Below are positions 1 to 43,277 of a stretch of 43,277 nt of DNA, piece by piece. Under the pieces are notes generated by a model that saw nothing but the letters and a program-made list of their open reading frames with translations, was not told the origin of the DNA and ran no database searches. Origin of the DNA: a bacterium (GTDB lineage: Bacteria; Armatimonadota; Zipacnadia; Zipacnadales; UBA11051). The first letter of the stretch is position 1. Each line of letters starts with the position of its first letter. The translations under genes were made by a program, and so were the position numbers. Where the stretch lies: contig JAJFUB010000059.1 of the NCBI GenBank assembly GCA_021372615.1, positions 1 to 43,277 on the forward strand. Direction: 5' to 3'.

Positions 1-20
1 CCCCCCCCCCCCCCCCCCCC
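1..20. repeat. 20-base poly-C run at the window edge
   Basis: The first 20 bases are all C. They are followed by a GC-only palindromic stretch (about 21-60, with GGCGGCGGG and CCCGCCGCC arms). A homopolymer exactly at the edge suggests a contig end or assembly artefact, although a real G-tract downstream of the minus-strand gene ending at 103 is possible. Confidence 0.7.
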
Positions 21-102
21 GGCGGCGGGGCCCGCCGCACACGGCGCGGCACCCGCCGCCTGAGTGTCTCCCTGTATATCCAGACCTCAGCACGAAGTGG
101 GG

Positions 103-2061
103 CTAGTTGATCGCGAAGCCGCCGATGCCGACCGAGATGCGGCCGGTGTAGGTGGAGTACGAGAGGGTGACGTCGCGCTCACCGAACATGCGGCTGAGGG
201 AGAGCTCCAGGTCCTGGTACTCGCTGCTGGAGAAGTCATAGTAGGTGGCCAGCAGGCCGGTACGCCACTGCTTGCTGAGGAAATAGTCGAAGTTGAAGCA
301 GCCGTACAGGTCGCTCTCGGTGAGGTCATAGGTGGCCGTGAAGTAGCTGGCCCACCGCTCCGCCTGGCTCGCGCGGGCATTGAAGCCGACGCTGTGGTCG
401 AAGCCATCGCCACCGGAGTTGCCCTGCTGCCACTCGGCGCTGTAGTCCAGCCCCAGCGTGAACGCCTGCTTGACTTCGTGATCCAGTCGCAGTTGGGCCC
501 GCAGGCTGTTCTCGTGGTAGCCGCCGCTGTCCCAGGCGTAGACGTTGGTCAGCACCGGGGAGAAGCGCGTCTTCTTGCTCCACGCGCGGGTCCCCAGGTC
601 GAGTTCCGAGTACAGCTCGTTCACGAACAGTGGTCCGTCGGTGTCGCTCGCGTAGTCGCGGACCCCCAGCGAGGTCCCGACGCGATAGGTCAGATGGCCG
701 CCGCGGCCGAGGGGATGCGGGTCGCGCAGCCAGTCCCCCACCAGTCCGAAGTCCTCATTCGAGGCCTTCGGGTCATCGAAGTAGGCCTGCAGATTCAGGC
801 GCCCCCCGGCCATCTCACTATACGTGCTGCTGTCCATGAACATGCTCTGGTGGTCGGGCATGTCGAAGCTGAAGTAGCCATAGCCGCGGCCCATGACCGG
901 CCGGGCGTCGCGCCACTCAAAGCCCCAGTCGTCGCGCGGCAGCCCGGCGACGACGATCGAGCCCTCCGTCCCCGCGCCGTCGCGGTACTCCTCCGACACC
1001 GCCAGCGACCAACCCCGGCGCGACATGACGCCGCCCGCCATGGTGCCGTGCTGGATGCGGATGGCTCCGGTGCTGCGGTCGGTGACGCGGTAGAAGAAGG
1101 GGAAGTCCAGCGCCAGGCCCCCATCCGAGGTCATGCCCAACGCCTGCGAGTTCGTGGCGCCGCTGTAGCCCGGCAGCCCGATGATCCAGTACGGCGGGAA
1201 GCTGAAGAGCTTCTGCTCCTGCATCCACAGCGAGGCCTGGCGCAGCACGATCTTCTCGTGCACGAAGAGGCTGATGCTGCGCGCCACCATCCACCCATCC
1301 GCTTCTCGCTTGTCGAGCTTGAAGGCATCCTCGGGCACGTCCCACTGGCTGTCCAGCGGCCGAAGCCCCACGGCGTCGAAGAACACGCGCTCGAGGTGCT
1401 CCTCGCCGAAACGGCGGAGCACGCCGCGCTTGGCCAGCAGGTCGAAGTACAGGTCTTCACCGGTCAGCTTCGTGTCGCCCCGGCGGATGACCACGTCCTG
1501 CGCCCGGATCGTCATGTTCTGGACATTGACCTGGGCGACCGTGCCGCACTCAATGACGAGCTTGCCGAACTTCAGGCGGGCGCGGTCACGGGCCTCGATC
1601 AGCCCCAACTCCATGCAGTACCCCACCCAGCCCCCGGTCACGTCCAGTACGCGCGCCTCGGGCGTGGCGGCCTCACCCTCGGGCAGGAAGTCCACGTACG
1701 CCAGGCTGCGGCTGCCGCCCACCTGCACGGTGATCGTGGCCGTACCGGCGTCGGCACTGCTGGCGTAGAGCAGTGCGAAGCCCCCGGAGGTCCGCACGGT
1801 CAGGGCCGCCTGCTGCCCGGTGCTGCCGATGCTCAGCAGTCCCAGATCCGTGTGCACGACGACCTGCGTGCCCTCCGGAGCCGCAGAGCCGTTGGAGGCC
1901 TTCACTTCCACGCGCAGGCGGGCTTGGCTCTTGCCGTCCGCCGGCACCTGTCGCGGCGTGATCGACACCTGTACGCGGTAGGTGCCGACGCGCTCGGACT
2001 GTGCCAGGAGCAACTGACAGGGAAAGGCAACGAGGGCGAGGATGAGCAGCCGTCGCATCAT
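103..2061 (-). CDS. LptD/OstA-like outer-membrane barrel protein with N-terminal Ig-like domain
   Basis: Predicted 652-residue outer-membrane protein. A signal peptide (MMRRLLILALVAF..., cleaved near LLLAQS) is followed by a Big_1/invasin-like Ig domain at about residues 25-135. Next comes an LptA/OstA-like stretch (about 165-250) with repeating short strands and a motif of the type GEDLYFD. A region of about 400 residues with alternating aromatic and polar residues then ends ...GIGGFAIN, as expected for a beta-barrel. LptD proteins place lipopolysaccharide in the outer leaflet, but this barrel looks shorter than a canonical LptD and carries an extra Ig domain, so its cargo is uncertain. I chose the tandem ATGs at 2061/2058 because they directly precede the signal peptide; the open frame runs up to 2130 without signal-like sequence. 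It is the last gene of a long minus-strand run of exported proteins. Confidence 0.6.
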   Translation of the reverse strand: MMRRLLILALVAFPCQLLLAQSERVGTYRVQVSITPRQVPADGKSQARLRVEVKASNGSAAPEGTQVVVHTDLGLLSIGSTGQQAALTVRTSGGFALLYASSADAGTATITVQVGGSRSLAYVDFLPEGEAATPEARVLDVTGGWVGYCMELGLIEARDRARLKFGKLVIECGTVAQVNVQNMTIRAQDVVIRRGDTKLTGEDLYFDLLAKRGVLRRFGEEHLERVFFDAVGLRPLDSQWDVPEDAFKLDKREADGWMVARSISLFVHEKIVLRQASLWMQEQKLFSFPPYWIIGLPGYSGATNSQALGMTSDGGLALDFPFFYRVTDRSTGAIRIQHGTMAGGVMSRRGWSLAVSEEYRDGAGTEGSIVVAGLPRDDWGFEWRDARPVMGRGYGYFSFDMPDHQSMFMDSSTYSEMAGGRLNLQAYFDDPKASNEDFGLVGDWLRDPHPLGRGGHLTYRVGTSLGVRDYASDTDGPLFVNELYSELDLGTRAWSKKTRFSPVLTNVYAWDSGGYHENSLRAQLRLDHEVKQAFTLGLDYSAEWQQGNSGGDGFDHSVGFNARASQAERWASYFTATYDLTESDLYGCFNFDYFLSKQWRTGLLATYYDFSSSEYQDLELSLSRMFGERDVTLSYSTYTGRISVGIGGFAIN

Positions 2062-2181
2062 CGGCGTGTAACACACCAGGATAATGGTGCAGCGCCCTCG
2101 CCGGCGAGACGACGAGGGCGCATGACGCACATCACGAGCAACCGGGCGCTGGCAGCGACAGCCCGGGACACGTCACACCGT

Positions 2182-3249
2182 CTAGTCGAAGTCCACGGTC
2201 AGCGTGCCGGACAGCGTGTACGCCGAAACGTCCCCGTTCCGGTAGATCACACGGATCCGGTACTGGTACGTACCGCTGCTCACGTCGTAGTCGGAGTAGG
2301 TATAGTGCGTCTGGCCCGTCGTGCCGCTGATCCGGATCAGCCGCTGGAACGTACCGCCGTTGAGCGACCGGTCAATCTGGTAGCGCAGCACGTCGAGGGT
2401 GGTGTCGGGAACATTCCACGAGAGGCCGATGTAGTCAGCGCCCTGCGACATACCCAGGGACGTGACCGGCTTGGCCTCCGGACTCGGGGTCCCGCCACCG
2501 TTGTCATCGCTGCCGCCACCGATCGCCATGGCTGCTCCGGCGATGATGAGTCCCAGCAGCAACCACTTGTAGCCGGAAGTCGTCTTCTTCTTGGCGCGCG
2601 CCTGGGTCAGGTCGGTGCGCCCGGAAAGGGTCTGCGCGGCCTTGTCAGCGGCATCCCGCAAGGCCTCCTGGGTCAGCACATCTTCGCGCCCGGTGAACTT
2701 CGCCCGCGCGCTGCTGGCGCCTGACACACCGAAGGCGCGGAACACCTTCGGCTCGGCCACCGGCTCGCCGGTGGTGGGGTTGATGTTGCTGCCCACCTCA
2801 TACATCCGGCCCGACAGGATCAACTCCACATGCGCGGGGCTCGGGGTGTAGGTGTATGACTGGATGGTGGCAAGGACGATGTAGTCGGCGCCCAGGGCCG
2901 AGCCCATACTCAGCGCCGTACCCAGGTCCTTGACGCCCTCCTGCACATCCACCTGCCGGATGCGCCCTTCGCTCACAGCCCGACGCACGCTGGGCGAGGT
3001 CGGGGTGAACTGCATGCCGTCGAACTCGCGGGCTCCATCGAGCGCCATGGTCAGGACGCCGCTGGCGCGATCGGCCATTGCGGCCGGGGCGTTCTCCGAG
3101 GCGTTGGTCACGGGGAACACCAGGACCGTCTTGGCCGCGGAATCGGCCCAGGCGACCGAGAGACACGGGGTGATCAGCCCCATCACCAGCACCATAATCA
3201 GGCCCCAGGAGGTGCTACGACACAGGTAGTGCGATCGGATGGCCTTCAT
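2182..3249 (-). CDS. exported TolB/FlgT-like protein with internal hydrophobic segment and C-terminal FnIII-like domain
   Basis: 355 residues. The N-terminal signal (hydrophobic core about 15-34, ending SVAWADS) leads into an alpha/beta domain (about 38-205; start TVLVFPVTNASEN) like the TolB-N/CsgG/FlgT group, which builds outer-membrane-associated assemblies. After a basic linker (ARAKKKTTSG) there is a hydrophobic segment (about 229-245, YKWLLLGLIIAGAAMAIGGG) and a Gly/Asp linker. A fibronectin-type-III-like domain follows (about 265-355; GLSWNVPD..., YQYRIRVIYRNGD). The layout matches the gene at 10838-12766, so the two look like paralogues. A Shine-Dalgarno GGAGGGAG lies 9 bases before the ATG. 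The function is unknown; the neighbourhood suggests a part in surface-protein export. Confidence 0.6.
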   Translation of the reverse strand: MKAIRSHYLCRSTSWGLIMVLVMGLITPCLSVAWADSAAKTVLVFPVTNASENAPAAMADRASGVLTMALDGAREFDGMQFTPTSPSVRRAVSEGRIRQVDVQEGVKDLGTALSMGSALGADYIVLATIQSYTYTPSPAHVELILSGRMYEVGSNINPTTGEPVAEPKVFRAFGVSGASSARAKFTGREDVLTQEALRDAADKAAQTLSGRTDLTQARAKKKTTSGYKWLLLGLIIAGAAMAIGGGSDDNGGGTPSPEAKPVTSLGMSQGADYIGLSWNVPDTTLDVLRYQIDRSLNGGTFQRLIRISGTTGQTHYTYSDYDVSSGTYQYRIRVIYRNGDVSAYTLSGTLTVDFD

Positions 3250-3341
3250 GACGGGTTACTCCCTCCACAAACACAGGGCTAGTGCCCCTCGGTTGCTGCA
3301 CGACACACGACCACGCCCCGAGCAGGCGTCGCGGCGGACGG

Positions 3342-6200
3342 CTAGCGTTTCAGCGTTAGCGGCTGTACCACACTCAACGACTGGCCGGTCAGCGGCGACC
3401 GCGCCGTGATCTCGCACAGGTACCGTCCCGTCGGCACCAGGGTGCCGTGGGTGCTGCGACCGTTCCACAGCACCGTGTTCTGTCCGGCGGCCGCCACCTG
3501 GCCCGAAGCGACTTCGCTGACTACTCGGCCAGCGATGTTGCGCACGCGTACATCCACCGCGGCGTCGGCGCTCAAGGTGTAGCTGAGCATGACGCCCTGG
3601 GCTGTCTGCGCTGCATGCACGCCCGAAACGTTCAGCATGACGTCTGAGCGCGGCTGCACCAGCAACTTCAGCACGCGCTCGGTCACGGCCTCACCCGTGC
3701 GGAAGGTGTAACTCGTCGTCGTGCGCATGTACCGCCGCTGGCCGGCGACCTCATCCACCAGGGTCGCCACCAGGTTCGAGGGCAGCGACTGCAGGGATGG
3801 CCACGTGACCGTGATGGGCGTGTTGATCGCGTTGGTCTTGACCACCAGGTTCCACTGCTGGCTGGTCTGGCTGGCGTCGCGCGTGTCCACCAGGTAGGGC
3901 ATGCCCAGCGCGCTCTCACCGGGATAGAACGCTGAGCGCAGGTAGGTGGCCTCGTCCTTGAGGCCGGCGGGGGGTTGGGGCACGTCATACTCGTCCAGCC
4001 CGCGTGTGGCGCTGGCCCGCGCGGCGATGGACTGCGTCGTCGCGTTCAGCCCCGGCGCCGCCACGTGCAGGTCCACCTTCCAGTTGCCCGGCCCGCCGGT
4101 CTGCGACGAGGCGACGGTCTTCGTCTTCACCGCCGCCGGCGTATACGTGGTCGGCGGCGTGAACATCATGGTCAGGTCCTGGCGCACCAGGATCCAGTAG
4201 CCCATATACGGATCGAGGAAGCTCTCCTCGGGGGTCAGTTGCCAGGTGTACTCCCCAGCGGCCGTGTCGTACGCATAGACGGTCGGCAGGAGCATCTTGC
4301 GCGAGACCGCCTCGTCGAGCGTCCAGTCGCCACCGTCCGGAGCCGATATCCGCACATCCGCCATGCACAGCGACGTGCCGAAGGGATTGCCGATCTGGTT
4401 CCAGCCTGTCTTCAGTTCGACCGCGTAGGTCTGGGTGATGTCCGTCGGCACGGCGTCGTCGGGTAGCGTGATGGTCTCCCGGTTGCGGTTCAGCAGCCAG
4501 TAGCCCTTGCCGGGGGCGATATTCGTCACCGCGGCGTCCGGGAACCATCGGTAGTCGGTGATGGTCGGGTCATAGCGGATCAGCGCGGCCGATCCACCGG
4601 GGATCAGCGACCCGAGGCTGCCAAACACCCACTCGGCGTCGTTGTTGTCGAACTCGTACGGGACGGAGACCATCTCCAGGCCTCTGAGGCTGTCGGGCCA
4701 GGGGTTGAGCACCGGCACCGCCGGGATGCTGATGGTGCGGGTGAGGATCTTCCCTTGCGGCCCCGTGAACCTGATCTGGGCCCGCCCGGGCCGCGCGCTG
4801 GTGGCCAGTACGTCCCACGACAGGCTGTCAATCTCGTTGCGGGTGATGTCGCCAGCCGTCTTGGTCGTCGTCTGGCCCGACGCGAGCTCCAGGCCGGTCG
4901 GCATCCGCACGCGCCCCGTCGCGTCGTACATGGTGCTCGTGCCGAAGTTGTCCATGAACATGGACACCTTGAACGGCGAGTTGCCGTTCTCGTCGGCCAG
5001 GTAGTAGCTCTCGACGGTGTCCGGCGTGGCCGGGTCGTCTCCGTTGCGCTGCACCAACTGGAACGGCGCGTACGCCATCAGCGCATACGGCGGCTCATAG
5101 TCGCCAGCGGAGCTGCCCAGACCGAAGTAGGTCACATAGCGACGCGACTCCCCGGCGTTAAGCTGCTCCGGCTTCCAGTACACTGCGTAGGCCCAGTCCT
5201 CACCGAGGATCGAGGCCCGCGAGTTCGTGGACGGGTAGTACTGCAGGTCGGCCCCGATGTTGCGCATCTGCCCCCACGAGACGGCGTCCGGCATCCCTCC
5301 GGAGGAGTCCGCGATGCCTGGGTCCGTCACCTCGCTGGTGTTCAGCACGCCGCGCACCGCGACGTTCGGCGAAGAGGGATCGTCGTACGCGACCCACCGG
5401 TCCGGAAGCGTGTCATCCGCAACCGAGGCGTCGGGGATGGTTCGCTCGGTGTCGAAGGTAGAGCCGTCCGGCAAAACGATAGCCTGCCCATCGAGCGACG
5501 AACCGCCGCCAAAGGTCGCGTCAATGAGCACCCGCAGGCCGACGGTGTGCCGCGTGGTGTCCTCGTTGGTGACGATGTACTCGAACTGCACCACGTCGCC
5601 GACCACGGTGAGAACCTGCCGCACCCGGATCCACTGGTCGGTCGTGGTGTCGAAGTCCTCCACCGCCGGCACCTGGAACTCGCCGGAGATGTCCCGCACC
5701 CCGACCGTCGGTACCAGGGGCCAGAAGCTGATGAGGTCGGCCCGGTCCGCTTCGTCACCCAGGTCCGCTGCCAGGTAGTGCGGATCGTAGAAGAGCCCCA
5801 CCGTCTCATCCGCCGGGTCCGCGTCTACCGCCACCGTCACTTTGCTGCTGTACTCGTAACCCCAGTCGTCGTCGCTATACTGGTTGGCCACACTCGCGAG
5901 CAGCCTGTTCTCGTCCCCGGTCCGGGTCGGGTTGCCGCCGTACGGAGCCAGGCTTGAAGTCTGGATCTGGAACCGGCCCGCTGGCTGGTACATGTACGTG
6001 CGCGACGTGGTGCCGAACGTCATCAGCGTCGGCAACTCCATGCGCAGCTTGATCATCGCATGGCTGATCGTCGGCACATCCGACGTCACGAACGTCGGTT
6101 GGTTGCCCACCTGCCCCCAGGCGCCCGTGAGCGCACACAGACCTCCGAGCATGAGCGCAAGAGCCGGACGGATCGGGCAGCGGTTTCGGTTGCGGTACAC
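3342..6200 (-). CDS. large secreted protein with shared C-terminal module ending in FlgD-like Ig fold
   Basis: 952 residues with a GTG start. The site GAGAGGAG lies 8 bases upstream, and a signal peptide (PALALMLGGLCALTGAWG) follows. The N-terminal half (about 40-495) is beta-rich and Asp/Thr/Tyr-rich; I do not recognise it. From about residue 500 the protein carries the module shared with its neighbours at 6229 and 12897. The module has a motif of the type GLEMVSVPY, GYW, then GWNQIGNPF, a second GYW, YMRTTTSYTF, and a FlgD-like Ig domain (NIAGRVV..., NTVLWNGRSTHG, VPTGRYLCEITAR) ending LTLKR. The 28-base gap after the S8 protease stop argues for co-transcription. The likely role is a cell-surface or secreted structural or binding protein. 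Confidence 0.6.
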   Translation of the reverse strand: MYRNRNRCPIRPALALMLGGLCALTGAWGQVGNQPTFVTSDVPTISHAMIKLRMELPTLMTFGTTSRTYMYQPAGRFQIQTSSLAPYGGNPTRTGDENRLLASVANQYSDDDWGYEYSSKVTVAVDADPADETVGLFYDPHYLAADLGDEADRADLISFWPLVPTVGVRDISGEFQVPAVEDFDTTTDQWIRVRQVLTVVGDVVQFEYIVTNEDTTRHTVGLRVLIDATFGGGSSLDGQAIVLPDGSTFDTERTIPDASVADDTLPDRWVAYDDPSSPNVAVRGVLNTSEVTDPGIADSSGGMPDAVSWGQMRNIGADLQYYPSTNSRASILGEDWAYAVYWKPEQLNAGESRRYVTYFGLGSSAGDYEPPYALMAYAPFQLVQRNGDDPATPDTVESYYLADENGNSPFKVSMFMDNFGTSTMYDATGRVRMPTGLELASGQTTTKTAGDITRNEIDSLSWDVLATSARPGRAQIRFTGPQGKILTRTISIPAVPVLNPWPDSLRGLEMVSVPYEFDNNDAEWVFGSLGSLIPGGSAALIRYDPTITDYRWFPDAAVTNIAPGKGYWLLNRNRETITLPDDAVPTDITQTYAVELKTGWNQIGNPFGTSLCMADVRISAPDGGDWTLDEAVSRKMLLPTVYAYDTAAGEYTWQLTPEESFLDPYMGYWILVRQDLTMMFTPPTTYTPAAVKTKTVASSQTGGPGNWKVDLHVAAPGLNATTQSIAARASATRGLDEYDVPQPPAGLKDEATYLRSAFYPGESALGMPYLVDTRDASQTSQQWNLVVKTNAINTPITVTWPSLQSLPSNLVATLVDEVAGQRRYMRTTTSYTFRTGEAVTERVLKLLVQPRSDVMLNVSGVHAAQTAQGVMLSYTLSADAAVDVRVRNIAGRVVSEVASGQVAAAGQNTVLWNGRSTHGTLVPTGRYLCEITARSPLTGQSLSVVQPLTLKR

Positions 6201-6228
6201 AGCTTCAGCTCCTCTCGGCGCTCAACGC

Positions 6229-9200
6229 CTAGCGGCTCACGCTAAAGGGACGGATGGTCTGGACGCTCTGGCCGTCCGTCGCACGAGCCGTGATGCGAGC
6301 CAGATATCTCCCCGCGGGCACCCGCGTTCCCCTCTCGCTCTGGCCGTTCCACAGCAACGTCTGTGTCGTCCCGGGCGCCGCCGTCCGCTCCCCCAGGTTG
6401 CGGATCAGGACACCCGATATGTTGCGGATCTCCACCGCGACGTTGGCCTCGCGGCTGACGGTGTAGGCGAACACCGTCTGACCCGAGGTCATCGCCGCCG
6501 CCGATACGCCGCTCACCACGAGTGCGTTGCTGGCCGCCGCATCCGCGACGACCTGTAGGTGGCGCACGCCCGCTTCTGCCATCGTGAAGGTATACCCCGT
6601 GGTTGTCCGCATGTAGACGCTGCTCCCACTGTCCTGGTCCACCAGGCGCAGGCTCACGTCCCGCGGCACGCTGGAGTTCAGAGACGGCCACGAGACCGTG
6701 ACCGGCGTGTCCGCCAGCCGGCACGACACGGACACATCCCATGTCTGTCGGGTGGACACGGCGCTGCGCACGTCCTTGGCCAGGTTGCCCTCGCTCGCCG
6801 GCATGTACAGGCGCAGCGTGTCCACCAGCGCCGGCGGCTCAGCGACATCCAGGCCGACGTCGTAGCCGGCCGTGGCCGCGGCGGCCACGCCGAGGTAGTT
6901 GGCGGGATCCTCATACTTGCCCGCGACGGCCTTCAACTGCAGCGTCCACCGGCTCGCGCTGGGCGCCGACGACTGCGCTGACGTCTTGGCCGAAGACTGC
7001 CGCTTCGTCTTCGTGCTCGCCGTTGTGCTGCCGGTGTTGTAGACGATCAGCGTGGCGTCCTTCAGCACGTGCACCCAGTAGCCGGTCAGCGGGTCCATCG
7101 TGGACTGCGTCGGGTCGGAGTCGAAGCTGTAGTAGCCGCCGCCCGTGGTGCTCACGTAGTCGAAGAGCACACCGTCAGTCACCGGGTCCCCGTCGGGGTC
7201 TATGGCCTCGCTCAGGTCCTGTCGCCCACTGTCACTGAGGAACTCGACACTCCCCCAGTCTACGTAGCTCCCGTAGGGGTTGCCGATCAGGTTCCAGCCG
7301 CGGGGGGCGCCGGTGCCGTAGACCAGCGAGATGTTGTAGCTATCGGCGGTGACACCCTTGCCACTGGCCGACAGCGTGCCGGTGGAAGCCAGACTCAGGA
7401 AGTACCCCAGGCCAGCCGGGGGATCCGACACCAATTCGTCCGGCGGCTCGAAGCTGGCGTACTCGTCCGGCCAGATGTGATACTTGCTGGTGCGGCTGTC
7501 GCTCGGCACCCATCGCACCAGTGCCACCTGCTCAACGGTGACCCCGAAGACCGTGCTGGGCCAGTCATCAATCGTCAGGTCGGGGTACGGCAGCGCGATG
7601 ATGTGCAGCCCGGTGCTGACGGTCTGCGTGGTGATGCGGAAGTTTGAGACCGCGATCTCCGAAGCGTTCCCCGCCAGATCGCTCCCCTGGATCTGCAGCC
7701 TATGGAGCGTGCGCGTCAGCCCGCTCAAGCCGAAGGTCAAGTCACCGGTGCTACTGTCGAAGGTGTAGTTCGTCACCAGCGTGGTGTCCCCCGGCACACC
7801 GTCGGTCACGATCTGAGTCCCATCCAGCCACACCTGGATCGTGTCCGGATCCACGCCGTTGGCGTCCTCGACGGTGGCCACGACGCTCGGCGAGGCCATC
7901 GTGATCGTCGAGTTGTTGACCGGGTACTCGATGGTTACCACCGGCGCCTCGCCATCCGAGCTGGCCCCCACCCGCAGGGAGACGCGGCCCAGCCCGTACC
8001 CATTCACATCCGTCGCGGGGATGTCGCCTGGCACGCTGTACGTCCGCGCCATCTGCTTGAGCAGCATCCGCACCGTCGTCGCGCTGCGGCTGTCATCCTC
8101 CGAAATGAGCAGAGCGGCAGCCCCCGCCACGTGCGGCGCAGCGGCCGAGGTCCCGGTAAACGGCACATAGCCGGCGAGCGACGTGGTCACGGCGTCCGGG
8201 CCCACAATGTTCGGCTTGTCGCTGCTGCCCAGCGAACCGCGGGAGCTGTACGGCTCCAACTCGTCAATCGCGATGCCCGTGTAGCCCGTCACGACCAGAT
8301 TGCTGCCGCGCGTGGCGCCCACTGCGTACGCACCGCTCGCCTCGGCCGGAATGGCCAGGCTGTCCTCCGAGTGCTGCAGCGAGGTCTCGATGTCATACTC
8401 GGGGGTGTAGAGCTGGAACCTGTCAGGCGTGCTGCCCGCTAGGGTAGACATCCGCTGCAGCTTGAGCCGGTATGTGCCCGCTGTGCCGATGTAGGCTACC
8501 AACTCCTCTTCCGGCACATCGTCCCCGTTCTGCGTGACGGCCGAGCGCGCGATGATGGCGCCGCTGCTATCGAGCAGCACCAGGTCGTAGTCGTTCGACG
8601 TCTGTGTGCCGGCGTTCTCGTACCACGACAGATACACGTCGAACACGCCGGCGTTCAGGGCGAAGCTCATCGTGTCCTTGGTGCCGCTGAACTCCAGGTA
8701 TGTGTCGCTGTTGGTGTCCGTCCAACTGCCCTGCCAGTGGCGCTGGGCCCAGTTCCCCGCTGAGTTCACCCACAACACGCCGGCAGCGTTAGCGTCGTTG
8801 ACCGCCTGCGACACCTCGTGCGTGCCGTCGAAGGGGCCGGTCGCGATCCCCAGTGACATGTTGGCGACATCGAAGCCCTGGGCCGCAACATACTGCGCCG
8901 CATCCACCACGGACTCGACGGTGTCCACGAGGATGAGCGTCATGTCGCACTCTTCAGCCATGTCGGCAACGATCTCGGCCACCGCGGCGCCATGGCTGCC
9001 GCTGCCCAGAGCCGCACCAGTGGTCCCCAGGCGGAGGTCCACCAGATCGGTCGTCGTATCAACCGGCACTTCTGTTGTGCTCAGGCTGTTGAACCCCGTA
9101 TCAATGATGGCGACCTTCGCGCCATTGCCATAGATGCCCGCGAGGTGGAAGGCCGTCGCGTTCGTCAACTGCACGCCCTCGCTGTCTGCTGCCCCGTACC

Positions 9201-9594
9201 CCTGCATCGGGAACACTCGCTGGGTGGGCCGCACCTGCGCAACCTGCGCGAGCGACGCGATCGCGGCCAACTGGTCGACCGGTACCATCGCCTCGACACA
9301 GCGCCCGTGGCGGCTGTGGGGAGTGATCCCAAAGCGGCTCAGGCCCGTGGCGGCGGCGGCGGCCTCGCTGCGGAACATGATGTCCACGCCAACTTCGTTA
9401 CCGCGCGTGATGAGCCCGAGCCGACTGACAGCCGAAGTGCTGACGCTGCCCACCGTCGCGCCCGCGGCCAGTGACCGCAGCGGCCCGGCCAGGTCCTGAA
9501 CGGCCTTCGACTGCGGCCATGCTCCCGCGGCCAGGACCAGTGCGACGATACTGAGGGCGAGCCGGCTGCAGGTTGATCCTCGATGATGGCTCAC
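6229..9594 (-). CDS. secreted subtilisin-family (S8) serine protease with inserted jelly-roll domain and shared C-terminal module
   Basis: 1121 residues from a GTG start at 9594, chosen because GGGAGGAGG lies 7 bases upstream and a signal peptide (LALSIVALVLAAGAWPQ) follows directly. A longer frame to 9756 would overlap the upstream gene. The subtilase triad is visible: Asp in KVAIIDTGF, His in GSGSHGAAVAEI and Ser in GTSAAAPHVAG, with the oxyanion Asn in NSAGN. About 130 residues of beta-sandwich-like sequence (DTYLEFSGT... to ...TYRLKLQRM) sit between the Asn and Ser motifs. After the protease comes an Ig-like segment (VVTIEYPVNNSTI...), then the shared module (GLHIIALPY, GWNLIGNPYG, GYW, YMRTTTGYTF, FlgD-like VPAGRYLARITAR) ending FSVSR. 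It probably processes proteins at the cell surface. Confidence 0.85.
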   Translation of the reverse strand: MSHHRGSTCSRLALSIVALVLAAGAWPQSKAVQDLAGPLRSLAAGATVGSVSTSAVSRLGLITRGNEVGVDIMFRSEAAAAATGLSRFGITPHSRHGRCVEAMVPVDQLAAIASLAQVAQVRPTQRVFPMQGYGAADSEGVQLTNATAFHLAGIYGNGAKVAIIDTGFNSLSTTEVPVDTTTDLVDLRLGTTGAALGSGSHGAAVAEIVADMAEECDMTLILVDTVESVVDAAQYVAAQGFDVANMSLGIATGPFDGTHEVSQAVNDANAAGVLWVNSAGNWAQRHWQGSWTDTNSDTYLEFSGTKDTMSFALNAGVFDVYLSWYENAGTQTSNDYDLVLLDSSGAIIARSAVTQNGDDVPEEELVAYIGTAGTYRLKLQRMSTLAGSTPDRFQLYTPEYDIETSLQHSEDSLAIPAEASGAYAVGATRGSNLVVTGYTGIAIDELEPYSSRGSLGSSDKPNIVGPDAVTTSLAGYVPFTGTSAAAPHVAGAAALLISEDDSRSATTVRMLLKQMARTYSVPGDIPATDVNGYGLGRVSLRVGASSDGEAPVVTIEYPVNNSTITMASPSVVATVEDANGVDPDTIQVWLDGTQIVTDGVPGDTTLVTNYTFDSSTGDLTFGLSGLTRTLHRLQIQGSDLAGNASEIAVSNFRITTQTVSTGLHIIALPYPDLTIDDWPSTVFGVTVEQVALVRWVPSDSRTSKYHIWPDEYASFEPPDELVSDPPAGLGYFLSLASTGTLSASGKGVTADSYNISLVYGTGAPRGWNLIGNPYGSYVDWGSVEFLSDSGRQDLSEAIDPDGDPVTDGVLFDYVSTTGGGYYSFDSDPTQSTMDPLTGYWVHVLKDATLIVYNTGSTTASTKTKRQSSAKTSAQSSAPSASRWTLQLKAVAGKYEDPANYLGVAAAATAGYDVGLDVAEPPALVDTLRLYMPASEGNLAKDVRSAVSTRQTWDVSVSCRLADTPVTVSWPSLNSSVPRDVSLRLVDQDSGSSVYMRTTTGYTFTMAEAGVRHLQVVADAAASNALVVSGVSAAAMTSGQTVFAYTVSREANVAVEIRNISGVLIRNLGERTAAPGTTQTLLWNGQSERGTRVPAGRYLARITARATDGQSVQTIRPFSVSR

Positions 9595-9683
9595 GCGAAC
9601 GCCTCCTCCCGAAACGGGGCCACTGGCCCTCCCCCTCCACACCGATGCGCCGAACTGGATGTGCTTCACGTCCACACTCCATG

Positions 9684-10838
9684 TTACCCCGGGTAGGCTT
9701 CCCCGGTGACCCGCGATGCGACCCATTCCCAGTATGCCCGCAAGAACCCGTACCAATCGCTGTCAGCGGCGAACGTCAGCCGCTCGTAGGCGGGTGGGAC
9801 CGCCTCCACGGTGCGCGGGAAGTAGATACCCACGCCGCTGAGGCTCTCCACTGTCGGGGTCACGCCCGACCAGCGCCCGATGATGCTTGACTTCACGGCT
9901 TCCTGCAGTCTCACGGCGCCGGCCTGCAGGCTCTCATCGGGCGCGTGCCGCGCCAGTCCCGCGGCAAACTCACCCAGATCGCACAACTCCTGGCGACGCC
10001 CCCACGTGTGCGCCTGGCTACGGGCCAGGGTGACTACATGCCCATCCCGTGCCATCTGTGCGCGCCACTGGGCAGCCACACCCCGCAACTCCTCCACAAC
10101 CGCCGTCAGCCTCGATGTCTCCAGGGACACCAGCGCCGCCTCGCGGCTGCCCCCTGTCATCCCCAGCCGTGCCGCCTCAGCCGCCACCGCCCGGGGCCCG
10201 TCGTGCCCGCGTCTGCTCAGGGCCTCATCCCACCTCAGGCCGGGGCTATACACGAGCCCTGGCGCGGCCGAGATGTACCGCGCGCACTGCCGCAAGTCCC
10301 ACAACTTCTCAAGGGCGCCGCTGAAACACATGTCCAGTCCCAGCACATCCAGCGGCTGCCCGCGCTCCTGCACACTGGCCGCCAGTGTCTTCCCCAGCTC
10401 GCCGCTGTCCATCCCCAGGCCCTGGTCGCCGTCCAGAACTCCCCCGCCATGCTTCACGATAAGGAGCATGGCGTACCGCGCGGGATGCAGACGGAGAGCG
10501 GTCGTTGCCGCTCGCCCGATCGCCTCCGCCGCCCCGTCGGTGGCGCGTCGCCCGCCCTCACGCCAGCCCTGCTTGTCAAGCATCAGGAGGCGGCTCGTCA
10601 CTCGTCCCGGGCGCCCCGCCTCATCCTCCAGCCGCAGCACCGCCAACGGCACACCCGACCGACGACACACGACCGCCATACGGTGCTGATACCCATCCGC
10701 CGCCACCGTCAACCCGCCCCGTGTGTCCAGGCAGACCAGCACCGTCCATTGTGGCTGCGCCTCGGCGCCGGAGGGAGACACCCCCGCGGCCACCGAGGCT
10801 AACAGCGCCAGGCCCCAGCAAAGTACACGTACGGCGAT
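9684..10838 (-). CDS. clostripain-family (C11) cysteine protease, probable non-canonical ATC start
   Basis: The C11 dyad is visible as His in LLIVKHGGG and Cys in LDMCFSGALE, in the expected order and spacing. The protein is 369 residues if it starts at the GTG at 10793, but that start cuts into the hydrophobic core of an evident signal peptide. Read from an ATC at 10838, the N-terminus (MAVRVLCWGLALLASVAAG) is a textbook signal, giving 384 residues. The ATC shares one base with the TAA stop of the upstream gene (TAATC), and AGGAG sits 9 bases before it, the geometry of a coupled TAATG junction. No ATG, GTG or TTG occurs in frame between the upstream in-frame TGA and 10793. Clostripain relatives cleave after Arg. 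Its place between surface-protein genes suggests protein maturation, perhaps a sortase-like role (inference). Confidence 0.75.
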   Translation of the reverse strand: MAVRVLCWGLALLASVAAGVSPSGAEAQPQWTVLVCLDTRGGLTVAADGYQHRMAVVCRRSGVPLAVLRLEDEAGRPGRVTSRLLMLDKQGWREGGRRATDGAAEAIGRAATTALRLHPARYAMLLIVKHGGGVLDGDQGLGMDSGELGKTLAASVQERGQPLDVLGLDMCFSGALEKLWDLRQCARYISAAPGLVYSPGLRWDEALSRRGHDGPRAVAAEAARLGMTGGSREAALVSLETSRLTAVVEELRGVAAQWRAQMARDGHVVTLARSQAHTWGRRQELCDLGEFAAGLARHAPDESLQAGAVRLQEAVKSSIIGRWSGVTPTVESLSGVGIYFPRTVEAVPPAYERLTFAADSDWYGFLRAYWEWVASRVTGEAYPG

Positions 10839-12766
10839 TAGCGCTTTCTCCTGTCACTACCCCACCACGACGGGTGGCGCGACGGCACCTTGATCGTCCC
10901 GGACCCGGAGGACTTCGTCGTGGCACCCGATCCCTTGGCGCCGTTGGTGGTCCTCACGGCATCCGGCTCGGTCGGCGGGGTCTCCGCGGTCGTGAAGCTG
11001 CGCATGCTGCTATACAGCCACTGCCGCACACCCGTCAGCAGGCTCAGCGGCATGATCGGGTCGCTCGACTGGTGCGCGCCGACCCGCCACCAGTAGGTCG
11101 TGGTTCCCTCGAAGTCCTTGATGTCTGCGCTGAGGATGGTCGAGCCCGTGTCGCGCACCAGGGTGCTCTGGTACAGCGGGGTGCCGACACCGCTGGCGTC
11201 GTCACTGCCGAACACCTGCACACGGTACTCGTTGGCGCCCTCCGACGGCTTCCACGCGAAGGTGACCTTGTCGGTCGGCTGGCTACTCGAGCCATTCGCC
11301 GGGGTCGAGAGTATCGGCGACGTGAAGAAGGTGACCGGGCCGCCCGTGTTGCTCGGCTCGCTCAGGATGCTGTCATCCGGATCGGTCTCAATGTCGGGCT
11401 CGGTCAACTCCTGCGACGTGTCGGCTGCGGGCGGGTTATAGCCCGGGTCTGTCAGTGGCTCGATGACCCGCTGGACACGGTAGTAGTATGCCGTACCCTC
11501 CTCCAGCGCCTCGTCGTTGTAGGACACCGTGACGCTGCCGTCGGTCTCATCATCGTCCTCAGGGTACGTAAATGTGATCTCGTAGTCCTCGACCACCCGC
11601 GTCTCGAAGGGTTCGTCATCCCACGAAGTCAGGTTGGTGGCCTTGATGGCCTCAACCAGGTTCGCCGCGATACACGAGAAGCCGGCACTCATGGCTCGGA
11701 AAATCAGCCAGCCATGCGTCTTGGCCTTCGAGGTGCTGTTGGTGCTGATCGTCAGCCGCACCGAGGGGTCGTCGCCCGGGGTTCTCTGCACCAGGCCGCA
11801 CTTGACGTTGGAGCCGCTGGCCGTCGTCGGTCCGGTCGCCACGGCGACCAGGCCCAACAGCAGCAGTGCGGCCGCGACCAACTGCACCCCCGACTTGATC
11901 TTCTTCTCCCGCGCTACCGCCTGCTGCGCGGATACCGGCTTGTAGATGCGGTACAGACGGTCGCCGGTGCTCGGCGCCGCCCCCTCCACCGTCCGCGCCA
12001 CCGCCATGTCGGACTCGATGTCCGTCAGGCGAATGATGCCGATACGGCGCATGATGACCTGCTCGACATCCGGCTGCCACGTCGGCCGCATCACCAGCAA
12101 CTCGCTGCCGACCAATAGCCCGTCGTCCGTACCCAGGTTGATGTTCACGGTCCCCTGGTCGTCCACCAACTGCACCGTCCCCCGGCGCACCGTGCTGCTG
12201 AGCATCTTGCCCACGGCGTCCTCGGCCGCCGCGCGTAGCGCCTCATGCGTCACTGCCGCCACATCACCGGTGAAGCCCGGCACCGTCTTCGTCTCGATGG
12301 ATGAGTTCGCACCATCCAGGTACTCGCCGATGCCTACATCCAGCAGCATCAGGTGCAAGCTTGCGCGGGCCCGTCCGCTCTTGGCGTCTACGGCTAGCGA
12401 GGACAAAGTGCCGACCAGCACCTTGTCAGCATGCAGCCGCTGCCCAAGACGCGCCTGCTCGGCGGTGGACAGCGGCGGGGTCAGGCGGAGCGCCGCCAGT
12501 TCCCGCTCCAGGTCAGTCGTCGAGATGACGACGTATTCCTTGGAGTCTTCCAGGGCGAGAGCCGCCGCCGCCGTCGCCTCACGCATCAGCGCTGTGCCCG
12601 CGCGTCCCGTCCCATCCTGGAACGGTACCACGGCCACGGCAGGGACGTTCTGCCCGGCCGTCTGCGCTTGCGCCGGCATCAGGAAGAAGCTCTGCGGGGC
12701 GAGCATCACCGTCACCAGAATGTACGATATCGCTCGGCTCACCGTGTTCCGACGTAGCTGCTGCAT
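10838..12766 (-). CDS. exported TolB/FlgT-like protein with hydrophobic segment and C-terminal FnIII-like region
   Basis: 642 residues from an ATG preceded by GGAGGGAG. The signal peptide (ISYILVTVMLAPQSFFLMPAQAQ) leads to a TolB-N/CsgG-like alpha/beta domain (about 40-185; VAVVPFQDGTGRAG). A FlgT-C-like domain follows (about 205-285; GTVNINLGTDDGLLVGSELLVM, ending GDRLYRIYKP). After AREKKIKSG comes a hydrophobic segment (about 307-325), then a long region with FnIII-like repeats (AYYYRVQRVIEPL; NEYRVQVFGSDD; TYWWRVGAHQ). The C-terminus is Ser/Lys/Arg-rich (...GSDRRKR). FlgT-type domains are known from flagellar outer-membrane collars, but no flagellar genes are nearby. It is translationally coupled to the C11 protease downstream. 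It shares its architecture with the protein at 2182-3249. Confidence 0.65.
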   Translation of the reverse strand: MQQLRRNTVSRAISYILVTVMLAPQSFFLMPAQAQTAGQNVPAVAVVPFQDGTGRAGTALMREATAAAALALEDSKEYVVISTTDLERELAALRLTPPLSTAEQARLGQRLHADKVLVGTLSSLAVDAKSGRARASLHLMLLDVGIGEYLDGANSSIETKTVPGFTGDVAAVTHEALRAAAEDAVGKMLSSTVRRGTVQLVDDQGTVNINLGTDDGLLVGSELLVMRPTWQPDVEQVIMRRIGIIRLTDIESDMAVARTVEGAAPSTGDRLYRIYKPVSAQQAVAREKKIKSGVQLVAAALLLLGLVAVATGPTTASGSNVKCGLVQRTPGDDPSVRLTISTNSTSKAKTHGWLIFRAMSAGFSCIAANLVEAIKATNLTSWDDEPFETRVVEDYEITFTYPEDDDETDGSVTVSYNDEALEEGTAYYYRVQRVIEPLTDPGYNPPAADTSQELTEPDIETDPDDSILSEPSNTGGPVTFFTSPILSTPANGSSSQPTDKVTFAWKPSEGANEYRVQVFGSDDASGVGTPLYQSTLVRDTGSTILSADIKDFEGTTTYWWRVGAHQSSDPIMPLSLLTGVRQWLYSSMRSFTTAETPPTEPDAVRTTNGAKGSGATTKSSGSGTIKVPSRHPSWWGSDRRKR

Positions 12767-12831
12767 TGGGGCTGCTCTCCCTCCGACAGATCTCGTGCGC
12801 CTAGGCGCTGGCTGTGCGGCTGCACGGCCGC

Positions 12832-12861
12832 AGTATAGCACAGACTCTTGCGGGGCCGCAA
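12832..12861 (-). promoter_or_regulatory. sigma70-like promoter for the TolB-like/C11/S8 gene run
   Basis: On the minus strand, TTGCGG (12861-12856) and TATACT (12837-12832) are separated by 18 bases, about 65 bases before the ATG at 12766. The -35 box lies inside a small palindrome (TTGCGG-CC-CCGCAA) that could also act as a structure at the end of the upstream transcript. Confidence 0.4.
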
Positions 12862-12896
12862 AGCTCTGACGCCCGCCGAGTCCAAAGGTCCCGAAG

Positions 12897-15800
12897 CTAC
12901 CGGCTCTGTATGCTCAAGGGCAAGACTGCCCGGCACTCCTGCCCGCTCTCGGTGCGGGCGGTCACCGTCACCAGATACCGCCCGGACGGCACGCGCAGGC
13001 CCCGCTTGTCCCGGCCATCCCACAGCAGCGTGTTGACCCCGGCGGTCTGCGCTGCCGCAGTCGTGATCTGCCGGATCTGGCGCCCCGCGATGTTCGTGAT
13101 GTTCGCCTCCACGCTGGCCGGGCGCGACAGCGTGTAGCTGATCGCTACGCCGGCCGACGTCTGAGCCGCGACCTGCGGGCTGATCGTCAGTTGCCCCACT
13201 CCGGCGGCCGACACCGTCAGGGTCAGCTTCCGCGGCTGGTTCGAGGCCTCAAACACGAAGCCCGTGCTCGTCCGCATGTACACCCGACGCCCCGTCAGCG
13301 TATCGGTCAGCACGGGTCGCACCGTGTTCGGCAGGGACGACAAGTCATCCCAGGTCAGGGCCACGCGCGCGCCCACCTGATTGGTGTACACCGTCAGGTC
13401 CCAGGTCGAGGAGATGCCGGACGGACGCACGTCCACTGCATAGTCACCGGGGTTCTTCGTCCAGTCCCGGTTGTCAATGGCCGTGTACACGTACGGTCCC
13501 ATTGTCGGTGCCGGCGGCTTGAACTCGTCGAGAGCGAAGTCACAGCCGTCAGTCGCCCCGCTCGCCCACCCGAGATAGGTGGCCGTGTCCTGCATCTCGC
13601 CCACCTTGGTCTTCAGGCGCAGCAGCCACCCGCTGGACACCTCGGGCGTCGTCTGCGCGACCTTGGTCCCGGCCGCGAGGGCTCCCGACGACTCGCTGAG
13701 GATCAGCGAGCACGGCGCGTTCGTCTTCAGCCAGTAGCCCGTGTACGGTGACAGCACGCCGACCGTCTGGTAGCCGCCCAGCACATACACATACAGCGAG
13801 GACCCGACGATACCCTCGGACAGGGCCTGCTGCAGCGTGTAGGTCGTCCCGCCTTCCTTGACCTTCGCTGTGTAGATGTCAATCTGCTTCTGGTACGGGC
13901 AGCCGATGAGGTTCCAACCCGAGTCCAGCGGGAGAGTTACCGGATCTTCCGCCGCCAGCCCCTCCTGCGACAACTCCGCCTTGGCGCTCAGGTTCATCCA
14001 GTAGCCCGTGCCGATGCGGAAGTGGTCGGCCGGAGCCTCCGGGTACATCGCGTAGCTCTGCAGTCCGGTCTGCCACGTCGCCATCTTCCACGTGCTGCTC
14101 GTGAGGCCCAGCAGGTCCTGCGGGTCCTCGCCGCTGTAGTCCCACGGGAACGACACGAGCTGCAGGCCCGTCGGGAACGTGTGCAGGCTGTCCATGGCGA
14201 AGTTGACGCCCGTTGCCGTCACGCCGCTCTCGATCTGCACCGTGCGTGAAGCCGGCGTCGGGGTGAACCCGCTGGCCTCGGCCGTAACCGTGACCGTTCC
14301 GGTGTCCACGTCGGCGATCTCGTAGTTGTACTGGACACCGCTGATGGTCTTCACGACGCTGCCACTGGTGGTTGTGGACGCGATCTCCTCTTCGCCGAAG
14401 AACACGTGGATGGTCACACCGCTGACGAACGACCCGCTGCCGGAGGTGACGACCCGCCCGACGATGCTCCCGCCCGGCTGCGGCTGCAGCGCGAAGGCCA
14501 ACGTCTCGGTGGCCGCCGGCGCGATCGTGACGGTCTGCGACGCCGAAGCCTGGTAGCCGGACGCCGAGGCCGTGACCGTGTAGGTGCCCGGCGCCAGGTC
14601 CTGGCTGGCGAACCCGGCGTCGTCGGTGTAGATCGTCGTGGTCTCGCTGGCCGCGCTCACAATCGCCACGGCGGCATTGCGGATCTTGTCCGTGGTCTCG
14701 GCGTCGGTGACAGTCACTTCGAGCTTGCCATCGGCGGCATCGAGCTGGAAATCAGCCGTCGTCGTATCACCCGCGTTGACCGTGACATCCTGGCTCTTCT
14801 TGCCATACAGAATGGCCGTGCCATCGGCAGTGACAACGTAGTTGCCCTCGGGTATCGAGCCCAGCGTGTAGCTGCCATCCGCACCGGTCTTGACCGAAGA
14901 CGGCAGCGTCGGCACGGTCCCGGTGTAGTCATCCGGCACGGCGATGGCCACCGTGACACCGGCGAGCGGGTCGCCGGTGGCGGCCGAAGTCACCTTCCCG
15001 GTGACAGCCCCCGGCTGCGCGCGCTTGGTGGTGAAGTCCACGGTCCTGGGAATCTGGCCACCGTGGACGTACTGTGCGTCATGGTGGTCAATCTCATACC
15101 CCGGTCGCGTGGCCTCCAGCACATAGTGCCCCGGCGCCAGGCCCTGCATGATGTACGTGCCATCCGTCTGGCAGCGCACTGCGTATACGACCTCGCCGTT
15201 GTCCAGCGCCGACACGATCGGCGCCGGGTCGTTGATGGGCTGCCCGCCATCGCTGATGGACAGAACCTTCCCCTGGAAGCCGCCCGTCCGCGCCCAGCAC
15301 AGCGCGTTGTGCATCAGGTGGCTGCGCGCGTTGCGGCAGTGCGCGCCCGTGACTTGCGAGCTGGTGTGGTACCCCCGGTTGAACTGCTCGAACCCCGCCG
15401 AGAGGTACACCACCGTACCGCCATTGATGCTCGCGTCGGCATACCGTACGCCTACCGTGAGGCCGTTGAAGTTGCTGGTGTTGTTGCCCGCCGTGGCGCC
15501 ATATATCTTGATCGAGCCATTCGCCTCGATGGCATCGGGCCGCATGGACCAGTCCGAGCAGTCGTGGAAGTCCGACTGCGGCGTCCCCGACGGCGGCGGC
15601 ATGAAGTTCCAGGAACTGTTGATGGGTATGGGGTCATCGCAGGAGGCGAGCCAGTTACCCAGCTCCTCCAGGTCGCCGGCATGGCCCCCGGCGGCGCCCC
15701 AGGCGTCCTGGGCCACCACGTCATTGGCGAGGCCGGTCAGCCCGAACCCCAGTGAGGTGTTCTGAATGCGCCACGTCTTCCCCAGGAAGTTCAGCCACAG

Positions 15801-17960
15801 GCTGACGTTGCCGCTGATGTTGTCCGAGACGAAGTTGGCCCGGAGCGTGTTGGCCAGGAAGGTGTTGGTGCGTGTGCCGTTCATCGTGAGCGCCCACGCC
15901 AGGTCCTCGCCGCAGATAAACAGACGCCCCCCGCGTTGCACGAACGAGGCCACGGCCGCCTGCGTTGAGGCGTCCATGATGCCCCCGTCAGCGATCCAGA
16001 CGTCGCCGGTGTGCGGGGTGGCCCACACGACGGCGCGGTCCGCCACCGGCACGGCGCGATCCGCCGTCACGCCCAGGCTGCCCTCTTCGTCGAGCTTGGC
16101 GGGGTCGAGTTGGTACTCGATCGTCGGCAGGTAGTACTGGTAGACGCTCGCGGGCACCGCCCCCCGGCACAGGATGCGCCAGGTGTCATATTCACAGTTG
16201 GCGTAGCAGTCACTGATGGTGTCGTAGTCAATCATGCCCGCCATCGTCGGGTACGTGCTGGGGTTGTACGTGTAGTAGCTCTCTACCGGGTACGCGGCGC
16301 AGTAGTCGTTGTTCCAGCCCAACAGGGCCAGGAAGCTCTGCCCCTCGCAGTAGTCGTCCACGAACAGGATGTTATGCGTGGGCGAGAACATGTGCGTTGA
16401 GAAGCCGTAGACATCGTCGTAGGTCAGCGAGTTGCCGGAGTCATCCGTCACCATGATGTCAATGATGTAGTCTTTGCCACCCGCGACCGCCTCGGTCGTC
16501 CACGTGCCCTCGAACGTTCCGTCCCCGTTGTCGTCAAACAACTCGCACTGCCCCACCCGCGTGCAGTCGGTCTCCAGCCAGCGCTCGCCGTCGTTGTAGT
16601 TGACGTCGAAGGACTCGTCCGACGTGACCAGGTATTCCTTCTGGTCCGGGTCCTTGATGTACGCCATGACCTGCTGGATGTTGCTGGCCTTGTCGTAGAC
16701 CGGCACGGAGATGGTCACATCATCGCCGGCCGCCGCCAGACGGTTCACTACCGTCGGCAGCGCGGTCAGCAGCGGCGGAACCTGATCGTCCTGCTGCATC
16801 GCCCAGATGTCCGATGAGCCAGCCCGCGTGGAGGTGAAGCAGATGCGCATCGGCGTGGAGTCGATCTCCAGCGTCCACGTCGGATCGGTGTCGTCTGCGG
16901 TATCTTGATTGCCCGGCGCGGTGTTGGAGACGAGCGTCGTGGCGGCCCCGTTGGCTTCGCCCGCCTGGCCCATCGTCCAGATGTTGAAGTCCGGGGTAGT
17001 GTCGTTCCCGTCAACCGGGCGGTCGGAGGCGAAGGCGATCTCCGTGCTGTTCTGGCGCCACGCTGGTTGCTTGTCGTTGACCGTCGCCTGCTCATCGCCA
17101 TCGCTGAGCTGCTCGACGTCGGCGGCGTCAGGCGTGACGCTGTAGATGCGGCTGATGCCCGCGTTCTCACGCGTGAAGGCGATGACCTTGCCGTCCGTAG
17201 ACCAGGCCGGATCGCTGTCGTTGGTTGCTCCGGGAGTGAGTTGCACCGGGTCGGCGGCGCCGGTGGAGATGATCTTGTAGATGTCCCAGTTCCCGTTCAC
17301 ATCGCTCTGGAACGCGATGTAGTTGCTGTCGGGAGACCAGGTGGGGTGGCGCTTGTTGCCTGCGCCAGTGGTGATCTGGGTGACGATCGTGGGATCGGCG
17401 ACTTCCAGCGTGAAGATCTGCCAGACGCCGCTGACCTTGCTGGCAAAGCAGATCAGGCGGCCACCGGGATCATAGACCGGGTCCACCTGGTCGCCGGCTA
17501 TGTCCCTGATCTTGTACTGCTCGCTACCATCTGAACGCATGATCCAGATGTCGTAGTCGGGGTCGGTGGGCAGAGTCGCGTCAATCTGGCCGTTGGCGTC
17601 CGCGTCCTCCCCGTTGCTGCAGAAGACAATCCGGTTCTGCGTCGAGCCGGGAGAAGCGTTCGGGTACGCCTCGGTCGTGCCGGTGGCGCTGGGGGTGAGG
17701 TTGTCGTCCGGGTCAGGCCCCGAGGCCTGCCGGGTCGTCACCGTCTCCCGCATCATGATCGGGGGGGTGGGGAGCGTATGGCCGAAGACAGGGCGGGCCG
17801 CCGGATCGCTGGTTACCAGGCTCAGCCCGTTGACAGGCAGCAACGGTCCCACCGCGCGCTCTGAGCGCTTGGCGTACAAGGCCCCGGCGGACAGGAGGCA
17901 GAGGATGATGAGGGCGGAGAGCAGGATAGGGACCGGGGACCGAAGCTGGCCCTTCCTCAA
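12897..17960 (-). CDS. 1687-residue mosaic surface protein: PD40 propeller, carboxypeptidase-regulatory-like repeats, shared C-terminal module
   Basis: An N-terminal hydrophobic anchor or signal (SPVPILLSALIILCLLSAGALYA) is followed by TolB-like PD40 propeller repeats at about nt 17560-16790, with motifs such as DIWIMRSDGSEQ, HPTWSPDSNYIAFQSD and DPAWSTDGKVIAFTREN. A middle region has the feel of a GATase-like fold (NILFVDDYCEG; GGRLFICGEDLAWAL) but is not assigned. Four CarboxypepD_reg-like beta-sandwich repeats follow (about nt 15290-14190; FQGKVLS, VTGKVTSAATGDPLAGVTV, GKLEVTVTDAET, IVGRVVTSGSG). The shared module occupies nt 14180-12897 (GLQLVSFPW, GWNLIGCPY, GYW, YMRTSTGFVF, VPSGRYLVTVTAR, ending LSIQSR). 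I prefer the TTG at 17960, which has AAGGGAG at 8-base spacing; a GTG at 17969 is the alternative. It probably binds or senses at the surface. Confidence 0.7.
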   Translation of the reverse strand: MRKGQLRSPVPILLSALIILCLLSAGALYAKRSERAVGPLLPVNGLSLVTSDPAARPVFGHTLPTPPIMMRETVTTRQASGPDPDDNLTPSATGTTEAYPNASPGSTQNRIVFCSNGEDADANGQIDATLPTDPDYDIWIMRSDGSEQYKIRDIAGDQVDPVYDPGGRLICFASKVSGVWQIFTLEVADPTIVTQITTGAGNKRHPTWSPDSNYIAFQSDVNGNWDIYKIISTGAADPVQLTPGATNDSDPAWSTDGKVIAFTRENAGISRIYSVTPDAADVEQLSDGDEQATVNDKQPAWRQNSTEIAFASDRPVDGNDTTPDFNIWTMGQAGEANGAATTLVSNTAPGNQDTADDTDPTWTLEIDSTPMRICFTSTRAGSSDIWAMQQDDQVPPLLTALPTVVNRLAAAGDDVTISVPVYDKASNIQQVMAYIKDPDQKEYLVTSDESFDVNYNDGERWLETDCTRVGQCELFDDNGDGTFEGTWTTEAVAGGKDYIIDIMVTDDSGNSLTYDDVYGFSTHMFSPTHNILFVDDYCEGQSFLALLGWNNDYCAAYPVESYYTYNPSTYPTMAGMIDYDTISDCYANCEYDTWRILCRGAVPASVYQYYLPTIEYQLDPAKLDEEGSLGVTADRAVPVADRAVVWATPHTGDVWIADGGIMDASTQAAVASFVQRGGRLFICGEDLAWALTMNGTRTNTFLANTLRANFVSDNISGNVSLWLNFLGKTWRIQNTSLGFGLTGLANDVVAQDAWGAAGGHAGDLEELGNWLASCDDPIPINSSWNFMPPPSGTPQSDFHDCSDWSMRPDAIEANGSIKIYGATAGNNTSNFNGLTVGVRYADASINGGTVVYLSAGFEQFNRGYHTSSQVTGAHCRNARSHLMHNALCWARTGGFQGKVLSISDGGQPINDPAPIVSALDNGEVVYAVRCQTDGTYIMQGLAPGHYVLEATRPGYEIDHHDAQYVHGGQIPRTVDFTTKRAQPGAVTGKVTSAATGDPLAGVTVAIAVPDDYTGTVPTLPSSVKTGADGSYTLGSIPEGNYVVTADGTAILYGKKSQDVTVNAGDTTTADFQLDAADGKLEVTVTDAETTDKIRNAAVAIVSAASETTTIYTDDAGFASQDLAPGTYTVTASASGYQASASQTVTIAPAATETLAFALQPQPGGSIVGRVVTSGSGSFVSGVTIHVFFGEEEIASTTTSGSVVKTISGVQYNYEIADVDTGTVTVTAEASGFTPTPASRTVQIESGVTATGVNFAMDSLHTFPTGLQLVSFPWDYSGEDPQDLLGLTSSTWKMATWQTGLQSYAMYPEAPADHFRIGTGYWMNLSAKAELSQEGLAAEDPVTLPLDSGWNLIGCPYQKQIDIYTAKVKEGGTTYTLQQALSEGIVGSSLYVYVLGGYQTVGVLSPYTGYWLKTNAPCSLILSESSGALAAGTKVAQTTPEVSSGWLLRLKTKVGEMQDTATYLGWASGATDGCDFALDEFKPPAPTMGPYVYTAIDNRDWTKNPGDYAVDVRPSGISSTWDLTVYTNQVGARVALTWDDLSSLPNTVRPVLTDTLTGRRVYMRTSTGFVFEASNQPRKLTLTVSAAGVGQLTISPQVAAQTSAGVAISYTLSRPASVEANITNIAGRQIRQITTAAAQTAGVNTLLWDGRDKRGLRVPSGRYLVTVTARTESGQECRAVLPLSIQSR

Positions 17961-18190
17961 GCGAATCACTCCCTTGGCGGGTGCTGTGAAGAAGTGTTGC
18001 TGACGCCTACCGGGCACAGCGGCTGCCTTGCGCGCAGGTGGGCACCAAGGCGATGGCGTGTTCGCTCCCACGTCAGCTACCCGCGACGCGGCTCCGGAGA
18101 TAAACACCCCTCCATGGGCACACTCGCGACCACTCGCACGGGACCTCTTCCGTCCCTGCGCCGCGAGCCGAGAGCGCCCCGCTGGACAAC
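17961..18190 (-). other. long untranslated leader of the 1687-residue surface protein
   Basis: About 230 bases separate the predicted transcription start (near 18190) from the TTG at 17960. On the minus strand the leader holds several short complementary stretches, such as GGGACGGAAGAGGTCCC and a GTGTT...AACAC pair around 18105-18055. I compared it by eye with GEMM, ydaO and M-box consensus features and could not assign it. An open frame continues through it to 18230, but its composition looks non-coding (Arg/Gly/Ala/Pro-rich, no signal). Confidence 0.35.
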
Positions 18191-18197
18191 CGTTGGC

Positions 18198-18226
18198 ATT
18201 ATAACACCCGACTCCGTCTTTGACAA
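18198..18226 (-). promoter_or_regulatory. strong sigma70-type promoter
   Basis: On the minus strand, TTGTCA (18226-18221) and a perfect TATAAT (18203-18198) are separated by 17 bases in an AT-rich island within GC-rich DNA. It points at the 1687-residue surface-protein gene, giving a leader of about 230 bases. Confidence 0.7.
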
Positions 18227-18383
18227 GCACGTCAACTGGCCCTCGCCTGGACGCCCAAGCCCGTCGCGCTCATGCCTTCGTGCACCATCGGGCAGCCTCG
18301 CCGACAGGTGTTCGTCAGGCCTTCCCGGGGCGCCAGACGCCAACACAGGTCCCCCCACGGTTCGCGGAGTCTGCGCTCTGTGT

Positions 18384-18974
18384 TCAAACAAGCTGGTTCC
18401 ACAGATGTTCCACCTGCGCCCGCAATTCGTCGCGGTCCCCGCCGTTCTCAATCACATAGTCCGCCGTCGGGCTGTCCAGGCCCAGGCGGCGGTGCGCCGC
18501 CAGCCGCTTGCGGCCCCCCTCCTCACCCATGCCGTCCCGGGCCATCAGCCGCTGCAGCCGCGCCGTCTCGGGAGCTGTCACGAGCAGGACCCGGTCCACG
18601 AGCGGCCGGGCCCCCATCTCCTCCAGCACTGCCGACTCCACCACCGCCACCCGCACACCCTCGTCCCGCCACTGCTCCAGGCGGCGCCGCAGCGCCGCGG
18701 TCATCAGGGGGTGAACAATGCCATCCAGCCGACGCCGGGCCGCCTCATCACGGAATACCAGGTCGCCCAGCTTCCGTCGTTGCAGGTTCCCCGCGGCATC
18801 AAAGAACTCCTCGCCGAAGGCCTCCCGCACCTGCTCCAGGGCCGGCTGGCCGGTGGCCAGCACTTCCCGCGACAGTGCGTCAGCAGCCATGGTCCGCGCC
18901 CCGTGCTCCTCCAGGAGGCGCAAGACCTCGGTCTTCCCTGCCCCGATGGGCCCCACAATGCCGATCACAAGCAT
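18384..18974 (-). CDS. coaE: dephospho-CoA kinase
   Basis: 196 residues, the usual CoaE length. The enzyme phosphorylates the 3'-hydroxyl of dephospho-CoA, the last step of coenzyme A synthesis, in the cytoplasm. The P-loop is GPIGAGKT at residues 8-15, within MLVIGIVGPIGAGKT. The substrate-binding stretch MAADALSREVL follows, as do the family's HPLM motif (GIVHPLM) and the lid region around VTAPETARLQRLMARDG. The ATG start is the first in frame and gives a complete N-terminal strand before the P-loop. The gene follows rpsA on the same strand with a hairpin between them. Clustering with polA is common in bacteria, and here polA lies two genes upstream. Confidence 0.93.
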   Translation of the reverse strand: MLVIGIVGPIGAGKTEVLRLLEEHGARTMAADALSREVLATGQPALEQVREAFGEEFFDAAGNLQRRKLGDLVFRDEAARRRLDGIVHPLMTAALRRRLEQWRDEGVRVAVVESAVLEEMGARPLVDRVLLVTAPETARLQRLMARDGMGEEGGRKRLAAHRRLGLDSPTADYVIENGGDRDELRAQVEHLWNQLV

Positions 18975-18997
18975 GTCTTCCCGCCCCTATGCGCCGA

Positions 18998-19025
18998 CCG
19001 GGGCAGGCATTCCTGCCTGCCCCGG
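18998..19025. repeat. perfect 12-bp hairpin with GGGCAGGC core
   Basis: Arms 18998-19009 and 19014-19025 are perfect inverted complements around a 4-base loop (TTCC). The hairpin lies between rpsA and coaE. There is no T-tract on either side, so it is not a classical terminator. The core matches the hairpins at 23331-23352 and 43252-43272. Confidence 0.8.
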
Positions 19026-19081
19026 AGACATTCACCTACCGTCTGCGGGGGGCACGTGGCGCCTGCCCCGCGCCTGTCGCC

Positions 19082-20389
19082 TTACTGCTCGTCCGACGAG
19101 GTCTCCTCGCTCGCGGGCGTACCCGCCTCGGCCTCAGGTGCATCGGAGGGGATATCCAGGCCCTGCAGCAGGTCGCCGAAGCGGTCGCCCAGCGTGACCG
19201 GCGCCTGCTTCTGGCTCTTCATGTAGTCCCGGTACTCCTGGCGCTCCTTCTCCTGCTCGGCGGCCGACAGGGACAGCGTCATGCGCCGGGCCTCGACGCG
19301 GATGTCGTTGATGCGCAGGTCCACGGCCTGCCCGACCGACACGACGTCGTTGGGGTCGTTGATGCGGCGGCTGCTCATCTCGGAGATGGGAATGAACCCC
19401 TCGATGCCGGCCTCATCAAGCTGGGCGAAGGCGCCGGTGCGCACCACCCGCGTGATCCGTGCCTTGACCATCTGGCCGGGCCGCAGCTTCCGTGCCGCCT
19501 CTTTCCAGGGATCGGGCAGGATCTGCCGCCGTGACAGGGAGATCTTCTCTGTCTCGGGGTTGATCTCCAGCACCGTGACGGTGATCGTGTCGCCGACCTT
19601 GAGGACCTCGGAGGGGTCCTTGATGCGCGTCCAGGACATCTCCGACACGTGCAGCAGGCCGTCCACACCGCCCAGATCCACGAAAGCGCCGTACTTGGTG
19701 AGATTGCGGACCTTACCCTCGACGACGGCTCCCTCCTCCAGCTTGGCCAGAGTCTCTCCGCGGCGCTGCTCGCGCTCTTCCTCAACCACCTGGCGGTGGG
19801 AGAGGATGACCTTCTTGCTGCGCCGGTCGGCCTCCAGCACCTTCAGGCGCAGGGACCGCCCCACATAGCGCTCCAGGTTGCGCACGTCGCGCGTGCCCAC
19901 CTGCGAAGCCGGGATGAAGCCCGGGACGCCCACATCCACCCGCAGGCCGCCCTTGACCCGGTCGGTGACCATGGCGTCTACCAGTTCGCCGCTCTCGGCG
20001 GCCTCTGCCAGGCGATTCCACGTGCGCGCGAAGTCCGCGCGACGCTTAGATACCTTAATGATGCCAGCTTCGTCATCAATGCGGACGATACACACGTCAA
20101 TCTTGTCGTCCACCTGGGGCAGGTCCGCCTCGGAGGCGAACTCGCCCCGGGGAATGAGCCCCTCGAGCTTGGCGCCGATGTCCACGCTCACGCCCTCGTT
20201 GTTCAGACCGGCTACCAGGCCCGTGACGATGTCGCCGGGCTTGACTTCGGCCGGGCCGGCCTCGGCCAGCTCCGCCCAGTTCTCGACCCCGATTTCCTCT
20301 TCCGGCTCCAGGTCGCCAGCTTCCTCTTGCTTGTTCTCGTCGTCCGGCTGCTCGTTCTCGCTGCGGTCCTCGTTGTCGTCGGCAAACAT
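19082..20389 (-). CDS. rpsA: 30S ribosomal protein S1
   Basis: 435 residues with four S1/OB-fold RNA-binding domains, at about 45-115 (GDIVTGLVAGLNNEGVSVDIG), 130-205 (KGGLRVDVGVPGFIPASQV), 215-290 (VEGKVRNLTKYGAFVDLGGVD, the canonical form) and 300-375 (VKARITRVVRTGAFAQL). S1 brings mRNA to the small ribosomal subunit. Four domains resemble the shorter S1 forms of Terrabacteria rather than the six of E. coli. The first 40 residues are highly acidic (Glu/Asp/Gln) and the tail is acidic too. I use the ATG at 20389 because GAGAGGAG lies 9 bases upstream; an in-frame extension to 20503 runs through hairpin-forming DNA. An array of hairpins precedes the gene. Confidence 0.92.
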   Translation of the reverse strand: MFADDNEDRSENEQPDDENKQEEAGDLEPEEEIGVENWAELAEAGPAEVKPGDIVTGLVAGLNNEGVSVDIGAKLEGLIPRGEFASEADLPQVDDKIDVCIVRIDDEAGIIKVSKRRADFARTWNRLAEAAESGELVDAMVTDRVKGGLRVDVGVPGFIPASQVGTRDVRNLERYVGRSLRLKVLEADRRSKKVILSHRQVVEEEREQRRGETLAKLEEGAVVEGKVRNLTKYGAFVDLGGVDGLLHVSEMSWTRIKDPSEVLKVGDTITVTVLEINPETEKISLSRRQILPDPWKEAARKLRPGQMVKARITRVVRTGAFAQLDEAGIEGFIPISEMSSRRINDPNDVVSVGQAVDLRINDIRVEARRMTLSLSAAEQEKERQEYRDYMKSQKQAPVTLGDRFGDLLQGLDIPSDAPEAEAGTPASEETSSDEQ

Positions 20390-20439
20390 TAGGATGAACT
20401 CCTCTCGGTCGCCACTCCGGCGGCCGATACAGGGTGTGA

Positions 20440-20621
20440 GCGCCCTCGCCAAACGAGAGCGCCAGGCCAGGTTCATAGGGGCGCCCTTGCGGCGCCCGCG
20501 CACAAGAAGGAGACCTGCCTGTTGGGCATGAGCATCATGCCCATGGGGCGCGGGCTACAGAGCCCGTGTCCGTACGTCCTGCGGGCCTGCCAGCCCGCGC
20601 GGGCGCGGTGAACCGCGTCCC
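20440..20621. repeat. array of six consecutive short hairpins between polA and rpsA
   Basis: Six inverted repeats with different sequences lie one after another: 20440-20462 (9-bp stem), 20479-20497 (7 bp, loop CTTGC), 20524-20542 (8 bp, loop GCA), 20551-20566 (6 bp, loop ACAG), 20581-20598 (6 bp) and 20601-20620 (8 bp with one G.U). They fill most of the non-coding space upstream of rpsA and touch the polA stop. Confidence 0.75.
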
Positions 20622-23266
20622 TACTCCACATCCCGCCAGTTCTGTCCCCACGCCACCTCGACGGTCAGTGGCACATCCAGTGCCACGACCTGCTCCATCA
20701 CCTCGCGCACCAACGCCGCCACCTGCGGCGCCTGCGTGCGCGGCGCCTCCAGTACCAACTCGTCATGCACCTGCAGAAGTAGCCGCGCCTGCGGGAACTG
20801 CTCGGCCAGGACCTTCGCCGCCTGCACCATTGCCACCTTCACAATGTCGGCGGCGCTGCCCTGCAGGGGCGTGTTGGCCGCGGCCCGTTCAGCGTAGGCA
20901 GCCACCTGCCGGTCGGGCGAGTGCAACTCCGGCATCGGCCGCCGGCGGCCCAGCAGCGTCGTCACATAGCCCTGGCCGCGCGCCTGTTGCACCGTGCCTT
21001 CCATGAAGGTCTTCACCGACGCCAGCGACCGGAAGTAGTGATCAATGAACTCCTGCGCCTGGGAGCGCGGGATGCCCAACTCCTTGCTCAGCGCCAGCGA
21101 CCCCATGCCATAGAGCACCGCGAAGTTCACGGTCTTGGCAGCCCGCCGCATCTCGGCAGTGACCTGCTCGGGCGCGGTGTCGAAGATCATCGCCCCGGTG
21201 CGCCGGTGGACGTCCTCGGACTGCCGAAAGGCCGTCACGAGGTTCTCGTCCCCGCAGAAGTGCGCCAGCAGGCGCAATTCGATCTGCGAGTAGTCCGCCT
21301 TGATGAGCACATTCCCCGGGTCGGCGATGAAGCAGCCGCGGATCTCCCGGCCGGCTTCCGTCTTGATCGGGATGTTCTGCAGGTTGGGCCCCCGACTCGA
21401 CAGGCGCCCCGTGGCCGTCACGGTCTGCTCTAAGGTCGTGTGGACGCGCTGGGTGCGCTGGGCCAACTCCCGGAGCAGCCCCGCCACGTACGTGGACCGC
21501 AGCTTCGCCAGCTCGCGGTAACTCAGAATCCGGGCCACGACCTCATGCTCGGGGGCCAGTTCGTCCAGCACCGCGGCGCTGGTGGACCACCCCGTCTTGG
21601 TCTTCTTGCCGCCGGGCAGGGCCAGCTTCCCAAACAGCACCTCGCCCACCTGCTTGGGGGAGTCGAGGTTGAACTCGCAGCCGGCCAGGGCGTGGACCTC
21701 CGCCACCATGCGCTCCAGATCGCCCTGCAGTTGCGCGTCGAGGTGCTGCAGGCGCGGCACATCCACGGCGATGCCGGTCCGCTCCATCTCGGCCAACACG
21801 CCCACCAGCGGCATCTCCACCTCGGCGAACACCGACAGGACCTCCTGCCGGTCAAGCTGCTCGAGCAGCACCCCGCGCAGGCGCTCGACGGCCATGGCCT
21901 CCACCGCCGGGCGCACCTGCCAGACGGGCAGATCCCCGGGCAGGTCTGCGTCCTTCTGCGGCACCCACCAGCCCAACTCCGCCGCCGCCAGCAGCATCAC
22001 GCTGTGATCGGGACGCTGGGGCGCCAGCAGGTAGTCGGCGATCTCCGCGTCAAAGTCATAGCCCGCCAGCGTCGCTGGAGCGTCCCACAGCGCCCGAGAC
22101 GCCTCCTTCAGCCGCGCCCCCCACTTGGGCAACGCTGCATCCTCGAGGACCTCGCGCAGGCACTCGGGCAGACCCGGCTGCTCCTCGTCGAACAGGCCCT
22201 GCGCCGCTGTCGGCTCGGCTGGCGCCTCCGGCAGCGGCCACAGCCAGGCCCGCGCCGGGTCGGCGCACAGGGCCAGCGCCCTCTCCCCCTTCGGCCCGAC
22301 CGCCGGCGCCAGCGTCAGGTGCTCGACCTCCCGCGCCCGGCGGCATAGCTCCGCCAGCGCCGCCTCATCGGCCAGTCGGACGTCCCCCTCCCAGTCATGT
22401 CCCCAGTGGCCGGTACGCTCCAGCAGATCGCCGAACTCCAGCCGCGCAAACAGCCGCCGTGCGGCTGCCGCGTCCGGGCCGCGCCATGCCATCTGCTCGT
22501 CCGTGATCTCTACCGGCACATCGGTGACGATGCGCGCCAGTTGCCGCCCCAGCAGTGCTGACTCCCGGCCCGTCTCCAGCTTTCGCCGCAGCGACTCCTG
22601 CTTCACCTGGTCCAGATGGTCGTACAGCTCAGTGACGCCACCGAACTCCTGCAGCAGCTTTGCCGCGCCGACGGGCCCGACCCCGGCGATCCCCTGGATG
22701 TTGTCCGACGGGTCCCCGGCGAGCGCTTTGAGGTCGGCAATCAGCTCCGGCCCCACGCCGTACTGCTCGCGCACGGCGGCCGCGTCGTACACTTTGACAT
22801 CGCTCATGCCCTTCAGCGGCGCCATCACGGCAATGCCGGGCTGGATAAGCTGCACCATGTCGCGGTCGCCGCTGACGATGAGCACCTCGCGATCGTGCTC
22901 GCGCCCGCGCACGGCGAGCGTGCCGATCAGGTCGTCCGCCTCGACGCCGCTGACTTCAAGCCAGGCCAACCCCAGGGCGTCCACCACCTCCCGGGCCAGG
23001 TCCATCTGCGCCCGCAGCTCAACTTCGGTCTCCTTCCGCGTTGCCTTGTACGTGTCCGTCATCTCATGGCGGAAGGTCGGTCCGGGGCCGTCAAAGGCCA
23101 CTGCCACCTGCTCGGGCTGTTCAGCCTCCAGCAGTGGCAGGACCATCTGTACGAAACCGTACACGGCGTTGGTGGGCTGGCCGGCGGAGTTCGACAGGGG
23201 GGGCAGCGCGTGATAGGCGCGGTGGATCAGATTGTTTCCGTCAATGAGTATGAGTTTGCTCGACAT
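20621..23266 (-). CDS. polA: DNA polymerase I
   Basis: 881 residues, close to the usual length. It fills repair gaps and removes Okazaki primers. The 5'-3' exonuclease/flap domain (1-290) shows LIDGNNLIHRAYHALPP, GVEADDLIG and VSGDRDMVQLI. The 3'-5' exonuclease region (about 300-480) is present as a fold-sized block but lacks the DxE of motif Exo I and the later acidic residues, so it is probably inactive for proofreading, as in Taq and Bst enzymes. The polymerase domain has motif A (KADYSQIELRLLAHF), motif B (RRAAKTVNFAVLYGMG) and motif C (QVHDELVLEAP). The ATG at 23266 or a GTG three codons earlier could be the start; no strong ribosome site is visible for either. Confidence 0.96.
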   Translation of the reverse strand: MSSKLILIDGNNLIHRAYHALPPLSNSAGQPTNAVYGFVQMVLPLLEAEQPEQVAVAFDGPGPTFRHEMTDTYKATRKETEVELRAQMDLAREVVDALGLAWLEVSGVEADDLIGTLAVRGREHDREVLIVSGDRDMVQLIQPGIAVMAPLKGMSDVKVYDAAAVREQYGVGPELIADLKALAGDPSDNIQGIAGVGPVGAAKLLQEFGGVTELYDHLDQVKQESLRRKLETGRESALLGRQLARIVTDVPVEITDEQMAWRGPDAAAARRLFARLEFGDLLERTGHWGHDWEGDVRLADEAALAELCRRAREVEHLTLAPAVGPKGERALALCADPARAWLWPLPEAPAEPTAAQGLFDEEQPGLPECLREVLEDAALPKWGARLKEASRALWDAPATLAGYDFDAEIADYLLAPQRPDHSVMLLAAAELGWWVPQKDADLPGDLPVWQVRPAVEAMAVERLRGVLLEQLDRQEVLSVFAEVEMPLVGVLAEMERTGIAVDVPRLQHLDAQLQGDLERMVAEVHALAGCEFNLDSPKQVGEVLFGKLALPGGKKTKTGWSTSAAVLDELAPEHEVVARILSYRELAKLRSTYVAGLLRELAQRTQRVHTTLEQTVTATGRLSSRGPNLQNIPIKTEAGREIRGCFIADPGNVLIKADYSQIELRLLAHFCGDENLVTAFRQSEDVHRRTGAMIFDTAPEQVTAEMRRAAKTVNFAVLYGMGSLALSKELGIPRSQAQEFIDHYFRSLASVKTFMEGTVQQARGQGYVTTLLGRRRPMPELHSPDRQVAAYAERAAANTPLQGSAADIVKVAMVQAAKVLAEQFPQARLLLQVHDELVLEAPRTQAPQVAALVREVMEQVVALDVPLTVEVAWGQNWRDVE

Positions 23267-23325
23267 GATGGGCACGACGGCTCAGCGTTGTCTCTTGGTT
23301 CTGTTCCCCGGCAATCACGGGCCAT

Positions 23326-23426
23326 CAGTAGGGCAGGCGGCCTCGCCTGCCCGTCGTCCGGAGCGCGGGCGGGGCCGCCCGCGCTGCTGTAACGGGAATG
23401 CGGCGAGCAGAAGCCCGCCGGTCCCG
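23326..23426. repeat. hairpin cluster downstream of sppA
   Basis: Three adjacent palindromes: 23331-23352 (9-bp stem, loop GCCT), 23362-23385 (11 bp, almost no loop) and a weaker one at 23393-23426 (CGGGA...TCCCG). The first, with its flank CAGTA, is repeated nearly exactly at 43247-43273. Confidence 0.75.
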
Positions 23427-23430
23427 CTCC

Positions 23431-24612
23431 CTACTCCTCGATCCCCAGGCCCCAGTCCGGCAGCATCAGCAGGGGCCCCCGCAGCGGCGTCTCCGTCCAG
23501 TTGCCCGACCCACGCAGGATGCGCCCCAGATCGCTGTGCGTCCCAGCCAGCTCGTCCAGCAGGCCCTTCGCCTGACCGTAGTACTTGACCTTGGGTTCGC
23601 CGCGGATGCCGCCGAGCTTCCCGGCCAGCTTCACGGCGTCATGGAAGTTGCCCAGTTGGTCTACCAGGCCGCACTTCTTGGCCTGCGCCCCGGTGTAGAT
23701 GCGCCCCTGCGCCAGTTGCCGCACCTTCGCCGGATCCATCTTCCGCCCCTCGGCCACGGCATTGATGAACTGTGTATAGATGTCGTCGAGCATGGACACG
23801 ACGATGGCGCGCTCCTCGGTCGTCATGGGCCGGGAGCCTCGCCCCATCGCCTTGAACTTGCCCGCCGTGATCGTCTCGTCAGTCAGCCCCAGCTTCTTCA
23901 TCAGGCCGGCGTAGCCGATGCCCCCGAAGATGACGCCGATGCTGCCGGTGAGGGTAGACCCCTGGGCGACGATCTGGTCGCAGCCCGAGGCGATGTAGTA
24001 CCCGCCGGAAGCCGCGACATCAGTCATGCACGCCACGACCTTCTTCTTCTGGCGCAGCCGCGTGAGTTCCTCGTAGATGGCCGCCGAAGCGGCCGCGCTG
24101 CCGCCAGGGCTGTTGATGAGCAGCACCACAGACTTGGTGGCATCGTCATCGCGGGCCTGGCGGATCTGCTGCATGATCCCCCGGGCGCCGGGCGGCCCGG
24201 AGAAGAACCCGCCGGCACCGCCGTCACGGATGACGCCCTCGACGGTGATGATGCCCACATGCTCCAGGCTCAGACTCGGGCCATCTCCGAGTTGCGACAT
24301 GAAGGCGATGGCGACGCCGAACACGACGAAGCCGACGAACACAAGCACCAGTACGAGAATGACCGTCACAACCGGGGAGCGATGGGGGCGCCCGGGCGGC
24401 GGCACCTGCGCCACCCAGTGCGGCGGCACGGCGACGCCGGGGGCCTGGGCATAGCCCGGGCGGTAGGGCGGCGGGGGCGCGGCCGCAGGCGGCCCTGGCG
24501 GGGGCGGCGCAGCGGCAGCGCCAGAGGGTGCCGCAGGCACCGCCGGCGGCGTGGCCTCGGGTCGTTCGTCAGGCGGCGGCGCGCCACTATCTTGCTGGGT
24601 ATCGTCAGTCAT
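23431..24612 (-). CDS. sppA: signal peptide peptidase SppA (S49 family)
   Basis: 393 residues; a membrane-bound serine protease that degrades cleaved signal peptides. The N-terminal 80 or so residues are a Pro/Ala-rich cytoplasmic tail. One transmembrane helix follows (about 86-110, VVTVILVLVLVFVGFVVFGVAIAF), then the S49 domain. Motifs are VLLINSPGGSA, catalytic Ser in VAASGGYYIASG, LTGSIGVIFGG, and a candidate catalytic Lys in ITAGKFKAMGRG. One S49 domain with the Ser/Lys pair matches the short SppA of Bacillus type, not the double-length E. coli enzyme. The start is the ATG with GAGGTG upstream (MTDDTQQDSG); an open frame continues upstream over the promoter. An abundant exported-protein load fits a need for this enzyme. 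Confidence 0.93.
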   Translation of the reverse strand: MTDDTQQDSGAPPPDERPEATPPAVPAAPSGAAAAPPPPGPPAAAPPPPYRPGYAQAPGVAVPPHWVAQVPPPGRPHRSPVVTVILVLVLVFVGFVVFGVAIAFMSQLGDGPSLSLEHVGIITVEGVIRDGGAGGFFSGPPGARGIMQQIRQARDDDATKSVVLLINSPGGSAAASAAIYEELTRLRQKKKVVACMTDVAASGGYYIASGCDQIVAQGSTLTGSIGVIFGGIGYAGLMKKLGLTDETITAGKFKAMGRGSRPMTTEERAIVVSMLDDIYTQFINAVAEGRKMDPAKVRQLAQGRIYTGAQAKKCGLVDQLGNFHDAVKLAGKLGGIRGEPKVKYYGQAKGLLDELAGTHSDLGRILRGSGNWTETPLRGPLLMLPDWGLGIEE

Positions 24613-24652
24613 GGCCCAACACCTCGTGGGCAATCGGCGTGGTAGTCCTGTG

Positions 24653-24681
24653 AGTGTACCATGCCCCTCTCCTGCGAGCAA
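24653..24681 (-). promoter_or_regulatory. probable sppA promoter
   Basis: On the minus strand, TTGCTC (24681-24676) and TACACT (24658-24653) are 17 bases apart, about 40 bases before the sppA ATG. It diverges from the tRNA promoter. Confidence 0.4.
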
Positions 24682-24713
24682 GGACGACCTCACCGCCACT
24701 GTCCCCGTTCAGC

Positions 24714-24743
24714 TTGACCCGCGCCCGCCCGCGCCCGTATAAT
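24714..24743 (+). promoter_or_regulatory. tRNA-Leu promoter
   Basis: TTGACC (24714-24719) and a perfect TATAAT (24738-24743) with an 18-base spacer. The mature tRNA begins 11 bases after the -10 box, so transcription would start almost at the 5' end of the tRNA. Confidence 0.8.
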
Positions 24744-24753
24744 GCCGGCGTGT

Positions 24754-24841
24754 GCCGGAGTGGCGGAATGGTAGACGCACGGGACTCAAAATCCCGCGAG
24801 GCTCAAACCTCGTGTCGGTTCGAGTCCGACCTCCGGCACCA
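24754..24841 (+). tRNA. tRNA-Leu(CAA)
   Basis: Acceptor arms GCCGGAG (24754-24760) and CTCCGGC (24831-24837) pair fully, followed by discriminator A and an encoded CCA. The anticodon stem GGGA/TCCC encloses the loop CTCAAAA, so the anticodon is CAA, reading UUG. The long variable arm (GCGAGGCTCAAACCTCGT) is the class II feature expected of tRNA-Leu. The T-arm contains GGTTCGAGTCC. Confidence 0.95.
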
Positions 24842-24855
24842 TCCATGACGACCCC

Positions 24856-24889
24856 CGTGGAGGCCCCTCAGGTGGCCTCCACGTTGTTT
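24856..24889 (+). terminator. intrinsic terminator after tRNA-Leu
   Basis: A perfect 10-bp stem (CGTGGAGGCC / GGCCTCCACG, 24856-24865 and 24874-24883) with an 8-base loop is followed by TTGTTT, 15 bases after the tRNA. Confidence 0.8.
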
Positions 24890-25203
24890 CCGGCGGCCCG
24901 TACGGGCGCCTGACGCCACAGATGATGGCCGAACGCCGCCGCCCTCCGCAGCCGGGGGGCGTCTGCGGTTCTGGGGGCATGGCGCCCGCTGCGATGCGGC
25001 TGGCTGCCCGTCCTGCCCCCGTGCCCCGGGAGGCAGGGGAAAGGCCGCCCCCGGCGAACCTCTCTATCGTAGGCCCTTGCCTGATGGGGCGCGCCACCAC
25101 CGGCGCAGCCACTGCTCTGCAGGCGCCGGATGCCATGTCTCATCCGACTTCACCCTCCCCACGTGCCAGTGGGGCAATGTTGCGCTGAAGGGCGGAAGAG
25201 TCA
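24890..25203. other. non-coding stretch upstream of aqpZ
   Basis: About 310 bases without a convincing gene. Frames on both strands are Pro/Arg/Gly-rich and lack a start with ribosome site. It contains G/C-rich blocks (a GGGAGGCAGGGG run near 25027 and its approximate complement CCGCCCCC near 25048), but I recognise no promoter for aqpZ. Confidence 0.4.
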
Positions 25204-25905
25204 ATGTCCATTGCACGACGAGCGGTAGCTGAGTGCGTCGGGACCTTTTGGCTGGTGCTGGGCGGTTGCGGGAGTGCCGTGCTCGCGGCGAAGTTCCCGG
25301 AGGTGGGTATCGGGCTGGTTGGGGTGGCGCTGGCCTTCGGTCTGACGGTGCTGACGATGGCCTATGCCATCGGCCACATCTCCGGGTGCCACCTGAACCC
25401 GGCGGTGACCGTCGGGCTGTGGGCCGGGAAGCGCGTGCCGGGCCGGGATGTGCTGCCGTACATCCTGGCGCAGGTGATCGGGGGGCTCATCGGCGGTGGG
25501 GTGCTCTACTTGATCGCCACGGGCAAGGCCGATTTCACCGTGAGCAGCGGCTTTGCCGCCAACGGCTTTGGCGACCACTCTCCGGGGGGATACGCCCTCG
25601 GCGCCTGTCTGCTCACCGAGGTGGTGATGACCTTCATGTTTCTGGTCGTCATCATGGGGGCCACCGACAAGCGTGCTCCCGCGGGCTTCGCTCCCCTGGC
25701 CATCGGCCTGTGCCTGACGCTCATCCACCTGATCAGCATCCCGGTGACCAACACGTCGGTCAACCCGGCCCGCAGCACGGGCGTGGCGGTGTTCGCCGCC
25801 GACTGGGCGCTGGCGCAGCTGTGGCTCTTCTGGCTGGCCCCGCTGGTCGGAGCGGCCCTGGCCGGGCTGTTCTACCGTCTCGTCGCGGGCGAAGCGGAGG
25901 CCTGA
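25204..25905 (+). CDS. aqpZ: aquaporin Z
   Basis: 233 residues; a six-helix MIP-family water channel in the inner membrane, at the normal AqpZ length. Both pore half-helix motifs are present: HLNPAVTVG (about residue 63) and SVNPARSTG (about 182). The segment [20 protein letters not shown] matches E. coli AqpZ as I recall it, including the selectivity-filter His, Thr and Arg. These residues point to a water-specific pore, not a glycerol facilitator. GGCGGAAGAG precedes the ATG. No partner gene is adjacent on the same strand; the small secreted protein 200 bases downstream may or may not share its transcript. Confidence 0.95.
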
Positions 25906-26102
25906 GCCACTGACGCCGCGCCACGCGGCAACAGCAGAGGAGTCGCCTGTACGGCCGGCACGTGTACTCCTGCCCGCTGGTGGTAAGGATGCATCGTCTG
26001 GTTGCGTTCAGGAAGGGGGATGCCCGTGCTTCGCTGAAGGTATGCCTCGGCCGCCGCGACGGCGACCGACCTGTGGCTGCTGGATCACATCAGGAGAGGA
26101 TG

Positions 26103-26495
26103 ATGAGCATGAGTCGTCTGCTTCCGGTTGTCCTGCTGGTGAGCCTGCTGGCCTTCGCCGGGTCTGCCCTGGCCCTGGAGAAGCCCACCGTCAACGCCCC
26201 CAGTGCCGGGGATACCCTCGGTCCGAACTACGACATCTCGGGCTCCATGCCGTACAAGGCCGTCTTGGTGGTGATCACGGACTGTGTCCGCACGGACACC
26301 AACGAGGTGGTCGGGTCAGTGCCGGGGATCCGCCACTGGACCAATGCCAATGGCAGCTTTGCCTTCCGCTGCGCCAGCCCCCGGATCTTCATGGGCGACG
26401 ACGTGCCGCTGGTGTACCGCGTCCGCTGCTATGAGGTCAGTCGGGACCAGGGCAACGGACCGGAGACCGTCGTGGAGTGCCGCAAGGCCCAGTGA
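26103..26495 (+). CDS. small secreted protein of unknown function
   Basis: About 130 residues. Three ATGs lie close together at 26100, 26103 and 26109. The ribosome site AGGAGAGG at 26092-26099 fits the second or third. A clear signal peptide (LLPVVLLVSLLAFAGSALA) leads to a mature chain of about 105 residues that begins EKPTVNAPSAGDTLGPNYDI, like the first strands of an Ig-like sandwich. The mature part holds four cysteines (DCVRTD, FRCASP, VRCYEV, VECRKA), an even number that could form two disulfides after export. No function is recognisable. About 200 bases separate it from aqpZ. Confidence 0.65.
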   Translation: MSMSRLLPVVLLVSLLAFAGSALALEKPTVNAPSAGDTLGPNYDISGSMPYKAVLVVITDCVRTDTNEVVGSVPGIRHWTNANGSFAFRCASPRIFMGDDVPLVYRVRCYEVSRDQGNGPETVVECRKAQ

Positions 26496-26719
26496 CGTCC
26501 CCCCATGGCCGGGCCCCTGCCGAGTGCCCGGACCGACCTCGTAGACAACCCGGCGGCCAGCCCAGGGCCGCGCAGCGGTCAGAGTGCATGACCCGCGCCG
26601 CGGCGTTGGCTGGCCGCCATGTATCTCCTACGCCCCGCGACTGCCATTCCCCCCGCTGCGCCGCCCGTGGCGCCTGGCCAGGGCGGACGCTCGTCCTGTC
26701 GCGTCGAGCCGCGCTGGTT

Positions 26720-27355
26720 CTACGGCAGATTCCAGTGGACCGCCGTGTTCTTGGCCTCGCCGGCCTTCAGCCACTTGGCGTGACCGTCAGCGAAGGAGTA
26801 GTTCGACCCCTCGTTGTGGCGCCCCAGTGACACGCGAGCCCACGGGTTGAAGCCGGTGCTGGCCGACGGACCTGAGGTGCCCCAGGCGTACTGGCAGTCC
26901 GGCATCAGGTTCGTGGCCGCCCCGTCGGCGTTCTCGGCCATGGTGATGATCTCGGCAGGCCGCTGCACTTTGGCCAGCGGCACGCCGGCCGCCCCCACAT
27001 AGTCCAGCGGCGGGTGCATGTTGTAGTTGGGGATGTAGCTGATCGGCCAGTTGGTGAGGCCGTACCAGGGGTCCTTGTCACTGGGGCACGACGTGATCTG
27101 AGTGCTCTTGGCGTAGGGCTGGAGCAACTGCGGCCACACGACTGTCGGGAGGACGCAGTACGCAGGCGGATAGACCTCGTCGAAGTCCTGAGCGTACTGC
27201 ATGATGGCCAGGGCCAACTGCTTGGTGTTGCTCAAACAACTGGCCTGTCTGGCTTTCTCGCGGGCTTTGGCGAACACGGGAAACAGGATCGCGGCGAGAA
27301 TGGCAATGATGGCGATGACGACCAGCAACTCAATGAGGGTGAAGCCCCGACGCAT
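26720..27355 (-). CDS. pseudopilin with prepilin cleavage motif and H-X9-DG domain (DUF1559-like)
   Basis: 211 residues. The N-terminus [20 protein letters not shown] is a type IV prepilin/pseudopilin signal, cut after Gly4 with Glu5 of the mature protein conserved. It is followed by the segment [19 protein letters not shown] that is widespread in Armatimonadota and Planctomycetota. The C-terminus carries the H-X9-DG motif (H followed nine residues later by DG in SFADGHAKW). Such proteins are numerous, usually scattered, and of unknown individual function, perhaps minor pseudopilins of type II secretion-like machines. No secretin, ATPase or prepilin peptidase gene is in the window, so this is a stand-alone copy. 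It is transcribed divergently from the GGDEF gene. Confidence 0.9.
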
Positions 27356-27557
27356 GGTAGCTCATCCTTTCCGGGATTGGGACACATCCGGTACTATGAT
27401 ACCATGTTTGGGAGTATAGAGAAACGCTAGTCTTTGCGCCGAGGCCACTGATCACCCCGTCGCTCCCTGCTGTGCCTCCTCAAGTTCAGGTGCCCCGGCC
27501 CGATATAGGTGGTGTTCGGACCCGCATTCCCGCAGACAAGGTGTGGAGGCGTCCCTG

Positions 27558-28505
27558 TTGCAAGTGCTCGTAGCCGCTCCCAGTGACCTGACCCGCCGGG
27601 CTGTAGCCAAACTGCTGCGTGAGCTGGGCCACGAGGCTGTCGCCGCCGGCTCGGGGGCCGAGGCCTGGCGGCTGCTCAATGTCGCCCAGCCCCCCGCGTT
27701 GGCGCTCCTGGACTGGAGTCTGTCGGACCTCAGCGTCGTGACGCTGTGCGCGCGGCTGCGCGACCGCCAGGACGCCCCTTACGCCTACGTGATCGCCATG
27801 GGCGCCGGGCAGGGCGGGGATGAGCTGCTGGCGGCCCTGGATGCCGGCGCGGACGACGTCCTGCCCCGCCCCCTGGACCCCTGCACACTCCGGTTGCGCC
27901 TGCGCGCGGCTGAGCACATCGTGGCGTTGCACAACGACTTCCGCGAGTCCCGCCAGGCCCTGACGTACAAGTCCACCCACGACGCTCTCACCGGGACGTG
28001 GAACCGCGGCGAAGTGCTGGGCATGCTCGAACGCGAGGTGGCGCGCAGCCGCCGCGAGGGCTGGCAGGTCGCCGTCATCATGGTGGACGTGGATCGCTTC
28101 AAGAGCGTCAACGACACCTATGGCCACCTGATGGGCGATGCGGCACTGCGCGAGATCAGTACGCGCCTGATCGGCTCCCTGCGGCCTTACGACATCATCG
28201 GGCGGTATGGTGGGGAGGAGTTCCTGGTGGTGCTCGGCGGGTGCAGCCCGCGCAATGCCCGCGCCCTGGCCGAGCGTCTGCGCGAGACGGTGGCGTCTGA
28301 GCCGGTGAGAGTGGCCGAGGGGGAAGTGACTGTCACCATCAGCATGGGTGTGGCGGCGTGGGAACCCAACGAGTACGGGGATATTCAGGCCCTGCTGCGC
28401 GCTGCCGATGTAGCTCTGTATGAAGCGAAGCGGGCCGGGCGGAACGTGGTCCGCACGGCCTGGGAGCACAATCCGCCCCTGGCCAGGGCGGCCCGGGTCG
28501 CCTGA
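27558..28505 (+). CDS. response-regulator-like diguanylate cyclase (degenerate receiver + GGDEF)
   Basis: 315 residues from a TTG start chosen because GGAGG lies 8 bases upstream (a GTG at 27543 would put the site inside the gene). The receiver-like domain (1-115) keeps the phosphorylatable Asp (ALLDWSLSDL). It lacks the acidic pair at the N-terminal strand (VLVAAPSD where receivers have DD) and has Arg in place of the conserved Lys (LPRPLDP). The GGDEF domain (about 145-300) is intact: DALTGTWNR, VDRFKSVNDTYGHLMGD, and active site YGGEEF. An RxxD inhibitory I-site (RPYD) lies five residues before it. The domain should make cyclic di-GMP with product inhibition. It has its own terminator. No partner kinase is adjacent. 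Confidence 0.9.
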   Translation: MQVLVAAPSDLTRRAVAKLLRELGHEAVAAGSGAEAWRLLNVAQPPALALLDWSLSDLSVVTLCARLRDRQDAPYAYVIAMGAGQGGDELLAALDAGADDVLPRPLDPCTLRLRLRAAEHIVALHNDFRESRQALTYKSTHDALTGTWNRGEVLGMLEREVARSRREGWQVAVIMVDVDRFKSVNDTYGHLMGDAALREISTRLIGSLRPYDIIGRYGGEEFLVVLGGCSPRNARALAERLRETVASEPVRVAEGEVTVTISMGVAAWEPNEYGDIQALLRAADVALYEAKRAGRNVVRTAWEHNPPLARAARVA

Positions 28506-28561
28506 CGCAGACACTCACGGGCAGGCCCTCCCTCCTGTCCGCAGTGCGATGCCCCTCAACA

Positions 28562-28623
28562 CGCTCAGGGCCTAGCGCCGCAACGTACCCGTCGCACGCG
28601 GCCGGCCCTGAGCGCCCTTTTTT
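28562..28623 (+). terminator. intrinsic terminator of the GGDEF gene
   Basis: Perfect 11-bp arms CGCTCAGGGCC (28562-28572) and GGCCCTGAGCG (28604-28614) are followed by CCC and six T (28618-28623), 57 bases after the stop. The 31-base loop has GC-rich sequence that may fold further. Confidence 0.85.
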
Positions 28624-28638
28624 CCCCCCTCGACGCCA

Positions 28639-29322
28639 CTACTTCAGCCCGGCCACTATGCCGCTCGCGATGGCCTTCGCCATGGCCGCCCGGCCACTCT
28701 CGGTGGCCATGAAGCTGTCATCGCTGCGGTGGCTCAGCGTGACCATCTCAATGCACACCACCGGCACACGCGAGAAGATGGAGCCGGTGAGCGCGCCCCC
28801 TTGTCTGCTGCCGACGTAGGTCGCAGCATCGGTGCGCAGCCCCTTGGCCTTCACTCGCCCCGCGAGCGCTCTGACAATCACCGGGTACATCGCCTTCGCC
28901 ACGCGGGCGCTGGCGGTGATCACCTGCCGGCTGGGTCCGGATACGCCCTGCACCTTGCCCTGCCGGTCCGGGTAGTAGATCGCCAGCCCGGCACCTCCGC
29001 CCGAATCGCAATGCAAGCGCACCATCAGCGCGGCCTTCGCGTTGTTGGCGATTGTCGCCCGCCGGCGGTTGGTGACGTTCTCCTGCTCGCGCGTCTTGGT
29101 CAGGACGACCTTCGCGCCCCGGTCCTGGAGCAGCTTCTTAAGCTGCACCGCGACGAGCCAGTTGGCCCGCACTTCGCCGATGGACTTCCCGCGTGCGCCC
29201 GACCCGTTCTCGGATGGGTGCCCTGGATCCAGGCAGATCACCTTGCCCGCCAGGGGCTTCTGGGGCGCCGCGGGGGCGAGCGCGACGGCCAGCACTGCTG
29301 CGACTGTGAGCCACCAACGCAT
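28639..29322 (-). CDS. N-acetylmuramoyl-L-alanine amidase (Amidase_3, AmiC type)
   Basis: About 227 residues. It is a zinc enzyme that cuts the amide bond between muramic acid and the stem peptide in the periplasm. The signal peptide (MRWWLTVAAVLAVALAPAAPQ) is followed directly by the catalytic domain. Zinc ligands and catalytic residues are visible: His in CLDPGHPSENG, Glu in SIGEVRANW, His in MVRLHCDSG, and the catalytic Glu in VVCIEMVTLSH. There is no separate cell-wall-binding domain. AAAGGA lies 7 bases upstream of the second of two adjacent ATGs (29325, 29322). It is probably a housekeeping peptidoglycan hydrolase for daughter-cell separation, close to the sepF cluster. Confidence 0.9.
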   Translation of the reverse strand: MRWWLTVAAVLAVALAPAAPQKPLAGKVICLDPGHPSENGSGARGKSIGEVRANWLVAVQLKKLLQDRGAKVVLTKTREQENVTNRRRATIANNAKAALMVRLHCDSGGGAGLAIYYPDRQGKVQGVSGPSRQVITASARVAKAMYPVIVRALAGRVKAKGLRTDAATYVGSRQGGALTGSIFSRVPVVCIEMVTLSHRSDDSFMATESGRAAMAKAIASGIVAGLK

Positions 29323-29361
29323 CATGGAGTCCTTTGTGCGGAACAGAGGCTGTGCGCCGTT

Positions 29362-29425
29362 GGAGCGCGGCTCTCCAGGGCCGCACGCGCCTCGCGACGG
29401 ATGCGGCTCGGGAGAACCGCGCTCC
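29362..29425. repeat. 64-base nested palindrome, REP/MITE-like
   Basis: Outer arms 29362-29376 and 29411-29425 match at 14 of 15 positions (GGAGCGCGGCTCTCC against the complement of the right arm). An inner perfect 6-bp stem (GCCGCA/TGCGGC, 29380-29385 and 29402-29407) encloses a 4-bp stem (CGCG/CGCG, 29386-29389 and 29393-29396). It sits between the YARHG lipoprotein gene and the amidase. The long frame reading through it on the minus strand is probably not translated. Confidence 0.7.
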
Positions 29426-29447
29426 CATAGGGCGGCCTGATGGGGCG

Positions 29448-30359
29448 CTACCGCTGGTACCGCCGAATCAGCTCCGCGTTGCGCTTCTCCAGTGCCGACA
29501 GCCGCCCCTCGGTGAAGCCGGGATCCTCGTGGTACCACGACTTGCTGCGGAAGTAGTTGCGCAGATCGGCGCGCTTGAAGGGCCGACCGTGCCGCGCGTA
29601 GATCTCATTGCGCGCAACGTCCAGTTGCCAGTTGCTTAGCGGGTACAGGTCGTTGTAGGTCACCGCGCGCGAGGACGAGAAGGGCAGGACGAACCCGCCC
29701 GAGCCGCCTGACGTCCGCCGGCCCGACCCCGACGAGCCGGAGGTGACGCCCCGGCCTTTCTGGTAGCGGGCAATGAAGTCGGCGTTGCGCTTCTCCAGCG
29801 CCGACAGACGCGCCTCGGTGAAGCCGGAGTCTTCGTGGTACCAGGACTTGCTGCGGAAGTACCGGCGCAGGTCCGCGCGCGCAAAGGGCCGCCCGTGGGC
29901 CGCGTAGATCTCGTTGCGCAGGATGTCCAGTTCCCAGGCGCTGCGCCCGGACAGGTCGGCCGTGGTCAGGGCCCGCTTCGCCCCCAGCGGCACGTAGCGC
30001 GCCCCGCCGCCTGAGGACCCCATGGCTCTGGGGGCACTCGGCGCGGGGGCAGGCTTCGAGGCCACGGGCGTCTCGTCCTGCGCCTGCGGCGTAGGCTGCG
30101 TGTCGGCAGTCGGCGTCGCAGTCTCGGTCGCAGAGCCGGGGTCGGCCGGTTCGCCCTTCTCCCCTGCCCTGGCCCCGGCGGCGACCGAGTCCGGCGCCGC
30201 GTTGGCCTCGGTGGTGCTCTGCTCGGACGGCTGCTTCTGCTGCTGGGCCGGCGGCGGCTCGATCCGCACGCGCGGCAGCCTGCTCGCGATGAACCCGCAG
30301 CCCGACAGGGCCGCAGTCAGGAAGACTACAACCACAAACAGCCCGATCGTCTGGCGCAT
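29448..30359 (-). CDS. lipoprotein with two YARHG domains
   Basis: 303 residues. The lipobox LSGC (LTAALSGCGF) gives a lipid-anchored Cys near residue 20. A Gln/Pro/Ala/Thr-rich, probably disordered linker (about 30-125) follows. Two copies of the YARHG domain come next, at about 130-200 (RNEIYAAHGRPFARADLRRY, FRSKSWYHEDSGFTE) and 230-303 (RNEIYARHGRPFKRADLRNY, FRSKSWYHEDPGFTE). The copies are nearly identical at the protein level. YARHG is an extracellular domain of unknown function, often next to peptidoglycan-related proteins. The start ATG at 30359 has GAGAGG 7 bases upstream. It lies upstream of the amidase on the same strand, which fits a cell-wall role. Confidence 0.9.
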   Translation of the reverse strand: MRQTIGLFVVVVFLTAALSGCGFIASRLPRVRIEPPPAQQQKQPSEQSTTEANAAPDSVAAGARAGEKGEPADPGSATETATPTADTQPTPQAQDETPVASKPAPAPSAPRAMGSSGGGARYVPLGAKRALTTADLSGRSAWELDILRNEIYAAHGRPFARADLRRYFRSKSWYHEDSGFTEARLSALEKRNADFIARYQKGRGVTSGSSGSGRRTSGGSGGFVLPFSSSRAVTYNDLYPLSNWQLDVARNEIYARHGRPFKRADLRNYFRSKSWYHEDPGFTEGRLSALEKRNAELIRRYQR

Positions 30360-30395
30360 GGTCACACCTCTCGCTGAAGTGGCGGGCGCCGGGCG

Positions 30396-31196
30396 CTACT
30401 CCGGCTCTCCACCCCGGATGCTGAACTCGTGCCGGTGATGCTCGCAAAGGCCGGGCCGGCCCAGCACCTGGGTCTGCATCGTCGCCCGGTGGGTGGGCGC
30501 CAGGTGCAGCCGGCACGCCGGGTCCACACAGCCCGTCTCGCCGGTGAGACGGTAGAACACTGCCTGCATCAGGTAGCCCTTGCAGACCTCGTTCAGGCGC
30601 GGGTCGCCATAGCCGAGCGTCTGGTCGGCGAAGGCGTCGTCCACGGTCTCCTCAATGCCCATGACAGCCAGTTGCTGGCGCATGAAGTGGTACTGCCGGG
30701 GCAACTCCAGGGCCTCGACCAGCCCACTGCTCGAGATGATGTTCGGGGCCCCGAGCACCGCCGCTCGCAGACGCAGGTGCGACTCGTTCTCCCGCCAGGC
30801 CCCCACGTAGTTCGCGGTGAACATGATGTGCAGGTGCGAGAGCTTCGCCTCGGCCGGGTCCAGGAGCAACCCCAGGAGTGTCTGCAGCGCCACGGCTTCG
30901 TACACGACATCGAGCCCGCGCTCCTGGGGCGCCAGTGGTGGCAGCATCTGCCGCTCCTCCGGCCGCACCAGGTTGTCCACTTCCGCCCGCGGCAGCTGCT
31001 CACCCAGCTCCGCGACCAGCGTGTCACGCTGCTCGTCGGTGAACCGCCCCAGTTGGTGGGTCAGGTAGTCGCTGCGAACGACGACATGGGCGTGTGGCAG
31101 ACGCGCCGCCAACCAGTGGGCCAGCGCATCCACGTCCAGCGCCGCGCTGTCGGGGTCGTCGTACAGATAGACGCGCTCGATACGGACTTCCTTCAC
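30396..31196 (-). CDS. archaemetzincin-like protein lacking the catalytic HExxH motif
   Basis: 266 residues, GTG start overlapping the upstream TGA (GTGA), with GGGAG 7 bases before it. I first saw no known family. The C-terminal stretch TGETGCVDPACRLH...LCEHHRHEF lines up with the zinc-binding tail of archaemetzincins (HCxNPxCVM...CxxC). The segment HIMFTANYVGAW...APNIISSSGLVEAL resembles the strand region before it. The metzincin HExxHxxGxxH is not there: the aligned positions read AVFYRLTGETG, keeping only the Gly and the following Cys. So it is either a non-catalytic metal-binding relative or an uncharacterised (DUF6775-type) family; that name is from memory. No signal peptide is seen. 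It is coupled to the DUF167 gene. Confidence 0.55.
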   Translation of the reverse strand: MKEVRIERVYLYDDPDSAALDVDALAHWLAARLPHAHVVVRSDYLTHQLGRFTDEQRDTLVAELGEQLPRAEVDNLVRPEERQMLPPLAPQERGLDVVYEAVALQTLLGLLLDPAEAKLSHLHIMFTANYVGAWRENESHLRLRAAVLGAPNIISSSGLVEALELPRQYHFMRQQLAVMGIEETVDDAFADQTLGYGDPRLNEVCKGYLMQAVFYRLTGETGCVDPACRLHLAPTHRATMQTQVLGRPGLCEHHRHEFSIRGGEPE

Positions 31197-31468
31197 GACA
31201 TTTCTCCCAACAGTCGTCGGCGTGCTTCTGCCTCAGTGAGCCCCTCGATGCGCAGGCGCTTGAGCCGCGCCGTCTCCCCGCCGACAATCTCCAGGTCGCA
31301 CTTGGGCACCCCCAGGCGCTTGCTCAGCAGCGCCAGCAGAGCCTTGTTGGCCGCGCCCTTCACGGGTGCCGCGGCCAACTTCACCTTGATCGCCCCGTCG
31401 TGCTCGCCCACGCACTCGTCGCGTCCGGCCCGCGGCGTGACACGAATGCTCAGTTCACATGATGGCAT
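31193..31468 (-). CDS. DUF167/YggU family protein
   Basis: 91 residues from the ATG at 31468 (MPSCELSIRVTPRAGRDE), with AGGTG 5 bases upstream. It has the family core VTPRAGRDE...AIKVKLAAAPVKGAANKALLALLSKRLGVPK...IVGGETARLKRLRI. The function is unknown. In many bacteria the gene sits beside yggT, and here it is separated from yggT by one membrane-protease gene. Its stop overlaps the next start by 4 bases. Confidence 0.85.
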   Translation of the reverse strand: MPSCELSIRVTPRAGRDECVGEHDGAIKVKLAAAPVKGAANKALLALLSKRLGVPKCDLEIVGGETARLKRLRIEGLTEAEARRRLLGEMS

Positions 31469-31507
31469 AGCCACACCTGCCCGGGGACACAAACACATGC
31501 GCGGAAG

Positions 31508-31533
31508 GAAAATGCTCCCGACAGCGCCGGGAG
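31508..31533 (-). terminator. weak terminator-like hairpin after the CPBP gene
   Basis: On the minus strand, a 6-bp stem (CTCCCG/CGGGAG, 31533-31515) is followed by CATTTTCC. It would separate the CPBP/yggT part of the run from the DUF167 part. Confidence 0.35.
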
Positions 31534-31721
31534 TGCGTGGGGACGAGGGGGCCAGGGAAGCGTGCGGTCCACTTGTCCCCGATCAGGCACGCGTCGTTCG
31601 CGCCACCCTCACAGCCGCGGAAGTCGCGGCAGTAGCCCCAGTCTTGCTTCGCCCACACGGAACCGTGGCGGAGACAGCAAGATGCGTCGCCCGGCCAGAG
31701 GAAGCCAGGGGGGCGCCGCCG

Positions 31722-33152
31722 TCACACCGTCAGCAACATGAGGAAGAACACGAGGGTGTTGTTCAGCGCGTGGCAGATGATCGAGGGCACGATGGAGAGG
31801 TTGCGCTCGTACAGCACGGCCAGCACGATCCCGATCAGCGTGATCGGCACCAGCGCCGCGAGGCTGTTGTGCATCAGGGCGAAGAGCAGGGCACTCATCG
31901 TCACCGCCCCGCTCATGGTCATGCGCCTCCGCAGCCCCGGGAAGACGAACCCGCGGAAGATCGTCTCCTCCATGACCGGGGCCAGCACGCAGATGAGGAC
32001 GAACAGACCCACGCGCGCCGGCACGCTGTGCGCGCCCGACAGTAGGCGCTCGCCCGTCTGACCGGGCACCAGGCCCAGGGGGTTGCCGCCCGGCAGCATC
32101 ACCGTCGTCAGCACCAGCAGCACCACCAGCACGGCATACCCGCCGATGCCGTGGGCCGCGAGCCACGCCGGCCGCCGCAGACGCAGCCCCAGGATGCTCA
32201 GCTTGCGGTGGTTCGCGCCCGCGATGCGGGCCCACATGACATACATCGCGCCGCCGGTGGCCAGCAGGTACTGCACGGCGATGACCGCGACGCGCACATA
32301 GTCCGGCGCATGAGGCAGCACACGTGCCAGCAGCAGCCCGGCCAGCACGCCGGTCACGGCCATGGCGAAATACAGGAGCGCGACGATCTCCAGAGCGTCC
32401 AGGGGCTCCCAGGGGACCAGCAGCGGGGGACGGGCGGGGCGCGGCTCCTGACGGACCCAGAAGGCCCAGCGGATCGTGGCGACGAGCAGGATGATCAGCC
32501 CGATGAGGCCCAGCCCGCCATAGACGCTCAGCAGCAGCACCAGGCGGTTGCCGAACTGGCGGGTGAGTCCGGCCGCCCACACGCGCGTCTCGGCCGCCGC
32601 CGGCGCTTCGCCGAGCCGGTCGTAGTAGGTCGCCAGCGCCAGGCCGGCCAGCCATTGCTCCTGGTGGCGCAACCGCGTGATGGCCTGCGGACCGAGGGGG
32701 CGGGGCCTGGGACCGGGGGTGTAGACCGCCGCGAGACTGAAGAACAGCCCGGCGTGCTCCTCGTCCAGCGTCGCGGCCCGAACCAGCGCCTGCCGCGCCT
32801 GCTCCAGGTAGCCACGGTCACCGTAGATGACGCCGAGGCGATAGAGGGCCACCGGGTTGGGCCGGCCCACCAGCACCTCGCGCTCATAGTCGGCGATGGC
32901 CTTCTCCTTGAGCTGGCGGGGCCCCCCCACACCGGGCAGCTCCTCGTGGGGCATGACCAGGTCCAGGTACATGCCCATCCGGTACATCAGGTCGGCCTGG
33001 AGGATCCGCTGTCGGGAGATCTCGTACCAGTCGCTCTGCGGCAGGCGACCGCCCCGGCTGCCGGTGAGCACCAGCGCCGCGGCGATCGCCAGCATCAGCA
33101 GGATCGCCGTCAGCCGGGTGGCTGCCCCAGACTCGCGCACACTTCTCAACAT
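31722..33152 (-). CDS. CPBP-family intramembrane glutamic protease with N-terminal TPR-like region
   Basis: 476 residues. An N-terminal hydrophobic segment (about 13-31) precedes helical TPR-like repeats (about 50-165; PVALYRLGVIYGDRGYLEQARQ, AGLFFSLAAVY). Several transmembrane helices follow from about 200. The CPBP (ABI/Rce1-like) domain shows all three motifs: EE..R in APVMEETIFRGFVFPGLRRR, FxxxH in LLFALMHNS, and HxxxN in ICHALNNTLVFF. These enzymes are Glu-dependent proteases in the membrane, and the substrate here is unknown. TPRs facing outside the membrane could bind the substrate (inference). The ATG has GGGGGGAG about 13 bases upstream. The gene follows yggT within 25 bases. Confidence 0.88.
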   Translation of the reverse strand: MLRSVRESGAATRLTAILLMLAIAAALVLTGSRGGRLPQSDWYEISRQRILQADLMYRMGMYLDLVMPHEELPGVGGPRQLKEKAIADYEREVLVGRPNPVALYRLGVIYGDRGYLEQARQALVRAATLDEEHAGLFFSLAAVYTPGPRPRPLGPQAITRLRHQEQWLAGLALATYYDRLGEAPAAAETRVWAAGLTRQFGNRLVLLLSVYGGLGLIGLIILLVATIRWAFWVRQEPRPARPPLLVPWEPLDALEIVALLYFAMAVTGVLAGLLLARVLPHAPDYVRVAVIAVQYLLATGGAMYVMWARIAGANHRKLSILGLRLRRPAWLAAHGIGGYAVLVVLLVLTTVMLPGGNPLGLVPGQTGERLLSGAHSVPARVGLFVLICVLAPVMEETIFRGFVFPGLRRRMTMSGAVTMSALLFALMHNSLAALVPITLIGIVLAVLYERNLSIVPSIICHALNNTLVFFLMLLTV

Positions 33153-33175
33153 GATGGGAGTATCTTCTCCCCCCG

Positions 33176-33463
33176 CTACAGGCCTGCCGCCCGCAGGACC
33201 GCCACCACGACTGTCTCAACCACGCTCAGCATCAAGATGAGCAGCACGGGCGAGAAGTCAACGGGCGCGTTCCCCAGGTGGGGGCGAAGCCACCGCCGCA
33301 CCGGCGCCAGCACGGGCTCGGTGAGCGCGTACAGCATGGGCGCCACGCGGTCGGCCAGCACGGTGCCCCGCCGCAGACGCAGCCAGCTCAGCAGCACGCG
33401 CGCGATCAGCACCGCCTCAAACGCCCAGAACAGCCCCTCCACCATGGTGCTGATGCGGATCAC
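33176..33463 (-). CDS. YggT/YlmG family membrane protein
   Basis: 95 residues with two hydrophobic segments (about 10-30 and 68-92) and the family motif LTEPVLAPVRRWLRP...VDFSPVLLILML. YlmG/YggT proteins affect cell division or nucleoid/osmotic functions in bacteria and plastids, and the gene is usually next to sepF. I take the GTG at 33463, 9 bases after the proC stop; the later ATG has no ribosome site. Confidence 0.9.
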   Translation of the reverse strand: MIRISTMVEGLFWAFEAVLIARVLLSWLRLRRGTVLADRVAPMLYALTEPVLAPVRRWLRPHLGNAPVDFSPVLLILMLSVVETVVVAVLRAAGL

Positions 33464-33472
33464 GCTCAGTGC

Positions 33473-34276
33473 CTACTTCCCCAGCTCTCGCGAGCGGTCC
33501 GCGGCGGCCACAACAGCCTCGATGACGGCGCTGCGCATCCCGCCGCGCTCCAACGCGCGCAGCCCCGCAATGGTTGTGCCGCCCGGCGAGGTCACCTTGT
33601 CCTTCAGGCGGGCCGGGCCAGGATCTACCTCCAGCAGCCACTGCCCGACGCCCTTGATCGTCTGCGCGGCCAAGGCCGCTGCCTGGTGGCGCGGCAGCCC
33701 GGCCGCCACGCCCCCGTCAATCAGCGCCTCCGCGAAGGCCGCGACGAAGGCCGGTGCGGAGCCGGACAGCCCCGTCACGGCGTCCATCAGCTTCTCCTCG
33801 ACCCGCACCGCTGTGCCCACGGAGGAGAGTAGGCGGTCGGCCAGGTCGAGGTGCTCGGCGGTCGCGAACTCGTTGCCGGCATAGGCGCTGGCGGCTGCCG
33901 AGACGGCAGCCAGGATGTTGGGCATGACGCGAATGATCGGCCGCTCTCCGCCCAACAGCTCGCCCAACCGCGCCAGCGGTACCCCGGCGGCGATGGAGAT
34001 GACGAACTGCCCCGGCTGCAGGCGCAGCCCGGCCGCGACCTGGGGGAGCACCTGCGGCTTGACCGCCAGCAGCACCGTGCGGGACTGCTCGACCAACTGC
34101 TGGTTGTCGTGTGTCGTGGCCAGGCCGCGTTGGGCGTGGGCCTCCAGCAGGTCATCCCGCAGGTCGCTAACGATGATCCTGTCGGCGGCCAGGCAGCCAC
34201 TGCTCACGAAACCCGCGGCCAGGTTGCCGCCCATCTCACCGGCGCCAATGATGCCCAGTTCGTATGCTTCAGTCAC
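33473..34276 (-). CDS. proC: pyrroline-5-carboxylate reductase
   Basis: 267 residues. It reduces pyrroline-5-carboxylate to proline with NAD(P)H, the last step of proline synthesis, in the cytoplasm. The Rossmann motif LGIIGAGEMGGNLAAGF is at the N-terminus; SDLRDDLLEAHAQRG continues the cofactor-binding fold. The signature region VTGLSGSAPAFVAAFAEALIDGGVAAGLPRHQA and VTSPGGTTIAGLRALE are typical of ProC. Of two GTG starts I prefer the one at 34276, which has ACGAGG 6 bases upstream; the GTG at 34291 overlaps the sepF stop. proC often lies in the ylm/sepF cluster of Terrabacteria. Confidence 0.94.
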   Translation of the reverse strand: MTEAYELGIIGAGEMGGNLAAGFVSSGCLAADRIIVSDLRDDLLEAHAQRGLATTHDNQQLVEQSRTVLLAVKPQVLPQVAAGLRLQPGQFVISIAAGVPLARLGELLGGERPIIRVMPNILAAVSAAASAYAGNEFATAEHLDLADRLLSSVGTAVRVEEKLMDAVTGLSGSAPAFVAAFAEALIDGGVAAGLPRHQAAALAAQTIKGVGQWLLEVDPGPARLKDKVTSPGGTTIAGLRALERGGMRSAVIEAVVAAADRSRELGK

Positions 34277-34287
34277 GTGTCGCCTCG

Positions 34288-34761
34288 TCACAACTCCTGG
34301 ATGGAGCGTCGGTCCGCGTTCTCGTAGCGAGCTTCGTTCGAGCGCGGGCCGTCCAGCATCAGCTTCTCAACCGGCATGTCGAAGGGGGCGCAGATGAAGA
34401 CCCAGTCGGCGATGCGCCGCATGTAGCCATTGAGGCCATAGGTGACACCGGCGAGGAAATCGCGGATGCGCTTGGCTTCGGGCTCCGCGGCGCCCTGCAG
34501 GTTCAGCAGCACGGGCCGCCGACGCTTGATCTCGTCGGCCACGGTCGTCGCCTGGTCCATGTTCGCGGGATCGGCGCGCACGATGCTGACCCCGGCGAAC
34601 TCGGCGCGCTCATGGCGGAGGGGGATGACGCCGCTGTCATGCCCCGGCGTGTGGTCCTCTACGCCCCCCAGGTCGTCGTATCCGTCCGGATCAACCTCTT
34701 CGCCGTCCAGGTCGTCGGTCTTCCACCCCAGGTAATCCAAGGCCTGCTGCAGTAGTGACAT
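34288..34761 (-). CDS. sepF: cell division protein SepF
   Basis: 157 residues. SepF links FtsZ filaments to the membrane and helps align them. An N-terminal amphipathic start (MSLLQQALDYLGW) could be the membrane anchor. An acidic linker leads to the conserved core (about 45-140): ATTVADEIKRRRPVLLNLQG, AEPEAKRIRDFLAGVTYGLNG and WVFICAPFDM. The neighbour yggS upstream and yggT downstream reproduce the ylmE-F-G order. ftsZ and ftsA are not in the window. GGAGGAG lies just before the ATG. Confidence 0.95.
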   Translation of the reverse strand: MSLLQQALDYLGWKTDDLDGEEVDPDGYDDLGGVEDHTPGHDSGVIPLRHERAEFAGVSIVRADPANMDQATTVADEIKRRRPVLLNLQGAAEPEAKRIRDFLAGVTYGLNGYMRRIADWVFICAPFDMPVEKLMLDGPRSNEARYENADRRSIQEL

Positions 34762-34843
34762 CGTACTCCTCCCGAGTGCTGTGGTGTGTGCTGTAACTGC
34801 TGGTGCGTGATGTCAACATGTTGTCGCGGGCGCCGCGCGCAGG

Positions 34844-35539
34844 CTACGCGCGGGGTCCGAATATGGCCGTACCTATGCGAACGATCGTGGCTCCTTCACT
34901 TACGGCAACAGCGTAGTCATGCGACATGCCCATGGACAGATGCCGCAGGTTCTGTCCCGGGTACTGCGCGGCGAGTTGCTCACGCAGCTCGCGCAGCCGG
35001 CGGTAGTACGGACGTGAGGCCTCGGGATCGTCCGCCGCCGGCGGGATCGTCATCAGCCCCTCCCACGCCACACCCGGCAGCGTCGCCAGGCGCTCTGCCA
35101 CCTCACCCACCTGCTCCTCCGGGCAGCCGAACTTGGTCTCCTCGCCCGCCAGGTCCACCTGCAGCAACACCGGCTGCACTCGGCCCAGCCCGATCGCCCG
35201 GCCGTCTATCTCCTCCGCGAGGCGGACGCTGTCCACACTCTCTATTAGGGCGCAGAAGGGCGCCAGGAAGCGTACCTTGTTGCGCTGCAGATGACCAATG
35301 AAGTGCCAGTGGAGGTCCAGGCCGCTGTCGGCCAGCGCCTGCTGCTTGTCCACCAGCTCTTGTACGTAGTTCTCGCCGAAATGACTGGCGCCGGCCTCGG
35401 CGGCGTGGGCCACTTCCTCGGCGGCGCGGGTCTTGCTGACGGCCAGGAGCGTCACGTCAGCCGGATCGCGTCCGGCCTCGGTGGCGGCGGCATCTATCCG
35501 GTCTCGCACCCGGCGCAGGTTGGCGGCTACATCAGGCAT
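34844..35539 (-). CDS. YggS/PLPBP family pyridoxal-phosphate homeostasis protein
   Basis: 231 residues, a cytoplasmic alanine-racemase-fold protein that binds PLP and affects vitamin B6 and amino-acid balance. The PLP-binding Lys is in VTLLAVSKTRAAEE. Other family signatures are FGENYVQEL, WHFIGHLQRNK, GLMTIPP and HLSMGMSHDYAVAVSEGATIVRIGTAIFG. I start at the ATG at 35539 (MPDVAANLRRVRDRID), which leaves 42 bases after the upstream stop; the frame is open to 35581. It is the ylmE position of the sepF cluster. Confidence 0.95.
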   Translation of the reverse strand: MPDVAANLRRVRDRIDAAATEAGRDPADVTLLAVSKTRAAEEVAHAAEAGASHFGENYVQELVDKQQALADSGLDLHWHFIGHLQRNKVRFLAPFCALIESVDSVRLAEEIDGRAIGLGRVQPVLLQVDLAGEETKFGCPEEQVGEVAERLATLPGVAWEGLMTIPPAADDPEASRPYYRRLRELREQLAAQYPGQNLRHLSMGMSHDYAVAVSEGATIVRIGTAIFGPRA

Positions 35540-35581
35540 ACTCGTCGCGGGCTGCGGACTCCCCCTTCGGTCGAGCCGCAC

Positions 35582-36400
35582 CTACTCCTTCTTCGGCTCC
35601 TCGACCTCGAGCGACCAGTCGCCGAAGTCCTCATCATTGCCGGCTTCCGCGCTGGCCTGGGCCAGCGGGTCTATCAGCCCCGCGGGCGCCGAGGGCGCTG
35701 CGGGGGCGGGCGCGGGTTCCTCCTCCAGCGCCGGCGGCGGAGGCGGCGGGGTCAGGTCCTCTTCCTCGAGCCCCGGCGGGGGCGGCGGGGGCGCCGCTTC
35801 CTCTTCCTCGACCAGCCCCGGCGGCGGAGGCGGCGGCGCGAAGTCCTCGTCCACCTCGGGGGCCGGTGTCGGCGGCGGAGGCGGAGGCGCTTCCGGAGCC
35901 GGCGGGGGCGGAGGCGGAGCGAAGGCGTCTACCACGTCGAGCGCGCTGGGCGGCATGCCCATCGCGTCATCGGTTTCCTCGACGACGGCCGCGGGCGCTG
36001 GCGGCGGGGGAACGGGCTCGGGCGGGGGCGCCGCAGCGACTGCTTCCGCCGGCGCGCCACCCAGGAACCCGGACTCCTCCTCGTAGTAAGCTTCCTCGCC
36101 CTCTTCCTCGGCCGTCAGTGCCGCCACGCCACCATGCAGCACGCCCATCGCCACCTCAGTCAACGTCTTTGGGCGCGTTGCGCCGGCGCTGAAGGGGTTG
36201 CCACACTGGCGGCAGAAACGGGCGTCCTTCGGGCCTTCCGTCCCACAGTTGGGGCAGGGCAGCTCGTGCGCGTCCGGCTGTAGCGGGGCGAAGCACATCA
36301 GGCAGGCCCCGCGCTGGGGCGGGTTCTCCTGTCCGCACTCGGAACAGTAGATGGATGAGATCGCGACGGGGGCGGCTCCGGCATCTGCGGGTGGTGCCAT
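35582..36400 (-). CDS. double zinc-ribbon protein with acidic polyproline repeats
   Basis: 272 residues. Two zinc ribbons lie at the N-terminus: CSEC...CLMC (about 19-36) and CPNC...CRQC (about 49-67). After a short helical part the remaining 150 residues are built from six-proline blocks alternating with acidic patches (APPPPPPGLEEE-like, six or so copies). The chain ends in an acidic tail with DWSLEVEEPKKE. No transmembrane segment is seen, so it is probably cytoplasmic. Such polyproline runs would need elongation factor P. It is the first gene of the sepF cluster, directly under a strong promoter, which suggests a role connected with division or envelope assembly as a scaffold (inference). 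I do not recognise the family. Confidence 0.7.
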   Translation of the reverse strand: MAPPADAGAAPVAISSIYCSECGQENPPQRGACLMCFAPLQPDAHELPCPNCGTEGPKDARFCRQCGNPFSAGATRPKTLTEVAMGVLHGGVAALTAEEEGEEAYYEEESGFLGGAPAEAVAAAPPPEPVPPPPAPAAVVEETDDAMGMPPSALDVVDAFAPPPPPPAPEAPPPPPPTPAPEVDEDFAPPPPPPGLVEEEEAAPPPPPPGLEEEDLTPPPPPPALEEEPAPAPAAPSAPAGLIDPLAQASAEAGNDEDFGDWSLEVEEPKKE

Positions 36401-36568
36401 GGGGCGCGGTGTCTCCTTCGGCAGTTCGCGGCGCGTGGCCAGAGCATCCCACGGCGCGAACGGTTCACGATGCCACGATCAGGCGGCGTGCAGACGTCCG
36501 GAACGACATACGGCAAGACAGCGCCGCGGCGCTGTGGTGGTCGTGCGGCCATCTTGGCACTATCGGGC
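36401..36568 (-). other. leader between the promoter and the zinc-ribbon gene
   Basis: About 160 bases of GC-rich leader. An open frame continues upstream on the minus strand, but Arg/Pro-rich composition argues against translation. AAGGAG lies 12 bases before the ATG at 36400. Confidence 0.35.
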
Positions 36569-36598
36569 AGTATAGTCAAGCCCCAAGGGCCTTGTCAA
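36569..36598 (-). promoter_or_regulatory. strong sigma70-type promoter of the sepF cluster
   Basis: On the minus strand a perfect TTGACA (36598-36593) and TATACT (36574-36569) are separated by 18 bases. It points into the zinc-ribbon, yggS, sepF, proC, yggT and CPBP genes, which follow with short gaps. Confidence 0.7.
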
Positions 36599-36618
36599 TG
36601 TGGTAGTGTGGGCACCGG

Positions 36619-36647
36619 GTGACGCCGTGCGCATCTTGGTGTATCAT
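36619..36647 (+). promoter_or_regulatory. possible promoter of the DUF2207 gene
   Basis: GTGACG (36619-36624) and TATCAT (36642-36647) with a 17-base spacer, about 50 bases before the ATG at 36699. The -35 box is imperfect. Confidence 0.4.
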
Positions 36648-36698
36648 GCGCCCGAAGGTCTTCACCGCGCGCCCACTCTCGCCCATTCGGAGGGCATC

Positions 36699-38591
36699 AT
36701 GTGCCGCCACCTGGGCCTCCTGTGTCTCCTGCTCCTGCCGGCCGCCGGCGTGCAGGCTCGTTCCCTGTACTGGGAGCGGATTGACGTACGCATTATCGTC
36801 CGGCAAGACGGTGTGCTGGAGGTCACCGAAGACCAGGAGTACGTCTTTGACGGCGAGTGGAACGGCGGCTACCGCGACCTGGACCTCAGCCGGGTGGACC
36901 ACTACAGCGACATCCGCCTGTTCGAGGGGGCTCAGGAGTATCGCCGGGGCAGCATCGCCCACCAGGGGGGCTATGTCGTGCAGCGCTGCGGGGACAAGCT
37001 CCAGGTCAAGTGGCGCAGCCGCGAAGAAGACGCTCCTCCCTACGACAACACCCACGTCAAGTTCGCCCTGCAGTACAACGTCCACGGCGCCCTGGACCAT
37101 CCGGCCGGCGGTGAGGAGCTGTACTGGAAGACGATCTTCCCCGACCGGGTAGCGGATGTGAAGCTGGTGACAGTCAGCATCCGCCTGCCCTCCTCCCTGC
37201 CCCAGAACGCCGATGTCAAGGCCCTCTGCTACGCCTTTGGCGCCACCAGCGACCTGAGGGTGCGGCCGGACAACCGTATCACCTTCCGGGCTCTGCAAGT
37301 GCCGCCCGGCGAGGCGCTGGAGGTGCGGGTGCGCTTCCCCCGGTGCGGGCTGCCCCAGCGTCTCTCCCCCACACGGCTGCTCAACGGCGGCCTCGTCCAT
37401 CTCGTCTTCGGGCTGACACTGTTGGGCCTCTTCCTGACCATGCTGGTACACTACGCCGAGCACGGGGCGGACCCGCACGTGGAGGGAACGGTGCCGCATG
37501 TCACCGACCCACCCTCGACCCTCTCCCCCGCCATGGCCGGCACGCTTGTGGATGAACGCGCGGGGATGAAGGAAGTCGTGGCCACGATCATGGACCTGGC
37601 TGCGCAGGGGTACCTGCGCGTGCAGGAACTGGAGGTGAAGCCCCGCGAGACCTCCGTCACGCTCCTGGCCTGGCCGGAACAGGCCGAGACCTTTGAGTGG
37701 ACGGCGCTGCGCGGCCTGGGCTTCTCCGGGCCGGAGAATGTCGGCCAGGCGATCTGGCTCTCGTCACTGCATGACAAGCTCTACACCACGGCGCAGGAGA
37801 TGCAGAAGCAGATGTATGACCGGGCGGTGGACTACGGCTTCTTCCGCACCAGCCCCAACCAGACCCGTGACACCTACACCGGCTACGCCTTCGCCGCCGG
37901 CGCGCTCGTGGCGCTGTTCTACCTGGACCCGGCGGTCTTTGCCGGCGCCTGGCACGTCGTCATCCGGGTGGTGGCGGGCCTGCTCGCCTTCGGCTGCGTG
38001 TGCGCCCTCGCGCAGGGCAACCGCAACGCCCTGACAGTCATCGCCGCCGTGATCGGGGCGCTGTATGCCGCCGGCCTCAACCCCGGTGGCCTGTTCCACC
38101 TCGTCAGCGTCGCGGGGGCCATCACTACCGCCGTGCTCTCGGCGATCATCGTCGGCGCGTTCGTGCCCCTGATGCCGGCGCGAACGGTCCTGGGCGCCCA
38201 GGAGCGCGCCAGGTGGCAGGCCTTCCGCGAGTACCTGGCGAACGTACGCCAGTACGCCGAGATCGCCCGGGCCCAGGAGATCGTGGACCGGTTCCTGCCC
38301 TACGCCATCGCGTTCGGGGTCGAGCAGCGGCTCATCCACCAGCTTGAGCGCGCACCGACCGAGGTCCACAGTCCCGGCTGGTATGTCACCTCGTCATCGT
38401 TCGACTCGGGCGGCGGAACCATCGGCGATACCGGCAGCAGTCTCAGCCTGCCGTCCCTGCAGAGCATGAGCGACGGCTTCTTCAGCACGCTCAACTCGAT
38501 GTCGTCCACCCTGTCCAGCTCGCCCAGCAGTAGTGGCAGCGGAGGGGGCGGCGGGGGTGGTGGCGGCGGCGGCGGAGGCGGCGGCTGGTAG
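36699..38591 (+). CDS. DUF2207 membrane protein with poly-glycine C-terminus
   Basis: 630 residues. The signal peptide (LGLLCLLLLPAAGVQA) is followed by an extracytoplasmic DUF2207 domain (about 20-215; IVRQDGVLEVTEDQEYVFDGEWNGGYRDL). A transmembrane helix (about 225-245, GLVHLVFGLTLLGLFLTML) and a cytoplasmic winged-helix-like part (LVDERAGMKEVVATIMDLAAQGYL) come next. A helical hairpin region with further membrane segments (about 420-490) precedes the tail, which is Ser/Gly-rich and ends in about 15 consecutive Gly and a final Trp. That poly-Gly ending is typical of the family. The function is not established. The start is the ATG with GGAGG 5 bases upstream. Confidence 0.88.
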   Translation: MCRHLGLLCLLLLPAAGVQARSLYWERIDVRIIVRQDGVLEVTEDQEYVFDGEWNGGYRDLDLSRVDHYSDIRLFEGAQEYRRGSIAHQGGYVVQRCGDKLQVKWRSREEDAPPYDNTHVKFALQYNVHGALDHPAGGEELYWKTIFPDRVADVKLVTVSIRLPSSLPQNADVKALCYAFGATSDLRVRPDNRITFRALQVPPGEALEVRVRFPRCGLPQRLSPTRLLNGGLVHLVFGLTLLGLFLTMLVHYAEHGADPHVEGTVPHVTDPPSTLSPAMAGTLVDERAGMKEVVATIMDLAAQGYLRVQELEVKPRETSVTLLAWPEQAETFEWTALRGLGFSGPENVGQAIWLSSLHDKLYTTAQEMQKQMYDRAVDYGFFRTSPNQTRDTYTGYAFAAGALVALFYLDPAVFAGAWHVVIRVVAGLLAFGCVCALAQGNRNALTVIAAVIGALYAAGLNPGGLFHLVSVAGAITTAVLSAIIVGAFVPLMPARTVLGAQERARWQAFREYLANVRQYAEIARAQEIVDRFLPYAIAFGVEQRLIHQLERAPTEVHSPGWYVTSSSFDSGGGTIGDTGSSLSLPSLQSMSDGFFSTLNSMSSTLSSSPSSSGSGGGGGGGGGGGGGGGW

Positions 38592-38642
38592 CGAGCCGTG
38601 CCCGAATCCCGAGTCCCGAATCCCGTCCCACAGGAGCCCGCC

Positions 38643-40181
38643 ATGCCCTACGTCCTCGGTCTCGACTCCGGCACCCAGAGCCTGCGCGCGGTCATCGCCG
38701 ACCTCAGCGGCGCGATTGTCGCCTCGGCCACGCGCGCCTATCCCATTGACTTCCCCCATGTGTCCTGGGCGGAGCAGAACGCCGAGGACTGGTGGGCGGC
38801 AGCCAAGCAGATCGTCCCCGAGGCGCTGGCCGCCGCGGGCCTGACCGGCGACGACATCGCCGGCATCAGCGTGGACGGCACCGCCTGCACCGTCATCGCC
38901 TGCAAGCGCGACAGCACGCCCCTGCGCCCCGTCATCCTGTGGATGGACCAGCGCGCCTACGACCAGGCCTGCCGCGTCACGGCCACAAAGGACCCGATCC
39001 TCAAGTACGTGAGCTGGCAGGAGTCGCCGGAGTGGATGATCCCCAAGGCCCTGTGGCTGCGCGAGAACGAGCCTGCGGTCTACGAGCAGGCTGATCTGAT
39101 CATCGAGGGCGTGGACTGGCTCATGTACCGCTTGACGGGCAACTGGGCCGCTTCGCTGAACAACGTCACGGCCAAGTGGAACTACGCCGCCCCGGCGGGC
39201 GGCTGGCCCGACAGCCTGCTGGACGCACTCGGCTTCAGCGAGATCAAGGACAAGTGGCCGACCACGGTGCTGCCGATGGGCGAGTTGGCCGGGGAGCTGA
39301 CGCGGACCGCCGCCGAGGAGCTGGGCCTCAAGCCCGGCATCCCCGTGGCCGAGGGTGGCATTGACGCCTACTGCGGCATGCTGGGGCTGGGCGTCGTCCG
39401 CCCCAACCGCATGGCGCTGGTCATGGGCACCTCCACCTGCCACGAGGCGCTCTGTGCCGAGGGCCTCTTCGACTCGCATGTCTGGGGGCCGTACCCGGAC
39501 GCCCTGCTGCCGGGAACATGGGTGCTGGAAGGCGGGCAGACCGCCACCGGGGCTATCGTGACATGGCTCGCGGACAACTTCGGCTACCGCGAGCAGGTCG
39601 AGGCCGAGCACAGGGGCGTGGACCGCTTCACCGTGCTGGATGAGAAGGCGGCGGCCGTGCCGCCGGGCGCGGAGGGCCTGACGCTGCTGGACTACTGGCA
39701 GGGGAACCGCACGCCGGTCCGCGATCCGCTGGCCCGGGGCGCCGTCTGGGGCCTGAGCCTCAAGCACGGGATCGGCCACCTGCTGCGCGCCGTCTACGAG
39801 GGCACGGCCATGGGCAGCCGGCACATCCAGGAGGACCTGCGGGCCGCCGGCTTTGCGCCCGACGGCGTGTATGCCTGCGGCGGCGGCACGCGCAGCGCCC
39901 TGTGGCTGCAGATCCACGCCGACGCCTCGGGCGTGCCGATCTACCTGACCGAGGAGCCCGAAGCCACGGCGGTGGGTACAGCGATCCTCGCCGCCACCGG
40001 GGCCGGTTTCTTCGGCAGCCTCGTCGAGGCCGCCGACGCCATGGTGAAGGTCTCCCGCGAGATTCCCCCGGACCCGAGCACGAAGGACTTCTACGACGCC
40101 CAGTTCGACCGCTACGTCCGGACCTACCCGGCATTGAAGGACATGATGCACGAGACCGCGGCGGAACAGAAAGCGGATTGA
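38643..40181 (+). CDS. FGGY-family carbohydrate kinase (ribulokinase-like)
   Basis: 512 residues from the ATG with AGGAG 6 bases upstream; an in-frame GTG at 38598 lacks this. The N-terminal ATPase half starts YVLGLDSGTQSLRAVIADL (phosphate-1 loop). The catalytic Asp is in AEGGIDAYCGMLG, and the FGGY signature region shows GNRTPVRDPLARG. The adenosine-binding end includes ACGGGTRSALWLQIHAD and EPEATAVGTAILA. FGGY kinases phosphorylate sugars or polyols such as ribulose, xylulose or glycerol. The MGTSTCHE segment favours ribulokinase or D-ribulokinase-like members, but the substrate cannot be set from sequence alone. No isomerase, epimerase or sugar transporter is nearby. Confidence 0.88.
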   Translation: MPYVLGLDSGTQSLRAVIADLSGAIVASATRAYPIDFPHVSWAEQNAEDWWAAAKQIVPEALAAAGLTGDDIAGISVDGTACTVIACKRDSTPLRPVILWMDQRAYDQACRVTATKDPILKYVSWQESPEWMIPKALWLRENEPAVYEQADLIIEGVDWLMYRLTGNWAASLNNVTAKWNYAAPAGGWPDSLLDALGFSEIKDKWPTTVLPMGELAGELTRTAAEELGLKPGIPVAEGGIDAYCGMLGLGVVRPNRMALVMGTSTCHEALCAEGLFDSHVWGPYPDALLPGTWVLEGGQTATGAIVTWLADNFGYREQVEAEHRGVDRFTVLDEKAAAVPPGAEGLTLLDYWQGNRTPVRDPLARGAVWGLSLKHGIGHLLRAVYEGTAMGSRHIQEDLRAAGFAPDGVYACGGGTRSALWLQIHADASGVPIYLTEEPEATAVGTAILAATGAGFFGSLVEAADAMVKVSREIPPDPSTKDFYDAQFDRYVRTYPALKDMMHETAAEQKAD

Positions 40182-40347
40182 CGACGTTGCAGAGGGAGAG
40201 TAGAATGCCGTCGCCGCCCCCCGGGGACCTCTGCGACTGTGGGTCGTAGGGGCGGGGTCTGCGGCAGGGAAGGACCGCCCGCGCGCATCGCTGTTACGCC
40301 CGGGCAGCGCCCAAAGGACTTATGGACTCATTACCTGGCAGTACCAA
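40182..40347 (+). other. intergenic DNA before the metal-transport leader
   Basis: About 165 bases after the sugar kinase. It has GC-rich stretches and then an AT-richer patch around 40318-40350, where a promoter for the next operon would be expected. I see no clear -35/-10 pair. Confidence 0.35.
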
Positions 40348-40487
40348 TCTAGAACCCGCTAGACGCGCTGTCGTGCGGATTCATCGGAGTTCCCCCCGCA
40401 GGGAGGTAGGCCTGGTGCTCGCGTAGCACCGCCTGCCTTCATGCTGTACCCCTGTGGCCCACCCCGGTGAATCCGAGGTGGGCCTTT
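40348..40487 (+). promoter_or_regulatory. structured leader with terminator-like hairpin upstream of the metal-transport operon
   Basis: Four stems follow one another: TCTAG/CTAGA (40348-40363), TGCGG/CCGCA (40374-40400), GGTAGGC/GCCTGCC enclosing GGTGCT/AGCACC (40405-40437), and GGCCCACC/GGTGGGCC with an inner CGG/CCG (40456-40484), then TTT. The last stem resembles an attenuator. The layout suggests a metal-responsive leader, but I could not match it by eye to the M-box or yybP-ykoY consensus. Confidence 0.4.
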
Positions 40488-40622
40488 CGCTGTCCCCCGG
40501 CTCCTCTGGCCGCGGTAGGCCCCCGCTCTCTGACAGATTGCGGCTTCGCACCCGGACGTCCCGGCACCATCGCCGGCCGGCACGGGGTCGGAACCGTCGT
40601 CGCGGCTGAAAGGAGGACGACC

Positions 40623-41951
40623 ATGGTCTTCTTCGCCGAAGCCTACTTCGCCGGCCTGGTCCGCGAGGTGCTCTATGACGCCCAGGGCAAGCCCCTCGGG
40701 CGCATCGTGGACCTGGTCATCGAGCCCCGTGAGCGCTATCCGGTCGTGACCAAGGTCGTCGTGCAGCCCCCGCACGGCGGCGAGCGGCTCATCCTGCCCT
40801 GGCACTTGATCCGCTCCGCCTCCTATGAGGGCTTCCGCCTGGCCGGCGCGCTGGATCACCTCCCCCGCTACGACATTGACGACAACGAAGTCAGCGTCGC
40901 CGATCGCATCCTGGACCGACAGATTGTGGACATCTCCGGCCAGCGCGTCGTGCGGGTCAATGACCTGAAGTTCGGCGGCATCGGCAATGACGTGCTGCTG
41001 ACGCACGTGGATGTGGGCACACGCGGCTTGCTGCGCCGCATGAACTGGGAGCACTTCACCCTCGGCGTGTGTCGCCTGCTGCACATCCGCCTGCCCGAGC
41101 GCCTGATCGCCTGGGAGCATGTCCAGCTCCCGCACGAGGGCGACGAACTGCATGTGGACGAGAGCCGCGAGGCCCTGCGCACGATGCAACCGGCCGACCT
41201 GGCCGACATCGCCGAGGCCCTGCGCGCCCCCGAGCGCGCGGCCCTGCTGGGCGGCATTGACGAGGACGTCGCCGCCGATGCCCTGCAGGAGATGGAGCCG
41301 GACCTGCAGGTATCCGTTGTCAACGAGCTGACCGACGAGCAGGCCAGCGACATCATCGAGGAGATGGAGCCCGACGCCGGCGCGGACCTGCTGGCCGACC
41401 TGTCCGAGGAGCGCGCCGCGAAGATCCTCGAGTTGATGGAGCCCGAGGAAGCCGCCGACCTGCGAACCCTCATGCGCTACCATCCCGACTCCGCCGGTGG
41501 CCTGATGACCCTGGAGTACGTGGCCGTGCAGGAGAGCATGACGGTGCGCGAGGCCATGCGGAAGCTGCGCGAGGAGGCCCAGGAGATCGAGATCGTCTAC
41601 TATGTCTATGTCCTGGATGAGCACGACCATCTGACGGGCGTGATGTCGCTGCGCGACCTCATCATCGCGTCCGGGGACGCGACTGTCGGCGAGACCATGG
41701 AGCGCAACGTCGTCCGCGTCCACGTGGACACCGACCAGCAGGACATCGCTCACACCGTGGCCCACTACAACCTCCTGGCCGTGCCGGTGGTGGATGATGA
41801 CAACCGCCTGCTGGGCATGGTCACGGTGGATGACGCCATTGACGCCGTCGTGCCGACCGCCTGGAAGAAGCGCATTCCCAAGGTCTTCGGCCACAGCGTC
41901 GCGCCGTCCGAACGGGCGGCTCATCCCGCACCGCCCGGCCCACGCTCATGA
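40623..41951 (+). CDS. PRC-barrel / MgtE_N / CBS-pair protein, soluble Mg2+-sensor-like partner of an NRAMP transporter
   Basis: 442 residues, no transmembrane segment. AAAGGAGG lies 6 bases before the ATG. PRC-barrel-like strands (about 5-80; LVREVLYDAQGKPLGRIVDLVIEPRE) and a second such stretch (about 95-165) come first. An MgtE_N domain of acidic helical repeats follows (about 180-290; MQPADLADIAEAL, MEPDLQVSVVNELTDEQASDIIEEM). The junction LMRYHPDSAGGLMTLEYVAV is typical of MgtE, and a CBS pair comes next (about 300-425). In MgtE these two domains sense Mg2+ and gate the attached channel; here the MgtE membrane domain is missing. The gene overlaps the transporter gene by 4 bases (ATGA), so the two proteins probably work together. 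Confidence 0.9.
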   Translation: MVFFAEAYFAGLVREVLYDAQGKPLGRIVDLVIEPRERYPVVTKVVVQPPHGGERLILPWHLIRSASYEGFRLAGALDHLPRYDIDDNEVSVADRILDRQIVDISGQRVVRVNDLKFGGIGNDVLLTHVDVGTRGLLRRMNWEHFTLGVCRLLHIRLPERLIAWEHVQLPHEGDELHVDESREALRTMQPADLADIAEALRAPERAALLGGIDEDVAADALQEMEPDLQVSVVNELTDEQASDIIEEMEPDAGADLLADLSEERAAKILELMEPEEAADLRTLMRYHPDSAGGLMTLEYVAVQESMTVREAMRKLREEAQEIEIVYYVYVLDEHDHLTGVMSLRDLIIASGDATVGETMERNVVRVHVDTDQQDIAHTVAHYNLLAVPVVDDDNRLLGMVTVDDAIDAVVPTAWKKRIPKVFGHSVAPSERAAHPAPPGPRS

Positions 41952-43216
41952 AGCTCATCGCCCGCCGCCTCAAGTCGCGCTGGGCCTCGGTGGCGCTGCT
42001 GCTGGCGATCATCGGGCCCGGCATCATCACCGCCAACGTGGACAATGACGCCGGCGGCATCACCACGTACTCGCTGGCCGGGGGCAACTTCGGCTACCGC
42101 CTGCTGTGGGTCCTGATCCCCGTCACCGTCGCTCTCGTCATCATCCAGGAGATGTGCGCCCGCATGGGCGCCATCACCGGCAAGGGTCTCTCGGACTTGA
42201 TCCGCGAGCGTTTCGGCCTGCGCCTGACCTTCTGGGTCATGCTGGGGGTGGCGCTGAGCAACCTGACGAACACCATGGCCGAATTCGCCGGCGTCGCCTC
42301 GGCGTCCGAGATCTTCGGCCTGTCGCGCTACATCGCCGTGCCCCTGGCCGGGATCGCGGTGTGGTTCATCGTCGTCAAGGGGTCGTACCGGAGGGTTGAG
42401 AAGGTCTTCCTGGTGGCCTGCACGTTCTACGTCTCGTATATCCTGTCGGGCTTCATGGCCCGGCCGGACTGGGCGGAGATGGGCCGGCAGATCATCCACC
42501 CGACGCTCACCTTCGACGGCCCCACGATCATGATGGCGATCGGCATCGTCGGCACCACCATCGCCCCCTGGATGCAGTTCTACCAGCAAGCCTCCGTCGT
42601 GGACAAGGGCATCCGCGCCCGGGACTACAGGTTCACGGTGATTGATGTCGTCGTCGGCTGCGCCGTGGCGGTCGCCACCTGTTTCTTCATCGTCGCCACC
42701 TGCGCCGCCACGATCTTCCACTCCGGCCAGCACGTGACGACGGTCGAGGCGGCGGCGCAGGCGCTCCGGCCGCTGGCCGGCCCCTACTGTGCCGGGCTCT
42801 TTGCCTTCGGTCTGCTGAACGCCTCGCTGTTTGCGGCCTCGATCCTGCCGCTGAGCACGACCTACCTGGTGTGCGAGGGGATGGGCTGGGAGCGGGGCGT
42901 GAATCGCAGCTTCGCGGAGGCGCCGGAGTTCTACTCGCTGTACACGGGCATGATCGTCGTCGGCGCGGGGATTGTGCTGCTGCCACGGGCGCCGCTGCTG
43001 ACCATCATGTACCTGTCCCAGGTCCTCAACGGCATCCTGCTGCCGGCGGTGCTGATCTTCATCCTCATCCTCATCAACGACCGCAGGCTCATGGGGGAGT
43101 ACCGCAACAACCGCTTCTACAACGCCGTCTCGATCACCACGGTCGTCATCATGACCGGGCTGACGGTGCTACTGGCGCTGACAACGGTCTGGCCGGGGCT
43201 GCTGGGCGGGGGCTAG
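41948..43216 (+). CDS. NRAMP (SLC11) fold divalent-metal transporter, predicted Mg2+-permeable
   Basis: 422 residues with about 11 transmembrane helices. Helix 1 reads LLAIIGPGIITANVDNDAGG: the NRAMP frame GPGxxxA is kept, but the DPGN metal-binding motif has become DAGG. Helix 6 reads IVGTTIAPWMQFYQQASVVD, where classical NRAMP proteins have a motif of the form MPHN. The Met that favours Mn2+/Fe2+ over alkaline-earth ions is thus Ala, and the His is Trp. By published NRAMP work (Met-to-Ala admits Ca2+/Mg2+; NRAMP-related Mg2+ transporters lack that Met), Mg2+ is a likely substrate (inference). Translational coupling to a MgtE-type Mg2+-sensor protein supports this. It is probably in the inner membrane and driven by the membrane potential or by protons. 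Confidence 0.88.
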   Translation: MKLIARRLKSRWASVALLLAIIGPGIITANVDNDAGGITTYSLAGGNFGYRLLWVLIPVTVALVIIQEMCARMGAITGKGLSDLIRERFGLRLTFWVMLGVALSNLTNTMAEFAGVASASEIFGLSRYIAVPLAGIAVWFIVVKGSYRRVEKVFLVACTFYVSYILSGFMARPDWAEMGRQIIHPTLTFDGPTIMMAIGIVGTTIAPWMQFYQQASVVDKGIRARDYRFTVIDVVVGCAVAVATCFFIVATCAATIFHSGQHVTTVEAAAQALRPLAGPYCAGLFAFGLLNASLFAASILPLSTTYLVCEGMGWERGVNRSFAEAPEFYSLYTGMIVVGAGIVLLPRAPLLTIMYLSQVLNGILLPAVLIFILILINDRRLMGEYRNNRFYNAVSITTVVIMTGLTVLLALTTVWPGLLGGG

Positions 43217-43246
43217 TGGGCTGTCCCGGTGATGGTCAGGGGCTGT

Positions 43247-43273
43247 GCAGTAGGGCAGGCGGCTCGCCTGCCC
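43247..43273. repeat. copy of the CAGTA-GGGCAGGC hairpin repeat
   Basis: It matches 23326-23353 apart from one deleted base: CAGTA, then arms GGGCAGGCG (43252-43260) and CGCCTGCCC (43264-43272) with a 3-base loop. It follows the transporter gene by 30 bases and may help end its transcript, although no T-tract is visible before the window ends. Confidence 0.75.
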
Positions 43274-43277
43274 GCGC

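Follow-up and report, generated by a model that had tools for sequence, protein, structure and literature searches.

The N domain and the paired CBS domains of MgtE bind Mg2+ and close the channel; sensitivity to Co2+ and Ni2+ serves as a readout of lost feedback in MgtE. In the T. thermophilus protein, the Mg2+ ligands that have been tested are E258 (site Mg2), D259 (Mg3), D91 and D247 (Mg4), D226 and D250 (Mg5), D95 (Mg6) and E59 (Mg7). A homologue of this cytoplasmic part has also been described beside a different kind of transporter: Shin et al. (2014; PMC4072509) name NrmT, state that most nrmT genes adjoin a gene for a homologue of the MgtE N-terminal cytoplasmic domain, and speculate that this MgtE-like protein provides cytoplasmic feedback or works as a chaperone. 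According to the same paper, NrmT of C. acetobutylicum gave Mg2+ rescue without the MgtE-like gene, which implies that this gene is not needed for transport, and NrmT of A. capsulatum restored Mn2+ uptake in full and Mg2+ only at low millimolar concentrations. Co-expression of the A. capsulatum MgtE-like protein did not improve the Mg2+ rescue (PMC4072509), a point against the functional pairing, although no improvement is to be expected from an inhibitor. The M-box riboswitch is reported there for a subset of NRMT members and as absent from A. capsulatum, and is not a defining feature. The function of the MgtE-like gene was left open in 2014, and no later test of the feedback idea was found in the openly licensed literature searched.

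The transporter side of the partnership was characterised later, when the NRMT clade was defined by the motifs DxxG in helix 1 and TxxA/T in helix 6 (Ramanadane et al., 2022; PMC8806188). EleNRMT transports Mg2+ and Mn2+ but not Ca2+, uncoupled from H+; a classical NRAMP with the swapped site gained no Mg2+ transport in the same study, so the NRMT motif by itself is no proof of Mg2+ transport.

The window, that is, the whole stretch of 43,277 nucleotides analysed here, contains two plus-strand genes that overlap by 4 nt (ATGA, 41948-41951). The first encodes a soluble protein (hereafter the sensor); its ATG at 40623 is preceded by AAGGAGG at 40610-40616 and its TGA occupies 41949-41951, and the ATG of the second, an NRAMP-family gene, lies at 41948 within this stop codon region (Table 1). 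The pair is a further example of the partnership of Shin et al. (2014; PMC4072509), and the central idea, that the sensor feeds back on the NRMT, has already been published there as a hypothesis, so that neither the pairing nor the feedback idea put forward in a sequence-only reading of this DNA is new.

Table 1. Features of the sensor-NRMT locus, in window positions.
Feature	Coordinates	Strand	Basis
Sigma-70-like promoter, TTGACG-17-TAGAAT	40178..40206	+	10/12 consensus bases; shuffles mean 0.0
Conserved leader RNA candidate, ~176 nt, upstream of sensor gene	40315..40490	+	Covariance model; not in Rfam
Terminator-like hairpin, GGCCCACC...GGTGGGCC then TTT	40456..40487	+	Sequence; both-side pair changes in seven leaders
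Sensor gene, 442 aa, encoding a soluble protein (PRC/PRC-like/MgtE_N/CBS-CBS)	40623..41951	+	ORF, Pfam, structure model
PRC barrel 1, residues 1-85	40623..40877	+	Pfam PRC 18-61; model pLDDT 84-93
PRC-like domain 2, residues 92-165	40896..41117	+	Conservation, model; 11/33 invariant family columns
MgtE_N domain, residues 188-289	41184..41489	+	Pfam; D91, D95 kept, E59 = Asp
CBS pair, residues 290-410	41490..41852	+	Pfam, alignment; D247, D250 kept, D226 = Asn, F227 = Leu
Short basic low-confidence C-terminal tail, where MgtE has the plug helix	41853..41948	+	Alignment, model
NRMT-type NRAMP transporter gene, 422 aa	41948..43216	+	ORF, Pfam, sequence and fold comparison
DAGG, helix 1 metal-site motif (DxxG)	42047..42058	+	Sequence, alignment, published motif
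APWM, metal-site motif of helix 6, with Ala where classical NRAMPs have Met	42563..42574	+	Sequence, alignment, published motif

The transporter is a member of the NRMT class. It matches Pfam Nramp with an E-value of 5e-101, and among solved relatives it scores best against EleNRMT (378 bits, versus 95 bits for DraNramp), which is also the best match of its structural model (pLDDT 79.5, pTM 0.82; TM 0.85 to 7qia). Column alignment with both proteins places its metal site at D34-A-G-G37 and T203-T-I-A206-P-W-M209; the NRMT signature is therefore present (DAGG in helix 1, T203-T-I-A206 in helix 6), and the classical NRAMP/MntH signature, DPGN with a helix 6 Met, is replaced by DAGG and Ala. The open reading frames, Pfam and the alignment thus bear out what the sequence-only reading had seen, namely DAGG for DPGN, Ala-Pro-Trp-Met for Met-Pro-His-Asn and the gene overlap. 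Its description of the site as Mg2+-type is correct as a statement of class, and by analogy the ion would be Mg2+; its further step to a Mg2+ transporter holds as far as the NRMT class goes, but reading it as Mg2+-only is unsafe, the A. capsulatum relative having behaved mainly as a Mn2+ transporter. The change at the metal site, too, had already been described (Ramanadane et al., 2022; PMC8806188). The genome to which the window belongs encodes a second NRAMP with a classical DPGN/MPHN site (L001), one CorA, and no MgtE_N protein besides the sensor; given CorA and the classical NRAMP, the ion of the window NRMT is not forced. Certain Nitrospirota NRMTs (L009-L012, L140) have Thr at the helix 6 Met position, DASG in helix 1 and Asn for the helix 3 Glu.

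The sensor (442 residues) has no predicted membrane helices and consists of a PRC barrel, a PRC-like domain, MgtE_N and two CBS domains. Pfam finds MgtE_N at residues 188-289 (E 1e-25), CBS twice, and PRC (PF05239) at 18-61 with 23.1 bits against a cut-off of 21.2; the second PRC-like barrel (approximately residues 95-165) is below Pfam's reach, appears as a beta domain in the model and shows the highest conservation within the family. Residues 182-410 match the cytosolic domain of MgtE (2yvy) with a TM of 0.83 to the target and 40% identity over 230 residues; the relation to MgtE that had been proposed for these modules is supported. The AlphaFold model has a mean pLDDT of 81 and a pTM of 0.50, which leaves the placement of the domains relative to each other unsure. 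Among the features of the MgtE channel, MgtE_N and CBS are present, and the plug helix and the transmembrane channel domain are absent; the protein ends about 32 residues past the CBS pair, in a basic low-confidence tail. A sensor that lacks the plug helix which closes MgtE cannot gate in the way that MgtE does. PRC-like domain 2 is the best candidate for a docking surface, since it has the highest density of columns invariant across the family (11/33 in about 70 residues).

In an alignment of 90 rows of free sensors, a few of which duplicate a single locus, D95 is conserved in 88/90, D247 in 78/90, D91 in 73/90 and E59, as D or E, in 84/90. D226 is Asn in 62/90 rows, the window sensor included, and where the plug-helix residues would follow D250 there is instead a short tail, in many cases basic; the ATP-contact positions Y170 and R187 are mostly kept. 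Proteins in which the same module is fused to an MgtE channel retain the acidic plug region along with D91, D95 and D247, and D226 is missing there too. The predicted Mg2+ sites that bridge the N domain and the CBS pair are thus retained in the sensor and those of the plug are lost, from which it follows that the sensor may close upon itself with Mg2+ and would have to relay the signal in another way.

Upstream, the promoter-like site overlaps the end of a xylulokinase-like gene, and the leader candidate is found in the same place in five close relatives (L004, L005, L006, L007 and L234). A covariance model built from the five relatives, window excluded, finds the leader as its sole match in 43 kb (24.3 bits, E 1.4e-5). 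The pattern scan did not list the hairpin because of its short T-run in the window. The leader may be a metal-responsive attenuator. An Rfam scan of the window at E<=1 returned nothing except a chance mir match away from the leader, with no match to the M-box riboswitch (RF00380); when an M-box or other Rfam riboswitch was considered for six related loci, matches at E<=5 were of the chance type. A leader shared with the mgtE gene in a genome of the same family (L128) was also considered and found weak (nhmmer E 0.027, blastn E 0.006, covariance model E 0.47), the likeness being suggestive only, and the leader was searched for and not found upstream of corA or of the classical NRAMP gene. In L004, a long near-perfect palindrome (3361-3461) triggers spurious Rfam microRNA matches.

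The distribution of the two genes speaks for a functional link. An independent scan of the collection with the sensor as query retrieved 20 loci with PRC-containing sensors, and in 18 of them an NRMT gene lies close downstream (17 adjacent, one approximately 2.8 kb apart); the linkage is thus beyond chance. No natural sensor-NRMT fusion was found among the loci examined, and the extended reading frames of L177, L205 and L218, considered as candidates, proved to be either neighbouring but distinct genes or read-through in another frame.

The survey with an NRMT profile and a sensor profile covered 378 genomes (151 Armatimonadota, 119 Acidobacteriota and 108 Nitrospirota). In Armatimonadota, 54 genomes have both genes, 2 the NRMT only, 5 the sensor only and 90 neither (Fisher p 2e-32, a value that, like the others given here, overstates independence, because the counts are taken over related species with shared ancestry included). 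The pair is unlinked in 25 of these 54 genomes, so the association is more than operon inheritance. In Acidobacteriota the corresponding numbers are 35, 0, 0 and 84 with ten lower-scoring NRMTs counted (330-357 bits; they have the site DAGG and T-[AT]-P-W and the opposite gene order), and 25, 0, 10 and 84 in the strict table that leaves them out; this strict table has to be weighed too, since the 325-bit NRMT line was set after the pairing had been seen and an Armatimonadota NRAMP tier of similar score (DAGA/APWQ) occurs in four genomes without a sensor belonging to it. In Nitrospirota the numbers are 38, 0, 3 and 67, and of the three sensor-only genomes two have partial matches, one of them at a contig start, while in the third the sensor adjoins a second-tier NRMT. 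For the three phyla together, a sensor is present in 127/129 genomes with an NRMT (54/56, 35/35 and 38/38, respectively) and in 8/249 of those with neither a first-tier nor a paired second-tier NRMT, several of the eight being incomplete or having the sensor at a contig end. In a sample of Bacillota, within which Clostridia were not established, 2/245 genomes have an NRMT, with the sensor adjacent in both. The functional link put forward in the sequence-only reading is therefore supported by a near one-to-one co-occurrence in three phyla.

Some arrangements depart from that of the window. The second-tier NRMTs of Acidobacteriota (L170-L174, L177-L185) have the sensor downstream, in reversed order. 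Two Acidobacteriales loci (L018, L019) have sensor genes among uppS, cdsA and dxr, without an adjacent NRMT; the genome of L018 has an NRMT elsewhere, and the search of that of L019 gave only NRAMP-like genes of lower score.

Where the NRMT and the sensor occur, the ordinary MgtE channel tends to be replaced. Defined as an MgtE_N/CBS match without the PRC part, with the channel domain checked on about two dozen loci, MgtE is found in 15/129 NRMT genomes versus 162/249 others (12/56 versus 58/95 in Armatimonadota, 3/35 versus 66/84 in Acidobacteriota and 0/38 versus 38/70 in Nitrospirota). CorA is unrelated to the NRMT in Armatimonadota (35/56 versus 58/95), and CorA and MgtE are both missing from 20 of the 56 genomes with an NRMT in that phylum. 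The presence of a classical NRAMP is not clearly associated with that of the sensor (p 0.17 in Armatimonadota, 0.06 in Acidobacteriota), and no case of a sensor paired with a DPGN/Met NRAMP alone was seen in the surveyed genomes, so that the wide pairing with classical transporters that would have spoken against the link was not found; in L193 a sensor-NRMT pair is followed, at a distance of about 1 kb, by a classical NRAMP. Other NRAMP-like clades of Armatimonadota, with DAGA/APWQ (L078-L085) or mostly DPSG/SPY sites (L086-L094), are unpaired with the sensor. An MgtE channel gene lies immediately downstream of an NRAMP-like gene in L089 and immediately upstream of a free PRC sensor in L123, in whose incomplete genome no NRMT was found. 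Tandem divergent MgtE gene pairs in L026 (1437-4177) and L027 (3562-6302) possibly encode heteromeric channel subunits.

Taken together, the survey results raise the likelihood of the feedback model, and we lean towards a pair formed by an NRMT importer (of Mg2+, with Mn2+ as the alternative) and a Mg2+-responsive feedback regulator acting in trans. Here we infer physical contact, inhibition, the ion sensed, gating and docking through the PRC part. When the cytosol is replete, the N domain and CBS pair of the sensor would bind Mg2+; the sensor would then act in trans on the NRMT, without an MgtE-style plug helix entering the pore, probably making contact at the cytoplasmic face through PRC-like domain 2 and/or the basic tail, and the Mg2+-bound form would lower transport. 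Against this feedback reading, D226 of site Mg5 is Asn in most sensors, and F227, which stacks on ATP, is Leu in the window sensor.

The main rival concerns the ion: the NRMTs of the window's clade may be mainly Mn2+ importers, and the MgtE-like protein may sense Mn2+ or the balance of Mn2+ and Mg2+. EleNRMT also carries Mn2+, the window's genome has a CorA, and the NrmT of A. capsulatum, which likewise has an MgtE-like gene next to it, acted as a Mn2+ transporter (PMC4072509). This reading is nevertheless unlikely: a classical NRAMP (L001) is encoded elsewhere in the same genome, in three phyla the genomes with the pair tend not to have the MgtE Mg2+ channel, and those 20 Armatimonadota NRMT genomes have no CorA or MgtE. 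Rather less probable still is that the MgtE-like protein, instead of being a Mg2+ feedback gate, helps the NRMT to assemble, supplies it with metal as a chaperone or senses adenylates on its behalf. CBS pairs often bind adenylates, two ATP-contact positions are mostly kept, and a chaperone role is among those offered by Shin et al. (PMC4072509); however, F227, which MgtE needs for ATP binding, has been lost in the window sensor, NrmT transports without its partner in the same paper, and the acidic ligands D95, D247 and D91 are among the best-kept positions. That the sensor has additional targets and its linkage to the NRMT is co-regulation only, as the unlinked pairs, the two sensors among uppS/cdsA/dxr and the fusion of the module to an MgtE channel might suggest, is very improbable given how rarely it is kept in NRMT-less genomes, several of these few being incomplete or contig-end cases.

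Returning to the feedback model, the sensor need not be a fragment recently cut from a channel. In a tree of MgtE_N/CBS sequences, free sensors, PRC-MgtE fusions and MgtE channels cluster, with 4 changes versus 28 for shuffled labels, and the fusions group together near the MgtE group (the tree is unrooted and its deep forks are weak). A recent excision from an MgtE was considered and rejected on this unrooted tree, which needs few changes and has weak deep branches. Judged from these sequences, the split from MgtE is old and the sensor is an old cross-phylum family; the earlier proposal that an MgtE sensor had been separated from its channel is thus too simple, the family being plug-less and old and the split one that may have run in either direction. 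The fusions, from six loci (L117, L118, L119, L120, L121 and L122), are approximately 570-620 aa long, and that of L117 is encoded immediately upstream of an NRMT gene.

It is an even question whether the wider picture holds, in which a plug-less, channel-less Mg2+ sensor is a separate inhibitory subunit of the LeuT-type NRMT, the two form a two-piece alternative to MgtE in several phyla, and an undescribed leader RNA acts as transcription attenuator of the operon in the window's lineage. That a single sensing module has come to regulate transporters with two unrelated folds is a strong prediction, to which the unlinked co-occurrence and the avoidance of MgtE genomes have raised what was a hint from gene neighbourhood. 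For annotation, such genes should not be named "magnesium transporter MgtE" or "manganese transporter MntH".

Compared with known systems, the free sensor shares with the MgtE channel of T. thermophilus (2yvx/2zy9) the N domain and CBS pair, at the identity given above, and differs from it in lacking the channel domain and plug helix and in having two extra PRC domains. The transporter has the DAGG and TIAPWM site, approximately 45% identity and the same fold as EleNRMT of Eggerthella lenta (PDB 7qia), a protein of another organism for which transport was measured, whereas that of the window is known from sequence and model. The PRC-MgtE_N-CBS-MgtE channel proteins of some Armatimonadota contain the same PRC and MgtE_N/CBS module and still carry the channel and its acidic plug region. 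In the published NrmT operons (Shin et al., 2014; PMC4072509; C. acetobutylicum Ca_c0685 and A. capsulatum Acp2976-Acp2977), the NRMT gene is usually downstream of the MgtE-like gene, as here, but the window has an unrelated leader and no M-box. The PRC domains, the retained Mg2+ ligands, the co-occurrence and the avoidance of MgtE are not described in the accessible text of that paper. What is added here is the near one-to-one co-occurrence of NRMT and sensor in three phyla, also when unlinked, the avoidance of MgtE genomes by both, the lack of any sensor whose sole NRAMP partner is of the DPGN/Met type, a leader that ends in a terminator-like hairpin, and the pattern of ligand retention, in which the sensor family displays the Mg2+ sites of MgtE without its plug helix.
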